Source: Cellvibrionales bacterium (GTDB taxonomy: Bacteria > Pseudomonadota > Gammaproteobacteria > Pseudomonadales > JAHEIH01). Taken from it: DNA of 64,000 bases. The notes under the pieces are model-generated. The model had not been told where the DNA came from. It saw only the letters and a list, made by a program, of their open reading frames with translations, and searched no databases. The stretch covers positions 1-64,000 of the forward strand of contig JAHEIH010000005.1 of the NCBI GenBank assembly GCA_024639455.1, given 5' to 3'. The position numbers and the translations under genes are program-made. The first letter of the stretch is position 1. Every line of letters begins with the position of its first letter. Positions 1 to 64,000 of the stretch are shown here, piece by piece.

Positions 1-5
1 AAATC

Positions 6-121
6 ATGGGTAAAGGTATCCGTTACTCGGACGAATTTAAGCAAGAAGCAGTTAATCAAGTCGCTATTCACGGCTATGCAGTGAATGATGTTGCAGAGCG
101 CCTTGGCATCAGCAGCAAGAC
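6..121 (+). pseudogene. 5' fragment of an IS3-family OrfA (outer element), interrupted
   Basis: An ATG at 6 opens a frame starting MGKGIRYSDEFKQEAVNQV, the typical start of an IS3-family OrfA with an N-terminal helix-turn-helix that binds the IS ends. About 39 codons remain, to GISSKT, before the second insertion sequence begins at 122. The missing 3' part does not resume on the far side of that insertion; there the frame continues into recombinase sequence. This is therefore a 5' remnant of a different IS from the one at 122-1357. Its upstream end lies outside the window or just at its edge. Confidence 0.7.
119..121. repeat. Target-site duplication GAC, left copy
   Basis: GAC directly precedes the left inverted repeat at 122 and is repeated directly after the right inverted repeat at 1358-1360. 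A 3-bp duplication is normal for IS3-family insertion. The match could arise by chance with probability about 1 in 64. Confidence 0.65.
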
Positions 122-153
122 TGTAATGGTCAACTAATCTTGGACACTTTGTT
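122..153. repeat. Left terminal inverted repeat of the IS
   Basis: It begins TGTAATGGTC and ends GACACTTTGTT. The reverse complement of 1326-1357 matches it at 26 of 32 positions, with the outer 10 and the inner 11 bases identical. Confidence 0.85.
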
Positions 154-1044
154 AGGCACTTTTCATTAATTTCATCTCATATTCTACCGGTGAGATGTTA
201 CCCAGTTTGTGATGTCGTCGCTTTTGATTATAAAACGGCTCAATGTAATCAATAATATCTGCTTTTGCTTGTTGTCTTGTTTGATACCTTCTGTAATTGA
301 CGCGTTCCGATTTTAAGCTTCTAAATACACGCTCAGTGACTGCGTTATCCAAACAATTTCCAGCACGACTCATACTTGCTTGAATACCTAATTCTCGTAA
401 GCAATCTTGAAATGCTTCACTGGTATATTGAGCCCCTTGGTCAGAATGGAATATAACCCCCGTTAATGGCTCTCGTTTGCTTACAGCCAACCGTATAGCA
501 CGCATAGTTAACTCAGTATTGGGTTTATCTGAGAATACCCAACTGATTATCTTTCGTGAGCATAATCAACGATAACGGCTAAATACAACCAACCTTGACC
601 TGTTCGTATATACGTAATGTCACCAGACCAATGTGTATTCAATTGTTCAGGATTAAACTGCCTGTTTAGGTGATTTGGTGCAATTACTGATGCTTTTCCT
701 GCCCAAGGATAACGATGTAACCGTGGACGTTTGGCAATTAACTTAAGCGTTCTCATTAAGCGCCTGACTTTATAACGCCCTACACGATAACCTTGATGAT
801 TAAGCTCAATCATCATTCTACGACTACCATAAGTCCCATCCATTTCATTATGGATATGCTTCACCGCAGCTTCTAAGCGAATATCTCTGGCCTTTATTGG
901 CTTCGGTTTCGATTTAAAGTAAAGCGAGCTACGTGCTAACTTAAAACAACGGCATATGTGTTGAACATTAAATCCTGCCTTCTTCAACTTTAGCGCGACT
1001 TGCTGCCTTTGTTCATTTCCATAGCGAAGAAGGCTGACGCCTTT
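152..1044 (-). pseudogene. IS3-family transposase OrfB (DDE integrase), frameshifted
   Basis: OrfB is read by a -1 shift from OrfA at the A6G run (1041-1047). The first part runs to about 547 and contains a helix-turn-helix region (HTH_21-like) and the first catalytic Asp in SGDITYI. The second part (152 to about 560) carries the second Asp in FHSDQGAQYTS and the Glu in NAVTERVFRSLK. The two parts are in different frames. The natural join is near 558-564, where VIVDYAHER and a stop replace what should read VDY-SRKIISW. One base appears to have been lost. The break falls between the first and second catalytic Asp, so neither half is a complete catalytic domain. Confidence 0.85.
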
Positions 1045-1292
1045 TTTAACAGGTTATTGTCACTTTCTAGCTGTTTAACTTGTTTTTCTAATTCTTGAAT
1101 TCGTTTTTGCTCAGCAGTAATAGCTGATGCTTTTGGTGTAATGCCAACTTGCTCTTCTCTGTATTGGCTTAACTACTTTTGTAATGTTGAATATCCAACA
1201 TTCATTGCTTCCGCTGCTTGTTTGACTGGATACCCTTGGATGATTATTAACTCAACACATTCTAATTTAAATTCGGCTGTAAACTTCTTCAT
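990..1292 (-). pseudogene. IS3-family OrfA with in-frame amber stop
   Basis: The ATG at 1292 gives MKKFTAEFKLECVELI, then a helix-turn-helix (GYPVKQAAEAMNVGYSTLQ). A TAG at 1175-1173 stands where a Trp codon is expected (LQK-stop-LSQYREEQVG). The frame then continues through a leucine-zipper-like segment (IQELEKQVKQLESDNNLLKKA) to a TAA at 992-990. The slippery AAAAAAG for the OrfA-OrfB -1 frameshift sits in the LLKKA codons. The full product would be about 100 residues, normal for IS3 OrfA. Confidence 0.85.
1041..1047 (-). promoter_or_regulatory. Slippery AAAAAAG for OrfA-OrfB -1 frameshift
   Basis: The minus strand reads AAAAAAG inside the OrfA Leu-Leu-Lys-Lys codons, just where the OrfB frame opens. 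IS3-family elements use this A6G motif to make the OrfAB fusion transposase. It is non-productive here because of the lesions in both ORFs. Confidence 0.7.
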
Positions 1293-1325
1293 TATTACCT
1301 CGTTGGTTTTGGTTATGATACCTCC

Positions 1326-1357
1326 AACAAAGTGTCTTATATGATTAGACCATTACA
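1326..1357. repeat. Right terminal inverted repeat of the IS
   Basis: Inverted partner of 122-153. Read on the minus strand it starts TGTAATGGTCTAATC and ends GACACTTTGTT. The element ends with CA at 1356-1357. Confidence 0.85.
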
Positions 1358-1360
1358 GAC
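1358..1360. repeat. Target-site duplication GAC, right copy
   Basis: Matches 119-121 on the other side of the insertion sequence. Confidence 0.65.
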
Positions 1361-1418
1361 TCAGCGATACATTGAGGCTGACTCAGAGGCGCAGAGGAAA
1401 TTGGTGGAGTTGATCTAG
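1359..1418 (+). pseudogene. 3' end of a tyrosine recombinase (integrase) gene
   Basis: Nineteen codons followed by TAG read TQRYIEADSEAQRKLVELI. This is the characteristic C-terminus of phage- or island-type tyrosine recombinases, where TTQRYI contains the nucleophilic Tyr. Everything 5' of it is gone, replaced by the insertion sequence and the OrfA fragment. Its position, facing and about 115 bp from the 3' end of guaA, fits the integrase remnant of an element integrated at guaA. The assignment rests on a short motif. Confidence 0.65.
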
Positions 1419-1440
1419 CCCTAAATCTAAAACCAGGTAC

Positions 1441-1473
1441 TAAATAAGAAAACGCCACTCGACTTAAGTGGCG
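1441..1473 (-). terminator. Rho-independent terminator of guaBA
   Basis: A 7-bp stem (CGCCACT at 1453-1459 with AGTGGCG at 1467-1473) with a 7-base loop is followed on the minus strand by TTTTCTTATTT. It lies about 60 bp past the guaA stop. Confidence 0.8.
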
Positions 1474-1534
1474 CCAGCAGGAATTTAACTAACTAGATGA
1501 GACTCTATCGGCCAGACCGGAAATACTGCCAATC

Positions 1535-3109
1535 CTATTCCCACTCGATCGTGGCAGGCGGTTTTGAACTCACATCATAGGCTACACGAGACACATGCTC
1601 GATCTCGTTGATGATGCGATTGGAGACCTTTTCCAACAATTCGTAGGGCAAGTGCGCCCAACGAGCAGTCATAAAGTCGATAGTTTCTACCGCTCGAAGG
1701 CTGATCACCCATTCGTAGCGACGGCCATCGCCTACCACTCCGACTGACTTAACAGGTAAGAACACTGCAAAGGCTTGTGATGTTTTGTGGTACCAATCTG
1801 CCGCATGCAGCTCTTCCAAGAAAATATGGTCAGCTTCGCGCAAGATGTCGGCGTATTCTTTTTTCACTTCGCCTAGAATGCGCACCCCTAGGCCAGGACC
1901 CGGGAAGGGATGACGATAGACCATATCGAAGGGTAGCCCCAACTCTAGACCAATCTTACGCACTTCGTCTTTAAATAATTCACGTAACGGCTCTACCAGC
2001 GAGAAGGCCATATCTTCGGGAAGACCACCAACGTTGTGGTGTGACTTAATCACGTGGGCCTTGCCCGTCTTAGCGGCAGCCGACTCGATTACGTCGGGGT
2101 AAATAGTGCCCTGCGCCAACCAGCGCACGTCTTGCAACTTGGCGGCTTCGCTGTCAAAAACATCGATAAAGGTATTGCCGATCACCTTACGCTTGGCCTC
2201 TGGGTCACTAACACCTTCCAACCGCTTGAGGAACAAACCTTCAGCATTGGCGCGAATGACTTTAACACCCATGTTCTTGGCGAACATGTCCATCACCATG
2301 TCGCCTTCGTTTTTACGCAGCAGGCCGTTGTCAACGAATACGCACGTCAGCTGATCACCGATGGCGCGGTGTAACAATGCCGCCACTACCGACGAATCAA
2401 CACCTCCAGACAAGCCTAGTAGCACTTTGTCGCCACCCACTTGCTGGCGGACTTTTTCGATTTGATCTTCGATGATATTGGCTGCCGTCCACAGCGCTTC
2501 ACAGCCACAAATGTTCAACACGAAGTGTTCGTAAATGCGTTGACCTTGCAGGGTGTGAGTCACTTCGGGGTGGAACTGCACACCGTAAAAGCCGCGCTCT
2601 TCGCAGGCCATGGCCGCAATCGGGCATGATGGCGTCGATGCTGTTAAGGCAAAGCCTGCTGGCATCGTGGTGACTTTATCACCATGACTCATCCACACAT
2701 CGAGCAATCCAGCACCATTGCCATCTACGTGATCTTTGATGTCATTAAACAGCGCTGTCGCCGCTTCTACTTTAACCTGCGCATAACCAAATTCGCGAAC
2801 ATTGGAGCCTTTAACTTCGCCGCCCAATTGAGCGGTCATGGTCTGCATGCCGTAACATATACCCAACACAGGCACACCCATTTCAAATACGCACTGAGGT
2901 GCGCGGGGTGAACCCTGCTCAGTGACCGATTCAGGACCTCCGGCCAAGATAATACCGCTAGGATTGTACTCGCGAATCTCTTCCTCGCTCATATCAAAGG
3001 CACGAATCTCGCTGTACACACCAATTTCACGGATGCGGCGAGCGATTAGCTGCGTGTATTGCGAGCCAAAATCAAGGATAAGAATTTTGTACGCGTGAAT
3101 ATCTTGCAT
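1535..3109 (-). CDS. guaA: GMP synthase (glutamine-hydrolysing)
   Basis: Converts XMP, ATP and glutamine to GMP, the last step of guanine nucleotide synthesis. The N-terminal class I glutamine amidotransferase domain shows the nucleophile Cys in GICYGMQ near residue 85 and the His/Glu pair in [11 protein letters not shown] near 180. The ATP-pyrophosphatase domain follows with the P-loop [10 protein letters not shown] near 233, then the C-terminal dimerisation domain ending TIEWE. The start at 3109 is chosen because AGGA at 3120-3117 lies 7 nt upstream; an ATG two codons earlier (3115) leaves only 1 nt. Product is 524 residues, as in E. coli. The SD overlaps the guaB stop, so the pair is translationally linked. 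The 3' end of guaA is a known island integration site, and mobile debris lies just past it. Confidence 0.97.
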
Positions 3110-3118
3110 TGTCATGTC

Positions 3119-4594
3119 CTAGCGACCGCCCACAGGATAGTTAGGCGCTTCTTTAGTTATTTGCACGTCGTGTACGTGGCTTTCATTCATACCTGCAGCA
3201 GTAACACGGCTAAATTGAGGCACGGTACGCATAATCTCGATCGTGGTACTACCGGTGTAACCCATGGCTGAACGGACGCCGCCCATCATTTGGTGGACAA
3301 TAGCAGATAGCGAGCCTTTGTAGGGTACGCGGCCCTCAATGCCTTCAGGCACTAATTTTTCAGCCCCTTTGCTGGCATCTTGGAAATAGCGATCAGAAGA
3401 ACCAGATGTACGCGCCATGGCGCCCAATGAACCCATGCCACGGTAGGATTTATAAGTACGACCTTGATAAAGCTCAACCTCTCCAGGCGCCTCTTCGGTA
3501 CCCGCAAACATTGAACCCATCATGATGCAGTGCGCACCCGCAACAATCGCTTTCGCCAGGTCGCCCGAGTAGCGAATACCCCCGTCGGCAATGACGGCGA
3601 TCCCGGTTTCTTTCAATGCTTCTGCCACATTGGCAATCGCGGAAATCTGTGGCACACCGATACCCGTAACGATGCGGGTAGTACAAATAGAACCTGGACC
3701 AATACCCACTTTCACCGCATCAGCACCGGCTTCAGCCAAGGCCAAGGCCGCGTCTGCAGTGGCGATATTACCGCCGATGACATCCACATGAGGATGATCT
3801 TTTTTGATCTTGCGAACGCGATCCAGTACGTTTTTCGAGTGGCCATGAGCGGTATCAACAACCAGCACATCAGCCCCCGCGTCCACCAGTGCTTTAACAC
3901 GGTCGTCTGTATCGGGACCAGTACCCACTGAAGCACCTACGCGCAGGTGACCTTCAGAATCTTTGGCGGCAAAGGGGAAGGTTTCCGCCTTGTTGATATC
4001 GGTCACGGTAATCAGTCCGCGCAATTTAAAGGCTTCGTCCACCACCAACACTTTTTCAATTCGGTGCTTATGGAGAATCTCACGCACCGCCTCTTGGCTA
4101 GTACCCTCTTGTACGGTCACGAGGCGCTCTTTTGGCGTCATGATAGAGGCAACGCTGGCGTTCATCGAAGGCTCAAAGCGAACGTCACGGCTGGTGACAA
4201 TACCGACTAACTCGTCGTTTTCCAGCACGGGTACGCCAGAAATATTGTGTTTACGACGCAACTCAACCAGATCGCTGATACTCGCGCTAGAATCAATCGT
4301 TATAGGGTCGCGCACCACACCACTTTCAAACTTCTTCACCTTCCGGACTTCGGCGGCTTGCTGCTCAATAGTCATCGACTTGTGGATAATACCGATACCA
4401 CCCTCTTGCGCCAGCGCAATGGCCAAGCGGGCCTCGGTGACGGTATCCATCGCCGCCGAGACAACGGGGATATTTAGAGAAATATTACGAGTCAATTTTG
4501 TTTTCAGTGAGACGTCTTTCGCGGTAACCTCTGAGTAGGCAGGGATTAGCAAGACATCGTCGAATGTCAGCGCTTCTTGAGCTATTCGCAGCAT
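3119..4594 (-). CDS. guaB: IMP dehydrogenase
   Basis: Oxidises IMP to XMP with NAD+, the committed step to GMP. The product is a 491-residue TIM barrel with an inserted pair of CBS domains (about residues 95-205). The catalytic Cys lies in GPGSICTTR near residue 303, and the C-terminal flap contains [11 protein letters not shown]. The frame stays open upstream to 4702, but that extension overlaps the divergent xseA and has no family resemblance. The ATG at 4594 ([14 protein letters not shown]) matches the family start and has a GAGG upstream. It precedes guaA by 9 bases in the same operon. Confidence 0.97.
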
Positions 4595-4634
4595 AGTGGG
4601 CGAAACCTCGTTTTGGGTGAATATAAAACAGGCA

Positions 4635-4640
4635 ATTATA
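4635..4640 (-). promoter_or_regulatory. Probable -10 box (TATAAT) for guaBA
   Basis: The 72-bp gap between divergent guaB and xseA contains a perfect TATAAT on the minus strand, about 41 bp upstream of the guaB ATG. A weak -35 (TTCTTT) lies 16 bp further upstream. Being alone and without a good -35, it is a moderate call. Confidence 0.45.
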
Positions 4641-4666
4641 ACATTTAAAAGGCACAAAAGAATACA

Positions 4667-6121
4667 GTGAAAGACATTGATTCCCACTTGATTCCACAAC
4701 ATTTATTACGCCAACCGAAGAGCGTGGCGCCGCTATCTGTATCTCAGCTAAACCGTGCAGCCAAACAGTTGCTGGAGAGCGAATTTTTGCAGGTTTATGT
4801 CGAGGGTGAAATCTCCAATTTTTCACGCCCTAGCTCTGGCCACTGGTACTTTTCACTTAAGGATGATCACGCTCAAATCCGCTGCGCCTTTTTTAAGGGT
4901 CGAAACCTGTACTGCCAACAAAATGTTGTCAACGGTCAAAAAGTCGCCGTACGCGGCAAAATCAGTTTGTTTGAAGCACGTGGCGAATATCAACTGATTG
5001 TCGACCGTCTAGAGGATGCCGGTATCGGCGCCCTACAAGCGCGCTATGAGGCGTTAAAAAAGCAACTAGAGAGTGAAGGATTGTTTGACCCAGCGCAAAA
5101 ACAAGTCCTGCCTGCACACCCCAAGCGTATTGCTTTGGTCACCTCTCCTACCGGAGCAGCGGTACGCGATATGCTGAGCGTTTTTGCGCGGCGCTATTCC
5201 AGGCTGCATATAGACGTCGTTCCGGTCATGGTGCAAGGCGACCAGGCGGCCCCTCAAATTGTGGCCGCACTGCAATGGCTGAGTACTCTAGGCATGCACG
5301 ACGCTGTTGTGGTTGCCCGCGGCGGGGGCTCCATCGAAGATCTATGGGCATTTAACGAAGAGCAGGTGGCGCGCGCCATTGCTGCTTGTGCCCTACCCGT
5401 GGTCAGCGCTGTCGGTCACGAAACCGATTTTACTATTGCTGATTTTGTCGCCGATCAACGCGCCCCAACCCCCAGCGCTGCAGCAGAAATCCTCAGCCCA
5501 GACAGCAGCCAACAAGTGGCAAAACTGCTCCAACTGCAACGTCGCCTTGGCACTGCCATGAAACGCCGCTTAGCTGAACGCGCCCAGTACCTGCAGGCAA
5601 CCCAGCGTCGCTTGCGGCATCCCAGTGCCCAATTACAACAATGGAGTCAGCGGCTAGACGAACTCGACAATCGCCTACAGCGGGCGCAGCAACGCCATAC
5701 TTCGCAACGGAGCAAAGAACTCGTCCACTGGCAACAACGCCTACGTCAACGCTCGCCTCAGCGGCAACTACAGCACGCTAAACATCGACTCAATCAGTTG
5801 CAACAAAGCCAGCAGAGATTGATCAAACTGGCCCTGCAACAAAGTACGATACACTTAGCCAATGCAGACGACCAGCTCCAACAAAGCATGCAATGGCAAC
5901 TTCAAACCGCGCGGCAACGCTTCGCCCATTCGACTCAACTGCTGAACACACTAAGTCCACTCAATGTCGTGCAACGAGGCTATGCCCTCACAAGAGATGA
6001 GAAACGTAGTTTGATCAAATCGATCAACCAAACCGGCATCGGCGCCAAAATAGATGTACAATTACGCGACGGCACGCTGCACGCGACCGTAGACGCTATC
6101 GATACCAACACCGACCATTAA
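4667..6121 (+). CDS. xseA: Exodeoxyribonuclease VII large subunit
   Basis: Large subunit of the ATP-independent single-strand exonuclease ExoVII, which acts with XseB in mismatch and recombination repair. The 484 residues show an N-terminal OB fold ([26 protein letters not shown], residues about 41-70, cited as two runs: [12 protein letters not shown] and [10 protein letters not shown]). The catalytic domain carries [16 protein letters not shown] near 220 and [17 protein letters not shown] near 250. A long Gln/Arg-rich coiled coil (about 290-430) follows. The start codon is GTG. It is divergent from guaB, an arrangement seen in other gammaproteobacteria. rapA follows after 11 bp. xseB is not in the window. 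Confidence 0.95.
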
Positions 6122-6132
6122 GACAGCCAAAC

Positions 6133-8913
6133 ATGCAATTTTCCACAGGACAGCGCTGGGTCAGCCAAGCTGAACCCAAGTTAGGACTGGGCATTGTCGT
6201 CAATAACGCCGACCGCCTTATCGAAATTTACTACCCCGCCGTTGATGAACAGCGCACCTACCGCACCGATGCAGCTCCGCTTAGCCGCATCATCTACCGC
6301 GCGGGAGAATCCATCCACGACAGCGAGGGCAACCACTACACGGTACTCAACAACACCGAACACAACGGTATCATTGTCTACCATGTAAGCCACGACGATG
6401 GCAGCGAAGGTGTCCTTCCTGAAATTCAATTGGCCGCCGACGTACACCTCAACTCGCCACTCGACAAACTGTCTTCAGGGCAGTTGTGCAAACCGAGCGA
6501 ATACGCCCTGCGGCGCCGTTTGATGAGCGCTCTGCAACATGCCGAGGGCAGTGAGTGCAGAGGTTTAATGGGGGCAAGAGTATCGCTATTGCCACACCAA
6601 ATATACATTGCCAGCGAAGTCGGCCAACGTCTGTCGCCACGTGTGCTACTGGCGGATGAAGTGGGATTGGGGAAAACCATTGAAGCGGGCTTGATCTTAC
6701 ATCAACAACTACTCACCGAGCGCGCCAAGCGCATCCTCATCGCCGTACCGAACAGCCTAGTGCACCAGTGGTTGGTCGAGATGCTTCGCCGGGTCAATAT
6801 TATTTGTGCGGTGTTTAATGAGGCTCGCTGTGAAGCCATAGCATCGGAAGGTAATCCCTTTGAAAGCGAACAGATCATTATTTGCGACCTGCAATGGCTA
6901 GCCAATTCGCCCAAGCGCCTAGCTGAGGCTAATAGCGCCAAGTTTGATATTTTGCTCATCGACGAGGCGCACAACCTGCATTGGAGTCCACAGGATGCCT
7001 GTCCCGCTTACCGTGCGGTAGAGATGCTGTCTTCACACATACCTGGTCTTTTGCTACTTACCGCTACCCCTGAACAAGCGGGGCTAGAAAGCCACTTTGC
7101 TCGACTTCGTCTTCTCGACCCGGAACGCTTTCACGATTATCAGGCCTACCTTGCTGAAACCGAGCAATATGCCAGTCTCAACGCCATGATAGAGCGACTG
7201 GGCGACAACAGCCTCGTCCCGGCAGATATCGGCGCCAGTATTGCCAACCACTTCGACGACCCCGAACTCGCTAGCCGCTACCAGCAAAGCGCCGATCTGG
7301 TCGACCACCTGCTGGACCGCCACGGCACTGGCCGAGTGATGTTCCGCAATAGTCGCCACCGCATCGCCGGTTTCCCAGCGCGCCACCTAGATCCCGTACC
7401 GCTCGCATCACCCTACCCAACCGGCGATTGGCGCAACGACCTGCACCCCGAGCTCAATGCCGACCCCGATTGGTGCCAACAAGATCCTCGCATTACCTGG
7501 TTAAGCGCCTTCCTGCGCAGCCACAAGCAAGAAAAAGTACTGTTAATTTGCGCCCATCGCCAAAGCGCAGAAGATATCGAGCAACACCTGCGCTTGCGTG
7601 AAGGCATTGCCGCCGCCGATTTTCACGAGGGCCTGTCGATAGTAGAACGCGACCGCGCCGCCGCCTATTTTGCTGACCGTGAAAATGGCGCTCAGATACT
7701 TGTGTGCTCTGAAATCGGTAGCGAGGGACGCAACTTCCAGTTTGCCAAGCATTTGGTTCTGTTCGATCTACCCAAAAACCCAGACTTACTCGAGCAGCGC
7801 ATTGGCCGTATCGACCGCATTGGCCAGGGAAGCGATATTTATCTGCATATACCCTACTTTGACAACACCGCCCAAGCGCGCCTCTTCCATTGGTATCAGC
7901 GAGGTCTACAGCAGTTTGATGCGCCCTTCTCAGGCGGTCATAGCCTGTATGAAAAATATCGCACCGAATTTGAAAACTATCTGGCTAGCGATCGCTTAGA
8001 CGACGCTTGGCTGAACAGCTTACAAGCAGAGGCAAACGCTCTGCGCGATACGTTGGAAAAAGGCCGAGACCGCTTATTGGAACTCAACTCTTGCCGCGCA
8101 GATGCTGCACGACAGTGGATAGACAGCATTCAAGCCGCCGAAGCGTGTGACAACTTGGAAGCCTTGTTTGACGACATTCTCGATTTTTACGGAATAGACA
8201 GCGAACTTGGCAGCCAACACAGCACCGTGCTTCATCAAGGCGAACAACGCACTAGCATTCCCTTCCCCATGCTAGGTGACGAGGGCATGACTGTAACCTT
8301 CGACCGCGCCACCGCGCTGAGCAATGAGGACATGCACTTCCTAACGTGGGAACATCCCATCATCAGTCAAGCGATCGAAGGCATTGTGCACGGCGAACCG
8401 GCCAACTGTTGCATAGGCAAACTCAGTCTAAAGGGCTTGGCACCCGGCACAATGTTGGTGGAATGCCAGTTCTCGCTTGAGTGCCTGGCCCCTCAATACC
8501 TACACCTTGGACGCTATCTCAACGACGCCGCACCGCGAGTATTACTCACTCACGAAGGTCGCGATCTCAGTAAACTACTACCCGCTGATGCGCTCGATAG
8601 TCGCGTAGACAAACTACCCAAACCCACCGCACTCCAAGTCGCTAATCAACAGCGCAGTGTGATTGAGAAGTTGGTCGCCTTGGCTGAACGTCAGGTCACT
8701 GAGCAGCGAGACAGTAGTGTCGCTGCGGCCACCATAAAACTGCAGCAACATCTGGGCGGTGAACTAGCGAGACTGCGTGATTTAGCTCGTCACAACCCTG
8801 CTGTCAGCGACCTAGAGATTCAGCGTATGGCCACATTATTAGACGATGGCTGCCGCGCCTTACAGCACAGCCGCGCGGTGCTAAACGGGCTAAGAATTAT
8901 CGTTGCCGTATAG
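6133..8913 (+). CDS. rapA: RNA polymerase-associated SWI2/SNF2 ATPase RapA
   Basis: RapA binds core RNA polymerase and promotes its recycling after termination. The 926 residues follow the E. coli protein (968) along their length. They include the Tudor-like N-terminus beginning GQRWVSQAEPKLGLG, helicase motif I in LADEVGLGKTIEAG near residue 175, the DEAH-type box DEAHNLHWS near 276, and motif III LLTATPEQ near 314. In the second RecA domain are CSEIGSEGRNFQFAKHLV and the motif VI stretch EQRIGRIDRIGQ. The 3' half matches the RapA-specific C-terminal domain. It lies 11 bp after xseA and is probably co-transcribed. RapA is normally monocistronic in enterics, so the xseA pairing is a lineage feature. 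Confidence 0.95.
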   Translation: MQFSTGQRWVSQAEPKLGLGIVVNNADRLIEIYYPAVDEQRTYRTDAAPLSRIIYRAGESIHDSEGNHYTVLNNTEHNGIIVYHVSHDDGSEGVLPEIQLAADVHLNSPLDKLSSGQLCKPSEYALRRRLMSALQHAEGSECRGLMGARVSLLPHQIYIASEVGQRLSPRVLLADEVGLGKTIEAGLILHQQLLTERAKRILIAVPNSLVHQWLVEMLRRVNIICAVFNEARCEAIASEGNPFESEQIIICDLQWLANSPKRLAEANSAKFDILLIDEAHNLHWSPQDACPAYRAVEMLSSHIPGLLLLTATPEQAGLESHFARLRLLDPERFHDYQAYLAETEQYASLNAMIERLGDNSLVPADIGASIANHFDDPELASRYQQSADLVDHLLDRHGTGRVMFRNSRHRIAGFPARHLDPVPLASPYPTGDWRNDLHPELNADPDWCQQDPRITWLSAFLRSHKQEKVLLICAHRQSAEDIEQHLRLREGIAAADFHEGLSIVERDRAAAYFADRENGAQILVCSEIGSEGRNFQFAKHLVLFDLPKNPDLLEQRIGRIDRIGQGSDIYLHIPYFDNTAQARLFHWYQRGLQQFDAPFSGGHSLYEKYRTEFENYLASDRLDDAWLNSLQAEANALRDTLEKGRDRLLELNSCRADAARQWIDSIQAAEACDNLEALFDDILDFYGIDSELGSQHSTVLHQGEQRTSIPFPMLGDEGMTVTFDRATALSNEDMHFLTWEHPIISQAIEGIVHGEPANCCIGKLSLKGLAPGTMLVECQFSLECLAPQYLHLGRYLNDAAPRVLLTHEGRDLSKLLPADALDSRVDKLPKPTALQVANQQRSVIEKLVALAERQVTEQRDSSVAAATIKLQQHLGGELARLRDLARHNPAVSDLEIQRMATLLDDGCRALQHSRAVLNGLRIIVAV

Positions 8914-8968
8914 GAAAAAATAACAGTATTAGTCTATGCTAGTCCTATGTTTACGTAGGACGGCATGG

Positions 8969-11341
8969 ATGAATACAGCAGCAACAAGTCTCGGAGATTT
9001 CCTCGATTACCCCAATCCACCGACGCTGAGTCAAAAGGATCTCGACCCGGTACGCAGCGGCGAGCACGTTACCCTAATTATTTGTCACCGCGCGACATCT
9101 AAAATCGTCGACGGTCACCTTATGCGCTTTGACATACAAAGCGAGATGGTCGATATGATTTTACAGAACCAATGGGATTTCAGTACGTACGATTTCGCCG
9201 AAATCAACTACATGACGCTGACACGCCCGCGGTTAATTAGCGAGGCCGAAGAGGTCGACCACAGTATTAAAGTGCGCACCTACGACATCACCTTAGCGAC
9301 CGACGAAAAGCTCAGTGGTAAGACCCTGCCGGTGATTGAAGATGACAAAGGTGTCTTTCTATTCCCGGTTGACGACAACTTCCACTACTGCTGCATTTTC
9401 ATCCCAAAAACCTCCATCAAAGGCGGCTATCAACTGGGCGCCTTTGAAACACTCGATGGTAAAAATGACGTTTCCAACCCACTGGACAGCGTAAAACAAC
9501 ACACCCAATTAATTGGCAATGCCGAAGATCTGATCGCCGCGATTGCCAACCAGCCGATAGCACCACAGGTTAAACTCGGGCAGTTACTGCTGCGGGAAAA
9601 ACTCATTACCGAAGATCAACTCGAGAACGCACTGGTTTATCAAGAGAGCAACCGGCACCGTCCACTCGGTAAAATATTGGCTCAAATGGGCATCATCAGC
9701 GACGCTGATATTCAGTTAGCCTTAACGCGCAAGCTAGCCATTCCCTATGTCGATCTGAACGGTTTCGACATCGACATAGACGTTGCCAGTCAGCTCCCCC
9801 AGGCCATTATCCGCAAACACCAAGTATTACCCATTCATCGCCGCGGCAAAGAACTGATTATCGCGTTGGAAAACCCACTCGACAAAGAGGCCATTGGCGC
9901 CGCTAAATTCAACACCAAGTTACACGTAGAAACTGTCATGGCCAGTGGCCAACAGTTAGAAGCCTGCATCAACGACCTGTTTGGTGAGCAGACCATCGAC
10001 TTCAGCCTTGATGAGCTAGAAAGCTTCGGAACACTGGAAACAAGTGGCGAACACGAAGATAGTGATGAGGTGGGCGAAAACGATAACACTATCTTGCGTC
10101 TCGCTAACAAAATCATTATCGATGCGTATCGGCGCGGTGCGTCGGATGTCCATATAGAGCCCTATCCACGCAAACAAAAGGCGGTAGTGCGCTTCCGCGT
10201 CGACGGCGTACTAACCGACTACTTCGAAGTACCCGCCAACCTGCGTAAACCGCTAGTATCGCGCTATAAAATCATGGCTGGGCTCGATATCTCGGAGCGC
10301 CGTAAACCCCAGGACGGAAAAATCAATTTTAAACGCTATTCCAATATTAAATTGGAACTTCGTGTAGCCACCATTCCTACTGTTGGTGACATTGAAGACG
10401 TGGTCATGCGACTGTTGGCAGACAGCAAACCCAAAGCCATTAACGACCTCGGGCTTACCAAAACCAACCAAGTGATGATCGAGAAAATGCTCGAAATCCC
10501 CTACGGTCTAGTACTGGTATGTGGCCCTACTGGCTCGGGTAAAACCACTACCCTACACTCGCTGCTCGCGCGCCTAAATACGGGTGATCGAAAAATATGG
10601 ACCGCCGAAGACCCGGTTGAAATTACCCAGCGCGGTTTACGCCAAGTACAAGTCAACCCAAAAATCGAATTCAACTTTGCCAATGCCATGCGCTCATTCC
10701 TGCGCGCCGACCCTGATGTCATTATGGTGGGCGAGATGCGCGACGAAGAAACTGCCAAAATGGGTATCGAAGCGTCGCTCACCGGCCACTTGGTATTATC
10801 GACCTTGCACACCAACAGCGCACCAGAGAGCATTGTGCGTCTACTAGATATGGGCATGGACCCCTTTAACTTCGCCTATTCATTGATTGGTGTGGTGGCG
10901 CAACGCCTGGCCCGAACTCTTTGCAAGCACTGCAAGAAAGCCGAGAAAATGGCACTGCAAGAACTCTACGATCTGGTGGTGGAATACCTACAATACGATT
11001 TTGCCGACGGTATCGACGAAGATTGTCGCAAAATGCTGATTGAAAGAACCCTCGAAAAGTGGAAGCAGACCTATGGAGATAGTGATGGTGAGATCACCAC
11101 CTACCACCCCATCGGCTGCGATAAATGCGACCACAGTGGCTACAGCGGCCGCATTGCGCTTCACGAGGTATTGGCCAACAGCGATGAGTTGCGTCGATTG
11201 ATTCGCGAGCGCGCCAGTGTTTCGGAATTGCAGCACACCTGTATCAACAGCGGTATGTACACCCTTAAGCAAGACGGTATTACTAAGGTTTTGAAAGGCC
11301 AGACTGATATGATTCAGGTGCGAAAAGTCTGCATCACCTAG
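8969..11341 (+). CDS. GspE/PilB-type secretion ATPase with MshEN domain, orphan
   Basis: Predicted assembly ATPase of the type II secretion/type IV pilus superfamily, 790 residues. An N-terminal part of about 170 residues looks like a small beta-barrel domain; I do not recognise it with certainty. Next is an MshEN domain (about 200-330) with two motifs of the c-di-GMP-binding pattern: KLGQLLL...LITEDQL, then PLGKILAQMGIISD. The ATPase core has Walker A GPTGSGKTTT near 519, Walker B DPDVIMVGEMRDEE near 580, and a tetracysteine zinc site (CKHC near 650, CDKC near 716) with an unusually long 60-residue insert between the Cys pairs. The ATG at 8969 is chosen over 8936 because AGGA lies 8 bp upstream and the earlier codons look random. 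No pilus or secretion genes flank it. Confidence 0.85.
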   Translation: MNTAATSLGDFLDYPNPPTLSQKDLDPVRSGEHVTLIICHRATSKIVDGHLMRFDIQSEMVDMILQNQWDFSTYDFAEINYMTLTRPRLISEAEEVDHSIKVRTYDITLATDEKLSGKTLPVIEDDKGVFLFPVDDNFHYCCIFIPKTSIKGGYQLGAFETLDGKNDVSNPLDSVKQHTQLIGNAEDLIAAIANQPIAPQVKLGQLLLREKLITEDQLENALVYQESNRHRPLGKILAQMGIISDADIQLALTRKLAIPYVDLNGFDIDIDVASQLPQAIIRKHQVLPIHRRGKELIIALENPLDKEAIGAAKFNTKLHVETVMASGQQLEACINDLFGEQTIDFSLDELESFGTLETSGEHEDSDEVGENDNTILRLANKIIIDAYRRGASDVHIEPYPRKQKAVVRFRVDGVLTDYFEVPANLRKPLVSRYKIMAGLDISERRKPQDGKINFKRYSNIKLELRVATIPTVGDIEDVVMRLLADSKPKAINDLGLTKTNQVMIEKMLEIPYGLVLVCGPTGSGKTTTLHSLLARLNTGDRKIWTAEDPVEITQRGLRQVQVNPKIEFNFANAMRSFLRADPDVIMVGEMRDEETAKMGIEASLTGHLVLSTLHTNSAPESIVRLLDMGMDPFNFAYSLIGVVAQRLARTLCKHCKKAEKMALQELYDLVVEYLQYDFADGIDEDCRKMLIERTLEKWKQTYGDSDGEITTYHPIGCDKCDHSGYSGRIALHEVLANSDELRRLIRERASVSELQHTCINSGMYTLKQDGITKVLKGQTDMIQVRKVCIT

Positions 11342-11353
11342 CTTTCAGCTGGA

Positions 11354-11392
11354 TAAAAAAAGGCCTGTATGTCACCATACAAGCCTTTTTTT
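11354..11392. terminator. Bidirectional terminator between the secretion ATPase and lysS
   Basis: A stem of about 17 bp with one mismatch (A7GGCCTGTATG with CATACAAGCCT7) and a 4-base loop has an A-run on one side and a T-run on the other. It can stop transcription from both convergent genes. Its right end overlaps the lysS stop codon. Confidence 0.88.
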
Positions 11393-12917
11393 AATCGTGC
11401 TGAACAGGTCGCATGTGCGGGAATAGCAGCACATCGCGAATAGAATGAGAATCGGTGAAGAACATCACCAAGCGATCAATACCAATACCCTCGCCCGCTG
11501 TGGGCGGCATGCCGTACTCCAACGCCGTGATGTAATCTGCATCGAAGTGCATTGCCTCTAAGTCGCCTGCATCTTTCTCGGCCACTTGTGCCATAAAGCG
11601 CTCCGCTTGATCCTCAGCATCGTTTAGCTCGGAGAAGCCATTGGCCAATTCACGGCCACAAACGAAGAATTCAAAACGGTCGGTCACAAAGGGGTTATCG
11701 TCGTTACGTCGGGCCAATGGCGACACTTCAGTGGGATATTCGGTGATAAAGGTCGGCTGATCTAAGCGGTGTTCGACAGTCTTTTCAAAGATTTCGATTT
11801 GCACCTTGCCCAGACCATAGCTGTCTTTCAAAGGAATCCCCATATCGCTAGCGATTTGACGCGCCGCTGTCTCATTGGTCAACTGCTCGCGGGTCAATTC
11901 GGGGTTGTAATGCAGAATTGACTCCAACACGGTCATACGCGTAAAGGGTTTACCCAAATCGTATTCCTTGCTTTCTAACACCTCACCCTCGGCGTCGCGA
12001 ACGGTGTTAATCACCACCGTGCTGCCCAACACGTCTTGCGCCAGATGGCGCAGCATTTCTTCGGTAAGATCCATCAAATCGTGGTAGTCGGCATAGGCCT
12101 GATAAAACTCCACCATGGTGAATTCAGGGTTGTGACGCGTTGATAATCCCTCGTTGCGGAAATTGCGGTTAATTTCGTAGACACGCTCAAATCCACCGAC
12201 CACTAGACGCTTCAAATAAAGCTCAGGGGCGATACGAAGGTACATATCAAGATCCAGCGCGTTGTGGTGGGTGACAAAGGGTCGTGCCGTGGCACCGCCA
12301 GGGATCACCTGCATCATGGGCGTTTCCACTTCCATGAACGATTTGGCATTCATAAAGTTGCGCATGGCGTTGATCAGCTTGGTGCGCATAATGAACGTGT
12401 TACGCGCCTGCTCGTTCATAATCAAGTCGACGTAGCGTTGACGATAGCGCATTTCTTGATCGGCCAAACCGTGGAACTTATCTGGCAAGGGACGCAGCGA
12501 CTTGGTGAGTAAGCCCGCATGTTCGATGTAGATATATAGATCGCCTTTACCCGACTTGTGAACTGGTCCCCGGCCAAACACGATATCACCGATATCCCAG
12601 TGCTTAATCTCTTCCGCCAAAGCCTCGGGCAAATTCTTTTTATCGACATACATTTGGAGGCGCCCAGAGCTATCCTGAATCACCAGGAAAGGCCCGCGCT
12701 TAGCCATAATTCGGCCAGCAATAGCGCTCTTGAAGTTCAATTCCTCCAAGGTTTCTTTGTCTTTCTCTCCGTGCAGCGCCTGTAATTCTGACGCGTAATG
12801 CTCGCGACGAAAATCGTTCGGGAAGGCATTACGTTCGGCACGGATGGCGTTCAATTTTCCGCGACGCTCAGCAATCAGCTTGTTTTCTTCGGGCTGGGGC
12901 GTAGTTTGTTCGCTCAT
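11391..12917 (-). CDS. lysS: Lysyl-tRNA synthetase, class II
   Basis: Charges tRNA-Lys. The 508 residues show an N-terminal OB-fold anticodon-binding domain (about 60-160). The class II catalytic core has motif 2 in [15 protein letters not shown] near residue 256 and motif 3 in [13 protein letters not shown] near 480, ending RPVQHD. It follows prfB by 22 bp, the same prfB-lysS operon as in E. coli and Pseudomonas. Confidence 0.97.
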
Positions 12918-12939
12918 GGTCTTTCCTGTGTTGGGGCCT

Positions 12940-14038
12940 TTACAGGCCGGCTTTTAAACTGGCTTCGAGGAAAAAGTCGATATCCCCGTCAAGCACGGAA
13001 CCGCAGTTGCTAGTTTGCACCGAGGTTCGAAGGTCTTTAATACGTTGGTCATCCAGCACGTAGGAGCGAATCTGACTGCCCCAGCCGATATCAGACTTAT
13101 CATCTTCAAGGGCCTGCTTTTCAGCGCTGCGCTTTTGCAATTCCTGCTCGTACAACTTGGCACGCAGCATTTTCATTGCTTTATCACGGTTTTGGTGTTG
13201 CGAGCGCTCGCTCTGACATTGCACCACGGTACCGGTCGGTTCGTGAGTGATACGCACCGCCGAATCGGTTTTGTTGATGTGCTGACCACCAGCCCCACTC
13301 GCGCGATAGGTATCGGTCCGCAGGTCGGCCGGGTTGATATCGATTTCGATGTTATCGTCCACCTCGGGCGATACAAAGACCGCCGAAAACGATGTGTGGC
13401 GGCGATTGCCAGAATCGAAAGGCGACTTGCGCACCAAGCGGTGAACACCCGTCTCGGTGCGCAGCCAACCAAAGGCGAAAGGCCCCTCAAAACGAATCGT
13501 CGCACTCTTGATGCCGGCAACCTCACCGGGTGACGCTTCCATCAACTCTACTTTGAAATCGTGGGCATCACCCCAGCGGAGGTACATGCGGAGCAACATT
13601 TCTGCCCAGTCTTGAGCTTCGGTGCCACCTGAACCAGATTGGATATCGAGGTAGCAATTATTGCTGTCGGTGGGGCCAGAGAACATGCGGCGGAACTCTA
13701 GCTTTTCGAGGTTGGCGGTCAAGCTATCCAATTCAACTACCACGTCATCAACCGACGCCTGGTCGTCTTCTTCAGCAGCCATGAGCAACAATTCTTCGAC
13801 ATCACCTAGGGTATTATCCATGGTGCTAATGGTTTCGACCACTGCCTCTAATTCAGCGCGCTCACGGCCAAGTGCTTGGGCGCGTTCCGGTTCATTCCAA
13901 ACCGCTGAATCACCTAACTCAAGCTCGACTTCGGCGAGACGCTCACACTTGGTTTCATAGTCAAAGATACCCCCTGAGCACATCGGTGCGCTCTCGCAAA
14001 TCTTTGATGCGTAATGAAATGGGGTTAATTTCCAACAT
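12940..14038 (-). CDS. prfB: Peptide chain release factor 2, expressed by +1 frameshift
   Basis: RF2 reads UAA and UGA stops. Translation starts at the ATG at 14038 ([18 protein letters not shown], 25 codons to CTT), meets an in-frame TGA at 13963-13961, and must shift +1 to continue as DYETKCERL. The spliced product is 365 residues, identical in length to E. coli RF2. The shifted frame shows the SPF tripeptide (KSPFDSGN) near 206 and GGQ ([12 protein letters not shown]) near 250, the peptidyl-tRNA hydrolysis motif. The shift site has all classical parts. Low RF2 slows reading of TGA and favours the shift, so the gene regulates itself. It is upstream of lysS in one operon. Confidence 0.97.
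13961..13975 (-). promoter_or_regulatory. RF2 programmed +1 frameshift site
   Basis: The minus strand reads AGGGGGTATCTTTGAC. The SD-like AGGGGG (13975-13970) lies three bases before the shifty CTT, which is followed by the weak stop context TGA-C. This is the canonical prfB autoregulatory recoding signal. Confidence 0.96.
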
Positions 14039-14071
14039 AGTGAACGCCGTTAGGGGTAGTTGCTTTAAAGC

Positions 14072-14096
14072 GCGCGATTTTAGACGAAAATCGCGC
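14072..14096 (-). terminator. Strong hairpin between alr and prfB
   Basis: A perfect 10-bp stem (GCGCGATTTT with AAAATCGCGC) with a 5-base loop lies 17 bp past the alr stop and 34 bp before the prfB ATG. No proper T-run follows on the minus strand, only GCTTTAAAGC. It may act as a partial terminator or mRNA 3'-end stabiliser separating the D-amino acid genes from prfB-lysS. Confidence 0.5.
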
Positions 14097-14113
14097 CAAA
14101 CACTAGGCCAGTG

Positions 14114-15205
14114 TTACTGTTGCGACGCCTGGTAGATACGCGGCGTTCGCATCGGCATACGCGCGGTTAATTCATAAGAGATAGTGCCGGCGTGAGCCGC
14201 GATGGTATCAATACTTAAATGCTCGCCCCACAACTCCACGTCGCTACCTACCTTTGCCTGTGGTGCATCGGTGACATCGACGCAGATCATATCCATCGAC
14301 ACCCTTCCCACCAACGGGCAAACCTGACCCGCCACAAAGACTGGCGTGCCGTTGACCGCGCTGCGAGGATAGCCATCGGCATATCCAATGGCTACCGTGG
14401 CGATTCGGCTTGGACGCTCGGCTACCCAAGCGGCGCCATAACCTACACTGTCCCCGGCGGAAATCTCGCGTACAGCAATAACCTCTGACACCAGGCTCAT
14501 GGCTGGGCGCAACTTGGCGGTGTGCTCGTTGCCCTCGAGCAAGGGTTCGGCACCATACAACATAATACCCGGACGCGACCAGCGATCGCCACGCGCTCGC
14601 CCGCTAACAATGGCGGCAGAGTTGGCGGTACTGAAATCGTGACCTTGAAAATCGTCATTCAATTGATCAAGCAACTTGAGTTGAGTAATGGTCAGTGGAT
14701 GCTGAGGCTCATCGGCACAAGCGAAGTGACTCATCAGCAGGGGCTGGCCTGCCACCTGGGGCAAATTGGTAAGACGCGCCAATAATCTGGCCACGCCTTC
14801 AGGGGATACTCCCAAGCGATGCATGCCCGTGTCAACTTTCAAAAAGACGGTGAGCGCTGTGTCGAGCTGACACTTCGCCAGTGTATCGATTTGGCTTTCG
14901 TCGGCGATGGCCAACCAACAATTGTATTGTGCAGCAAACAGCACGTCATCTCTAGCAAACGCGCCTTCCATCAGCAGGATAGGCTGCACAATTCCGGCTA
15001 AACGAAGCCTGGCGGCTTCTTCGGTGCTACAAACAGCGAACACTTTGGCGTGCGGGCTTAAGTGCTGGGCAACCTCGACCATACCGTGGCCATAGGCATT
15101 GGCCTTGACCACCGCGATACAATCGCCACCGGTCAACTGCTGAGCAAGCTGGAAATTATACTCGATGTGATCGAGGTGAATGATGGCGGCACTGGGTCGA
15201 GCCAC
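14114..15205 (-). CDS. alr: Alanine racemase (PLP)
   Basis: Interconverts L- and D-alanine for peptidoglycan. The 363 residues comprise an alpha/beta barrel with the PLP Lys in VVKANAYGHG near residue 34, and a C-terminal beta domain with the catalytic Tyr in GDSVGYGAAW near 256 and the IGYADGYPR signature. The start is GTG at 15205, preceded by a strong GGAGG that abuts the stop of the upstream aminotransferase gene 8 nt away. Translational coupling of the two is likely. Whether the gene should be called alr or dadX cannot be decided from sequence. Confidence 0.95.
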   Translation of the reverse strand: MARPSAAIIHLDHIEYNFQLAQQLTGGDCIAVVKANAYGHGMVEVAQHLSPHAKVFAVCSTEEAARLRLAGIVQPILLMEGAFARDDVLFAAQYNCWLAIADESQIDTLAKCQLDTALTVFLKVDTGMHRLGVSPEGVARLLARLTNLPQVAGQPLLMSHFACADEPQHPLTITQLKLLDQLNDDFQGHDFSTANSAAIVSGRARGDRWSRPGIMLYGAEPLLEGNEHTAKLRPAMSLVSEVIAVREISAGDSVGYGAAWVAERPSRIATVAIGYADGYPRSAVNGTPVFVAGQVCPLVGRVSMDMICVDVTDAPQAKVGSDVELWGEHLSIDTIAAHAGTISYELTARMPMRTPRIYQASQQ

Positions 15206-15213
15206 ACGCCCTC

Positions 15214-16071
15214 CTAGTAATCGTATTTATGCTGACTAAACAGCGTTTGCGCCTGACGCCAGTAAGGCCCAATGTGACCGTTGCCAACGGGCTTACCGGC
15301 AATCTCAATCACCGGCGCGATCTCTTTACTGGAACTGGTCAACCACACTTCGTCAGCCCCCTCTAGTTGCGCTAGAGTAATCGCCCGCTCCTCCACTGGC
15401 AAGCGTCCGTCGCGGCGCAAAATATCAAGTAACAATTGACGGGTAATACCCGGCAGCAGTTGGCTATCAAGCGGAGGCGTGGCAATCTTTCCCGCGTTGA
15501 CCACAAAGACATTACAGGCACTTGCCTCGGTAATCAGCCCATCACTATTGTGCAGAATGGTTTCATCCAGTCCCGCCCCATAGCCCTCTTGGAAATGCAT
15601 GACGTTACCAAGTAACGCGGTGGATTTGATGTGACAGCGGCGCCAGCGCTTATCTTCCGAGAGCGCCACTCTATAGGCTTTGGCTCGCCGTGGATCCGCC
15701 ACCGGTTCAGCCGCTATTTCAAAGGTAAACGCATACACCGTAGCAGGCACGACAGCCGGATCGGGATAGGCGTGGAATCGACGCGCGTCAGTGCCGCGAC
15801 TAACATGGATATAAACACCCAAATTACCGCGGCCGTTGCGCTCGATAAGCGCCTCAATCAGCCCCGACCAGTCCAAGGGCGGCATCGCCATACCAATGGC
15901 TGATAGCCCCTCTTGCAGGCGCTGCAAGTGCGGCGCTAAACCCACGGTCCGCCCCGCGTAGCTCGGAATAACCTCATAGATGCCATCACCGAAAAGGAAA
16001 CCGCGGTCCATGGGCGAAATGCGGGCTTCTTCCATCGGCAGGAATTCACCATTGAGGTAGACAATTGACAT
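15214..16071 (-). CDS. dat: D-amino acid aminotransferase (fold-type IV PLP)
   Basis: Transaminates D-alanine with 2-oxoglutarate to give D-glutamate and pyruvate. The 285 residues start MSIVYLNGEFLPMEEARISP. They show the fold-type IV pattern FLFGDGIYEV, the PLP Lys149 in RRCHIKSTALLGN, and the cofactor loop ITEASACNVF. RRCHIKS is closer to D-alanine aminotransferases than to branched-chain enzymes (IlvE), and adjacency to alanine racemase supports the D-amino acid assignment. An IlvE-like or 4-amino-4-deoxychorismate lyase role is less likely. The pair alr-dat could supply both D-Ala and D-Glu for cell wall. Confidence 0.85.
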   Translation of the reverse strand: MSIVYLNGEFLPMEEARISPMDRGFLFGDGIYEVIPSYAGRTVGLAPHLQRLQEGLSAIGMAMPPLDWSGLIEALIERNGRGNLGVYIHVSRGTDARRFHAYPDPAVVPATVYAFTFEIAAEPVADPRRAKAYRVALSEDKRWRRCHIKSTALLGNVMHFQEGYGAGLDETILHNSDGLITEASACNVFVVNAGKIATPPLDSQLLPGITRQLLLDILRRDGRLPVEERAITLAQLEGADEVWLTSSSKEIAPVIEIAGKPVGNGHIGPYWRQAQTLFSQHKYDY

Positions 16072-16142
16072 GAAGTGCTCTCGGTCTAAAAAGTGTCTAG
16101 TTTACTTCCCCACTGGGCACGAAGCTAGCCACAGAGGAAAAT

Positions 16143-16709
16143 TCAACGCTTAGTGAGGGCGATTAGACGTGCGTGTTGATCCGAACTGAGGTGGTCGTGA
16201 TCGAGCAGTTCGGCATCGCTCAACCCCTCCATCTCGTGTGGAAAGACCAACCATTTATCGTCAACAACGTTGACATAATCCACGGTGACATCGCAGCGAG
16301 AGCGCCTATAGAGAGCGGCAAACCTGACATTGAGCTCAGGACAAAGCGCCTGTAGCGCTTGCTTTACATGACGCAGGGTGTGACCCGTATCAACGATATC
16401 ATCAACGATGAGGACACGCTTCAAACCAAGGCACTGCGCCGCCACAGCCTCCAAACCATGCATGGTGACCTCGCTGTCGCGCTGACCAATACCAAGGTAC
16501 GATGTTGCCGTCAAAACAGCTGTTTTGCAGGGTTGACCTACGCGTAATAACACTTCGTGCACCACCGTGCACGGGGTGGCACCGCCCCGCCAGACAGCCA
16601 CGACTAATTCAGGCTGAAAACCACTTTCTGCCACCGCCAAACCGAGCTCGGTTGCCATGGCAAAGATCTCTTGATGGCCGATAATACGTTTTTCGACATC
16701 ACCACTCAT
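16143..16709 (-). CDS. Purine-type phosphoribosyltransferase
   Basis: A 188-residue type I phosphoribosyltransferase with the PRPP-binding motif RVLIVDDIVDTGHTL (residues 98-112) and the loop VAVWRGGATP near 38-46. Members near this sequence act on hypoxanthine, xanthine or guanine, but the base specificity cannot be read here. The ATG at 16709 is chosen because GGGAG lies 8 nt upstream and it forms an ATGA overlap with the pxpC stop. An upstream ATG (16724) would overlap pxpC further without an SD. It is the last gene of the recJ-pxpABC run. No reason for pairing with oxoproline metabolism is evident. Confidence 0.8.
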   Translation of the reverse strand: MSGDVEKRIIGHQEIFAMATELGLAVAESGFQPELVVAVWRGGATPCTVVHEVLLRVGQPCKTAVLTATSYLGIGQRDSEVTMHGLEAVAAQCLGLKRVLIVDDIVDTGHTLRHVKQALQALCPELNVRFAALYRRSRCDVTVDYVNVVDDKWLVFPHEMEGLSDAELLDHDHLSSDQHARLIALTKR

Positions 16710-17650
16710 GACACATACTCCCATGGCATTCTTTGCAGTCGCTGCTGGTAGGTATTGACTCGTCGTCTAGCCTCACCATTTGAAAGTAGCGTAAATTTTA
16801 CGGCGTCTCCCGGGCGGCATTGCCCCAGAGCATCAACCCCTTCTGGGAGTAGCACTAAGGGCTTGGGATATCCACCCATGGTCTGGTGATCTCGCATCAA
16901 CACAATGGGATGGCCATTATTGGGCAACTGCACTGCGCCCAACCCTACTCCCTCAGATAACATGCCCGGCAAGCTCTGTAGAGGCTCATCAGACTGCAGG
17001 CGATAGCCCATGCGGTCACACTGTTGACTCACCTGAAAGACGTCGCCCACCAAGCGGCGCCTGCCTTCCCGGGAAAGTTGCTGCCACTGCGGTCCAGCAC
17101 TTGCCAACAGGTTGACCACACCGCCGAAACGGTGGCGATGAGTAACGCTGAAACGGCGCGGCTGCATCGACAATTCACGCGGCGCCAGCTCAACGGCATC
17201 TCCTGCCCGCAACGCGCGCCCGTGATACCCACCAATACTTTCACGCAGCACCGTACTCGAAGAACCCAAGCGCGGGGCTACCACAGCGCCACCGGCGAGG
17301 GCAACATACAAGCGTGCGCCGCGCTGCGCAAATCCCAGTGTGACTATGTCGCCCGCCTCTAAGGCGTGGGTGCGCCACGACTCTACATAGCGCTGATTGA
17401 TTTGTAGTGGGGCTTCAGCACCACACACAGCCATATCTACCGGACCGTCCACCTCAAATTGAAAACCGCCCAAGGTCACTTCAATGAGCGCCGCATCGGC
17501 GCTGTTGTCAACGAGGGCATTGGCGGCACGTGCGGCGTACTGATCCATCGCTCCACCGCTACTAAAACCACGACTGGCGACGCCCTGCCGACCTAGGTCC
17601 TGCACAGTACAGCATGACCCCGGCTTTAACACATGCAAGGACACCTTCAC
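16706..17650 (-). CDS. pxpC: 5-oxoprolinase subunit C (carboxyltransferase-like)
   Basis: With PxpA and PxpB forms the ATP-dependent prokaryotic 5-oxoprolinase that opens pyroglutamate to glutamate. The 314 residues match the AHS2/biotin-dependent carboxylase family, with a typical N-terminus (VLKPGSCCTVQDLGRQG) followed by SRGFSSGGAMDQYAA and the central SEGVGLGAVQLPNNGHPIVL. The start is GTG at 17650, with a GTGA overlap on the pxpB stop. Confidence 0.93.
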   Translation of the reverse strand: MKVSLHVLKPGSCCTVQDLGRQGVASRGFSSGGAMDQYAARAANALVDNSADAALIEVTLGGFQFEVDGPVDMAVCGAEAPLQINQRYVESWRTHALEAGDIVTLGFAQRGARLYVALAGGAVVAPRLGSSSTVLRESIGGYHGRALRAGDAVELAPRELSMQPRRFSVTHRHRFGGVVNLLASAGPQWQQLSREGRRRLVGDVFQVSQQCDRMGYRLQSDEPLQSLPGMLSEGVGLGAVQLPNNGHPIVLMRDHQTMGGYPKPLVLLPEGVDALGQCRPGDAVKFTLLSNGEARRRVNTYQQRLQRMPWEYVS

Positions 17651-18402
17651 GACACCACCTCCAGTACACCACCCAGCTCGATAAAAGCCGCTTTATCGAT
17701 GGATTCAAAGCGCACTTCGTCACCTACAGCAAAAAGCGTTGATAATGCTTCACCACGTGGCCTAAGATCCAGTGGGCACAGGCCAAGCACGTGCCAGCCC
17801 GCCGGAGAAGCCGTGGGATAAATGGCGGTCTGACGTTCAGCAATAGCCACAGCGCCAGCGGGTATATGCGCTCGTGGAGTAGTAAGCCGGGGCACCCTCA
17901 ATTCTTCACTTAGATCGCCCAAATAGGCGAAACCCGGAGCGAACCCTAACGCGTACACCCGGTAGACAAAGGCGCTGTGTAAGGTAATCACATCCTCGAT
18001 CGCCATACCTTTCATCGCCGCCACAATATCCAAATCGGGGCAATACACATCGCCGTAATAGACAGGGATGGTATGTACGGTTGGTTTCAGAGCGACATCG
18101 CTGATCGACGTTTGCCAGTGAGATGCCAACCAGCGCTGTACCTCAAAACGGTTCACCTGAGCAGGATCAAACACAATGTGTAAAGAGACATAGGCTGGCA
18201 CAACATCGATCAGCCACGAAGGGGTATCCAGCGCGATCAAGCGCTGCATAGCAAAAATTCTATTTAACAATGCGTCCGAGGGCGCATTTGCCAAGGTCAT
18301 TAGCAGCGCTGACGAGCCCGCGGCAGAGAATTTGACATCACCCACGAGGAAGCATTGCGCGTATGCGCTGTACGACTGAGAGCGCCGCGGGGTTGTCGCC
18401 AT
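17647..18402 (-). CDS. pxpB: 5-oxoprolinase subunit B
   Basis: AHS1/KipI-family subunit of 5-oxoprolinase. Typical motifs are IPVYYGDVYCPDLD, YALGFAPGFAYLG, and the C-terminal GWHVLGLCPLDL. The frame opens at an ATG at 18402, giving 251 residues and a 65-nt overlap with pxpA. The family domain begins only about 20 residues in, so a GTG at 18345, overlapping the pxpA stop by 8 nt, is an equally possible start. Neither has a clear SD. It is followed by pxpC with a 4-nt overlap. Confidence 0.92.
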   Translation of the reverse strand: MATTPRRSQSYSAYAQCFLVGDVKFSAAGSSALLMTLANAPSDALLNRIFAMQRLIALDTPSWLIDVVPAYVSLHIVFDPAQVNRFEVQRWLASHWQTSISDVALKPTVHTIPVYYGDVYCPDLDIVAAMKGMAIEDVITLHSAFVYRVYALGFAPGFAYLGDLSEELRVPRLTTPRAHIPAGAVAIAERQTAIYPTASPAGWHVLGLCPLDLRPRGEALSTLFAVGDEVRFESIDKAAFIELGGVLEVVS

Positions 18403-19063
18403 GCACGCACAGACTGTGCATGGGCATAGTTAAAAGTGAGCCGTTATAGGCCTCGATCTGCCCGCTAGTCAACAACCGTGCAACCCTCTCTAAGGCCTCA
18501 TCCTCACTCAACACCGCGCCCACTTGACGGCGGTCCACCAATTCCCCTGTCGGGGTATAGGCGCGATCAGCAAATACTTCGAAAATCGCCGTCAAGCCAC
18601 GTTGCTGGCAACGTTCAGCATGACGAAGGTACCTATCGTTTGCTAATAACATAACGGCGCCATCAGGCAAACAATCAGCCACAACATCCAACACAAGATC
18701 TAGTAGGGTTTCGTCACGCATCATGTCGTTGTACAGAGCACCGTGGGGTTTAACGAAGTGAATACGGGCAGACTGCTCGCTAGCAATGCGCTGCAGAGAC
18801 GCCAACTGCGCGCGCAAACTATCTTGCAAATCGCTGCGGGGCATCGCTAGACTGCGGCGCCCAAAGCCATCGCGGTCAGGGTAGGAAGGGTGCGCACCGA
18901 TGGTGACACCATGTTTAGCGGCTAGCCGCAAGGTGTCGCGCATACTGGAATCATCCCCAGCATGGCCTCCACACGCGACGTTAGCCAAGTCTAATAGGGG
19001 CATGAGATCGGCGTCGTTGGCCATGCCTTCGCCGAGATCTGCATTTAGGGTCAAACGTGTCAC
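18338..19063 (-). CDS. pxpA: 5-oxoprolinase subunit A (LamB/YcsF family)
   Basis: A 241-residue LamB/YcsF protein with the diagnostic N-terminus LNADLGEGMANDADL, CGGHAGDD near residue 32, GAHPSYPDRDGFGRR near 57-71, and FVKPHGALYNDM near 104. In oxoprolinase the A subunit takes part in the hydrolytic step with the BC complex. The start is GTG at 19063, forming a GTGA overlap with the recJ stop, so the pxp genes are transcribed and probably translated together with recJ. Confidence 0.94.
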   Translation of the reverse strand: MTRLTLNADLGEGMANDADLMPLLDLANVACGGHAGDDSSMRDTLRLAAKHGVTIGAHPSYPDRDGFGRRSLAMPRSDLQDSLRAQLASLQRIASEQSARIHFVKPHGALYNDMMRDETLLDLVLDVVADCLPDGAVMLLANDRYLRHAERCQQRGLTAIFEVFADRAYTPTGELVDRRQVGAVLSEDEALERVARLLTSGQIEAYNGSLLTMPMHSLCVHGDNPAALSVVQRIRAMLPRG

Positions 19064-20796
19064 GCTGGGGAAACAACCTCAATATGATCAATCATCAGTT
19101 GTAGACTATCACGACCACGGAAATGATTAACATCTAGACCATAGGCTAATGACACTACAGTGCCATCCGCCACCGGCCATTGCTCTGGATCGATATTAAA
19201 GGCGATGCCATCGACGAGCAACTGCGCGTCATCTAGTGGACTTAGAACACACTTAAGATGTTTTTCACCAACGATACGCTGACTCACCAAGACAAAGTGG
19301 CCGTCAAATCGCGGCTCTGCAAATCCCTGCCCCCAAGGGCCGCCCTCACGTAGGGCTTGAGCGACGGGTAATTGCAAGTCCCGAGCAGCAAGCTCGCCGT
19401 CGGAATGGATAGTGGCCTGCAGGTCATCTTCACTTAATAGCCGCTGTGCCACACGTTCAAACGCGACCTGGAAAACCTCAAAATTAGCCTCGGCCAAGCT
19501 CAGACCCGCCGCCATGGCGTGACCACCAAACTTACTCAATAGACCAGGATTAGCAGTGGCCACTTCGTCAAGTGCATCACGAAGATGGAAACCAGCAATT
19601 GAACGCCCAGAGCCTTTGATCTCGCCGTTGTCAGCCGGGGCAAAAATAATAGTGGGACGATGAAAGCGCTCCTTCAAGCGCGATGCCAAAATACCGATCA
19701 CCCCTTGGTGCCAGCGCGCGTCAAACAGACACAGACTATTACCCAGACTACCCACTGCCACCACTTGCTGCAGAGCGTCATCCGCCTCGCGCTGCATGCC
19801 CGACTCAATGGCCCGGCGATCGCGATTGAAACCATCCAATTCAGCCGCCATGGCTAACGCACGCTGGGGATCATCCTCCAGTAGGCAGGTAATACCCACC
19901 GTCATATCATCCAGGCGCCCTGCCGCATTTAATCGTGGGCCAATAGCAAAACCAATATCGCTTGCTACCACCCGCTGCTGCGGGCGATTGGCGACGTGCA
20001 GCAAAGCAGTAATACCGGGACGGCAACGACCGGCACGAATACGCAACAAACCCTGCTGCACCAAGATGCGATTATTGGCATCCAGCGGCACCACATCGGC
20101 CACTGTGCCAAGAGCGACTAAATCAAGGTAATCCGCCAAATTAGCCTCGTGGCGCGACGAAAAATAACCGCGCTCGCGCAATACCGCACGGGTCGCCAGC
20201 AGCACATAAAATATTACGCCTACGCCCGCCAATGCCTTGCTCGCAAAAGTGCACCCTGGCTGGTTGGGGTTTACGATAGCGTCGGCTGCAGGCAGGGTGT
20301 CGCCCGGCAAGTGGTGGTCGGTGACAATGACTTGGTAGCCGGCTGCCACAGCGGCATCAACGCCACTCAAACTGGCGATGCCGTTGTCGACCGTGACCAA
20401 AACATCGGGACGTTGTAGCGCCGCTAAATCAACGATTTCAGGGGTGAGACCATAGCCGTATTCAAAACGATTAGGCACCAAAAAATCTACCCAAGCAGCG
20501 CCCATAGCGCGCAATGCCAATACCGCCAGCGTACAGGAAGTCGCACCATCGGCGTCAAAATCCCCAACGATAAGAATACGCTTACCTTGGGCAATGGCAT
20601 CGGCCAACAACTGACTGGCCGTATCAATACCCTTCATTTGGTCGGGGGGCAGAATACCTTTCAATTCGCGGGATAATTGCCGAGTGTCTTCAACGCCACG
20701 AGTGGCGTAGATGCGTGAAAGAAGTGGCGAGGGGTGGAGCAAGGCACCCGCCGAAGCGTCGGGTCGTCTTACGATACGCTTCGTTGCGGATGCCAT
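19060..20796 (-). CDS. recJ: Single-stranded-DNA exonuclease RecJ
   Basis: A 5'-3' exonuclease on single-stranded DNA for RecF recombination and mismatch repair. The 578 residues equal the E. coli length. DHH-family metal motifs are visible: GDFDADGATS near residue 79, VTVDNGIAS near 135, VTDHHLPG near 157 and IGPRLNAAGRLDDM near 285. The DHHA1 region SIAGFHLRDAL and GGHAMAAGLS and the C-terminal OB-fold follow. It begins 5 nt after thrC and overlaps pxpA by 4 nt. In Pseudomonas recJ is followed directly by prfB; here five to six genes intervene. Confidence 0.96.
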   Translation of the reverse strand: MASATKRIVRRPDASAGALLHPSPLLSRIYATRGVEDTRQLSRELKGILPPDQMKGIDTASQLLADAIAQGKRILIVGDFDADGATSCTLAVLALRAMGAAWVDFLVPNRFEYGYGLTPEIVDLAALQRPDVLVTVDNGIASLSGVDAAVAAGYQVIVTDHHLPGDTLPAADAIVNPNQPGCTFASKALAGVGVIFYVLLATRAVLRERGYFSSRHEANLADYLDLVALGTVADVVPLDANNRILVQQGLLRIRAGRCRPGITALLHVANRPQQRVVASDIGFAIGPRLNAAGRLDDMTVGITCLLEDDPQRALAMAAELDGFNRDRRAIESGMQREADDALQQVVAVGSLGNSLCLFDARWHQGVIGILASRLKERFHRPTIIFAPADNGEIKGSGRSIAGFHLRDALDEVATANPGLLSKFGGHAMAAGLSLAEANFEVFQVAFERVAQRLLSEDDLQATIHSDGELAARDLQLPVAQALREGGPWGQGFAEPRFDGHFVLVSQRIVGEKHLKCVLSPLDDAQLLVDGIAFNIDPEQWPVADGTVVSLAYGLDVNHFRGRDSLQLMIDHIEVVSPA

Positions 20797-20801
20797 AAGG
20801 T

Positions 20802-22199
20802 CTAGCGTACGACTTGGGCGTCGATAAAGGCCTGGATCTGCGGCAGATCCTTAGGCAACACAGTATAGCGCTCTTCACGCTCGAACAGGTCGGCCATGTG
20901 ATGAGGCAACGCCGGTTCGTTCTCCTGTCCCGACTTAATAATAGCCTCTGGGAACTTAGCAGGGTGCGCAGTCGCCAATGTAATCATCGGCACACTGCGG
21001 TCACGCCAGCACTCGCGCGCGGCTTTCACGCCAATGGCCGAGTGTGGATCGAGCAAGTATTCCGACTCATCGAACACCTGAGCGATGGTATCAACAGTGA
21101 CTTGGTCGCTCACGGCGTAAGAGTCAAAATGCTCGCGCAAACGGGTGAAAGACGCATCGTCGATCGACAAAGACTCACTGCGGCTGCGCGCCATAAAGCT
21201 ATCTACTGCCGCTGCGTCGCGCTCGTGACACTCAAACAACGCGCGTTCAAAGTTGCTCGACACCATAATGTCCATACTGGGCGACAACGTGTGTTCTAAC
21301 TGTTGCTTCTCGTAGTGGTTTGAGCTCATGAAGCGGTGCAGAATATCGTTACGGTTTGTCGCAATTACTAACTGCTCAACAGGCAACCCCATTTGCTTAG
21401 CCAAGTAGCCGGCGTAGATGTCACCAAAGTTACCGGTAGGCACCGAAAAGGACACCTTGCGATGCGGCGCGCCGACAGACAGACCGGCGTAAAAGTAGTA
21501 GACGATCTGCGCCATGATACGCGCCCAGTTGATCGAGTTAACCGCTACCAGCTGACGGCCTTCAGGCAAGAACGACTGATCGGCAAAGCTTTGTTTAACC
21601 ATTTCTTGGCAGTCGTCAAAGTTACCTTCTACCGCGATATTGTGAACCTTGGGAGAAATGACCGAGGTCATCTGCTTGCGCTGCACATCCGATACACGCT
21701 GGTGTGGGTGCAAGATAAAGATATCGATATTCTCACAACGGCGACAACCTTCAATAGCGGCTGAACCCGTGTCACCAGAGGTGGCGCCCATAATGACAAC
21801 TTTTTGATCGCGTTTGATCAGCACATAGTCGAGCAGACGGCCTAACAGTTGCAAAGCAAAATCTTTAAACGCCAAGGTGGGGCCATGGAACAATTCCAAT
21901 AACCACTCGTTGTGGCCAAGCTGAACAACAGGTGCTACAGCGGGGTGACGGAAATCGGCGTAGGCGTCATCGATAATAACTTTCAGATCCGCGTCGGGGA
22001 TGGCACCATCAACGAAGGGAGCAATTATTTTGAAAGCCAGCTCGGGGTAGCTTAAATTGGCCCACGAAGCGATCTCTTCAGTGCTGTAGACCGGTAATTC
22101 AGCGGGCACGTATAGGCCGCCGTCACTAGCCAGACCGGTCAGCATGACCTCTTCAAAACTCAATTCGGGGGCGCGGCCGCGAGTACTGATATATTTCAC
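20802..22199 (-). CDS. thrC: Threonine synthase
   Basis: PLP enzyme converting O-phosphohomoserine to threonine. The 465 residues carry the PLP Lys112 in HGPTLAFKDFALQ, the glycine-rich phosphate loop ATSGDTGSAAIEG, and FSVPTGNFGDIYAGY. The start is GTG at 22199 with AGGTGA a few bases upstream. It lies 22 bp after hom and 5 bp before recJ. Confidence 0.96.
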   Translation of the reverse strand: MKYISTRGRAPELSFEEVMLTGLASDGGLYVPAELPVYSTEEIASWANLSYPELAFKIIAPFVDGAIPDADLKVIIDDAYADFRHPAVAPVVQLGHNEWLLELFHGPTLAFKDFALQLLGRLLDYVLIKRDQKVVIMGATSGDTGSAAIEGCRRCENIDIFILHPHQRVSDVQRKQMTSVISPKVHNIAVEGNFDDCQEMVKQSFADQSFLPEGRQLVAVNSINWARIMAQIVYYFYAGLSVGAPHRKVSFSVPTGNFGDIYAGYLAKQMGLPVEQLVIATNRNDILHRFMSSNHYEKQQLEHTLSPSMDIMVSSNFERALFECHERDAAAVDSFMARSRSESLSIDDASFTRLREHFDSYAVSDQVTVDTIAQVFDESEYLLDPHSAIGVKAARECWRDRSVPMITLATAHPAKFPEAIIKSGQENEPALPHHMADLFEREERYTVLPKDLPQIQAFIDAQVVR

Positions 22200-22221
22200 A
22201 AATTCACCTATTCCCTAGCGC

Positions 22222-23511
22222 TTAACCGGCTAGGCTTTCAACGCGCACGCGGACAACCGGGCGCTGGACAAAATCAAACTGTTCAATAGTGCTTACCGCG
22301 TCGATCATTTTGCTCTCCACCGTGCGGTTGGTGAGGATGATAATCGGCACGCGCACTTCATCGTCTTGGGCTTCTTTTTGAATAATAGCCTCGATACTGA
22401 TACCACGGGCACTCAGTGCGGTCGCGATCTCAGACAGTACACCCGGCTTATCTTCGGCAGAAATGCGCAAGTAAAACGCAGTCTGTACTTCTTCGATTGG
22501 CAGAATACGCTGCTTAGATACCTCTTCGGGTGCAAAGCCCATCATGGGAATCTGATTGCCACGCGCAATATCCACCACGTCAGCAATCACCGCCGACGCA
22601 GTGGCATCAGCACCCGCACCAGCACCGTAGTAGAGGGTTGGGCCCGAAGCATCACCGTTGACCAACACCGCGTTCATCACGCCATTAACATTGGCAATCA
22701 AGCGCTTTTCTGGGATCAATGTAGGGTGTACGCGTAATTCAATACCGTTTTCACAGCGGCGGGCAATACCGAGGTGCTTGATACGATAACCAAGTTCTTC
22801 GGCAAATTTTACATCTAGCGCGTCGATGTTAGAGATCCCTTCGGTAAAGCACTTTTCAAAGCGGAACGGCATACCAAATGCCAACGAGGCTAGAATCACT
22901 AGTTTGTGTGCGGCGTCGATACCTTCTACGTCGAAGGTGGGGTCAGCTTCGGCATAACCAAGCGCTTGGGCCTCCGCCAACACATCAGCGAAGTCACGCC
23001 CCTTTTCACGCATCTCGGTCAAAATGAAGTTACCCGTGCCGTTGATAATGCCTGCCAACCACTTAATTTCGTTAGCCGCCACACCTTCGCGAACAGCTTT
23101 GATGATGGGGATACCACCGGCGACCGCTGCTTCAAACGCCACGGTCACACCCTTCTCTGCCGCCAACGCCAACAAGTCGTTGCCGTAAAGCGCGATTAAG
23201 GCTTTGTTGGCTGTCACGACATGCTTGCCATTATTGATGGCCTCGGTGACTAGGTCTTTAGCAATGGTGGTGCCACCAATCAGTTCAATAACTAAGTCGA
23301 CATTAGGGTCGCGCACGACCTCAAAAATATCTCGAGACACTTTGTAGGGCGTGATGTCACACAAGGGGTTGTCGCGGCGAGCGCCTACGTGAACAATTTC
23401 AATGTTCACGCCTGCACGGGCCGAAATGGTAGCGGCGTTGCGTTGTAAAACATTTACCGTACCACTTCCTACGGTGCCTAGACCGCATATGCCGACTTTA
23501 AGGGTATTCAA
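22222..23511 (-). CDS. hom: Homoserine dehydrogenase
   Basis: Reduces aspartate semialdehyde to homoserine. The 429 residues show the Rossmann motif GICGLGTVGSGTV at the N-terminus, VTANKALIALYG near 100, GIINGTGNFIL near 170, and AEADPTFDVEGIDAAHK near 210. A C-terminal ACT domain (LRISAEDKPGVLSEI, about 345 onward) implies feedback control by threonine. The start is TTG at 23511, chosen because GAGG lies 8 nt upstream. The longer frame starting with another TTG at 23529 has no SD. The hom-thrC pair is the threonine operon in this lineage. Confidence 0.95.
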   Translation of the reverse strand: MNTLKVGICGLGTVGSGTVNVLQRNAATISARAGVNIEIVHVGARRDNPLCDITPYKVSRDIFEVVRDPNVDLVIELIGGTTIAKDLVTEAINNGKHVVTANKALIALYGNDLLALAAEKGVTVAFEAAVAGGIPIIKAVREGVAANEIKWLAGIINGTGNFILTEMREKGRDFADVLAEAQALGYAEADPTFDVEGIDAAHKLVILASLAFGMPFRFEKCFTEGISNIDALDVKFAEELGYRIKHLGIARRCENGIELRVHPTLIPEKRLIANVNGVMNAVLVNGDASGPTLYYGAGAGADATASAVIADVVDIARGNQIPMMGFAPEEVSKQRILPIEEVQTAFYLRISAEDKPGVLSEIATALSARGISIEAIIQKEAQDDEVRVPIIILTNRTVESKMIDAVSTIEQFDFVQRPVVRVRVESLAG

Positions 23512-23537
23512 AGGGTGATCCTCGACCAAACGTAATG

Positions 23538-23563
23538 AAAGCGCAGCATTTTACGCTGCTTTG
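23538..23563 (-). terminator. Weak hairpin between dsbC and hom
   Basis: GCAGC at 23543-23547 pairs with GCTGC at 23555-23559 around a 7-base loop, with A/T flanks that can extend the stem by a few pairs on the minus strand. The following sequence (CATTACGTTT) is a poor T-run. It may be a leaky dsbC terminator or a hom leader structure. Confidence 0.3.
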
Positions 23564-23580
23564 CCGCTAAATTAAATGCT

Positions 23581-24291
23581 TTACAGCCCCAATTCTCGCG
23601 CCAATCGTTTGGCGGGCAAATAGCCAGGAATCAAGCGACCCTCTGAGGTCAAAATCGCAGGGGTTCCTGTAACACCCATTTGCTGCCCGAGCGCATACTG
23701 CTCAGCTACGGCGCTGCTTTCGCAGTCTTTAGTGGACACACTATCGCCCTGTTTCAATGTCGTTAGTGCAACGGCTGGATCTTTGGCGCACCATGCATCC
23801 TGAAGTTTTTGATGCGAGCCACTACCGATACCTGCACGAGGGTAGCCAAGATAATGCACACTAATACCTAAACCATTGATGGCATCGATTTCACTGTGCA
23901 GTTTGCGACAGTAGCCACAATCGACATCAGTGAACACATGAATAACCGCTTTTTCATCACCCTTGGCCGGAAAAACAATCGTATCGGCCTCATCGATATC
24001 GGCCAACAGTGCTTTGCGCACGCCGTTGCGCTTTTGCTCAGTGAGGTTTACGAAGTTGTTTTCCTGTACTTCGAACAACTGACCCAGCATGAAATACTTA
24101 CCATCAGGGGTCGCGTAGAGAGTTTCACCACCCACTAGCTCAACTTCGTAGAAGCCGGGCACAGGCGCCGGGGTAATGTTAGCAATGGGAATATCGGGGC
24201 TCACCGCGCGAAGACGGTCCTCAATCCTGGCATTATCGGCTGCAACAAAGGGAACACAGACGAGGACAAACAATGCAACAATGTATTTCAT
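23581..24291 (-). CDS. dsbC: Thiol:disulfide interchange protein DsbC
   Basis: Periplasmic disulfide isomerase. The 236 residues have a signal peptide (MKYIVALFVLVCVPFVAA, cleavage near 18), an N-terminal dimerisation domain, then a thioredoxin fold with the active site CGYC at 125-128. The cis-Pro loop GVTGTPAIL and a second structural Cys pair (about 168 and 190) follow, as in E. coli DsbC. It lies 12 bp after xerD in the standard xerD-dsbC order. Confidence 0.95.
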   Translation of the reverse strand: MKYIVALFVLVCVPFVAADNARIEDRLRAVSPDIPIANITPAPVPGFYEVELVGGETLYATPDGKYFMLGQLFEVQENNFVNLTEQKRNGVRKALLADIDEADTIVFPAKGDEKAVIHVFTDVDCGYCRKLHSEIDAINGLGISVHYLGYPRAGIGSGSHQKLQDAWCAKDPAVALTTLKQGDSVSTKDCESSAVAEQYALGQQMGVTGTPAILTSEGRLIPGYLPAKRLARELGL

Positions 24292-24303
24292 AGATATTCC
24301 TTA

Positions 24304-25200
24304 TTAACCGCGCGGGTGGTGGCTGCGGTGTAAATCCTTCATGCGCTGACGAGCGACATGGGTGTATATCTGAGTGGTAGAAAGATCGCTGTGACCGAGC
24401 AGCAATTGTACCACACGTAAATCGGCGCCGTGGTTAACCAAGTGGGTGGCAAAAGCATGTCGCAGCGTGTGCGGTGACAACGACGTGTTAACGCCTGCCC
24501 GCACGGCATATTGCTTGATACGGTGCCAAAAGGTTTGGCGGGTCATCTGCCGGCCACGCTTACTCGGAAAAGCCACATCGCTTGCGCCCTCCGGCAACAA
24601 TGATGATCGAGCTTCGCGAAGATATCGCTCGTACCACCACAGCGACTCTTCGCCCATGGGGACTTGCCGCTCCTTACCGCCCTTACCGGTGATACGAAGA
24701 ACCCCTTGCTGGGTATTGACTTGCGCCAACTGCAAACCAACCAGTTCACTGACCCGTAAACCACAGGCATACAACACTTCAAGCATAGCGCGGTCGCGGA
24801 GTTCCAGCGCGATTTTCACATCGGGCGCCGCCAACAATCGATCAACATCATCTTCACTAAGGCTATCGGGCAATTTCCGACCAAGCTTTGGTGCATCAAG
24901 CAACAGCGTGGGATCTTCTTGAATGAGGTTTTCACGCAATAACCACTGATAAAAACTACGCATACTCGATAGTGCTCGCGCCGTCGAGCGCGCCTTGAGA
25001 CCCCGCCCTTGCAGCGCAGCCAAGTAACCTAGCAGATCGACATTGTGCAGCCGCAAAAGCCCTTGTTGACGAGGCTCTGCCCACTGCCGCAGCGCCTCGA
25101 CATCGCGCTGATAGGCTTGCAATGTGTTTTCGCTGAGACCGCGCTCCATCCACAGGGCGTCGATGAAGCGCTCAATGGTCATTTCATCGTTGACCGACAA
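24304..25200 (-). CDS. xerD: Site-specific tyrosine recombinase XerD
   Basis: With XerC resolves chromosome dimers at dif. The frame from the TTG at 25200 gives 298 residues, exactly the E. coli length. GGAGAG lies 6 nt upstream of this TTG, while the ATG at 25182 has no SD and the much longer open frame upstream overlaps a terminator. Catalytic residues are present: Arg in CGLRVSELVG, Lys in ITGKGGKER, HxLRH in LSPHTLRHAFATH, and His/Tyr in LGHSDLSTTQIYTHV. The N-terminal SAM-like core-binding domain covers about residues 5-95. Confidence 0.96.
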   Translation of the reverse strand: MSVNDEMTIERFIDALWMERGLSENTLQAYQRDVEALRQWAEPRQQGLLRLHNVDLLGYLAALQGRGLKARSTARALSSMRSFYQWLLRENLIQEDPTLLLDAPKLGRKLPDSLSEDDVDRLLAAPDVKIALELRDRAMLEVLYACGLRVSELVGLQLAQVNTQQGVLRITGKGGKERQVPMGEESLWWYERYLREARSSLLPEGASDVAFPSKRGRQMTRQTFWHRIKQYAVRAGVNTSLSPHTLRHAFATHLVNHGADLRVVQLLLGHSDLSTTQIYTHVARQRMKDLHRSHHPRG

Positions 25201-25210
25201 ACATCTCTCC

Positions 25211-25240
25211 AAAAAAAAGGCAGCCGTAATTGGCTGCCTT
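25211..25240 (-). terminator. Rho-independent terminator of the rpsP-rimM-trmD-rplS operon
   Basis: A perfect 9-bp stem (AAGGCAGCC with GGCTGCCTT) with a 6-base loop is followed by eight T on the minus strand. It lies 60 bp past the rplS stop and its T-run touches the xerD ribosome-binding site. Confidence 0.92.
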
Positions 25241-25300
25241 AGTGTAAGCGCTGTTGCGCATGCTGGCGACCCCAAAACGAGTCGCGAGTAGAAAAACGTC

Positions 25301-25660
25301 TTATTTAGTAGACAGCTTCTCTTTAATACGTGCGGCTCTACCACTGAGGGCACGCAGGTAGTATAGTTTCGCTTGACGTACATCACCACGACGCTTGACG
25401 CTGATGCTGTCAACCAGAGGGCTGTAAGTCTGGAAAGTACGCTCTACGCCTACACCGTGTGAAATTTTACGAACGGTGAAAGCAGAGTTCAGACCGCGGT
25501 TACGGATACCGATAACCACACCTTCAAACGCCTGTAGACGCTCACGGCTGCCTTCTTTTACTTTAACCTGAACAACAACGGTGTCACCGGGTGCAAACGC
25601 GGGGATTTCCTTGCTGGTCTGTTCTTTCTCGAGTTCCGCGATGATTTTGTTCGCGCTCAT
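25301..25660 (-). CDS. rplS: 50S ribosomal protein L19
   Basis: A 119-residue L19 at the 30S-50S interface. The sequence includes [32 protein letters not shown] and the C-terminal [23 protein letters not shown] lies just upstream of the ATG. Last gene of the ribosomal operon. Confidence 0.98.
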
Positions 25661-25683
25661 GTCGTGCTCCTATAGCATTCAAG

Positions 25684-25702
25684 GATCGATATCACATCGA
25701 TC
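25684..25702 (-). promoter_or_regulatory. Palindrome in the rplS leader
   Basis: GATCGAT and ATCGATC form perfect 7-bp arms around ATCAC, 24 bp upstream of the rplS start in the 129-bp trmD-rplS spacer. It could form an RNA hairpin ahead of the SD or be a protein-binding site. Function unknown. Confidence 0.4.
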
Positions 25703-25789
25703 AATCATATTGCCTGTACTTATAGACTTATCTGCTCACGCAAGTGGCACACGCTCTCACACGGGGGCCGTCTACATTGGTCCAGATCG

Positions 25790-26536
25790 TTAATACTCGC
25801 CGCTTTCTTGCTGGGCAATAAAGTCGGCCAATAATGTCTCTTCCTGCGGGCTCATGCCACGCTCTTTCAGCAAATCTGGGCGGCGTAAATACGTGCGCCC
25901 AAGGGCCTGCTGTAAGCGCCATTGCTTGATACGGGCGTGATCACCACTCATCAAAATCGCTGGCACCGCCTCGTCTTTATACACCTCGGGGCGGGTGTAA
26001 TGCGGACAATCTAACAGACCATCCACAAAGGAATCTTCGACCGCTGAATCAGGATGACCTAGCACCCCGGGCAGCAATCTTGCGACCGCATCAATCACGA
26101 TCATCGCCGGCAGCTCACCGCCGCTCAACACGTAATCGCCTACCGACCATTCTTCGTCAATCTGCGCTTGTAACAAACGCTCATCAACACCTTCATAACG
26201 CCCAGCGAGAATAATTATCTCCTCACACTCGGCGAAGGTTTGCGCGGCCGCCTGGTCAAACCGCTTACCTTGGGGGCTCATATAAACCACCTTGGCAGCG
26301 GGATGCGACGCGCGCATCGCGTTGAGCGCCTTTTCTAGCGGCTCAACCTTCATAAGCATACCTGGGCCACCACCATAGGGTCGGTCATCCACAGTACGAT
26401 GCTTGTCTTCGGTGAAGTCGCGCGGGTTGCTACACGCTATCGACAACACACCTTGCCGAACCGCTCGCCCTACCACACCGTTATCAGTGATGGCCGCGAA
26501 CATTTCGGGGAACAGGGTTACAATGCCAAAGCGCAT
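25790..26536 (-). CDS. trmD: tRNA (guanine-N1-)-methyltransferase TrmD
   Basis: Methylates G37 in tRNAs next to the anticodon, preventing +1 frameshifts. The 248-residue SPOUT enzyme has typical motifs: [12 protein letters not shown] at the N-terminus, [13 protein letters not shown] near 55, [13 protein letters not shown] near 110, and the trefoil-knot segment [16 protein letters not shown]. It lies 18 bp after rimM. Confidence 0.97.
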
Positions 26537-26554
26537 TCAAGCCTCTTCCATCAA

Positions 26555-27097
26555 CTAGAATTCAGGGTCCCAGTCGACCAACATCTCACCCGCCTCGAGG
26601 TCGATCTCTAGCACCACGTTTTCTAAAATGTATGGGACTAAGCGCTCGCGCTTATCGAGGCTACCCTCACAGGCAGCCACCACCATGACATCATTGGCAC
26701 CGGTCTCAAACAGCGAGCTAATCTCGCCTAACAATACCTTAGAGGTACCCGCTTGCGTGTAAACACGCAGACCTTCCAATTCATACCAGTAGTAGTCTTC
26801 GCCCTCTAATTCGGGGAGAACATCTTCTGGCATAAGTAATTCGCAGCGAGCAAATAACTCAGCACTATTGCGGTCACTGACACCGTCAATTTGTGCAACC
26901 AGGCCTTTACCATGGGGCTTCACCGACAACAATTTGATCGGTTTAGCCACGCCGCCCGGGCGACGATACGCCTGAGCAAATTGGGCAATGTCAGTCGGCC
27001 TGTCTAAAAAGGCATGGATTTTTACCCAGCCTTTGATACCGTAGACACCGGTAATCTTGCCGGCAACTAGGTACTGATCATATGGTGTAGCCACCAT
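26555..27097 (-). CDS. rimM: 16S rRNA processing protein RimM
   Basis: A 180-residue factor for 30S assembly that binds S19. The N-terminal RimM domain begins VAGKITGVYGIKGWVKIHAF. The C-terminal PRC barrel follows from about residue 95 (GEDYYWYELEGLRV), with the end LEIDLEAGEMLVDWDPEF. Its ATG shares one base with the rpsP stop (TAATG). Confidence 0.97.
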   Translation of the reverse strand: MVATPYDQYLVAGKITGVYGIKGWVKIHAFLDRPTDIAQFAQAYRRPGGVAKPIKLLSVKPHGKGLVAQIDGVSDRNSAELFARCELLMPEDVLPELEGEDYYWYELEGLRVYTQAGTSKVLLGEISSLFETGANDVMVVAACEGSLDKRERLVPYILENVVLEIDLEAGEMLVDWDPEF

Positions 27098-27345
27098 TAT
27101 TGAGCTTTAGCAGCTTCCTTGATCAGTTGCGCAACGCGATCAGACACTTGAGCACCTTGGGCAATCCAGTGATTGATGCGATCGCTGTCCAGACGTACAC
27201 CCTCTTCTTGACCACGGGCTACAGGGTTGAAGAAACCAACGCGCTCAATGAAACGACCGTTGCGAGCATTGCGGCTGTCAGCAACAGTGACGTGGTAGAA
27301 AGGACGCTTTTTTGAACCGCCACGGGCCAAACGAATAGTTACCAT
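27097..27345 (-). CDS. rpsP: 30S ribosomal protein S16
   Basis: An 82-residue S16 ([22 protein letters not shown]) needed for 30S assembly. First gene of the rpsP-rimM-trmD-rplS operon. GAGG lies 8 nt before the ATG. In related genomes ffh lies directly upstream; here a 3-kb island separates them. Confidence 0.98.
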
Positions 27346-27360
27346 GTGTTTTTCCTCAAA

Positions 27361-27404
27361 GTCTCTATAGAGACAGTTATCAAAGTAGGAGCGAAAACTG
27401 CTCC
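27361..27404 (-). promoter_or_regulatory. Structured leader of rpsP
   Basis: Two inverted repeats lie between the predicted promoter and the rpsP SD. One is the perfect 14-bp palindrome GTCTCTATAGAGAC (27361-27374), ending 3 nt before GAGG. The other is GGAGC/GCTCC (27388-27404) with a 7-base loop. Their closeness to the SD makes a role in translation or autoregulation possible. Confidence 0.4.
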
Positions 27405-27422
27405 ATCCTGTAAAGGACGCGC

Positions 27423-27450
27423 ATTTTAAGGCAAGTCATCCACTTTGCAA
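27423..27450 (-). promoter_or_regulatory. Sigma-70-type promoter for the rpsP operon
   Basis: On the minus strand a -35 TTGCAA (27450-27445) and a -10 TAAAAT (27428-27423) are separated by 16 bp, about 78 bp upstream of the rpsP ATG. The predicted leader would be about 70 nt. Confidence 0.6.
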
Positions 27451-27462
27451 AGGCTTTTACAC

Positions 27463-27487
27463 AAAAAAACCCCTAGCTTAGGGGTTT
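27463..27487 (-). terminator. Terminator facing the rpsP promoter
   Basis: AAACCCCTA and TAGGGGTTT form a perfect 9-bp stem with a 3-base loop, followed by a run of seven T on the minus strand. It would stop minus-strand transcripts arriving from the island or ffh before they enter rpsP, although no minus-strand gene lies close upstream. Confidence 0.8.
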
Positions 27488-27542
27488 ACTTAATTAACTA
27501 AAGCAATGATTTAATTATACTTTCATGAAAAAAATGACAAAC

Positions 27543-27561
27543 ATATTCCATAAATATTCCA
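27543..27561. repeat. Direct repeats ATATTCCA x2, 11-bp period
   Basis: ATATTCCA occurs at 27543-27550 and again at 27554-27561, one helical turn apart, 41 bp upstream of the recombinase-like gene. TTAATTA also occurs twice just upstream. Tandem sites on one face of the helix suggest a protein-binding site, perhaps for the adjacent DNA-binding protein. Confidence 0.35.
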
Positions 27562-27601
27562 CAAACCCTACAATAACGTAAAAACTTTCGGCAAAGAAAT
27601 C

Positions 27602-28660
27602 ATGAAATATATCGTGTCCCGCGGCGATAGCCTGCACTATCAACGCACTTTTCCAAGGCGCTTGCAGCCTATTACTGGGCGCGCCATGTACCATCGGATA
27701 GGATTGCCACCCGGAGCATCCAAATCCGACATCGCCGCCATTCGCGACAGCCTCAACCAACAGTTCGAACAACTGGTCGCCGCCGCCGAAAGCAGCCTTG
27801 GCAGCGATAGTCCATCACTCGATAGCCGCAGCGCCATGCTTCAGATCATGCAGCATTCATCGCTCGACCAGCAGCTCACCCTTAACGATTTATGGCATGA
27901 ATACTGTCAACACAAAAATCTCAAAGACCGCGCACGCCAAATCGTAAACATCGATTGGCAGCGCTTTATTCGACTGGCCGGCAACCTCATCGCTAACGAC
28001 GATACCGACACCAACCGGCGACTCAACGCCGCATTGCAGGCGCAATTCCACACACGGCAACAGTTCGTCAAAGCGAGTACCGCTAAACGCGAATTGAGCC
28101 AGGTCATCGCGGCATTAAAAAACGGCGCCAAACGACACCAACTGTATTGGCGCATCGACCCGATCAAAGCGCCAATCACACCTAGCAATCCTCGCCAAAT
28201 AATTAGCCACAAGGTGGTTGTGCAGCTACTAAGCCGGGCCGGCGACGACACCAGCAACACCGACGTTGACGCGCTGTTGCTGCTGGCGCTTTTTACCGGC
28301 ACTACACCCGCTGAAGTGGCTCGTCTGAGACGCAACGATATTCATTTCGACCACCCATTACCCCACCTCGAGTTACGCAATTCAAAGCGCCACATTGTTC
28401 GCTGCGCGCCCGCCCCTATCGTCAGCAATAAACTTCGCCACAGCATCGATGCCGCTATTAACTTAGCGCAAATGAGTAAGGGTTACGTCAGCCGGATGTG
28501 CCGAAAACGACTACAAGACATCAACGGTGGCGAAAGCCCCATTAGCCTCAGCGACACCCTACATACCTACAAACAACTCACTGCAGGTATAGATTTAAAC
28601 GACGACCTGCAACACACGTTTCCTCAAGTTGCCCACCGAATGTCTGAATTCATCCGATAA
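27602..28660 (+). CDS. Tyrosine-recombinase-like protein lacking catalytic residues
   Basis: A 352-residue intact frame laid out like an island integrase. The N-terminal segment resembles DUF6538 arm-binding starts (YIVSRGDSLHYQRTFPRRL). A helical core-binding-like region covers about 90-180. A C-terminal part contains LLLALFTGTTPAEVARLRR (227-243), aligned by eye with the Arg I box TGxRxxEl, but with Thr235 where Arg should be. SLSDTLHTY (315-323) sits where HxLRHTF is expected, so His and Arg II are replaced. The end has no GHxxxxTTxxYxH. Lys262 in NSKRHIV may be the remaining catalytic Lys. The frame is long and free of stops, so it may be kept as a DNA-binding protein. The family call is tentative. 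Confidence 0.6.
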   Translation: MKYIVSRGDSLHYQRTFPRRLQPITGRAMYHRIGLPPGASKSDIAAIRDSLNQQFEQLVAAAESSLGSDSPSLDSRSAMLQIMQHSSLDQQLTLNDLWHEYCQHKNLKDRARQIVNIDWQRFIRLAGNLIANDDTDTNRRLNAALQAQFHTRQQFVKASTAKRELSQVIAALKNGAKRHQLYWRIDPIKAPITPSNPRQIISHKVVVQLLSRAGDDTSNTDVDALLLLALFTGTTPAEVARLRRNDIHFDHPLPHLELRNSKRHIVRCAPAPIVSNKLRHSIDAAINLAQMSKGYVSRMCRKRLQDINGGESPISLSDTLHTYKQLTAGIDLNDDLQHTFPQVAHRMSEFIR

Positions 28661-28694
28661 AAAAAGGGGAGCCGCTTGAGCTGCCCCCCCCTTA
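28661..28694 (-). terminator. Terminator between the recombinase-like gene and the SQR module
   Basis: GGGG-AGC pairs with GCT-(G)-CCCC around a 7-base loop, with one bulge. On the minus strand it is followed by TTTTTT, right after the stop of the plus-strand gene. It lies 15 bp past the end of the small minus-strand ORF and best serves that transcript. Confidence 0.65.
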
Positions 28695-28709
28695 ATACAC
28701 CTATGACAG

Positions 28710-28877
28710 TTAGTGTCCTTTCATTAACAAGCGGACAATTTTTAAGTTCAATGCGGCGAAGCGAATAATCTGCCAAGGCAAAAAAGTGTGCATAAACAAC
28801 ACAAATTTATTAGGCTTGGCAGGAAAATAAGCCTGCTCGTAGGGACGCTTATTCTCTGGTATTTGGTCTTGCATCAT
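28710..28877 (-). CDS. 55-residue membrane-associated small protein
   Basis: An ATG at 28877, with GAGG 6 nt upstream, lies 11 nt after the stop of the flavoprotein pseudogene and gives MMQDQIPENKRPYEQAYFP followed by a hydrophobic/aromatic segment (FVLFMHTFLPWQIIRFAAL, about 30-48) and a basic tail ending LLMKGH. This pattern fits a short protein lying on or in the inner membrane. An in-frame ATG at 28967 would run through the pseudogene and is not used. I do not recognise the family. Position suggests a partner of the quinone oxidoreductase, for example a membrane anchor, but that is inference. Confidence 0.6.
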   Translation of the reverse strand: MMQDQIPENKRPYEQAYFPAKPNKFVLFMHTFLPWQIIRFAALNLKIVRLLMKGH

Positions 28878-28888
28878 CTTTTCCTCGC

Positions 28889-30366
28889 TTACTCTGGAAT
28901 CACACTCCAGAAGGGTTTTAATTTGGCCTTGTAGATGAACAGGTGGTGCAGGGTATGCTTGATCCATTGCGCCCCTAAACCAACCTCACCAGACGTCAGA
29001 CTCTGATCACGGCCAGTGTCGGGAAACTTAGCGTAATCGGGGACCACAGGATAGACCGTCATAGCGGCAGCTGTCCCCGTGAAGAAGTCTTTGCCGGTAC
29101 TTGCAATACAGGCCGCGCCCATTTGGGCCATGCTAGCAGTGCGCGTAGGTGTATCACTGACACCATTGATCATGTCGACAATATTCTCCGCCACGGCCCG
29201 TGCCATGGTCGCACTTGGCATACCAGTACGCGGTGGCGCAGGCGTGATCAGCGTATCGTTAGGTGATTTACGCGGCTGTGAGATCTGGTGCGGCGGTGCA
29301 AAAGCAATACCCACCGCAAACATATTGCTATACGTCGGGTTTTGCAGTTTCTTCGGCCAATCATCCGCACTCCACTCAGCATAGGGCTTCGGCGTGTAAT
29401 CCGCATCCACCTTCATATACCCACTAGGGGCAAAAATGGTCGAAGTAATGTCTTCACCACTGGCGTCAAAGGCCTTCATCTCCTGTCCAGCAAAGGGCGG
29501 AATCAACATGGCGAAATCGAAGCTTTGCTCGTGGAAGGTGCTGTCGAGTAACTCATACTCAACCTTACCCGCCTCCACTTGTTTAACGTGCGCACCGACA
29601 ATCCAGCGGATATCACGCTCGGCAAAGATGGATTCAGCAAAAGACTTAGAGTGCATGGTATAACCACCCTGCTCCAAGTGCATCGCCCCCATACCGAGAT
29701 CACCCAAGAACTGCTCATTAGAAATCCACACGATATCTGCTTTATCACGAACACCTGCCTTACGCAGCTTGTGATCGACGTTAAAAATATACTCAAACGC
29801 CGCCCCTTGACAGGTACAAGTCCCGTGGCCTGTGCCGATAAAAACGTGGCTTTTTTACCCTCAGGATAGCCTTTCATTTCGTTGATAAGCGCTTGTAAAC
29901 GCACTGCGGCGTCTTCCGCATGGCTCGCTGTACATACGGATACCGTGTGCTCACCCAACTGGTTGCCAATCCCAAGACCAGGCGTGGCACCGAAGTTTAA
30001 TTTAGGCCCAGTGGCGTTGATCACATAGTCGTATTCTAATTCGATCATCTAGTCGAGATTGTGGTCACCTGTACCTTGCGCCACAACGTAAGGAGCACTG
30101 TGGCTGGCGCCGCCTTCGGGATGAATAGAAACCGCTTTGGCTTTTACGTATTCGATACCGACTTTTTTGTATACCGCAGCTAAATCAAACAGAACCTCGC
30201 TCTTGTCCATCTGTCCAACACCTACCCAAATATTAGAGGGAATCCAGTTCCAGTCTTTATTGGGAGTAACGACAGTGACTTGGTGTTTCTTACCGAGCAA
30301 TTTATTGAGATAGCTGGCCGCGGTGTGACCTGAGACACCACCACCGAGAACGACAACGCGCTTCAT
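28889..30366 (-). pseudogene. Sulfide:quinone oxidoreductase-like flavoprotein, nonsense plus frameshift
   Basis: Begins at the ATG at 30366 with the FAD Rossmann motif VVVLGGGVSGHTAA. Followed through all frames it would encode about 490 residues resembling sulfide:quinone oxidoreductases and related NAD(P)/FAD oxidoreductases, including DYVINATGPKLNFG, HGTCTCQGAAFEY and a late Cys in MGAACIASTGKDFFTG. Two lesions break it. A TAG at 30051-30049 interrupts ...DHNLD-stop-MIELEYD. A T5 run on the minus strand (29845-29841) appears to lack one T, since restoring it gives ATFFIGTGHGTC in frame. SD AAGGAG precedes the start. A membrane quinone-linked sulfide oxidation role would have been expected. 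Sequencing error at the homopolymer is possible, but not for both lesions. Confidence 0.8.
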
Positions 30367-30399
30367 GACTTCTCCTTAGTGTTATAAGCATGAATGAGT

Positions 30400-30418
30400 A
30401 TCGACCCATGATGTCGAT
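30400..30418. promoter_or_regulatory. Inverted repeat ATCGAC-N7-GTCGAT upstream of the flavoprotein gene
   Basis: Perfect 6-bp arms lie 34-52 bp upstream of the ATG of the SQR-like pseudogene, the usual place for a repressor operator. No regulator gene is nearby. Confidence 0.35.
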
Positions 30419-30558
30419 TCAATAAAACATAGCAACACCTTTATTACTTTTTGCAATAAACTTAGCGCTTTTAGTTATAACATTTGGTTTCAAAGAGAAT
30501 TAACCACGGACATTTATTAGGTATATATGATATTGGTGTTCGATTAGACGACAACGCC

Positions 30559-30585
30559 AAAAAAAAGGCACCCTTAGGTGCCTTT
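30559..30585 (-). terminator. Rho-independent terminator of ffh
   Basis: AAAGGCACC and GGTGCCTTT form a perfect 9-bp stem with a 4-base loop, followed by about eight T on the minus strand, 3 bp past the ffh stop. It confirms that ffh is not co-transcribed with rpsP. Confidence 0.92.
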
Positions 30586-30588
30586 GCA

Positions 30589-31962
30589 TTACATACCAGG
30601 GAAACGGCCACCGCCGCCAGGCATCATCCCTCCCATGCCACGCATCATATTCATCATGCCGCCCTTGCTCTTCATCTTTTTCATCATCTTTTGCATCTGC
30701 TTGTGCTGCTTCAACAAACGATTTAAATCTTGCAGGTCAGTACCGGAACCCAGAGTAATACGACGCTTACGAGAGCCGTTGAGAATATCGGGGTTGCGAC
30801 GTTCTTTGGGGGTCATAGAATTGATAATGGCTTCCATGCGGTCAAACTGCTTGGTATCCACTTTGGCTTGCGCCATCTGTGCTGAGACGTTCCCCATGCC
30901 GGGCATTTTGTCCAACATCGAGGTAATCCCCCCCATGTTTTTCATCTGCTGCAGTTGATCGCGAAAATCTTCAAGATCAAAACCTTTACCCTTTTGAACC
31001 TTTTTGACTAGCTTTTCGGCTTTGGATTTATCGATCTTGCGCTCAGCTTCTTCAATCAAGCTGAGCACGTCGCCCATACCCAGAATTCGCGAGGCAATAC
31101 GGTCGGGATAGAACGGCTCTAAAGCATCAGTCTTTTCGCCGATACCCATAAACTTAATGGGCACCCCGGTAATCTGGCGAACAGACAGCGCTGCACCACC
31201 TCGAGTATCGGCATCGGCCTTGGCCAGCACCACACCCGTCAAAGGCAGCGTATCGCTGAATGCTTTAGCCGTATTGGCCGCGTCCTGGCCGGTCATGGCA
31301 TCAATCACAAACAGCGTTTCAATGGGGTTCAAGACACCGTGTAGCGCTTTGATCTCTTCCATCATCTCGGCGTCGACGGCTGTGCGGCCTGCGGTATCGA
31401 CAATAAGCACATCGGCAAACTTGAGCTTGGCTTCTTTTAAGGCCGCCGCCACGATATCTGCAGGTTTTTGGGCAACATCGCTAGGGAAGAACAAAGCACC
31501 GACTTCGCTGCTGAGGGTTTCCAACTGCTTAATCGCCGCGGGGCGATAAACGTCGGCCGATACGGTCATAACCTTTTTGCGCTGTTCTTGCTTGAGGTAT
31601 TTGGCCAGTTTGCCCACAGTGGTAGTCTTACCCGCCCCCTGCAGACCCGCCATCATAATAATAGCCGGAGGCTGCGTAGCCATGTTCAACGGCGCACTAT
31701 TACCCATGACCGCTTCGAGTTCGGCCTGCACAATCTTAACGAACATCTGACCCGGGCTAAGGCTCTTGTTAACCTCCTGCCCGAGCGCACGCTCTTTTAC
31801 GCGTTCGACAAAGTCTTTAACAACTGGCAGCGCGACGTCCGCTTCCAGTAATGCCATACGCACTTCGCGCAGGGTATCTTTAATATTGTCTTCGGTTAGC
31901 TTGGCCTTGCCGGTAATCGTACGCAACGACTGGGACAGGCGATCGGATAAGCTCTGGAACAT
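30589..31962 (-). CDS. ffh: Signal recognition particle protein Ffh
   Basis: GTPase of the SRP that targets nascent membrane proteins to FtsY. The ATG at 31962 (MFQSLSDRLSQSLRTITG) gives 457 residues; the frame continues upstream but without family similarity. The N domain is followed by the G domain with GLQGAGKTTTVGKLA near 105, DTAGR near 190 and TKADADTRGGAAL (here LAKADADTRGG) near 248. The C-terminal M domain is methionine-rich and ends in a Gly/Met tail (GGMMPGGGGRFPGM) that binds signal sequences and 4.5S RNA. It is divergent from the CcsA/YpjD-like gene. Confidence 0.97.
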   Translation of the reverse strand: MFQSLSDRLSQSLRTITGKAKLTEDNIKDTLREVRMALLEADVALPVVKDFVERVKERALGQEVNKSLSPGQMFVKIVQAELEAVMGNSAPLNMATQPPAIIMMAGLQGAGKTTTVGKLAKYLKQEQRKKVMTVSADVYRPAAIKQLETLSSEVGALFFPSDVAQKPADIVAAALKEAKLKFADVLIVDTAGRTAVDAEMMEEIKALHGVLNPIETLFVIDAMTGQDAANTAKAFSDTLPLTGVVLAKADADTRGGAALSVRQITGVPIKFMGIGEKTDALEPFYPDRIASRILGMGDVLSLIEEAERKIDKSKAEKLVKKVQKGKGFDLEDFRDQLQQMKNMGGITSMLDKMPGMGNVSAQMAQAKVDTKQFDRMEAIINSMTPKERRNPDILNGSRKRRITLGSGTDLQDLNRLLKQHKQMQKMMKKMKSKGGMMNMMRGMGGMMPGGGGRFPGM

Positions 31963-32093
31963 TGTTAGACCCTTGTATAAATTCGTACAGTGCCTAATGC
32001 CGGCACTCGATAGATGCGCTAGTATAGCGAAGCGAGACACAACGGACTACCAAAACACCAAAAAATCGGCCACTATACAAGGATCAATCAGCA

Positions 32094-32900
32094 GTGAGTC
32101 ATATGGACATCAACAGCCTTTTCGCCATTGTTAGCATCATTATTTACGCCTTTCTCGCCGTGCGGCATTGGGGCGACGCCAACGCAAAATCTAGCGGGGG
32201 TCGCGATCATGCGCTGGCACTTATGGCTATATCTTTGCATTGGTGGATTAACATCCAAGCCACTATTGTCGACGGTGGCTACCTACTGTCTTTTACCAAC
32301 ACCGGCGGTATCGTTGCGGCCTTCGTTGCCAGCATGGTTTACACCGCCAGTTTGCGACACCCCATCAATAGCCTTGCCAGCCCAACCTATGCGATTGCCG
32401 CGTTAATTGTGCTAGTGATACTGATCAACCCTTTTCCCACCCCCCAGGCTGGCCTGATGCAAGGCGGCTTATTGAGCCATGTGGTTCTGTCATTGCTGGG
32501 TTACGCCACCCTCACCATGGCAGCTATCCATTCATTGGCACTAGCGATGCAAGAGCAGCGTTTAAAGGCTCGCCAAACCAGCCGCTTATTACGTTTCTTA
32601 CCGCCGCTGCAAACCATGGAGAAGCTGCTTTTCCAAATCATTTGGGCAGGTGAAATTTTGTTAACCACTGGCATTCTCAGCGGTGTCATTTTCCTAGAGG
32701 ATATTTTCGCGCAACACCTCGTCCATAAAACCGTTTTATCGCTGGTGGCTTGGAGTATTTTCGCTGCACTGCTATGGGGTCGTCACGTGCTGGGTTGGCG
32801 CGGCAATACCGCGGTAAAGTTAACACTGACAGGCTTTGTGGTTTTAATGCTCGCTTTCTTTGGTAGCAAGCTAGTAATGGAAGTTATCCTGCAACGCTAG
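32094..32900 (+). CDS. Inner-membrane protein of the CcsA/YpjD family
   Basis: A 268-residue polytopic protein with about eight hydrophobic segments, resembling the cytochrome c assembly (CcsA) fold and E. coli YpjD, which is also next to ffh and a CorB-like gene. The heme-handling WWD motif is not visible. Partial features such as HVVLSLLGYATLTMAAIHSL and FQIIWAGEILLTTGILSGV fit the family. The start is GTG at 32094 with AAGGA about 10 nt upstream; an ATG three codons later is possible. Precise function is unknown. Confidence 0.8.
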   Translation: MSHMDINSLFAIVSIIIYAFLAVRHWGDANAKSSGGRDHALALMAISLHWWINIQATIVDGGYLLSFTNTGGIVAAFVASMVYTASLRHPINSLASPTYAIAALIVLVILINPFPTPQAGLMQGGLLSHVVLSLLGYATLTMAAIHSLALAMQEQRLKARQTSRLLRFLPPLQTMEKLLFQIIWAGEILLTTGILSGVIFLEDIFAQHLVHKTVLSLVAWSIFAALLWGRHVLGWRGNTAVKLTLTGFVVLMLAFFGSKLVMEVILQR

Positions 32901-32984
32901 AATTACGCGTTAAAAAAAGTTGCCAATGTCACGATTTTTTTGCAAGATGACTAGCCATAACAGAATTATGAGTAACTAAAACTC

Positions 32985-34250
32985 TTGAACGAAGCACCGC
33001 TGGGCCTTCTATCCCTTATCCTTGTTGTTCTCATTTTTGTCTCTGCGTTTTTTTCAAGCTCCGAAACCGGCATGATGTCGCTCAATCGTTATCGGTTGAA
33101 ACACCTTTTTCAAAAAGGTCACAGCGGCGCCAAACGCGTTACTCACCTACTAGAGAAACCCGATCGCCTCATTGGTCTCATCCTTATTGGCAACAATATC
33201 GTCAACATCTTCGCCGCAACCATCACATCGATTATCGCCATAAGGCTTTACGGTGACCTAGGTTTAGTCGTAGGCCCAATTATCCTGACGTTGGTGATTT
33301 TGATCTTTGCTGAAGTGACACCCAAAACTATTGCTGCACTGCACCCCGAGCGAATCGCCTACCCCGCCAGCTTGATTCTGCGTCCCTTGATGACCCTGCT
33401 CTATCCCGCTGTTTGGCTGACCAACTGGATATCCAATGGCCTGCTCGCCCTGCTCGGCGTCCGTCATGTTAAACACAACGAAAGCGACCACCTGAGCGCC
33501 GAAGAGCTGCGCACGGTTGTGAATGAGGCCGGCGCACTTATCCCCGCCCGCCACCAACATATGTTGCTCAACATTTTGGATTTAGAAAACGCCGAAATCG
33601 ACGATATCATGATTCCACGCAACGAGATCTTTGGCTTGGATCTCGACGAGGATGACGACGAGATTGCAGAGCGTATCCAAGCCTGTGAATACAATCGTAT
33701 CGTGGTCTACAGCGGCGACATCAACAATGTTCAAGGGGTGCTTCACCTGCGCAATGTTTCTCGCATTTTTACGCCTCAGGGTCTAAGCCGTGAACTCTTG
33801 ATGGAAAACATCAGCGAACCCTACTTCGTTCCAGAAGGCACCCCACTGCACACCCAACTGTTCAAGTTCCAGGAACTAAAGCACCGCTTCGCCATCGTGG
33901 TTGACGAGTATGGTGTGGTGCAAGGCATTGCCACCTTGGAGGATATTCTGGAAGAGATTGTCGGCGAGTTCACCTCAAATATCAGCGACAATATTGAGGA
34001 AATCTTCCCTCAGGCAGACGGCAGTTACATTATTGACGGCACCGCCACTGTGCGCGACATCAACAAGAATTTGGGCTGGGAATTACCCACCGACGGGCCG
34101 AAAACCCTCAATGGTTTGATACTTGAGCACCTCGAGTCCTTCCCCGAGGCGAGCGTCAGCGTTCGAATTGAGCACTACAGCTTTGAAATTATCGATCTTA
34201 GCGAGAACCTGATCCAAACCGTACGCGCCACGGACTTAGACGAAAACTAA
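32985..34250 (+). CDS. CorB/HlyC-CorC family (CNNM) membrane protein with CBS domains
   Basis: A 421-residue member of the CNNM/CorB family linked to divalent cation, mainly Mg2+, transport. The N-terminal DUF21 membrane domain (about 1-180) includes FFSSSETGMMSLNRYRL and IGNNIVNIFAAT. A CBS pair (about 200-330) has MIPRNEIFGLD and VVDEYGVVQGIATLEDILEEIVGE. A C-terminal CorC_HlyC domain has DGTATVRDINKNLGWELP. The start is TTG at 32985 with a weak SD. It matches YfjD, the usual partner of YpjD beside ffh. Its stop overlaps the stop of the convergent DUF1289 gene by 2 nt. Confidence 0.88.
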   Translation: MNEAPLGLLSLILVVLIFVSAFFSSSETGMMSLNRYRLKHLFQKGHSGAKRVTHLLEKPDRLIGLILIGNNIVNIFAATITSIIAIRLYGDLGLVVGPIILTLVILIFAEVTPKTIAALHPERIAYPASLILRPLMTLLYPAVWLTNWISNGLLALLGVRHVKHNESDHLSAEELRTVVNEAGALIPARHQHMLLNILDLENAEIDDIMIPRNEIFGLDLDEDDDEIAERIQACEYNRIVVYSGDINNVQGVLHLRNVSRIFTPQGLSRELLMENISEPYFVPEGTPLHTQLFKFQELKHRFAIVVDEYGVVQGIATLEDILEEIVGEFTSNISDNIEEIFPQADGSYIIDGTATVRDINKNLGWELPTDGPKTLNGLILEHLESFPEASVSVRIEHYSFEIIDLSENLIQTVRATDLDEN

Positions 34251-34432
34251 AGCAACATTCCATCGTCAACGCGGCGTTCTCGGCAGCGTCGCAGGACCTC
34301 TCGGCGCTGCTCATTACTCAAATCTATCCACGCCACTATTTCCGCAATACTGCGGTAACAGCCCTGACAAACATCTTCATGATTGAGCTGGCAGTTGTTG
34401 ACGCAGGGCGAAGCTACCTGCGACTCATCCAC
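34247..34432 (-). CDS. DUF1289 family small Cys-rich protein
   Basis: Sixty-one residues with the DUF1289 pattern SPCVNNCQLNHEDVCQGCYRS: four Cys as CxxxC...CxxC, a likely metal or Fe-S site. The start is GTG at 34432, overlapping the stop of the carbonic anhydrase-like gene by 8 nt, with GAGG 9-10 nt upstream. Longer ATG starts would lie deep in that gene. Function unknown. Confidence 0.8.
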   Translation of the reverse strand: MDESQVASPCVNNCQLNHEDVCQGCYRSIAEIVAWIDLSNEQRREVLRRCRERRVDDGMLL

Positions 34433-34955
34433 GCGCGTCTTCCTCGAGAGCTTTGGCAAATAGCGCCGCATTATCCACATAGTGCTTGGCATTCATCTTA
34501 AGCATCGCCACCACATCGTCGGACAGGGTCTTTTTCACCACCGCGGGACTGCCAACCACCAGACTGTTGGGGGGAATGACTGTGCGCTCAGTGACCAAAG
34601 CGCCAGCACCTATCAGACAGTTTTCACCGATCACCGCATTATTGAGAACGATGGCGCCGATCCCCACCAAGCAGTTGTCACCGATAGTACAGCCGTGGAT
34701 CACCGCTTTGTGTCCAACCGTAACATTGCGTCCAATTTTAGCCGGCATACCCGCATCGGCATGGATAACACTGCCATCTTGGATATTGCTGCCCTCACTA
34801 ATTTCAATCTCTTCTACGTCGCCGCGAATGACCGCACCGAACCAAACACTGGTATTGGCATGAAGGGTTACCGAACCTATAACATCGGCCGAGGGTGCAA
34901 TAAATTGGCCTTCGCCAATGAGGGTGACAGATCTTTCAGCAAGTTTGTATATCAT
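34425..34955 (-). CDS. Gamma carbonic anhydrase-like protein (YrdA type)
   Basis: A 176-residue left-handed beta-helix made of hexapeptide repeats, with the family's metal ligands visible as His in SVIHAD and the pair in VGHKAVIHGC, plus WFGAVIRGDVE. These trimers are carbonic anhydrase homologues, but most YrdA-type members have little or no measured activity, so the reaction is not assured. The NIF3-like gene stop adjoins its ATG at 34955. Confidence 0.9.
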   Translation of the reverse strand: MIYKLAERSVTLIGEGQFIAPSADVIGSVTLHANTSVWFGAVIRGDVEEIEISEGSNIQDGSVIHADAGMPAKIGRNVTVGHKAVIHGCTIGDNCLVGIGAIVLNNAVIGENCLIGAGALVTERTVIPPNSLVVGSPAVVKKTLSDDVVAMLKMNAKHYVDNAALFAKALEEDARG

Positions 34956-35266
34956 TCATTTCACCATTGAAGGGTAGGCATGGTAGGCGGGCTCCTCATA
35001 GGGGTGGGCGGCCACCACGGCAGCTAACACAGGCTGTAAGCATATATCATCACACACCATCTCGACACGGTACTCGTCTACATGCGACACCTGATTAGCC
35101 GCACCGATAAAGGGGTCCGCTGCCTCATCTGGCTTGAACTGCCCCTGCCCGAGCACCTGCCACGCGCAGTGGCTGTAGTCGCCAATACGCCCTGCTCCAG
35201 CATCGAACATCGCCTGTTTAACGAGCTCGAGATGACTGGCGGGGATATAAACCACAATAACTACCA

Positions 35267-35267
<1 letters not shown>
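34956..35267 (-). CDS. NIF3/YqfO-like small protein
   Basis: A 103-residue protein resembling the PII/CutA-like insert domain of YqfO-type NIF3 proteins, found as a stand-alone gene in many gammaproteobacteria. Typical pieces are VVYIPASHLELVKQAMFDAGAG, given here as two parts VVYIPASHLELV and AMFDAGAGRIGDY, and the end VAAHPYEEPAYHAYP. The start is GTG at 35267, sharing one base with the tgt stop (TAGTG). Biochemical function is not established. Confidence 0.75.
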
Positions 35268-37416
<2,149 letters not shown>

Positions 37417-37490
37417 GACCGGTGAGGTCTTCCTCTGCGCAAAGTGGGTTTGCATTATACGTAAAGCACGTTATCAGATCGACCTCGGCT

Positions 37491-37517
37491 TAAAGCAAAT
37501 TCGGGCTCTGCCGATAG
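37491..37517 (+). promoter_or_regulatory. Sigma-28 (FliA) promoter for the chemoreceptor gene
   Basis: TAAAGCAA at 37491-37498, an 11-bp spacer, then GCCGATAG at 37510-37517. This matches the enterobacterial FliA consensus TAAAGTTT-N11-GCCGATAA at 13 of 16 positions with ideal spacing, 26 bp upstream of the start codon. Confidence 0.82.
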
Positions 37518-37543
37518 ACTAAAAGTGTCTTAAAGGAGCGAGC

Positions 37544-39868
37544 ATGAAACTTAAATCTAAAATGTTGATTGGCATTGGCCTTTTGGTGGCCGTACCTTTG
37601 GTTTTACAAGCCGCAATTGTTGCCTGGAGAGCCAGTGCTGACGCCTCTGCTGCCCTGAGTGAAGCCGCCGAGCGACAACTGATCTCGCTGCGAGACGCCA
37701 AAAAATCACAAATTGAAGACTACTTTAGCACCATCCACAAACAGGCCGGCGTCTACGCTGACGACGAGATGGTACAAGCAGCCATGAAGGCCTTTAGCGA
37801 GGGTTTTGCAAATCTTCCATTGGAAATGGCTGCTGTAGACAGCGATACCATCAATAGTTCCTTGGAAGACTATTACCGCAACCAGTTTGCCCCTACCTAT
37901 CGCGACGCCAACGCTGGCGCCGATGTCGACGCCAGTCGACTACTCAACAAACTTTCCACAAGCGCAAAACTGGCGCAGTATCTTTATATCAGCGACAATG
38001 ACCAAAGGCTTGGTAACAAGCACGAACTTTACAGTCGTGGCGACATAAGTAGTTACGATGCCGCCCACCAGCGCTTCCACAAGCATTTCAAGTTGATCTT
38101 GGAGGCCTTTGAGTACTACGACATTTTCTTAGTTGACGTGGAGAACGACGCCATTGTTTATTCGGTCTTCAAAGAACTCGACTACGCCAGCTCTCTGGCG
38201 AATGGCCCCTATGCTGACTCGGGTATTGCCCAGGCCTATAAAGCAGCGAAGGCTCTCCCCATGGGTGAAACTGCACTGATTGATTTTCAGCGTTACCTAC
38301 CCTCCTATAATGCCGCCGCCAGCTTTATTAGTACGCCGATTTATGTGGAGGGTAACCTTGAAGGGGTACTTATCTTCCAAATGCCGGTGGGAAAGATCAA
38401 CGACATCATGACCAACCACCAAGCGTGGCGCGAAGCGGGTCTCGGGGAAAGCGGGGAAACCTACCTTGTCGGCCCCGACAAGAAGGCCCGAAGTAATAGC
38501 CGCTTTTTGATTGAAGATCCGCAGGGATACCAGCGTGTCTTGGTTGAACAAGGGGTGAACAGCAATCTCGCCATAGAAATGATCGAAAAAGGGACTAATA
38601 TTGGCCTTCAAACCATCGACACCGCCGCCGCTAACATGGCCTTGCAAGGTCGCACTGGATTCCAAATCATACCCGACTACCGCGGCGTATCGGTTCTCTC
38701 TGCGTACACGCCACTCGATATTAAAGGCCTTAATTGGGTGCTTATGAGTGAAATCGACGAAACCGAAGCCTTTGCCCCGGTTAATACATTACAATGGAAT
38801 ATCATCGTTGGGACAATGATCGCAACCGTTGTATTCACCTCCATTGGGTTAGTCCTCAGCAGCTTGTTCGCGAATAACATCAGCCGCCCAGTAGAAGCTT
38901 TATCTTATACCTTGAACAACATCGCCAGCCAACACGATCTGACCATACGCAGTGATATCGACAGAGACGATGAAATTGGCGATATGGCCCGCAGTGTCAA
39001 TATCATGCTGGAGGCCTTCCAGAAACTAGTGCAGAAAATACTCGCTGCGACGGTAAATTTAGCCGCGGCTACCGAACAGCTCTCCAGCGTAAGCGCTACG
39101 ACTCGAGAGGGAATTTATAAGCAGCGCTCAGAAACCGAGCAAGTAGCCACCGCCATGCACGAAATGGTCGCGACAGTGGCTGAAATTGCACGCAACACCT
39201 CTGAGGCCGCCGCCTCAGCTGAAGTGACCGACCAACAGGCGCAATCGGGCAAAGCTAGTATTGAGAAAACCAGCCGCGCACTAAGCCAGCTAGACGAAAC
39301 CATGGTCGCCTCATCTAATGTTATCGAGCAATTACACCAAGACAGCGATAAAATTGGCCAAGTACTTGAGGTCATTAGCGCCATCGCTGAGCAAACCAAC
39401 CTGCTAGCACTAAACGCCGCTATCGAGGCGGCCCGTGCAGGTGAACAGGGCCGCGGCTTCGCCGTCGTTGCAGATGAAGTACGCACCCTCGCCGCGCGCA
39501 CACAAAACTCTACCGAAGAGATCAATGCCATTATTGTTGGGCTTCAACAGCGCGCCAAAAAGGCCGTAGAAAGTATGCATGTAAGCCGAGATAAGGCTTC
39601 CGATACCATCATTCAAGCCCGTGAAACCCACAGCACACTTGAACAAATTACCGTAGCGGTCAATCAAATCACCGAAATGAGCCTACAAATTGCTTCCGCA
39701 GCCGAAGAACAAAACTCCGTGGCTGAGGAAATTAATCGCAACATTGTGGCGATTAGTGATGTGTCGGAATTGAGCGCCAACGGCTCGGAACAAACCGCTA
39801 CGGCGAGCGAAGAACTGGCGAGACTGGGCGCGGATCTGCACCGCCTCGCCAATGAATTTAACGCTTAG
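37544..39868 (+). CDS. Methyl-accepting chemotaxis protein
   Basis: A 774-residue transmembrane chemoreceptor. TM1 covers about 8-28. A long periplasmic sensor region of roughly 390 residues is probably a double-Cache-like fold; the ligand cannot be read. TM2 covers about 419-445. HAMP follows ([16 protein letters not shown] onward), then the cytoplasmic signalling hairpin with the conserved tip [20 protein letters not shown] near 614-633. AGGAG lies 7 nt before the ATG. It has no che genes beside it but does have an apparent sigma-28 promoter, so it is probably a member of the flagellar regulon. It overlaps the convergent peroxiredoxin gene by 4 nt. Confidence 0.93.
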
Positions 39869-40383
39869 CGATTAGCAACACCTAACGCGGCTAAATTGCT
39901 TACCATATCTTCCGCCGACGTGCTGGGATTCACGTCGGTGTCAATTTTGCTGATACGCCCAGACTTGTCGATATAAATGGTGTGGCGCTTAGCCACGTTC
40001 ATCACGGGATAGAGCACGTCATAGGCTTCAGCGACTTGTTTATCAACATCACTCAAGATAGGAAAATCGGCGTCGGTATCATCGGCGAAAGCCACGTTAT
40101 CCGAAATGTCGTCCACGCTGGCCATGAAATACTCGACATCGAACTCGCGAATTTTATCGCCATTGGCCGCCAGCGATTTACATTCAATAGTACATCCACT
40201 GGTAAAGGCCTTGGGAAACCAAGCGACAACAACCGCACGCACATCGCGATAATCACTCAAAGTATAGGTCTTACCGTCACTGCCTGGCAGTGAAAAATCG
40301 GGCGCCATATCGCCTACTTTTATGTCTGCCAACGCTGTAAAACTAATGGCTGATGCTAATAACCCAGCAAATAAACGCTTCAT
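39865..40383 (-). CDS. Secreted peroxiredoxin (AhpC/TSA, BCP-like)
   Basis: A 172-residue protein with a signal peptide ([19 protein letters not shown], cleavage near 19), then a thioredoxin-fold peroxiredoxin starting [17 protein letters not shown]. The peroxidatic Cys is in [13 protein letters not shown], with a second Cys four residues on in the BCP-like CxxxxC arrangement. Periplasmic peroxide reduction is inferred. It is the last of three minus-strand genes (PhnD-like, kinase, peroxiredoxin). Confidence 0.87.
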
Positions 40384-40427
40384 AATTCTTCTCCAAATAA
40401 AATGATACGCTGCAAGTCATTGAAAGG

Positions 40428-42038
40428 TTACGAACGCTCAAAAGGAATTTTGAGCGTGAAGGTGGTCCCCTGACCTGGCACACTGCGAACATCGATACAG
40501 CCGCCATGTTCTTGGGCAATGCTGTAGCAAATGGCCAAGCCCAATCCAGTGCCTTCGCCCACCGGTTTCGTGGTATAAAAAGGGTCAAAGATTTTGTCGA
40601 GATCCGCTTCGGGGATACCCTCACCGTCATCCTCAATATCGACTTCCACATGATCGTTAACAATCCTAGAGCGAATAGTGATATGCCCTTGGTCAGGCAG
40701 GGCCTGAGAGGCATTGATAATGAGATTGAGCAATACCTGTCCGATCTTACCTTTATCACACAACAGCTCAGGAACGGACTGCAATTCGAGCGCCACCTCT
40801 GCGTGATATTTAAACTGTGATTGCGCGATCCTCAGTGTAGAACCGATCACTTCGTTAATATCGCAACTCACCATCGCTTGTCTTGGATCATGGTGGGAAA
40901 ATTCGCGTAGCCCTTTGACAATGTCGCGAACACGGATCAAGCCTTTGCTAGTTTCTTCTAAAAGTATCGGAGCATCTTCTAAGATAAAAGAGAGGTCCTC
41001 TCGGCCGAGCAATTCCTTAATCTTGTCAAGAATGGCTTGGCGTTCTTCATCATTAACCACATCCAGTTGCTGGTATAACGGCAACAATACCGTCAGAAGA
41101 TCGACATATTCTTTTAAGGTAGTCACATTACTAGAAATAAAGCCAATAGGATTGTTAATCTCGTGCGCAACACCCGCGGCAAGAACGCCTAAAGAGGCCA
41201 TTTTCTCTGACTGCAACATGCGATGCTGCGCTTGTTTTATTTCGCGGTTGGCGTCCAACAACTCTCTATTTTTATGCTGCAGGGCTCTCGTTCGGTCTTG
41301 AACACGCATTTCAAGTGACAGATTTAGGTCTTTCAACTCTCGTTCTGCCTCATCACGTAGCAGCCTGACTGCCCTTAACTGCTCAACCATACGGTTGAAA
41401 GAGGCGGCTAATTGCCCAACCTCATCGCCACTCTTAACATTGACACTAACATCTAAATCGCCTTTGGCAATCGCTTTCGCCGAGTCGTTTAATTCTCTTA
41501 ACTGGGAGGTGAGATAAGTACCAAGAACGTATGAGAAAAATGCCACTAGCGCCATTTCTAACAGCGCCACAAACTGTGTCCATTGCTGCACTTCACGAAT
41601 TTTGGCGTTCAGGCTCAACACATCCAATCCTAGCTCTACACGGCCAAAGACGCTGCTGTCTTCGATAATTTCTTGAGCGACGTCGAACACATCGTCGGTG
41701 ACATCCACCACCCTTGTGTCCTCGACAAAATGCCGTGCGAGCACATCGGGCTGACCAGATTCTGAAAGGCTTCGCCCCTGATTATCTGTCACTCTCGCGT
41801 AGACGATATCCGGGTTGCGCATAACTTCACTAATCAAGGAATCCAAGGTCGCCAGGTCATAACTCAGCACCGCGTCTTTACTCGCAGCGGCAAATAATTT
41901 CACCGTGGTGGAGGCGCGCTTTTCGATACCGTCATAATTTGTATCGCGAAGGTAATTGACAGTCATTGTTACCAAAAAAAGCAACAACACCGCTTCGATA
42001 AAGGCTACGCCAAAAATAGTTTTTATTTTTAAAGACAA
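40428..42038 (-). CDS. Membrane sensor histidine kinase (orphan)
   Basis: A 536-residue kinase. TM1 covers about 7-28. A short extracytoplasmic sensor of about 130 residues lacks a recognisable domain. TM2 covers about 155-178. HAMP has SAKAIAKGDLDVSVNVKSGDE, cited as SAKAIAKGDLDVS and VKSGDEVGQL. A coiled coil leads to the HisKA-type box LAAGVAHEINNPIGF with the phospho-His near 292, followed by HATPase motifs DDGEGIPEADLDKIFDPF and GTGLGLAI. The start is TTG at 42038 with GGAAGAG upstream. No response regulator is nearby. It follows the PhnD-like gene by 27 bp, suggesting the binding protein feeds signal to this kinase. Confidence 0.9.
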   Translation of the reverse strand: MSLKIKTIFGVAFIEAVLLLFLVTMTVNYLRDTNYDGIEKRASTTVKLFAAASKDAVLSYDLATLDSLISEVMRNPDIVYARVTDNQGRSLSESGQPDVLARHFVEDTRVVDVTDDVFDVAQEIIEDSSVFGRVELGLDVLSLNAKIREVQQWTQFVALLEMALVAFFSYVLGTYLTSQLRELNDSAKAIAKGDLDVSVNVKSGDEVGQLAASFNRMVEQLRAVRLLRDEAERELKDLNLSLEMRVQDRTRALQHKNRELLDANREIKQAQHRMLQSEKMASLGVLAAGVAHEINNPIGFISSNVTTLKEYVDLLTVLLPLYQQLDVVNDEERQAILDKIKELLGREDLSFILEDAPILLEETSKGLIRVRDIVKGLREFSHHDPRQAMVSCDINEVIGSTLRIAQSQFKYHAEVALELQSVPELLCDKGKIGQVLLNLIINASQALPDQGHITIRSRIVNDHVEVDIEDDGEGIPEADLDKIFDPFYTTKPVGEGTGLGLAICYSIAQEHGGCIDVRSVPGQGTTFTLKIPFERS

Positions 42039-42065
42039 GCTACTCTTCCTGTCGTTTAGCGCAAA

Positions 42066-42911
42066 CTATCGAACGAGATCATCCAAGGTATCCAACTCCA
42101 GCGCGCGAATATCATCCCAATCAGCGTTCGTCGCCGATTCAATTGCTGCAAACCCAATCTTAGTTAATAATTCTAAACCACGCTCATCCTGATGCATCGC
42201 CTGCATGGCCTCATTCAGTCTGGTAATGGCCGCGTTGCTCGCGGTGGGCGATGCAGCAAACGCATGCGGGGTGTAACCTTGCGTTTTCCAAAGAACACGT
42301 AGATTTTTACGTAATTCAGGATCGAAGTTGTTTAACGTTCTGCCAATACCCCCGCCTGCGGCGAAAAACCCTTTGGAGACATTTAAATACACCGAGTCGT
42401 GGGAGGAAACATAGCGCGGTGTAATTGCAATATCGCGCCGCTTAAGTTCAGCGCGCGGTAATACCGCGGCGGCAAATGCGGCAGGCGAAGGAAACGCTAC
42501 GTCTAAGTTATTCAAATCCTCTAACTGGGCAATTTGGCTATTTTTGTTTACTACAATTAGGCCGACAATACTTTTCTTGGCTTGCTTAGCAAAGGCACTA
42601 TAGTTCGCGGCCTCGTGGAATACCACGTAATGGTAGGGATTCATATAAGCGACGTCGTATTGCTTTTCCAACAGGCGACGTTCAAAGGTCGGAATATCGG
42701 TGGCGGTGGCAAAGGAATAGTCATCGCCAGTTTGCTCTGATAGATAAGATAAAATTGGCACCCACGCTTGAGCTAATTTACGCGCCGACTGCTGAGGAAC
42801 AACCCCAAAAACCAAACTTTCAGCCAGAGCGTTCAGCGGCGTAATTAAAACAGCCAACAAAACACCAGCAAGTGGCCTAAGCAAGGATAAAAAAGGTAAT
42901 TTGTTTAACAT
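42066..42911 (-). CDS. PhnD-like periplasmic binding protein
   Basis: A 281-residue exported protein of the phosphate/phosphite/phosphonate binding family (PhnD-like): signal peptide ending near LNALA, then SLVFGVVPQQSARKLAQAW, YDVAYMNPYHYVVFH, and VSSHDSVYLNVSKGFFAAGG. The ATG at 42911 (MLNKLPFLSLLRPLAG) starts the signal peptide; a start 10 codons earlier is unlikely. No ABC permease or ATPase is adjacent. It stands directly before a sensor kinase, so a sensory rather than transport role is plausible. The ligand is unknown. Confidence 0.83.
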   Translation of the reverse strand: MLNKLPFLSLLRPLAGVLLAVLITPLNALAESLVFGVVPQQSARKLAQAWVPILSYLSEQTGDDYSFATATDIPTFERRLLEKQYDVAYMNPYHYVVFHEAANYSAFAKQAKKSIVGLIVVNKNSQIAQLEDLNNLDVAFPSPAAFAAAVLPRAELKRRDIAITPRYVSSHDSVYLNVSKGFFAAGGGIGRTLNNFDPELRKNLRVLWKTQGYTPHAFAASPTASNAAITRLNEAMQAMHQDERGLELLTKIGFAAIESATNADWDDIRALELDTLDDLVR

Positions 42912-43118
42912 GTCAATCTCTTTTCTCAGTCGGTACACCATCCTATCTAATTATAACCACTCTCACCAAAATATTTATTTTTTATACTCATTTTTCATTA
43001 CTAGGGAGTGTATTGTTACGTCTGATTATTAAAAAAATTATCATTTCTGCCTTCATCCATTTTACTGTTTTAGATACCATAGCCACTCTTTTTAAGTACA
43101 AAAGGAACACTCGCCCCC

Positions 43119-45659
43119 ATGAGCGACGCCAACCACACCCCAATGATGCAGCAGTATTTAAAAATCAAGGCTGAGCATCCACACCAGTTGGTGTTTTATC
43201 GCATGGGCGACTTCTACGAGTTATTCTTCGACGACGCCAAGCGCGCCGCAGAGATTCTCGATATCACCCTCACGGCGCGCGGCAAGTCCAACGGCGACCC
43301 CATTCCCATGGCAGGTATCCCCTACCATGCTGCCGATGGTTATCTCGCCAAAATCGTACAACGCGGTGAATCGGTAGCGATTTGCGAGCAAATCGGCGAC
43401 CCGGCCACCAGCAAAGGTCCGGTAGAGCGCCAAGTAGTGCGCATTGTTACACCCGGCACCATTAGTGACGAAGCCCTGCTACAGGAACGCCGAGACAATC
43501 TCTTGGTGGCTGTCTGTGGCGAAGAAGACCGCTATGGCGTCGCCTCATTGGATATTAGCAGCGGTCGATTCTCGGTAATGCAACTCCCAAGCAGCCATGT
43601 ACTGCAGGGAGAAATCCAACGACTACAGCCGGCAGAATTACTCGCCGATGATACCTTAGATGTCGACCTCAGCGCCTACAGTCGAGGCTATCGTGCCTGC
43701 CCCCCGTGGGAGTTTGAAATTGAGAACGCACAAAAAGCGCTTTGCCTGCAGTTCGAAACCCACGATTTATCCGGCTTTGGCTGCCAAGATATGCCATTGG
43801 CAATTCGTGCAGCTGGCTGCCTTTTACAATATGTAAAACAAACCCAGCGCACGGCTCTTCCTCACATCCGTGGGTTAAGCTTAGAGCGGCATGATCAAAC
43901 GGTTGCTATGGATGCGTCAACTCGCATCAATCTAGAGATCACTCATAACCTACGCGGTGGCGATAGCAATACCCTGTACTCCGTTATGGACAGTTGTAAA
44001 ACAGCCATGGGCTCGCGACTGTTGGCTCGCTGGCTGAACCGCCCATTACGTGATCTCGACACACTTAACAAACGTCAGGACACCATTGCCGCGCTGAGCG
44101 AGGGCTACCGCTTTGAAACATTGCGCGACCACTTAAAGCATGTGGGTGATATGGAACGCATTTTAGCGCGCGTAGCATTACGTTCGGCAAGACCGCGGGA
44201 TTTGACTCGCCTTTGTCACTCGCTGGCGCAGCTGCCCCAGTTAAAAAGCATTTTGTGCGAATGCCAATCCGGCCCTCATCTTGACCAATTACAACAGCGC
44301 ATGGCCCCTAGAGAAGAAACCGTGCAACTGCTTAGCCGAGCGGTAGTGGAAAATCCGCCCATGGTAATCCGCGATGGCGGTGTTATCGCTGCAGGCTTTG
44401 ACGCGGAACTGGATGAACTGCGCAACATCAGCACCAATGCGGGGGATTTTTTGGTGCAGTTGGAACAACGCGAACGCGAGGAAACGGGTATCAGTACCCT
44501 TAAAGTGGGCTATAACCGCGTTCACGGCTATTACATTGAGATAAGCCGTTTGCAGTCAGAACAAGCACCAGCACGCTACATCCGCCGACAAACCCTGAAA
44601 AACGCCGAACGTTATATCACACCAGAGTTAAAAGAATTTGAAGACAAAGCACTGAGCAGTAAAAGCCGTGCCTTGGCGCGAGAAAAAGCGCTCTACGACG
44701 CACTCTTGGAGACCCTAAATGAGGACCTCATAGGCCTTCAAGCATGTGCCCAAGCCCTTTCTGAACTGGACGTATTGGCCTGTTTAGCGGAACGAGCAGA
44801 CGCTTTAAACATGGTGCGCCCCACCCTGCATAGCCGCCCAGGACTATCGGTACATGGCGGTCGACACTTGGTGGTCGAGCATGTATCGGAACACCCCTTC
44901 ATCCCCAACGGCATTGAGTTTAACGAATTACGCCGTATGTTGATCATTACCGGCCCAAATATGGGCGGTAAATCAACCTATATGCGACAAGCGGCATTGA
45001 TTACCTTGCTGGCCCACATCGGCAGCTGCGTACCCGCCGAGCGCGCCAATGTGGGTCTTGTGGATCAAATCTTCACTCGTATTGGTTCAGCCGACGATTT
45101 GGCCGGGGGTCGTTCGACCTTTATGGTCGAAATGACCGAGACCGCCAACATCCTCAACAATGCCACCGCCAGTAGCTTGGTATTGATGGATGAAATCGGC
45201 CGCGGCACTTCAACCTACGACGGGCTTTCACTGGCCTGGGCCTGCGCCCATCAACTCGCCAGCAAGGTAAAAGCCCTCACTCTCTTCGCGACCCACTATT
45301 TTGAGTTAACCGCTCTCGATGGTGAGTTTAAGCATGTCGCTAACGTGCACTTAGATGCCAGTGAACACAACGACAACATCGTATTCTTGCACCATGTACA
45401 AGAGGGAGCGGCGAGTAAGAGTTTTGGTATTCAGGTAGCAAAACTCGCGGGCATCCCCGCCGAAGTCATTAAAAGGTCCCGAGCCAAGCTGTTCGAGCTA
45501 GAAAGTCAGCAGCACAGCAAACACCTTATCCCGCAGCAAAATGACATGTTTAGCGCCCCTGAGCCCAGCGCAGTAGAAAAGTACCTGGTTGATGTAAAGC
45601 CAGACGATCTAACACCTCGGCAAGCACTCGAAATATTATATAAACTGAAAAGCTTATAA
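43119..45659 (+). CDS. mutS: DNA mismatch repair protein MutS
   Basis: Recognises mismatches and starts repair with MutL. The 846 residues match the usual length of about 850. The N-terminal mismatch-binding Phe-X-Glu is in [11 protein letters not shown] near 31-41. The ATPase domain has Walker [14 protein letters not shown] near 612, Walker [17 protein letters not shown] near 690, and [10 protein letters not shown], ending with the C-terminal HTH/tetramerisation region. It is followed by fdxA as in Pseudomonas. Confidence 0.97.
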
Positions 45660-45760
45660 CCTAGAGACATAGATATATAGAGCAACAATCTTTATTGTCG
45701 CCCGGACAGCGTGTAAAATGCTCGCCTCGCCAAGCGACATACCACATTTAGGGAGACACC

Positions 45761-46084
45761 ATGACCTTCGTCGTTGTAGAAGATTGTATTAAATGCAAAC
45801 ACACTGACTGTGTGGAAGTATGCCCCGTAGACTGCTTTTACGAAGGCCCCAATTTCTTGGTTATTCACCCCGACGAGTGTATCGATTGTGCCTTGTGCGA
45901 ACCCGAGTGCCCTATCGATGCCATCTACTCCGAGGATGAGCTACCAGAAGACCAGCAGGTATTCTTGGAATTGAACGCGGAGCTGGCTGAGATTTGGCCC
46001 AATATCACCGAAAAGAAAGAGGCACTGCCCGATGCTGAAGAGTGGCAAGGTGTTCCTAACAAACTGCAACACCTCGAGCGTTAA
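45761..46084 (+). CDS. fdxA: 7Fe ferredoxin FdxA
   Basis: A 107-residue ferredoxin carrying one 3Fe-4S and one 4Fe-4S cluster. Cys positions 9, 17 and 50 (3Fe) and 21, 40, 43 and 46 (4Fe) are all present ([13 protein letters not shown]), with extra Cys at 12 and 25 as in Azotobacter FdI. The C-terminal extension ending NKLQHLER is typical. GGAG precedes the ATG. Electron partner not shown. Confidence 0.97.
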
Positions 46085-46092
46085 ACATCGTG

Positions 46093-46133
46093 CAAAAAAA
46101 GGTTTATAAGGCCACACAGACATTATAAACCTT
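46093..46133 (-). terminator. Terminator of the SDR gene
   Basis: A perfect 11-bp stem (AAGGTTTATAA with TTATAAACCTT) with a 13-base loop is followed by seven T on the minus strand, 6 bp past the SDR stop. On the plus strand it could also slow transcription from fdxA, but no T-run follows there. Confidence 0.85.
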
Positions 46134-46139
46134 CAAACA

Positions 46140-46946
46140 CTACATCTTATACAATGGCTCTGCCAGCTTTCGATTAAACGTGCCGGACCCACGCTGATAT
46201 AGCGCACCGTCAACGGCAATAATCTGACCAGAAATGAATGTCGCCAGTTCAGAGTTGAGGAACAAACACAAATTCGCGACGTCGGCTGGGGTTCCAAAAC
46301 GCTGCATCGGCGTGTCCTCCAAGATCATCTGTCGAATAGGTTCAGTCGGCGCAAGACGTTTCATGCCCTCAGTGCCATCAATCGCTCCTGGCACCACAGA
46401 ATTTACTCTAATACCCTCACTGCCCCACTCCATAGCGGTGGTGCGGGTTAACATATCAACCCCCGCTTTGGCCGCACACACATGGGACTGAGCTTCATAA
46501 GGCAAATACGCCTGAGGGGCCGAAATATTGATGACGCTTGAACCGGGGCGCTTCATGAAGGGATAGGCGCTGCGCATCACATGATAAGTGCCCATAAGGT
46601 CGATATCTACCACCGTTCGGAAGGCATTAGCAGACATCTTAGAGGCCAGTGCAGGGAAATTTCCCGCCGCACCTGACACCAAACTGTCAAAATCCCCCCA
46701 AGCTTGATGCACCTTTGCGAGGCCCTCTTCCACCTCATCTGGATTGCGCACGTCACAGACAAAACCCATCACATCTGCCGCGCCTTTTTGCTTCAAACTG
46801 GCAACGGTGTCGTCGACTTTTTCCTGGCTTCTAGAGGCCACGGCAACCTTGGCACCCGTCGCTGCGAAGTGCTCAGCAATACCTCGGTTAATACCACTTG
46901 TACCGCCAACCACAATGACAACCTTACCTGTAAAATCAAACTTCAT
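46140..46946 (-). CDS. SDR oxidoreductase, 2,4-dienoyl-CoA reductase-like
   Basis: A 268-residue short-chain dehydrogenase. The ATG at 46946 (MKFDFTGKVVIVVGG) is supported by GGAG 7 nt upstream; an earlier ATG at 46991 is not. The NAD(P) motif is GGTSGINRGIAEHF. SGAAGNFPALASKMSANAF followed by VVDIDLMGTYHV closely follows NADPH-dependent 2,4-dienoyl-CoA reductases (peroxisomal DECR-type), which lack the classical YxxxK Tyr. Here SHVCAAKAGVDML likewise keeps Lys but not Tyr. A role in degrading unsaturated fatty acids is inferred. A generic SDR is the alternative. Confidence 0.8.
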   Translation of the reverse strand: MKFDFTGKVVIVVGGTSGINRGIAEHFAATGAKVAVASRSQEKVDDTVASLKQKGAADVMGFVCDVRNPDEVEEGLAKVHQAWGDFDSLVSGAAGNFPALASKMSANAFRTVVDIDLMGTYHVMRSAYPFMKRPGSSVINISAPQAYLPYEAQSHVCAAKAGVDMLTRTTAMEWGSEGIRVNSVVPGAIDGTEGMKRLAPTEPIRQMILEDTPMQRFGTPADVANLCLFLNSELATFISGQIIAVDGALYQRGSGTFNRKLAEPLYKM

Positions 46947-46974
46947 AGTCTTGCTCCGCTCATTATTTGCATGG

Positions 46975-47002
46975 AGTATACGAGTCGCCACTCCACTTCA
47001 AA
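46975..47002 (-). promoter_or_regulatory. Candidate promoter of the SDR gene
   Basis: On the minus strand TTTGAA (47002-46997) and TATACT (46980-46975) are spaced by 16 bp, about 29 bp upstream of the ATG. The 10-bp palindrome CGACTAGTCG at 47018-47027 lies just upstream and could be an operator. Confidence 0.5.
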
Positions 47003-47050
47003 CAGGTGCATGTGTGACGACTAGTCGAGCAATTACAATCAATGGAAGTG

Positions 47051-47548
47051 TTAACCGCGTTTACTTTTAGCCACAAACACACCGTTCCACGCTTCGCCAG
47101 GGGGATCCTTTTTATACTGAGCAATGCGGTCTCTATAAATATCGCATAACGCGATCGGATACGCTTCATGGGCGATGAGAAGATCTAGAATCCTCTCAGC
47201 CTCACACCAACGCTGTGCATAATAGTGAGTTAGTAATTCGGTCTGCAAAGAAGCTATCAACGCGTCGGTCTCGCTGGGATACTCATTCTGAATCCAGCTC
47301 AAATTGACGGGGTTTGACTTACCTTTCAACTTCACTCTATCCAAGGGGATAATATTAAGCGCATGATCAGGGGGTAAATTCACCAGCGACTCATCGGTAA
47401 CAATTAAGTCAACATAGTAATACCGACATAAGCCCTCAACGCGCGAAGCGGTATTCACAGTGTCGCCAATACAGGTGTAATTGAAGCGTTCATCAGAGCC
47501 TATATTGCCTACCACCGCGGGGCCCGTGTTAATACCAACGACAATTAC
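47051..47548 (-). pseudogene. 3' fragment of an adenylate/guanylate cyclase
   Basis: About 160 codons with the end of a class III cyclase catalytic domain (VVGINTGPAVVGNIGS, then YTCIGDTVNTASRVEGL) followed by a C-terminal tail ending VAKSKRG. The codons upstream of IVVGINTG hit a TGA within three codons. The metal-binding first half of the domain, including the usual first Asp, is absent. The break lies near 47541-47550, at the truncated 5' end of a plus-strand FecR-like fragment. No activity is expected. Confidence 0.8.
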
Positions 47549-47550
47549 TC

Positions 47551-47856
47551 ACGCCTGATGCCGTCATAGGTATCCGAGGTACAGGCTTGTATGCGAGATA
47601 TGAGCAAGAGAATGAGCGCACCTACCTTTGCTTATGCTATAGCAAATTACACATCGAATCGAAGCAGAGCGGTGAGCGTGAAATACTTAGTGCCAACTAT
47701 CATAAAGCTAGAGTTATTGATAAATCAGGTGTTCAATATACTTGGTTTGTTGCTATGGATCACAACGATGATGACCTATTGATGCTCGAGGAAAGCGTCA
47801 ATCGAAAACCGCACTTGGTTCTCCCTTCATCTGGCATGAAATATCGTAAAGGCTAG
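47551..47856 (+). pseudogene. 3' fragment of a FecR-domain protein
   Basis: An open plus-strand frame from 47551 reads TPDAVIGIRGTGLYARYEQ, the recognisable end of a FecR domain, continuing ERTYLCLCYSKLHIES and EREILSANYHKARVID to a TAG at 47854-47856. The signal sequence and most of the FecR domain are missing. Only TTG could start translation inside it. FecR-domain proteins of this type are often neighbours of CHASE2-class adenylate cyclases, and here the adjoining truncated gene is a cyclase. Confidence 0.7.
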
Positions 47857-47922
47857 TATTGAAAAAAGATTATCTGAAACCTTAAAAGCTGGGGTTATCT
47901 TTCATATCTTGATATCAAATGA

Positions 47923-47963
47923 CAATTGGTTACAAGTTTTCCATGCGCATGTGTAACCAATTG
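47923..47963. repeat. Perfect 12-bp inverted repeat past rpoS
   Basis: CAATTGGTTACA at 47923-47934 and TGTAACCAATTG at 47952-47963, with a 17-base loop, lie 31 bp beyond the rpoS stop. There is no T-run on either side, so it is not a textbook terminator. It could be the rpoS 3' end structure or a remnant end of a mobile sequence. Confidence 0.5.
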
Positions 47964-47993
47964 CCCAAAATAGATATATAAAACCCAACAAAA

Positions 47994-48968
47994 TTAACTA
48001 AAGGTTGATTCGCGATTCAAACCCTGGCGTTCGATGATACCGCGGAGACGTTTCAAAGCTTCCACTTGGATTTGACGAACACGCTCACGGGTCAAGCCAA
48101 TTTCATGGCCAACCTCTTCTAACGTATTGGCCTCATGACCGCGCAAACCAAATCGACGCACGATAACATCACGCTGCTTCTCTGATAGCTCATCCAACCA
48201 CTGCAAAATCGAATCACCCATATTGCTATCTTGCAGCAGTGACGCTGGGTCACTGTCGTAGTGATCGGCAACAGTATCAACCACTGGGCGCTCGCTATCC
48301 ATCATCGAGGGAATATCCAGTGAGGTCACGCGCTCATTGAGGCGCATCATGCGTTCGACATCAGCGACTGGTTTACCGACTTTTTCGGCAATGTCTTCAC
48401 ATGTGGGTTCGTGGTCGAGGGTCTGCATCAACTCACGCGAGGCGCGCAGGTAAACATTTAATTCTTTCACTACGTGGATCGGTAAGCGAATAGTGCGCGT
48501 TTGATTCATCAAGGCACGTTCAATAGACTGACGAATCCACCAAGTAGCATAGGTTGAAAAACGGAAACCACGCTCGGGATCAAATTTTTCAACCGCGCGA
48601 ATCAATCCCAGGTTCCCCTCTTCTACAAGATCTAAAAGCGTTAAGCCACGGTTAGTATAGCGGCGAGAAATCTTTACCACTAAACGCAGGTTGCTCTCGA
48701 TCATACGCTTGCGAGCAGCTTCATCACCCTTGAGGGCACGACGCGAAAAGTAGACTTCCTCTTCTGCAGTAAGCAGTGGAGAAGCACCAATTTCACCTAG
48801 GTAAAGTTGGGTAGCATCCATGCTTCGACTTGTGTCGCGCTCGAAGGTTAATACCTCGTCGGTGGTATCTTCTTCTGCTTCACTGTCGTTAGTCACCAGA
48901 GCATTTAAGGTTGCTACATCTACATTCGAATGAGTAGCATCGCCCTTATAACCTTTTGTATCGCTCAT
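47994..48968 (-). CDS. rpoS: RNA polymerase sigma factor RpoS
   Basis: Stationary-phase and general stress sigma factor, 324 residues. Region 1.2 is [20 protein letters not shown]. Region 2 has [33 protein letters not shown] and [27 protein letters not shown] opens region 3. Region 4 has [12 protein letters not shown] and the [22 protein letters not shown]. The helix-turn-helix and RpoS-like short N-terminus distinguish it from RpoD. AGAGGA lies upstream of the ATG. nlpD is the next gene upstream. Confidence 0.97.
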
Positions 48969-49145
48969 GACATAAATTCCTCTTATAGGTTATATTAAGA
49001 GCCACTATATATCTTTTGGTATAAAAAAAATACAAAACACTTAAATTTAGTTATTAGAAGGAAAGGCATCTTTTATAACTTTATTGCATAAGCAAGGTGG
49101 TTAGTGGCCTACAAGACCATAATAAGGGGCTTATCAAGTCAAAGA

Positions 49146-49161
49146 TGTGACATTAATCACA
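49146..49161. promoter_or_regulatory. CRP/Vfr-type binding site upstream of rpoS
   Basis: TGTGA-N6-TCACA, a perfect match to both half-sites of the CRP consensus with the correct 6-bp spacer, lies 10 bp past the nlpD stop and 178 bp upstream of the rpoS ATG. A TTGACT a few bases downstream on the minus strand could be a -35. Cyclic-AMP control of rpoS is known in E. coli and Pseudomonas relatives; here it is inferred. Confidence 0.65.
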
Positions 49162-49171
49162 AAAATAGCGA

Positions 49172-49918
49172 TTAGGGTTTTTTAAGAAGCCCCATCGGGT
49201 CAATCGGCTGGCCGTCACGGCGGATTTCGAAGTGGAGCTTAGGGGACGGTGACGAAGTACTGCCTAGATTGGCAATATGCTGCTTCGCTTTCACGCCTTG
49301 CCCCTCTTTGACAAGCAACTTGTCGTTGTGCGCATAAGCGGAGAGATACTGGGCATCGTGTTTAATAATCAATAAATTGCCATATCCCGGCAAACTGGAA
49401 CCAGCATAGACCACCGTACCCGCGCGTGACGCCAACACTGGCGTACCGCGAGGTGCCACCAGATCGATTCCCTTATTACTGGCACTCCCCACCTTGAAAC
49501 GCGCACTGACCCTACCCGCTTGTCTCAACGGCCAATACCATAAGCTATCCCGATGCACCACGGCACTTGTTTGCGGCTTACTGGGTTTGGCTACTTTAGG
49601 CACAGACACTTTCGCCACTGACTTGCCAGAGGAAGCTTTCCGCGGAGGTTTCGCAGCTTCGGGCTTAGGCGCCCCCTTCAATTTCAAGCGCTGATCGATA
49701 TATATCGTATAGGGTGACTTAATACCGTTTATAGCGGCGAGTTTTTCCACCGTGGTGCCGTAGCGAAAGGCGATGGAAAACAGCGTATCGCCACGCGCAA
49801 CGCGATGGCTATCCGGGGCAGTTTCAGGGGATTGATAGCGATCTGAAACAGGCGCTGGCCCCTGGCTAGAACAAGCCAGGAGACTAAACACCACGAGTAC
49901 AGCTAGGCAAAATCGCAT
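49172..49918 (-). CDS. nlpD: NlpD-like lipoprotein, LysM plus degenerate LytM
   Basis: Activator of a cell-division amidase. The 248 residues carry a lipoprotein signal (MRFCLAVLVVFSLLAC, lipidated Cys16), a LysM domain (HRVARGDTLFSIAFRYGTT, about 39-83), a basic Lys/Pro linker, and a C-terminal LytM/M23 domain. Key zinc ligands are replaced: SNKGIDLVAP lacks the His of HxGxD, and KLHFEIRRDG lacks the first His of HxH. That fits a non-catalytic EnvC/NlpD-type activator. The ATG at 49918 gives the signal peptide. Linked to rpoS as in most gammaproteobacteria. Confidence 0.92.
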   Translation of the reverse strand: MRFCLAVLVVFSLLACSSQGPAPVSDRYQSPETAPDSHRVARGDTLFSIAFRYGTTVEKLAAINGIKSPYTIYIDQRLKLKGAPKPEAAKPPRKASSGKSVAKVSVPKVAKPSKPQTSAVVHRDSLWYWPLRQAGRVSARFKVGSASNKGIDLVAPRGTPVLASRAGTVVYAGSSLPGYGNLLIIKHDAQYLSAYAHNDKLLVKEGQGVKAKQHIANLGSTSSPSPKLHFEIRRDGQPIDPMGLLKKP

Positions 49919-49937
49919 AGCGCTGTGCAAGACCCTC

Positions 49938-50876
49938 TTATATCCGCCAACGACGCTCTAATTGATAGACTAGCACAGCGCCAAGGATAAGTAGTGCCGT
50001 GCTCGCTAGAACCTGAGGCTCTCTGCCAGACATGGCTAAATAGGTCTCGGGCAACACGCGCTGCGCGTTTACCATGGCAGCCTTCATCGATGCTCCTTCG
50101 ACCACAGGCACCACCTGCCAAGGCCATACCAACAGCAACGAACCCAATAAGAATCCAGACAAAATAGCCAATGCCGCTTCCTTGTAGCGGTCATACAGCC
50201 AATGCAGTACCTTTGAGAACACCATGAGGCCAGATATTGCGCCAGCGACAAACGTCAGCAGAAACATCACATCCACCGCTTTGACGGCGTTTAGTACCGG
50301 TGCGTACATACCCACCAGCAACAAGATAAAACTGCCAGAAATTCCAGGCAAAATCATCGCGCAGCTAGCGAACATACCAGAGAAGAACACGATTGGCAGT
50401 GACACCTGTAACGCCTCGGGGCGCCAAAAAGCTATCGCCAAAGCCGCTACCAAACCCACCGCAAACTGAACACTGTTGTGCTTACGCCAATGACCGACCT
50501 GGCGAGCTAACATGGGCACTGAAAGCGCGATCAAACCGCAAAAAAAGGACCAAACCAGATGGGGCGATGACTCAAGCCACGTGGCGATTAAGCGTGCTAG
50601 CAAGGCGATACTAGTGACTACCCCGGAGATAAGCACCACCAAAAAAGTTCCGTCGACATGCTGCCAGAAGGCCGCTTTGCCGCTGCGGCGCCAAATCATC
50701 AAGGCTTTAGGATTACAGCTTGCGAGTGCCCCTAACAGGCGTTCGTATATACCGCTAATAAAAGCGATGGTGCCACCTGAAACGCCTGGCACAACATCGG
50801 CTGCCCCCATGGCTAGACCGCGAAAAAAAATCCCCCACAAGCTCTGTTGGCCGCCGGGTGTCTGTCCTTCTGACAC
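49938..50876 (-). CDS. DUF368 polyprenyl-phosphate transporter family protein
   Basis: A 312-residue inner-membrane protein with about eight to nine hydrophobic segments. The DUF368 signatures are GAADVVPGVSGGTIAFISGIYERL (shown as ADVVPGVSGGTIAF and FISGIYERL) near the N-terminus and the inverted repeat copy MILPGISGSFILLLVGMY near 175. Members of this family (PopT) have been reported to return undecaprenyl phosphate across the membrane for cell-wall recycling. The start is GTG at 50876, sharing a base with the pcm stop (TAGTG), with AGGAG 10 nt upstream. Confidence 0.88.
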   Translation of the reverse strand: MSEGQTPGGQQSLWGIFFRGLAMGAADVVPGVSGGTIAFISGIYERLLGALASCNPKALMIWRRSGKAAFWQHVDGTFLVVLISGVVTSIALLARLIATWLESSPHLVWSFFCGLIALSVPMLARQVGHWRKHNSVQFAVGLVAALAIAFWRPEALQVSLPIVFFSGMFASCAMILPGISGSFILLLVGMYAPVLNAVKAVDVMFLLTFVAGAISGLMVFSKVLHWLYDRYKEAALAILSGFLLGSLLLVWPWQVVPVVEGASMKAAMVNAQRVLPETYLAMSGREPQVLASTALLILGAVLVYQLERRWRI

Positions 50877-51538
50877 TATGCAATAACTCCTTTTAGTAAC
50901 GGTACAAAATTGACCGCCTCAACAATCTGCTCACTGAATCCACCCTCGTGACGATCGACCACCACTAACTGCTGACGGACACCTCCCACTGGAATGACCA
51001 AGCGGCCACCGACCGCCAGTTGCTCGAGGAGCTCAGGGGGAAGCACTTCTGGCGCCGCGGCAGACAAAATCGCATCAAAAGGCCCCTTTTCTGGCCAGCC
51101 AAAACCGCCGTCGGCGTGCTTGAAATAAACATTGCGAAAACCCAATTCACGCAAGCGAATTTTAGCCTTATCCTGCAATGGACGAATACGCTCTACAGAG
51201 AATACTCGCTCGGCAAAAGGCGCTAGAATGGCGGTTTGATAGCCAGAGCCCGTTCCCACCTCTAACACCCTTTTTAACGAGGTCTTACCATTGAGCAGCA
51301 GTTCGGTCATACGGGCAACGATATAAGGCTGAGAAAGCGTTTGATTGTGTCCTATGGGGAGGGCTGTATCCTCGTAGGCTCTGTGGGCGAGTGCTTCATC
51401 TAGAAACAGATGGCGCGGCGTCGCCCGCACCACATCGAGTACATGCATATCGCGGATTCCCTGCTCCATCAAACGCGTAATCAATCTCTGACGCGTCCGC
51501 ATCGACGTCATGCCAATGCCGCTAAGACTAGTCTGCAC
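50876..51538 (-). CDS. pcm: Protein-L-isoaspartate O-methyltransferase
   Basis: Repairs isoaspartyl damage in proteins using SAM. The Rossmann motif is [15 protein letters not shown]. The family block [21 protein letters not shown] is present (cited as [10 protein letters not shown] and [12 protein letters not shown]), as is the C-terminal RLVIPVGG. The GTG at 51538 is chosen because GGAG lies 8 nt upstream and it overlaps the truD end, giving 220 residues. An ATG at 51511 ([14 protein letters not shown]) also fits the family N-terminus but has a weak SD. surE, usually between truD and pcm, is absent. Confidence 0.93.
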
Positions 51539-52544
51539 CGCTATTACTCCACTCAAAACATTCTCTCAATAGCGCCGTAGCATAGCTGCCACGGCCCAAA
51601 CTAAAACTGACAACCAGGTCGTCACCATTCTCGCGCCACGCCATGTCGCTTGGAACGTCTCTAACGGCCCTGTATTCCATTGACAATCCGGCCGTCTCAA
51701 GCCCTTGGCACAAGGTATCAAAACGCTTCGCCAACACCTGAGATGCATCGTTTAAAGGCGCCTTTGTGCGTCCCCACATAGGCAGTGCGGGGTGGATATC
51801 CCCCGCCGCGATCCTCGCCGCTAGATCCGCTTCACCGCTGGCCACAAATTGGCTTGCACTACCCGCTAAGAAATAGTGCCCTAGAGGATCCGCCTGCAAC
51901 CATTGCGCGCTCTGAAGACGCTGCGACAACAGGTGGTTATACAACCAACTGCGCGCAGCGCTCAAATAGTGACTGCGCTGTTGCCGCTTGACGCGCCCAC
52001 CGGCAAACATACGCTCAGCAGCGGGAAGATTATTGCCCTGCCGACCAAAGCGTTGATCACCAAAATAATTAGGAAAGCCCTGTATTTTTATTTCGTCGAG
52101 CTGTTGCAGGAGCTTACCACGATCTCCCTCGCAGTGACGCAATCGAATCTCAAAATGATTACTTTTATGCACGCCGCGTTTTAATTTGCGAAGATGCCTT
52201 GAGACCGACAAAATTGTCAGCGCATCACTCTGCAGCTCTTGCCAGTCAGGCTCAGCATTCGGGTGAACAGCGACACTAAACCACTGCCGGGTAATGGCCT
52301 GGCGATCTTTAAGCCCTGAATACCCCACTGCGACCTGTGGCACACCGGCGTGCTTTGCCAAGACATCTGCCACCCAAGTGGTATTACTGCCACGCTTCTC
52401 CACCCACAAGAACACATGTTCACCACTGCCCTCTGGCTCAAAACCAAGGTTTTCAGTAACAATAAAATCTTCGCAGTCGCGCTTAAACTCAGCCCTATTG
52501 CTCGGCCCGCCATGGGCATAAACCCAATCTAGGGAATAGCTCAT
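51528..52544 (-). CDS. truD: tRNA pseudouridine(13) synthase TruD
   Basis: Makes pseudouridine 13 in tRNA-Glu. The ATG at 52544 overlaps the ispF stop (ATGA) and gives 338 residues. The catalytic Asp is in [17 protein letters not shown] near 80, with [14 protein letters not shown] near 130, NYFGDQRFG and the C-terminal [16 protein letters not shown]. The frame extends 18 codons upstream into ispF without similarity. Confidence 0.95.
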
Positions 52545-53014
52545 CGCGCCCCCAGTAAAGCTACTGCATGGACGGCAATACCCTCTTCGCGCCCGCAAAA
52601 CCCTAGTGTTTCAGTGGTGGTTGCCTTTACATTAACCGCATCCAACGCCACGCCTAAATCCGCTGCGATATGCTCTCGCATCGCTACAATGTGCGGCGCC
52701 ATCTTGGGCGCCTGGGCAATAATAGTCGTGTCGACATTGATCACGTACCAGCCATGTTCTGCAATCAAGCTAACCACGTGCCGCAGCAGATCGCGACTGT
52801 CTGCCCCTTTGTAGGCGGGGTCGGTGTCTGGAAAGTGCTTGCCGATATCCCCTAGAGCGCAAGCACCTAATAAGGCATCGCACAGAGCATGTAACAGTAC
52901 ATCGCCATCTGAGTGGGCAATAAAGCCGCTGTGGTGGGGAATGGTCACACCGCCAACGGCAATATGGCTACCCTCACCAAAGCGGTGCACATCATAACCG
53001 TGCCCTATACGCAT
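52541..53014 (-). CDS. ispF: 2-C-methyl-D-erythritol 2,4-cyclodiphosphate synthase
   Basis: MEP isoprenoid pathway enzyme. The 157 residues contain the metal ligands in [10 protein letters not shown] (Asp8, His10) and [17 protein letters not shown] (His42 region). [19 protein letters not shown] and [18 protein letters not shown] complete the active site. The ATG overlaps the ispD 3' end by 10 nt. Confidence 0.97.
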
Positions 53015-53715
53015 GATGAAACCTTCTCTTGTAAGTAAAAGCTGGCCAATGCCAGATCATCGGGATGAGTAATTTTAATATTTCGACGCGAGCCATTCAC
53101 CAAGCGAGGACGCCTACCCATGCACTCAAACACGGAGGCTTCATCGGTCACTAACCAGCCATGCTCCAAGGCGTGGGCATAGCCTTCTCGCAATTCATGT
53201 AAACCAAAACACTGCGGCGTTTGTGCTAGGTAGACCAAGCGACGATCAAGGGTGTGTTCAATACACCCGCTGCCGTCGCTATGCTTAACGGTTTCTACCA
53301 CAGTTTGAGCGAGAATTGCTCCACAATCACCTGGCTGAAGGGCATCAATCAATCGGTTGAGGTCTGTTTGGCTAAGGCAGGGTCTAGCCGCGTCGTGCAC
53401 CAACACCCAATCTTTTTCATCCGCCTCCGCAGACAAAGCCACGAGGCCGGCATGCACTGAAGCAGCGCGCTCGATTCCACCTAACACAGTGCGTAACTTG
53501 GGATGTTTGGCAACGGACAAGCGGTAAAATTGTTGATCATCTTCGGCGACGGCTACTACCACACCCTTGACTAAGGGGTGTTCTAAGAGCGGCCGCAGGG
53601 CGTATTCAATGACCGTGGCGTCCAGCAGTGGCAAATATTGTTTGGGGAGGCTAGCTCTCATACGACTACCAATACCCGCCGCAGGCACAACCGCCCAAAA
53701 ATTCGGCGCTGACAT
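53005..53715 (-). CDS. ispD: 2-C-methyl-D-erythritol 4-phosphate cytidylyltransferase
   Basis: Adds CMP to MEP in isoprenoid synthesis. The 236 residues show the nucleotidyltransferase N-terminus [32 protein letters not shown] near 108, and [11 protein letters not shown] near 190. The ATG shares one base with the ftsB stop (TAATG). ispD and ispF supply precursors for undecaprenyl carriers and quinones. Confidence 0.97.
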
Positions 53716-53993
53716 TAGGGCTGATCCTCACCAAGTAAATAGAGAGTTTCACCCTTCTTGATCATCCCTAACTGGCGTCGGGCGCGCTCTTCCACGGCTT
53801 CAAGACTGGACTTAAGTGCCGTGACTTCACGCGCGAGCTGCTCGTTTTCATGGTGGAGATCACGGTTGATACGCTGCTGTTCGACGATTTGCCGCTGCAG
53901 CGCCGTGACGTTGGCATAACTGCCTGGTCCGACCCAAAAGTTGTACTGCAGCAAGAGCAACAGTACAACGAGGATGGCAGTCAGCCAACGCAT
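53715..53993 (-). CDS. ftsB: Cell division protein FtsB
   Basis: A 92-residue single-pass protein: a TM segment (WLTAILVVLLLLLQYNFWVG, residues 3-22) at the N-terminus, then a coiled coil (LQRQIVEQQRINRDL ... NEQLAREVTALKSSLE), and the conserved end ARRQLGMIKKGETLYLL. With FtsL and FtsQ it recruits septal wall synthesis. It lies 8 nt after eno, the usual eno-ftsB-ispD order. Confidence 0.95.
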   Translation of the reverse strand: MRWLTAILVVLLLLLQYNFWVGPGSYANVTALQRQIVEQQRINRDLHHENEQLAREVTALKSSLEAVEERARRQLGMIKKGETLYLLGEDQP

Positions 53994-54001
53994 CGTGTCG
54001 G

Positions 54002-55303
<1,302 letters not shown>

Positions 55304-55311
55304 TTAGTCTC

Positions 55312-57863
<2,552 letters not shown>

Positions 57864-57912
57864 CTATATCAGATGGGGGATCAGTATACCAGTATGGTTG
57901 CTTCGACTCTAG

Positions 57913-59238
57913 CTAGAATTGCGTTTGCTTGGAAAGAATTTGTGACTGCCAAACCAGCCGCCAACCCATCGCACTATCTTTGCCACGGCAGGACTCATCA
58001 ACAGCGATATCCACTGCGCACAAAAGGACATCGTCACTCCACAACAGCGGTGTAGACTGGCGCTGCCACTGCGGCACATTGTGTTCTTTAAACAGCGTTT
58101 TCAATGACTTGGTTATACCGCGGCCGACGGGGCGCAGTGCCTCACCACCCTGGCGAAACGCCACCTCAACCCGTTTAGGAAAGCACCAACCACCTCGTTC
58201 GGGCAGAGCCACAAGAACACCGTAGGGTGTTTGCAGGGGACATTGAAAATCCCATACGACGGACCAATCGCTGGCTAACTCCACCACCGGCAGCAAGGCC
58301 AATGTTTGGCGACTTCTAACAATTCGCCAATCCCCAAGCATGAGCTGCGGGCTCGAATCGTTTTTGGCGTGCAAGACAGACTGCTGAAGTTGTTGCAGCG
58401 CAGACCGAGCAAGAGGCTGACCGGTGTGGTGCTGGCACCAGTGCCGGAGCACATTACGCTGGCGAACCTCATCAAGGGCTAACAAGGACGCCAAAGGTAA
58501 CGTCGGATCATGTAACGCTGCATCTTGAGCGGCCATGGCACGCTGCAAATAATCTGCTTCGACCATCGCTTCAACACTAGCTGCCATGCCGCTGTAAAGC
58601 TGAGGAAAACGCTGCTGCAGCAACGGCGCGATCTCGGCGCGTAAAAAATTACGATCGAACGCCTGGTCGATATTACTGTCGTCCTCCACCCAGCGCAGAT
58701 CGAAATGCTCGGCGTACTGAAGTAATTGAGCGCGCCTCACTTGCAACAACGGGCGCCACACCTGCCCCGCCCCCAACGAACGTCTGGAGGGAATACCGCG
58801 CATGCCGGCGGGGCCGCTACCACGCAGCAGATGCAACATGAGGGTTTCCAGTTGATCGTCGCCATGGTGCCCCTGCAGCAGCAGCGCCTGCGTGGGCAAA
58901 AGCTGCTCAAAAGCAGCATATCGCGCACGCCGTGCGGCGGCCTCAAGGCCATCACCGCTCTCCGTTACATCAACACACTGCGACTCAAACCCGCAGCGCC
59001 AGTCGGCGCAGGTGGCTCGACAGTGTTCAAGCCACGCATCAGCATGTACAGACAGGCCATGATGGATGTGCAGGGCGGTAACACGATGTCGCGGTATCGT
59101 CTGACAGATGAGGTGGAGTAAACAGGTGGAGTCTAAACCGCCGCTATAGGCGACAAATATGGGGGCTTCTTGGAGGGAAGCTAGCTGCGCCCGAATGGGA
59201 CGCAGCCAAGAAAAATCGACGTCGCGTAATGACGTCAC
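57913..59238 (-). CDS. tilS: tRNA(Ile)-lysidine synthase
   Basis: Modifies C34 of the tRNA-Ile that reads AUA. The 441 residues show the PP-loop VAYSGGLDSTCLLHL near residue 30, LQGHHGDDQLETLMLHLLRG near 130, RPLLQVRRAQLLQYA, and WVEDDSNIDQAFDRNFLR near 195. The C-terminal TilS domain contains RPVGRGITKSLKTLF. It begins 5 nt after accA. Confidence 0.95.
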   Translation of the reverse strand: MTSLRDVDFSWLRPIRAQLASLQEAPIFVAYSGGLDSTCLLHLICQTIPRHRVTALHIHHGLSVHADAWLEHCRATCADWRCGFESQCVDVTESGDGLEAAARRARYAAFEQLLPTQALLLQGHHGDDQLETLMLHLLRGSGPAGMRGIPSRRSLGAGQVWRPLLQVRRAQLLQYAEHFDLRWVEDDSNIDQAFDRNFLRAEIAPLLQQRFPQLYSGMAASVEAMVEADYLQRAMAAQDAALHDPTLPLASLLALDEVRQRNVLRHWCQHHTGQPLARSALQQLQQSVLHAKNDSSPQLMLGDWRIVRSRQTLALLPVVELASDWSVVWDFQCPLQTPYGVLVALPERGGWCFPKRVEVAFRQGGEALRPVGRGITKSLKTLFKEHNVPQWQRQSTPLLWSDDVLLCAVDIAVDESCRGKDSAMGWRLVWQSQILSKQTQF

Positions 59239-59243
59239 GGTGA

Positions 59244-60194
59244 CTAGTCGTTGCCGTACGACATCAAACGGTCGTAGCGACGCGCCAACAATTCGCTCTC
59301 AGGCATACCGTCAAGCACAGCCAACTGCTCCACCAAGTGGGCTTTGATATTGGCCGCCATGGTGTCCATGTCGCGGTGCGCACCACCCAGTGGCTCGTCA
59401 ATACTGGCATCGACAATACCGAGCTTAATCAACGAATCCGATGTCAGACCCATCGCTTCGGCGGCTTCGGGAGCCTTCTCAGACGTCTTCCAAATAATGT
59501 TGGCGCAACCTTCTGGCGAAATCACGAAGTACGTCGAATACTGCAGCATGGCAATGTGGTCGGCCACACCGATACCCAGTGCACCGCCAGAACTACCCTC
59601 ACCTATCACGGTAGCGAGAATGGGGGTTTTCAGTCGCGACATCACCGCCAAGTTTTGGGCGATAGCTTCTGAAATGCCGCGTTCTTCTGAATCAATGCCG
59701 GGATAGGCCCCTGGCGTGTCGATAAACGACAACACCGGCAACTTGAAGCGCTCCGCCATTTCCATCAAACGCAGCGCTTTGCGGTAACCTTCAGGCTTGG
59801 GCATACCGAAGTTGCGTTTGACCTTTTCTTTTACTGAACGGCCTTTTTCCTGACCAATAACCATGACAGGCTTGCCGTCGAGACGGGCGATGCCACCCAC
59901 CATCGACTTGTCGTCAGCAAAACGACGATCGCCGTGCAACTCATCAAACTCGTCAAAAATACGGGGAATGTAATCCAGGGTGTAAGGGCGCATGGGGTGA
60001 CGCGCCACTCGAACGATGTCCCAAGCCGACAGGTCCGAGTAGATTTTCTTGGTGAGTTTCTTGCTCTTATCGCGCAGGTTGGCAATTTCTTCGGTTATGT
60101 TGAGATCGTTGTTGCTGCCTACGGCTTGCAACTCTTCGATTTTTACCAACAAATCGGCAATTGGCTGCTCGAAATCAAGATAATTAGGGTTCAT
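59244..60194 (-). CDS. accA: Acetyl-CoA carboxylase carboxyltransferase subunit alpha
   Basis: Half of the carboxyltransferase that makes malonyl-CoA. The ATG at 60194 ([19 protein letters not shown]) has AGGA 6 nt upstream and gives 316 residues. An upstream in-frame ATG at 60224 is not conserved. Motifs include [24 protein letters not shown], and the oxyanion region [15 protein letters not shown]. Downstream of dnaE as in E. coli. Confidence 0.97.
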
Positions 60195-60280
60195 AACTTT
60201 CCTAGCTATTTCATTTGTGCGCATTGTACACCAACTCTAAACCAACAACACCTCGCGATGCGATCAATCTTAGCGGCACA

Positions 60281-63200
60281 CTAGCGCGCGTAATTCAAAA
60301 ATACGTTGTCTTTGCCCAGTAACTGCCGCAGGGTTTGCATCACATCATCGTCGGGCGCTAGACGGCGACCATTGCCGAGCATTAATTTCGCTTGAGCACC
60401 ATCGCCTTGGTATTCGATAACCACAGGGCAGCCGCCACTGCGGTTATTAGCCAGCATAGTATCCAAGGTAGCGGCCAGCCCGGTGGCAAAGTGGTGCTGA
60501 CGCGCCTTGATCACCAGGGCTTTAGCGTAGTGACTTCGCGCCTCGCCAATGCCATATACTTCGCGGACGTTCATTTGCATGCCACCGCTATAGTGATCAA
60601 CACGCACGCCGCCGGACACCACCACCACGGTGTCTTTTTGCAAGGCCTCACGGTACTGGTCAAACACCTCGCCAAACAACGATACCTCGATACGGCCAGA
60701 CCGATCGTCTAACAGCACCCTTGCCACGGTATCACCCGCGCGGGTTTTATTGGTGCGCACATCAATGATCAAACCGGCCACGAGTTGCTCTTCCCGCTTG
60801 GGTTGGATATCGCAAATACGGGTCTTGGCGAACTGACGAATTTCTCGTTCGTACTCGTCAATCGGGTGACCGGTGACGTACAGACCAAGGGTTTCTTTTT
60901 CACCCAGCAAGCGCTGCTTGTGTGACCACTCGTGAGCCATGCGAAAATCGTGATAGACATCCTCTTCCGCCGCGGCGTTAATCACCTCACCGAATAGGTC
61001 AGTCATCCCGCTAGCCTGATTGCGTGCCGACTGTTCGGCGGCAGCGACGGCCTCGGGCATCGCCGCAAAAACAACTTGTCTTGGCACACCAAGGCTATCA
61101 AAAGCGCCGGAGCGAATGAGCGCTTCCAAAGCGCGCTTATTAATTTTGCGAGCATCGGTACGACGGCAAAAATCGAAAAGGTCAGTAAAAGAACCACCCG
61201 ACTGACGCGCCTCGATGAGGTTCTGAATCGGCCCCTCACCCAGGCCCTTAATCGCTCCTAAACCGTAGACGATTTCACCGCTGTCGTTCACGGTGAACAT
61301 GTATTCACCTTCGTTGACATCCGGAAGCCGCAGCGGCAATTTCATCGCCCTACACTCTTCGATAAAGGTCACGATTTTGTCGGTATTCTGCAATTCTGAC
61401 GACATGGTCGCCGCCATGAATTCTGCTGGATAGCGCGCTTTTAAGTAAGCGGTCTGATACGAAACCAGCGCATAAGCCGCTGAGTGCGACTTATTGAAAC
61501 CGTATCCGGCGAATTTTTCCACCAGATCGAAAATCTTCATGGCCAGATCGGGATCAACGCCCTTGCCTTTGGCGCCATCTTCGAAAAACGAGCGTTGCTT
61601 GGCCATCTCTTCCGGTTTTTTCTTGCCCATCGCGCGGCGCAACAAATCCGCGCCACCCAGTGAATAACCCGCCAGGGTCTGGGCAATCTGCATCACCTGT
61701 TCTTGGTAAACAATAACGCCGTAGGTGGGCTTGAGAATGGGCTCTAGCCACTCGTGCTGGTAGTTAGCATCAGGGTAAGCTACTTCGGCGCGACCGTGCT
61801 TCCGGTTAACGAAGTCATCCACCATGCCCGAGTCCAATGGACCTGGGCGAAACAGCGCCACCAATGCAATCATATCTTCGAGGTTATCTGGCTGAAGACG
61901 CTTAATCAGGTCCTTCATACCGCGCGATTCCAACTGAAAAACGGCCGTCGTTTCGGCGCGCTTTAACATCGCGAAAGTGCGCTGATCGTCGAGGGGAATG
62001 CGCTCGATTTCAAAATCGAGCTGACTACCGTCGCCACGGGGGCGGTTGATCATCTTGACCGCCCAATCGATGATAGTCAGCGTGCGCAGACCCAAGAAGT
62101 CAAACTTCACCAGGCCGGCCTCTTCAACGTCGTTCTTATCGAACTGGGTCACCAGACCGGAACCCTCTTCATCGCAGTATAGGGCCGCAAAATCGGTCAA
62201 TCGTGAAGGCGCAATCACGACCCCCCCAGCGTGCTTACCAATACCTCGGGTGACACCCTCCAACTTAAGCGCCATCTCCCAAATCTCTTGCGCCTCATCA
62301 TCATTCTTGAGGAAATCGCGCAGGATCTCTTCTTGGTCGTAGGCCTTAGCGAGGGTCATACCGACTTCAAAGGGAATCATCTTTGATAGCTTGTCAGCCA
62401 AACCGTAGGATTTGCCTTGCACCCGCGCCACGTCGCGTACCACCGCCTTAGCCGCCATGGTGCCAAAAGTCACAATCTGTGACACCGCTTCGCGGCCGTA
62501 GTGATCGGCCACATAGCTGATCACCTTGTCGCGTTTTTCCATGCAGAAGTCGACATCAAAGTCGGGCATAGAAACACGCTCGGGGTTGAGGAAACGTTCG
62601 AACAGCAGGTCGTATTGCAGTGGATCTAGGTCAGTAATCTTTTGTGCATAGGCCACCAGTGAACCCGCGCCCGAACCACGCCCTGGCCCTACAGGAATCC
62701 CGTTGTCCTTGGCCCACTGGATGAAGTCCATCACAATGAGGAAGTAACCTGGGAACCCCATCTGAAGGATGATATCCAACTCAAAATCGAGTCGGTCTCG
62801 GTATTCTTTTTGAATCGCGGGGAAGGTATCGGCGCTGGTATCAAAAAGGAAATCCAAACGCTCGTTTAATCCCTCATGAGAAATTTTGCGAAAGAATACG
62901 CCCGTCTCAAGTTCTTTGGCATATTCCGGGGTCGATTCTTTGCCCTGCCATTTTTCGTGCAACACCTTGATGGTCTGCTGCTCAAGAATCTCGTAGCTAA
63001 TGTGCTCCTTGAAGAAAGGGTCATGGCGGAAATTCTCCGGCACAGGGAACTCTGGCAAATAGTACGTACCCAACTCAATATCAATCGAGCATCGCTTAGC
63101 AATTTCGACCGTATTGGCGATGGCGTCGGGGAGATCAGCGAATAGCTCGATCATCTCCTCAGGACTGCGCAGATACTGCTGTTCAGAATAGCGACGCTCA

Positions 63201-63886
63201 CGGCGTGGGTCGTCCAACGCAGCGCCGTCGTGAATACAGACTCTAGCCTCGTGTGCTTCAAATTCTTCAGACTTCAAAAAGCGCACATCGTTGGTAGCAA
63301 CGATGGGGCATGCCACTTCATCCGCCAGCGCGACAGCGCGCTCAATATAGATCGCCTCATTTTCTCGACCCGTTCGCTGCAACTCTAAGTAGTAGCGATC
63401 AGGAAAAAGGTCCATCCAATACTGCAATAGTTCGGCGGCTTCGTCGTGGCGACCAGCCACCAGAGCAGCGCCGACATCACCCTTGCGACCGCAGGAAAGT
63501 GCAATCAGCCCCTCGCCAAGATCTTTCAACCACTCGCGTTTGATGTAGGCCACACCGTGCCGCTGCCCCTCGCGATAAGCGCGTGATATCAACAACGTGA
63601 GATTTTTATAGCCTTTAAGGTTTTGCACTAGCAACGTCAAGGTGTGAACATCACCACTATCGCTGAGCATCCAAACATCGCTACCAGCGATGGGTTTCAC
63701 GCCACTGCCATTAGCCGCCTTGTAGAATTTAATGAGACCATAGAAGTTACACTGGTCGGTCAATGCCACAGCAGGCATCCCCATATCCGCAACCGCCTTG
63801 GTCAAACCTTTAACGCGCACCAAGCCATCAATCAGAGAAAACTCTGAATGCACTTTAAGATGAACGAACTGCGTGGGATTAGTCAT
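60281..63886 (-). CDS. dnaE: DNA polymerase III subunit alpha
   Basis: Replicative polymerase, 1201 residues (E. coli 1160). The N-terminal PHP domain starts FVHLKVHSEFSLIDGLVRVK, cited here as VHLKVHSEFSLIDG. The catalytic palm carries the Asp pair in SMPDFDVDFCMEKRD near 435 and GPGRGSGAGSLVAYA near 395. Further motifs are GIGKHAGGVVIAPS, FDFLGLRTLTIID, FRPGPLDSGMVDDF and the tandem helix-hairpin-helix/OB region at the C-terminus. It lies 7 nt downstream of rnhB. Confidence 0.97.
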   Translation of the reverse strand: MTNPTQFVHLKVHSEFSLIDGLVRVKGLTKAVADMGMPAVALTDQCNFYGLIKFYKAANGSGVKPIAGSDVWMLSDSGDVHTLTLLVQNLKGYKNLTLLISRAYREGQRHGVAYIKREWLKDLGEGLIALSCGRKGDVGAALVAGRHDEAAELLQYWMDLFPDRYYLELQRTGRENEAIYIERAVALADEVACPIVATNDVRFLKSEEFEAHEARVCIHDGAALDDPRRERRYSEQQYLRSPEEMIELFADLPDAIANTVEIAKRCSIDIELGTYYLPEFPVPENFRHDPFFKEHISYEILEQQTIKVLHEKWQGKESTPEYAKELETGVFFRKISHEGLNERLDFLFDTSADTFPAIQKEYRDRLDFELDIILQMGFPGYFLIVMDFIQWAKDNGIPVGPGRGSGAGSLVAYAQKITDLDPLQYDLLFERFLNPERVSMPDFDVDFCMEKRDKVISYVADHYGREAVSQIVTFGTMAAKAVVRDVARVQGKSYGLADKLSKMIPFEVGMTLAKAYDQEEILRDFLKNDDEAQEIWEMALKLEGVTRGIGKHAGGVVIAPSRLTDFAALYCDEEGSGLVTQFDKNDVEEAGLVKFDFLGLRTLTIIDWAVKMINRPRGDGSQLDFEIERIPLDDQRTFAMLKRAETTAVFQLESRGMKDLIKRLQPDNLEDMIALVALFRPGPLDSGMVDDFVNRKHGRAEVAYPDANYQHEWLEPILKPTYGVIVYQEQVMQIAQTLAGYSLGGADLLRRAMGKKKPEEMAKQRSFFEDGAKGKGVDPDLAMKIFDLVEKFAGYGFNKSHSAAYALVSYQTAYLKARYPAEFMAATMSSELQNTDKIVTFIEECRAMKLPLRLPDVNEGEYMFTVNDSGEIVYGLGAIKGLGEGPIQNLIEARQSGGSFTDLFDFCRRTDARKINKRALEALIRSGAFDSLGVPRQVVFAAMPEAVAAAEQSARNQASGMTDLFGEVINAAAEEDVYHDFRMAHEWSHKQRLLGEKETLGLYVTGHPIDEYEREIRQFAKTRICDIQPKREEQLVAGLIIDVRTNKTRAGDTVARVLLDDRSGRIEVSLFGEVFDQYREALQKDTVVVVSGGVRVDHYSGGMQMNVREVYGIGEARSHYAKALVIKARQHHFATGLAATLDTMLANNRSGGCPVVIEYQGDGAQAKLMLGNGRRLAPDDDVMQTLRQLLGKDNVFLNYAR

Positions 63887-63892
63887 GGGACG

Positions 63893-64000
63893 TTATTGAT
63901 CCTCGAGAAACTTCTTAATGGGTCCATAGGAGCGTCGGTGTTCCGGCAAGATACCGTGCTTTTCGATTGCCGCTAAGTGTACCGCAGTTGGGTAGCCTTT
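63893..64000 (-). CDS. rnhB: Ribonuclease HII, C-terminal end (partial)
   Basis: The last 35 codons of a gene cut by the window edge, reading [16 protein letters not shown] then [15 protein letters not shown] and TAA. KGYPT...H...HRRS is the characteristic end of RNase HII, and rnhB-dnaE is the usual order. The catalytic residues lie outside the window. Confidence 0.88.

Follow-up and report, generated by a model that had tools for sequence, protein, structure and literature searches.

A reading frame that resembles an integrase, lacks the catalytic residues of one and has nevertheless stayed open raises the question whether the gene has been kept for another function or is a relic. We analyzed such a gene in a stretch of 64,000 nucleotides from a Cellvibrionales bacterium (the window; the gene and its product are called the window gene and the window protein). 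An initial annotation had described an intact, clean frame of 352 residues with recombinase-like ancestry, and both points were confirmed, including the coordinates. The ORF listing and the translation yielded a frame of 352 aa from ATG to TAA with zero internal stops. The window protein matched the integrase family phrog_1 of the PHROGs (E 1.1e-10, residues 91-250), and a profile of 13 relatives, built without the window protein, matched the frame at 146 bits. The Pfam match to PF00589 (Phage_integrase) was weak (E 0.0026; 18 bits, below the cut-off of 27.1). A chance frame was ruled out by the length of 352 aa together with the homology; the longest noted frame opposite another long frame has 207 aa. 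A frameshifted C-terminus was also ruled out, because the profile reported nothing in the other two forward frames of the window gene with filters off. Judged from these matches, the window protein is assigned by descent to the tyrosine recombinase superfamily. It has a pI of 9.9 and a net charge of +14 in 352 residues, and most relatives are strongly basic, too. A single-sequence structure model had a mean pLDDT of 38. The genome itself (2.88 Mb, 99.5% complete) contains three PF00589-like places, i.e. the window gene, the XerD of the window on contig 9 (assigned by NCBIfam), and one on contig 7.

Table 1. Features of the window gene and its surroundings (window positions)
Feature	Positions	Strand	Basis
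Insertion of 3243 bp between rpsP and ffh, holding the window gene and a broken flavoprotein gene	27346..30588		Locus comparison
Promoter-like hexamers TTAACT-16-TATACT, 9/12 matches, weak	27494..27521	+	Motif scan
Tandem direct repeat of 11 bp, ATATTCCATAA/ATATTCCACAA, candidate operator	27543..27564	+	Pattern scan and shuffles
Tyrosine-recombinase homologue without the catalytic set, 352 aa	27602..28660	+	Translation, PHROG and profile matches, alignment
N-terminal arm-type region (MKYIVSRGDSLHYQR..P..L)	27602..27790	+	Relatives' profile positions 1-67, 26.7 bits
Core-binding (SAM-like) domain, approximate boundaries	27875..28198	+	Relatives' profile, column retention
Catalytic domain, first half, with T235 and I265	28199..28410	+	Alignment, column retention
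Rest of catalytic domain: middle without strongly conserved columns, then degenerate end	28411..28657	+	Alignment

The main alignment contained the window protein, 13 relatives from one clade, and 8 more distant canonical integrases, which make up four pairs, each closely or fairly closely related. Three matches were left out, namely an N-terminal fragment (L005/L099 of G041), a sequence with two stop codons in the matched stretch (L007 of G149), and L008 of G018, which matched the window protein at E 0.004. The last of these (L008:1327-2340, + strand) is a recombinase-like frame of 336 aa with a weak PF00589 match, in which Arg I, the hairpin Arg described below and the Arg II box are all missing; it was not counted in the clade because it had no phrog match and reached only 2.8 bits against the clade profile.

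The alignment bore out the earlier description of the active site: Thr occupies the Arg I site (T235), SLSDTLHTY replaces box II, and the terminal Tyr motif is absent. Arg I, Arg II, the box II His, the Trp/His III residue and the Tyr are thus all missing from the window protein. In place of the catalytic set R-K-H-R-H/W-Y it has T235, S261 at the Lys site (or K262, if a shift of one residue is allowed), S317 at the His/Tyr site and L320 at the Arg II site of box II, and it has neither the W, with the GW missing, nor the Y. Compared with the relatives, the linker and the C-terminus are shortened. The loss was not uniform along the protein. Retention was counted by a leave-one-out comparison with the 13 relatives, excluding catalytic columns. 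The N-terminal region kept 10/18 conserved and 12/23 hydrophobic columns, the core-binding domain 9/11 and 19/20, the first catalytic half 6/9 and 18/19, and the C-terminal end 1/7 and 6/11, respectively. The core-binding domain and the first catalytic half together therefore kept 15/20 conserved columns versus 1/7 at the C-terminal end, although these column counts are small. The relatives kept 5-11 of 11-14 conserved columns in the core-binding domain, 5-9 of 9-13 in the first catalytic half, and 4-7 of 7-11 at the C-terminal end.

The relatives themselves turned out to be unusual. At the Arg I column (464), all 8 canonical integrases have Arg, within the motif TGLR or TGMR, whereas among the clade relatives this position is Met in 5, His in 5 and Ile in 3. 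Conversely, column 502, the fourth position beyond the catalytic Lys, has Arg in 13/13 clade relatives, Ser in 8/8 canonical integrases, and Ile (I265) in the window protein, which therefore lacks the hallmark Arg of the clade. Four sequences from a class-wide search were held out as a check. Two of them (G649a and G649b) have Ile instead of Arg I and carry the hairpin Arg, so that the combination of absent Arg I and present hairpin Arg was seen in 15/15 clade members (13 aligned, 2 held-out). A third, from G793, showed the canonical pattern of Arg I and Ser; the fourth, from G594, combines Arg I with a shorter hairpin, the Arg of which can be aligned at either site. In the XerD of the window, Arg I is present and column 502 is a Lys; a basic residue at this position is thus not unique. 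The initial annotation was therefore right about the absence of Arg I, but this absence is not private to the window gene: the clade relatives lack Arg I as well, and T235 is no special loss.

Apart from Arg I, the clade relatives retain the catalytic residues, with the exception of a broken second copy in G393, which has Phe for Tyr. Ten columns are invariant in the 13-row alignment, including (in the numbering of P0002, the integrase of G381) E309, K334, the moved arginine R338, R340, R393, H394 and W416, and Y430 is nearly invariant, the Phe of the broken G393 copy being the deviation. The His site of box II is occupied by His in 5 and by Tyr in 8 of the 13. The clade profile matched XerA, Int protein and XerD structures over the catalytic domain; we take the Int protein to be that of Tn1549. 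All five clade members that were scanned matched phrog_1, and P0002 also matched DUF6538 (PF20172) below the threshold (E 0.003). In a tree, the canonical rows split off at 100/100, and the window protein fell on the side that lacks Arg I. Its branch is the longest (2.57 changes per column, compared with 2.25 for G446b, 1.6 for G373 and 0.82 for G381), which makes its exact placement unsure. Because the tree needs a single change between the two groups, the arginine swap represents one evolutionary event, not 13 independent ones, and it has been kept across clade sequences that are 21-40% identical to P0002. Taken at face value, the clade looks like a group of integrases in which Arg I was relocated to the beta-hairpin that follows the catalytic Lys. 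The candidate arginine lies four residues after the catalytic Lys, whereas the substitute arginine of the CTnDOT integrase lies just before its Lys. The initial annotation had named orthologues with catalytic residues intact at other positions as a finding that would speak against its reading. The homologues come close to this picture, as another arginine appears to compensate in them, but orthologues are not involved. A literature search that covered part of the literature found no paper on this clade.

To what extent the relatives are integrases of genomic islands was analyzed for the seven with a tRNA gene in the fetched stretch, by searching for a duplicate of the tRNA 3' end. Such copies were found in 4/7 cases, 7-10 kb away (G393a, 16 bp; G247a, 18 bp; G134, 31 bp; G446a, 23 bp). 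No copy was present in the fetched stretches of G446b, G247b and G334, the last of which is on a contig that ends at the gene; a 24-bp copy of the 5' end of its tRNA was found just upstream in G446b. Each of the four tRNA-bounded islands contained a single recombinase-like gene, as judged by BLAST against our own sequence set and XerD. The G247a gene is broken, and the G446a gene, which lies by the distal repeat, is an open frame without the N-terminal part. A canonical control (G158, at a tRNA-Arg gene) had no tRNA-end repeat within 10.6 kb. Pairwise dN/dS values were 0.07 for G393a-G247a, 0.15 for G393a-G393b and 0.07 for G649a-G649b, with dS above 2 in the first and third pair. Pairs of integrases with the relocated arginine were noted in G393 and G649. 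At the tRNA-Leu gene of L140/L141 (G393:C1 7050-18473), two related copies lie 10 kb apart in the same orientation, and the second of them is broken and has Phe in place of the Tyr; in G649, two full-length copies (L156 and L160) that are 77% identical are on different contigs. An HNH-HIT fusion gene is recurrent cargo: it adjoins the integrase in G381 (L002:76-1071, - strand), occurs in the tRNA-Asn island of G134 (L122:4961-5947, - strand; 52% identical, the copy in which the Pfam domains were seen), and lies near the canonical G158 integrase (L123:6403-7374, - strand; 50% identical).

No tRNA gene is present in the window, which argued against insertion by duplication of a tRNA end, and exact direct repeats of at least 14 bases were not listed in 26300-33000. 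The window gene lies in the insertion between rpsP and ffh (Table 1). Of 90 loci that were compared, many from Pseudomonas, four had no ffh, and in 85 of the 86 with both genes placed rpsP lay no more than 572 bp from where the Ffh match ended. The exception is a Bermanella MAG with a multi-gene insertion of 4.9 kb (L028:4457-9120), in which no integrase was found by reading its ORFs of at least 90 aa. The second gene of the window insertion, a flavoprotein gene at 28889-30366 (- strand), contains an in-frame stop and a frameshift, which may be an assembly error; its first fragment had a hit to type III sulfide quinone reductase (1e-5) that fell far short of the model cut-off. The scanned neighbours were XerD, ffh, ccsB-like and CNNM/CorC-type genes, the broken flavoprotein gene and an ORF without a family match; transposon genes were not recognized among them.

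Searches for relatives were performed at several levels. At E <=0.01, 8 of 390 genomes of the order matched the window protein, own genome included, and the best non-self match was P0002 of G381 (30% identity over residues 89-311). With P0002 as the query, 14 of the 390 order genomes matched at 1e-6, own genome counted; family-level searches gave matches in 3/25 genomes for the G373 family, 5/112 for the G334 family (P0006 query) and 2/116 for the G381 family, and the class-wide search at 1e-15 in 4 of 369 genomes, own genome among them. Short exact patterns or tblastn, which may miss distant sequences, found no relatives of the window protein in the genome-contig, phage, plasmid and viral-contig collections. 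Searches of the same kind yielded no relatives of the P0002, P0003, P0004, P0006, G432 and G393a integrases in viral contigs, of P0002 in plasmids or phages, of the G432 integrase in plasmids, and of the G393a integrase in phages. A DNA search for the locus in a genus-mate (G001), which is 75% complete and has a contig that ends inside trmD before the locus, returned nothing and had no positive control. The homologue search that the initial annotation had suggested as a check thus yielded homologues, but orthologues were found neither in the 390 order genomes or 369 class genomes nor in the genome-contig scan.

This absence of orthologues is one reason to take seriously that the window gene is a relic, i.e. 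the integrase of a dead island that lost catalysis and then all constraint, with a frame that is open by chance. We regard this as a real possibility, a little under an even chance. It would fit the shortened linker and C-terminus, and broken relatives do exist: the tRNA-Leu copy of G247 and the second copy of G393 each have a stop inside. The gene also shares its insertion with the broken flavoprotein gene, a fragment of which has the same native codon score. Specifically, the codon-position GC contents of the window gene are 0.59/0.41/0.61 and its synonymous-codon score is 0.066, within the range of 38 other ORFs of the window. The broken flavoprotein fragment scored 0.069, and residues 300-350 of the window protein scored 0.003. 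Because the broken fragment looks equally native, the codon test cannot separate a live gene from a recent relic, and codon usage was dropped as proof of a live gene.

Two results speak against a relic. First, neutral drift was simulated from the present sequence with substitutions only and no indels, a design that is silent on the date of catalytic loss. The fraction of runs without a stop was 0.18 at 0.05, 0.036 at 0.1 and 0.003 at 0.2 substitutions per site, and thus dropped quickly even before indels are considered. At 0.1, the probabilities of replacing an Arg codon and of changing His to Ser were 0.18 and 0.003, respectively. Because of these low probabilities, neutrality does not readily account for a frame that has lost several catalytic codons and is still open, and the earlier argument that the frame is too clean for a decaying dead integrase was upheld by the simulation for a long neutral decay. 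Second, the DNA-binding half retains its conserved positions as the relatives do. From the retention and the simulation we read that constraint outlasted catalysis in the window gene.

If it did, the DNA to which the product might bind could be its own promoter region. The initial annotation had pointed to a direct repeat 41 bp upstream; the repeat is present, but 37 bases separate its end from the ATG. When up to 3 mismatches were allowed, the 22-base pattern was found at one place in the window and in 0/100 shuffles, and in the genome it also occurs at one place, upstream of the window gene itself. The 11-base unit alone was not above chance (4 places at up to 1 mismatch, a number reached by 13/100 shuffles). 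The single genomic occurrence ruled against an operator regulon, and the repeat thus hints at autoregulation at most. Promoter-like sites of the kind listed in Table 1 occur 4 times in 27340-28760, compared with a shuffle mean of 1.5 (sd 1.1).

Taken together, we tentatively favor a non-catalytic DNA-binding protein over a relic, at close to an even chance. The ancestor was an integrase from a clade that often resides at tRNA genes and in which Arg I had apparently moved to the beta-hairpin. The window copy has shed the catalytic residues, including the moved Arg and the Tyr-bearing C-terminus, although the Lys may persist at the adjacent residue. It retains the arm-type and core-binding regions and the first part of the catalytic domain, in a frame presumably kept by selection. 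The product would bind DNA but not recombine it, much as MrpR does, and its target might be its own promoter, via the repeat. Counted for this reading were the open frame, the uneven retention, the low probabilities under neutrality, the longest branch that is yet open, the pI of 9.9, and the absence of a frameshift relic. Counted against it were the lack of an orthologue, the broken neighbor gene, the codon score of residues 300-350, the small column counts, and the lack of fold support and of a regulon.

It appears improbable that the window protein serves a mobile element or another recombinase as a non-catalytic partner or by selecting targets, as TnsF does for Tn6022. Precedents exist in the available parts of the literature, as TnsF is described as an inactive tyrosine-recombinase derivative for target choice (PMC10293859) and the first Arg is absent from GinC, which is among the three integrases that GInt islands encode (PMC5385486). 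However, the genome of the window offers only two other PF00589 places, XerD and the one on contig 7, and the scanned neighbors include no recognized transposon genes. That the window protein is still an active recombinase with unrecognized catalytic residues is very improbable: the relatives suggest that the active site of the clade can be rearranged, and the protein has K262 and R263 close to the hairpin sites, but the residues expected at Arg II, at the box II His/Tyr, at the Trp and at the Tyr are replaced or missing, while in the 13 relatives R393, H394 and W416 (P0002 numbering) are invariant and Y430 is nearly so.

The non-catalytic DNA-binding protein that we favor has a described counterpart. 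MrpR (YopR), the master repressor of SPbeta (PDB 8A0A), has a recombinase fold, has lost activity and represses through repeated elements, according to the portion of PMC10516654 consulted. The window protein likewise has recombinase ancestry, and Arg I, His and other catalytic residues are replaced. In the same portion of that report, MrpR retains the Lys, the Tyr and a catalytic domain, and its targets are repeated elements in its own prophage (PMC10516654), whereas the window protein lacks the Tyr and the Trp and has an N-terminal arm region. The likeness is one of features, and DNA binding by the window protein would be predicted from them. Repeated operator elements in the genome, as in the case of MrpR, were not found for the one candidate repeat tried. 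TnsF is similar in being inactivated, recombinase-derived and devoid of the Tyr-bearing part, but, as far as the available text goes, it carries zinc fingers at its N-terminus and is part of a Tn7-like transposon (PMC10293859); in the window protein no Pfam domain besides the weak Phage_integrase match, and among the scanned neighbors no transposon gene, was recognized.

The clade has counterparts as well. In the text available from PMC8138268, the catalytic pentad of tyrosine recombinases is described as otherwise strictly preserved, while IntCTnDOT lacks the first Arg, for which a downstream Arg substitutes, and the first Arg of IntDes is shifted. The clade resembles these two and GinC in its missing or shifted first Arg, as judged by the descriptions in the parts of PMC8138268 and PMC5385486 consulted. 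It differs from all three in that its members are Gammaproteobacterial, by the scope of the search, and some lie in tRNA-bounded islands. With the DUF6538-type integrases of phages and islands (PF20172, phrog_1) it shares phrog_1; the 8 aligned canonical integrases combine Arg I with the hairpin Ser, and the clade shows the reverse.

The combined scenario, in which Gammaproteobacterial island integrases moved Arg I to the beta2-beta3 hairpin and stayed active at tRNA genes, and in which one member, the window gene, gave up catalysis and was domesticated for DNA binding, is possible but rather doubtful as a whole. The clade, with Arg I absent, a constant replacement Arg and some tRNA-bounded elements, would be a further natural test of active-site rewiring after CTnDOT. 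The authors of the MrpR study suspected, in the part of PMC10516654 available, that such domestication is more widespread, and the window gene may be an added candidate for a repeated domestication of dead integrases as DNA-binding proteins.
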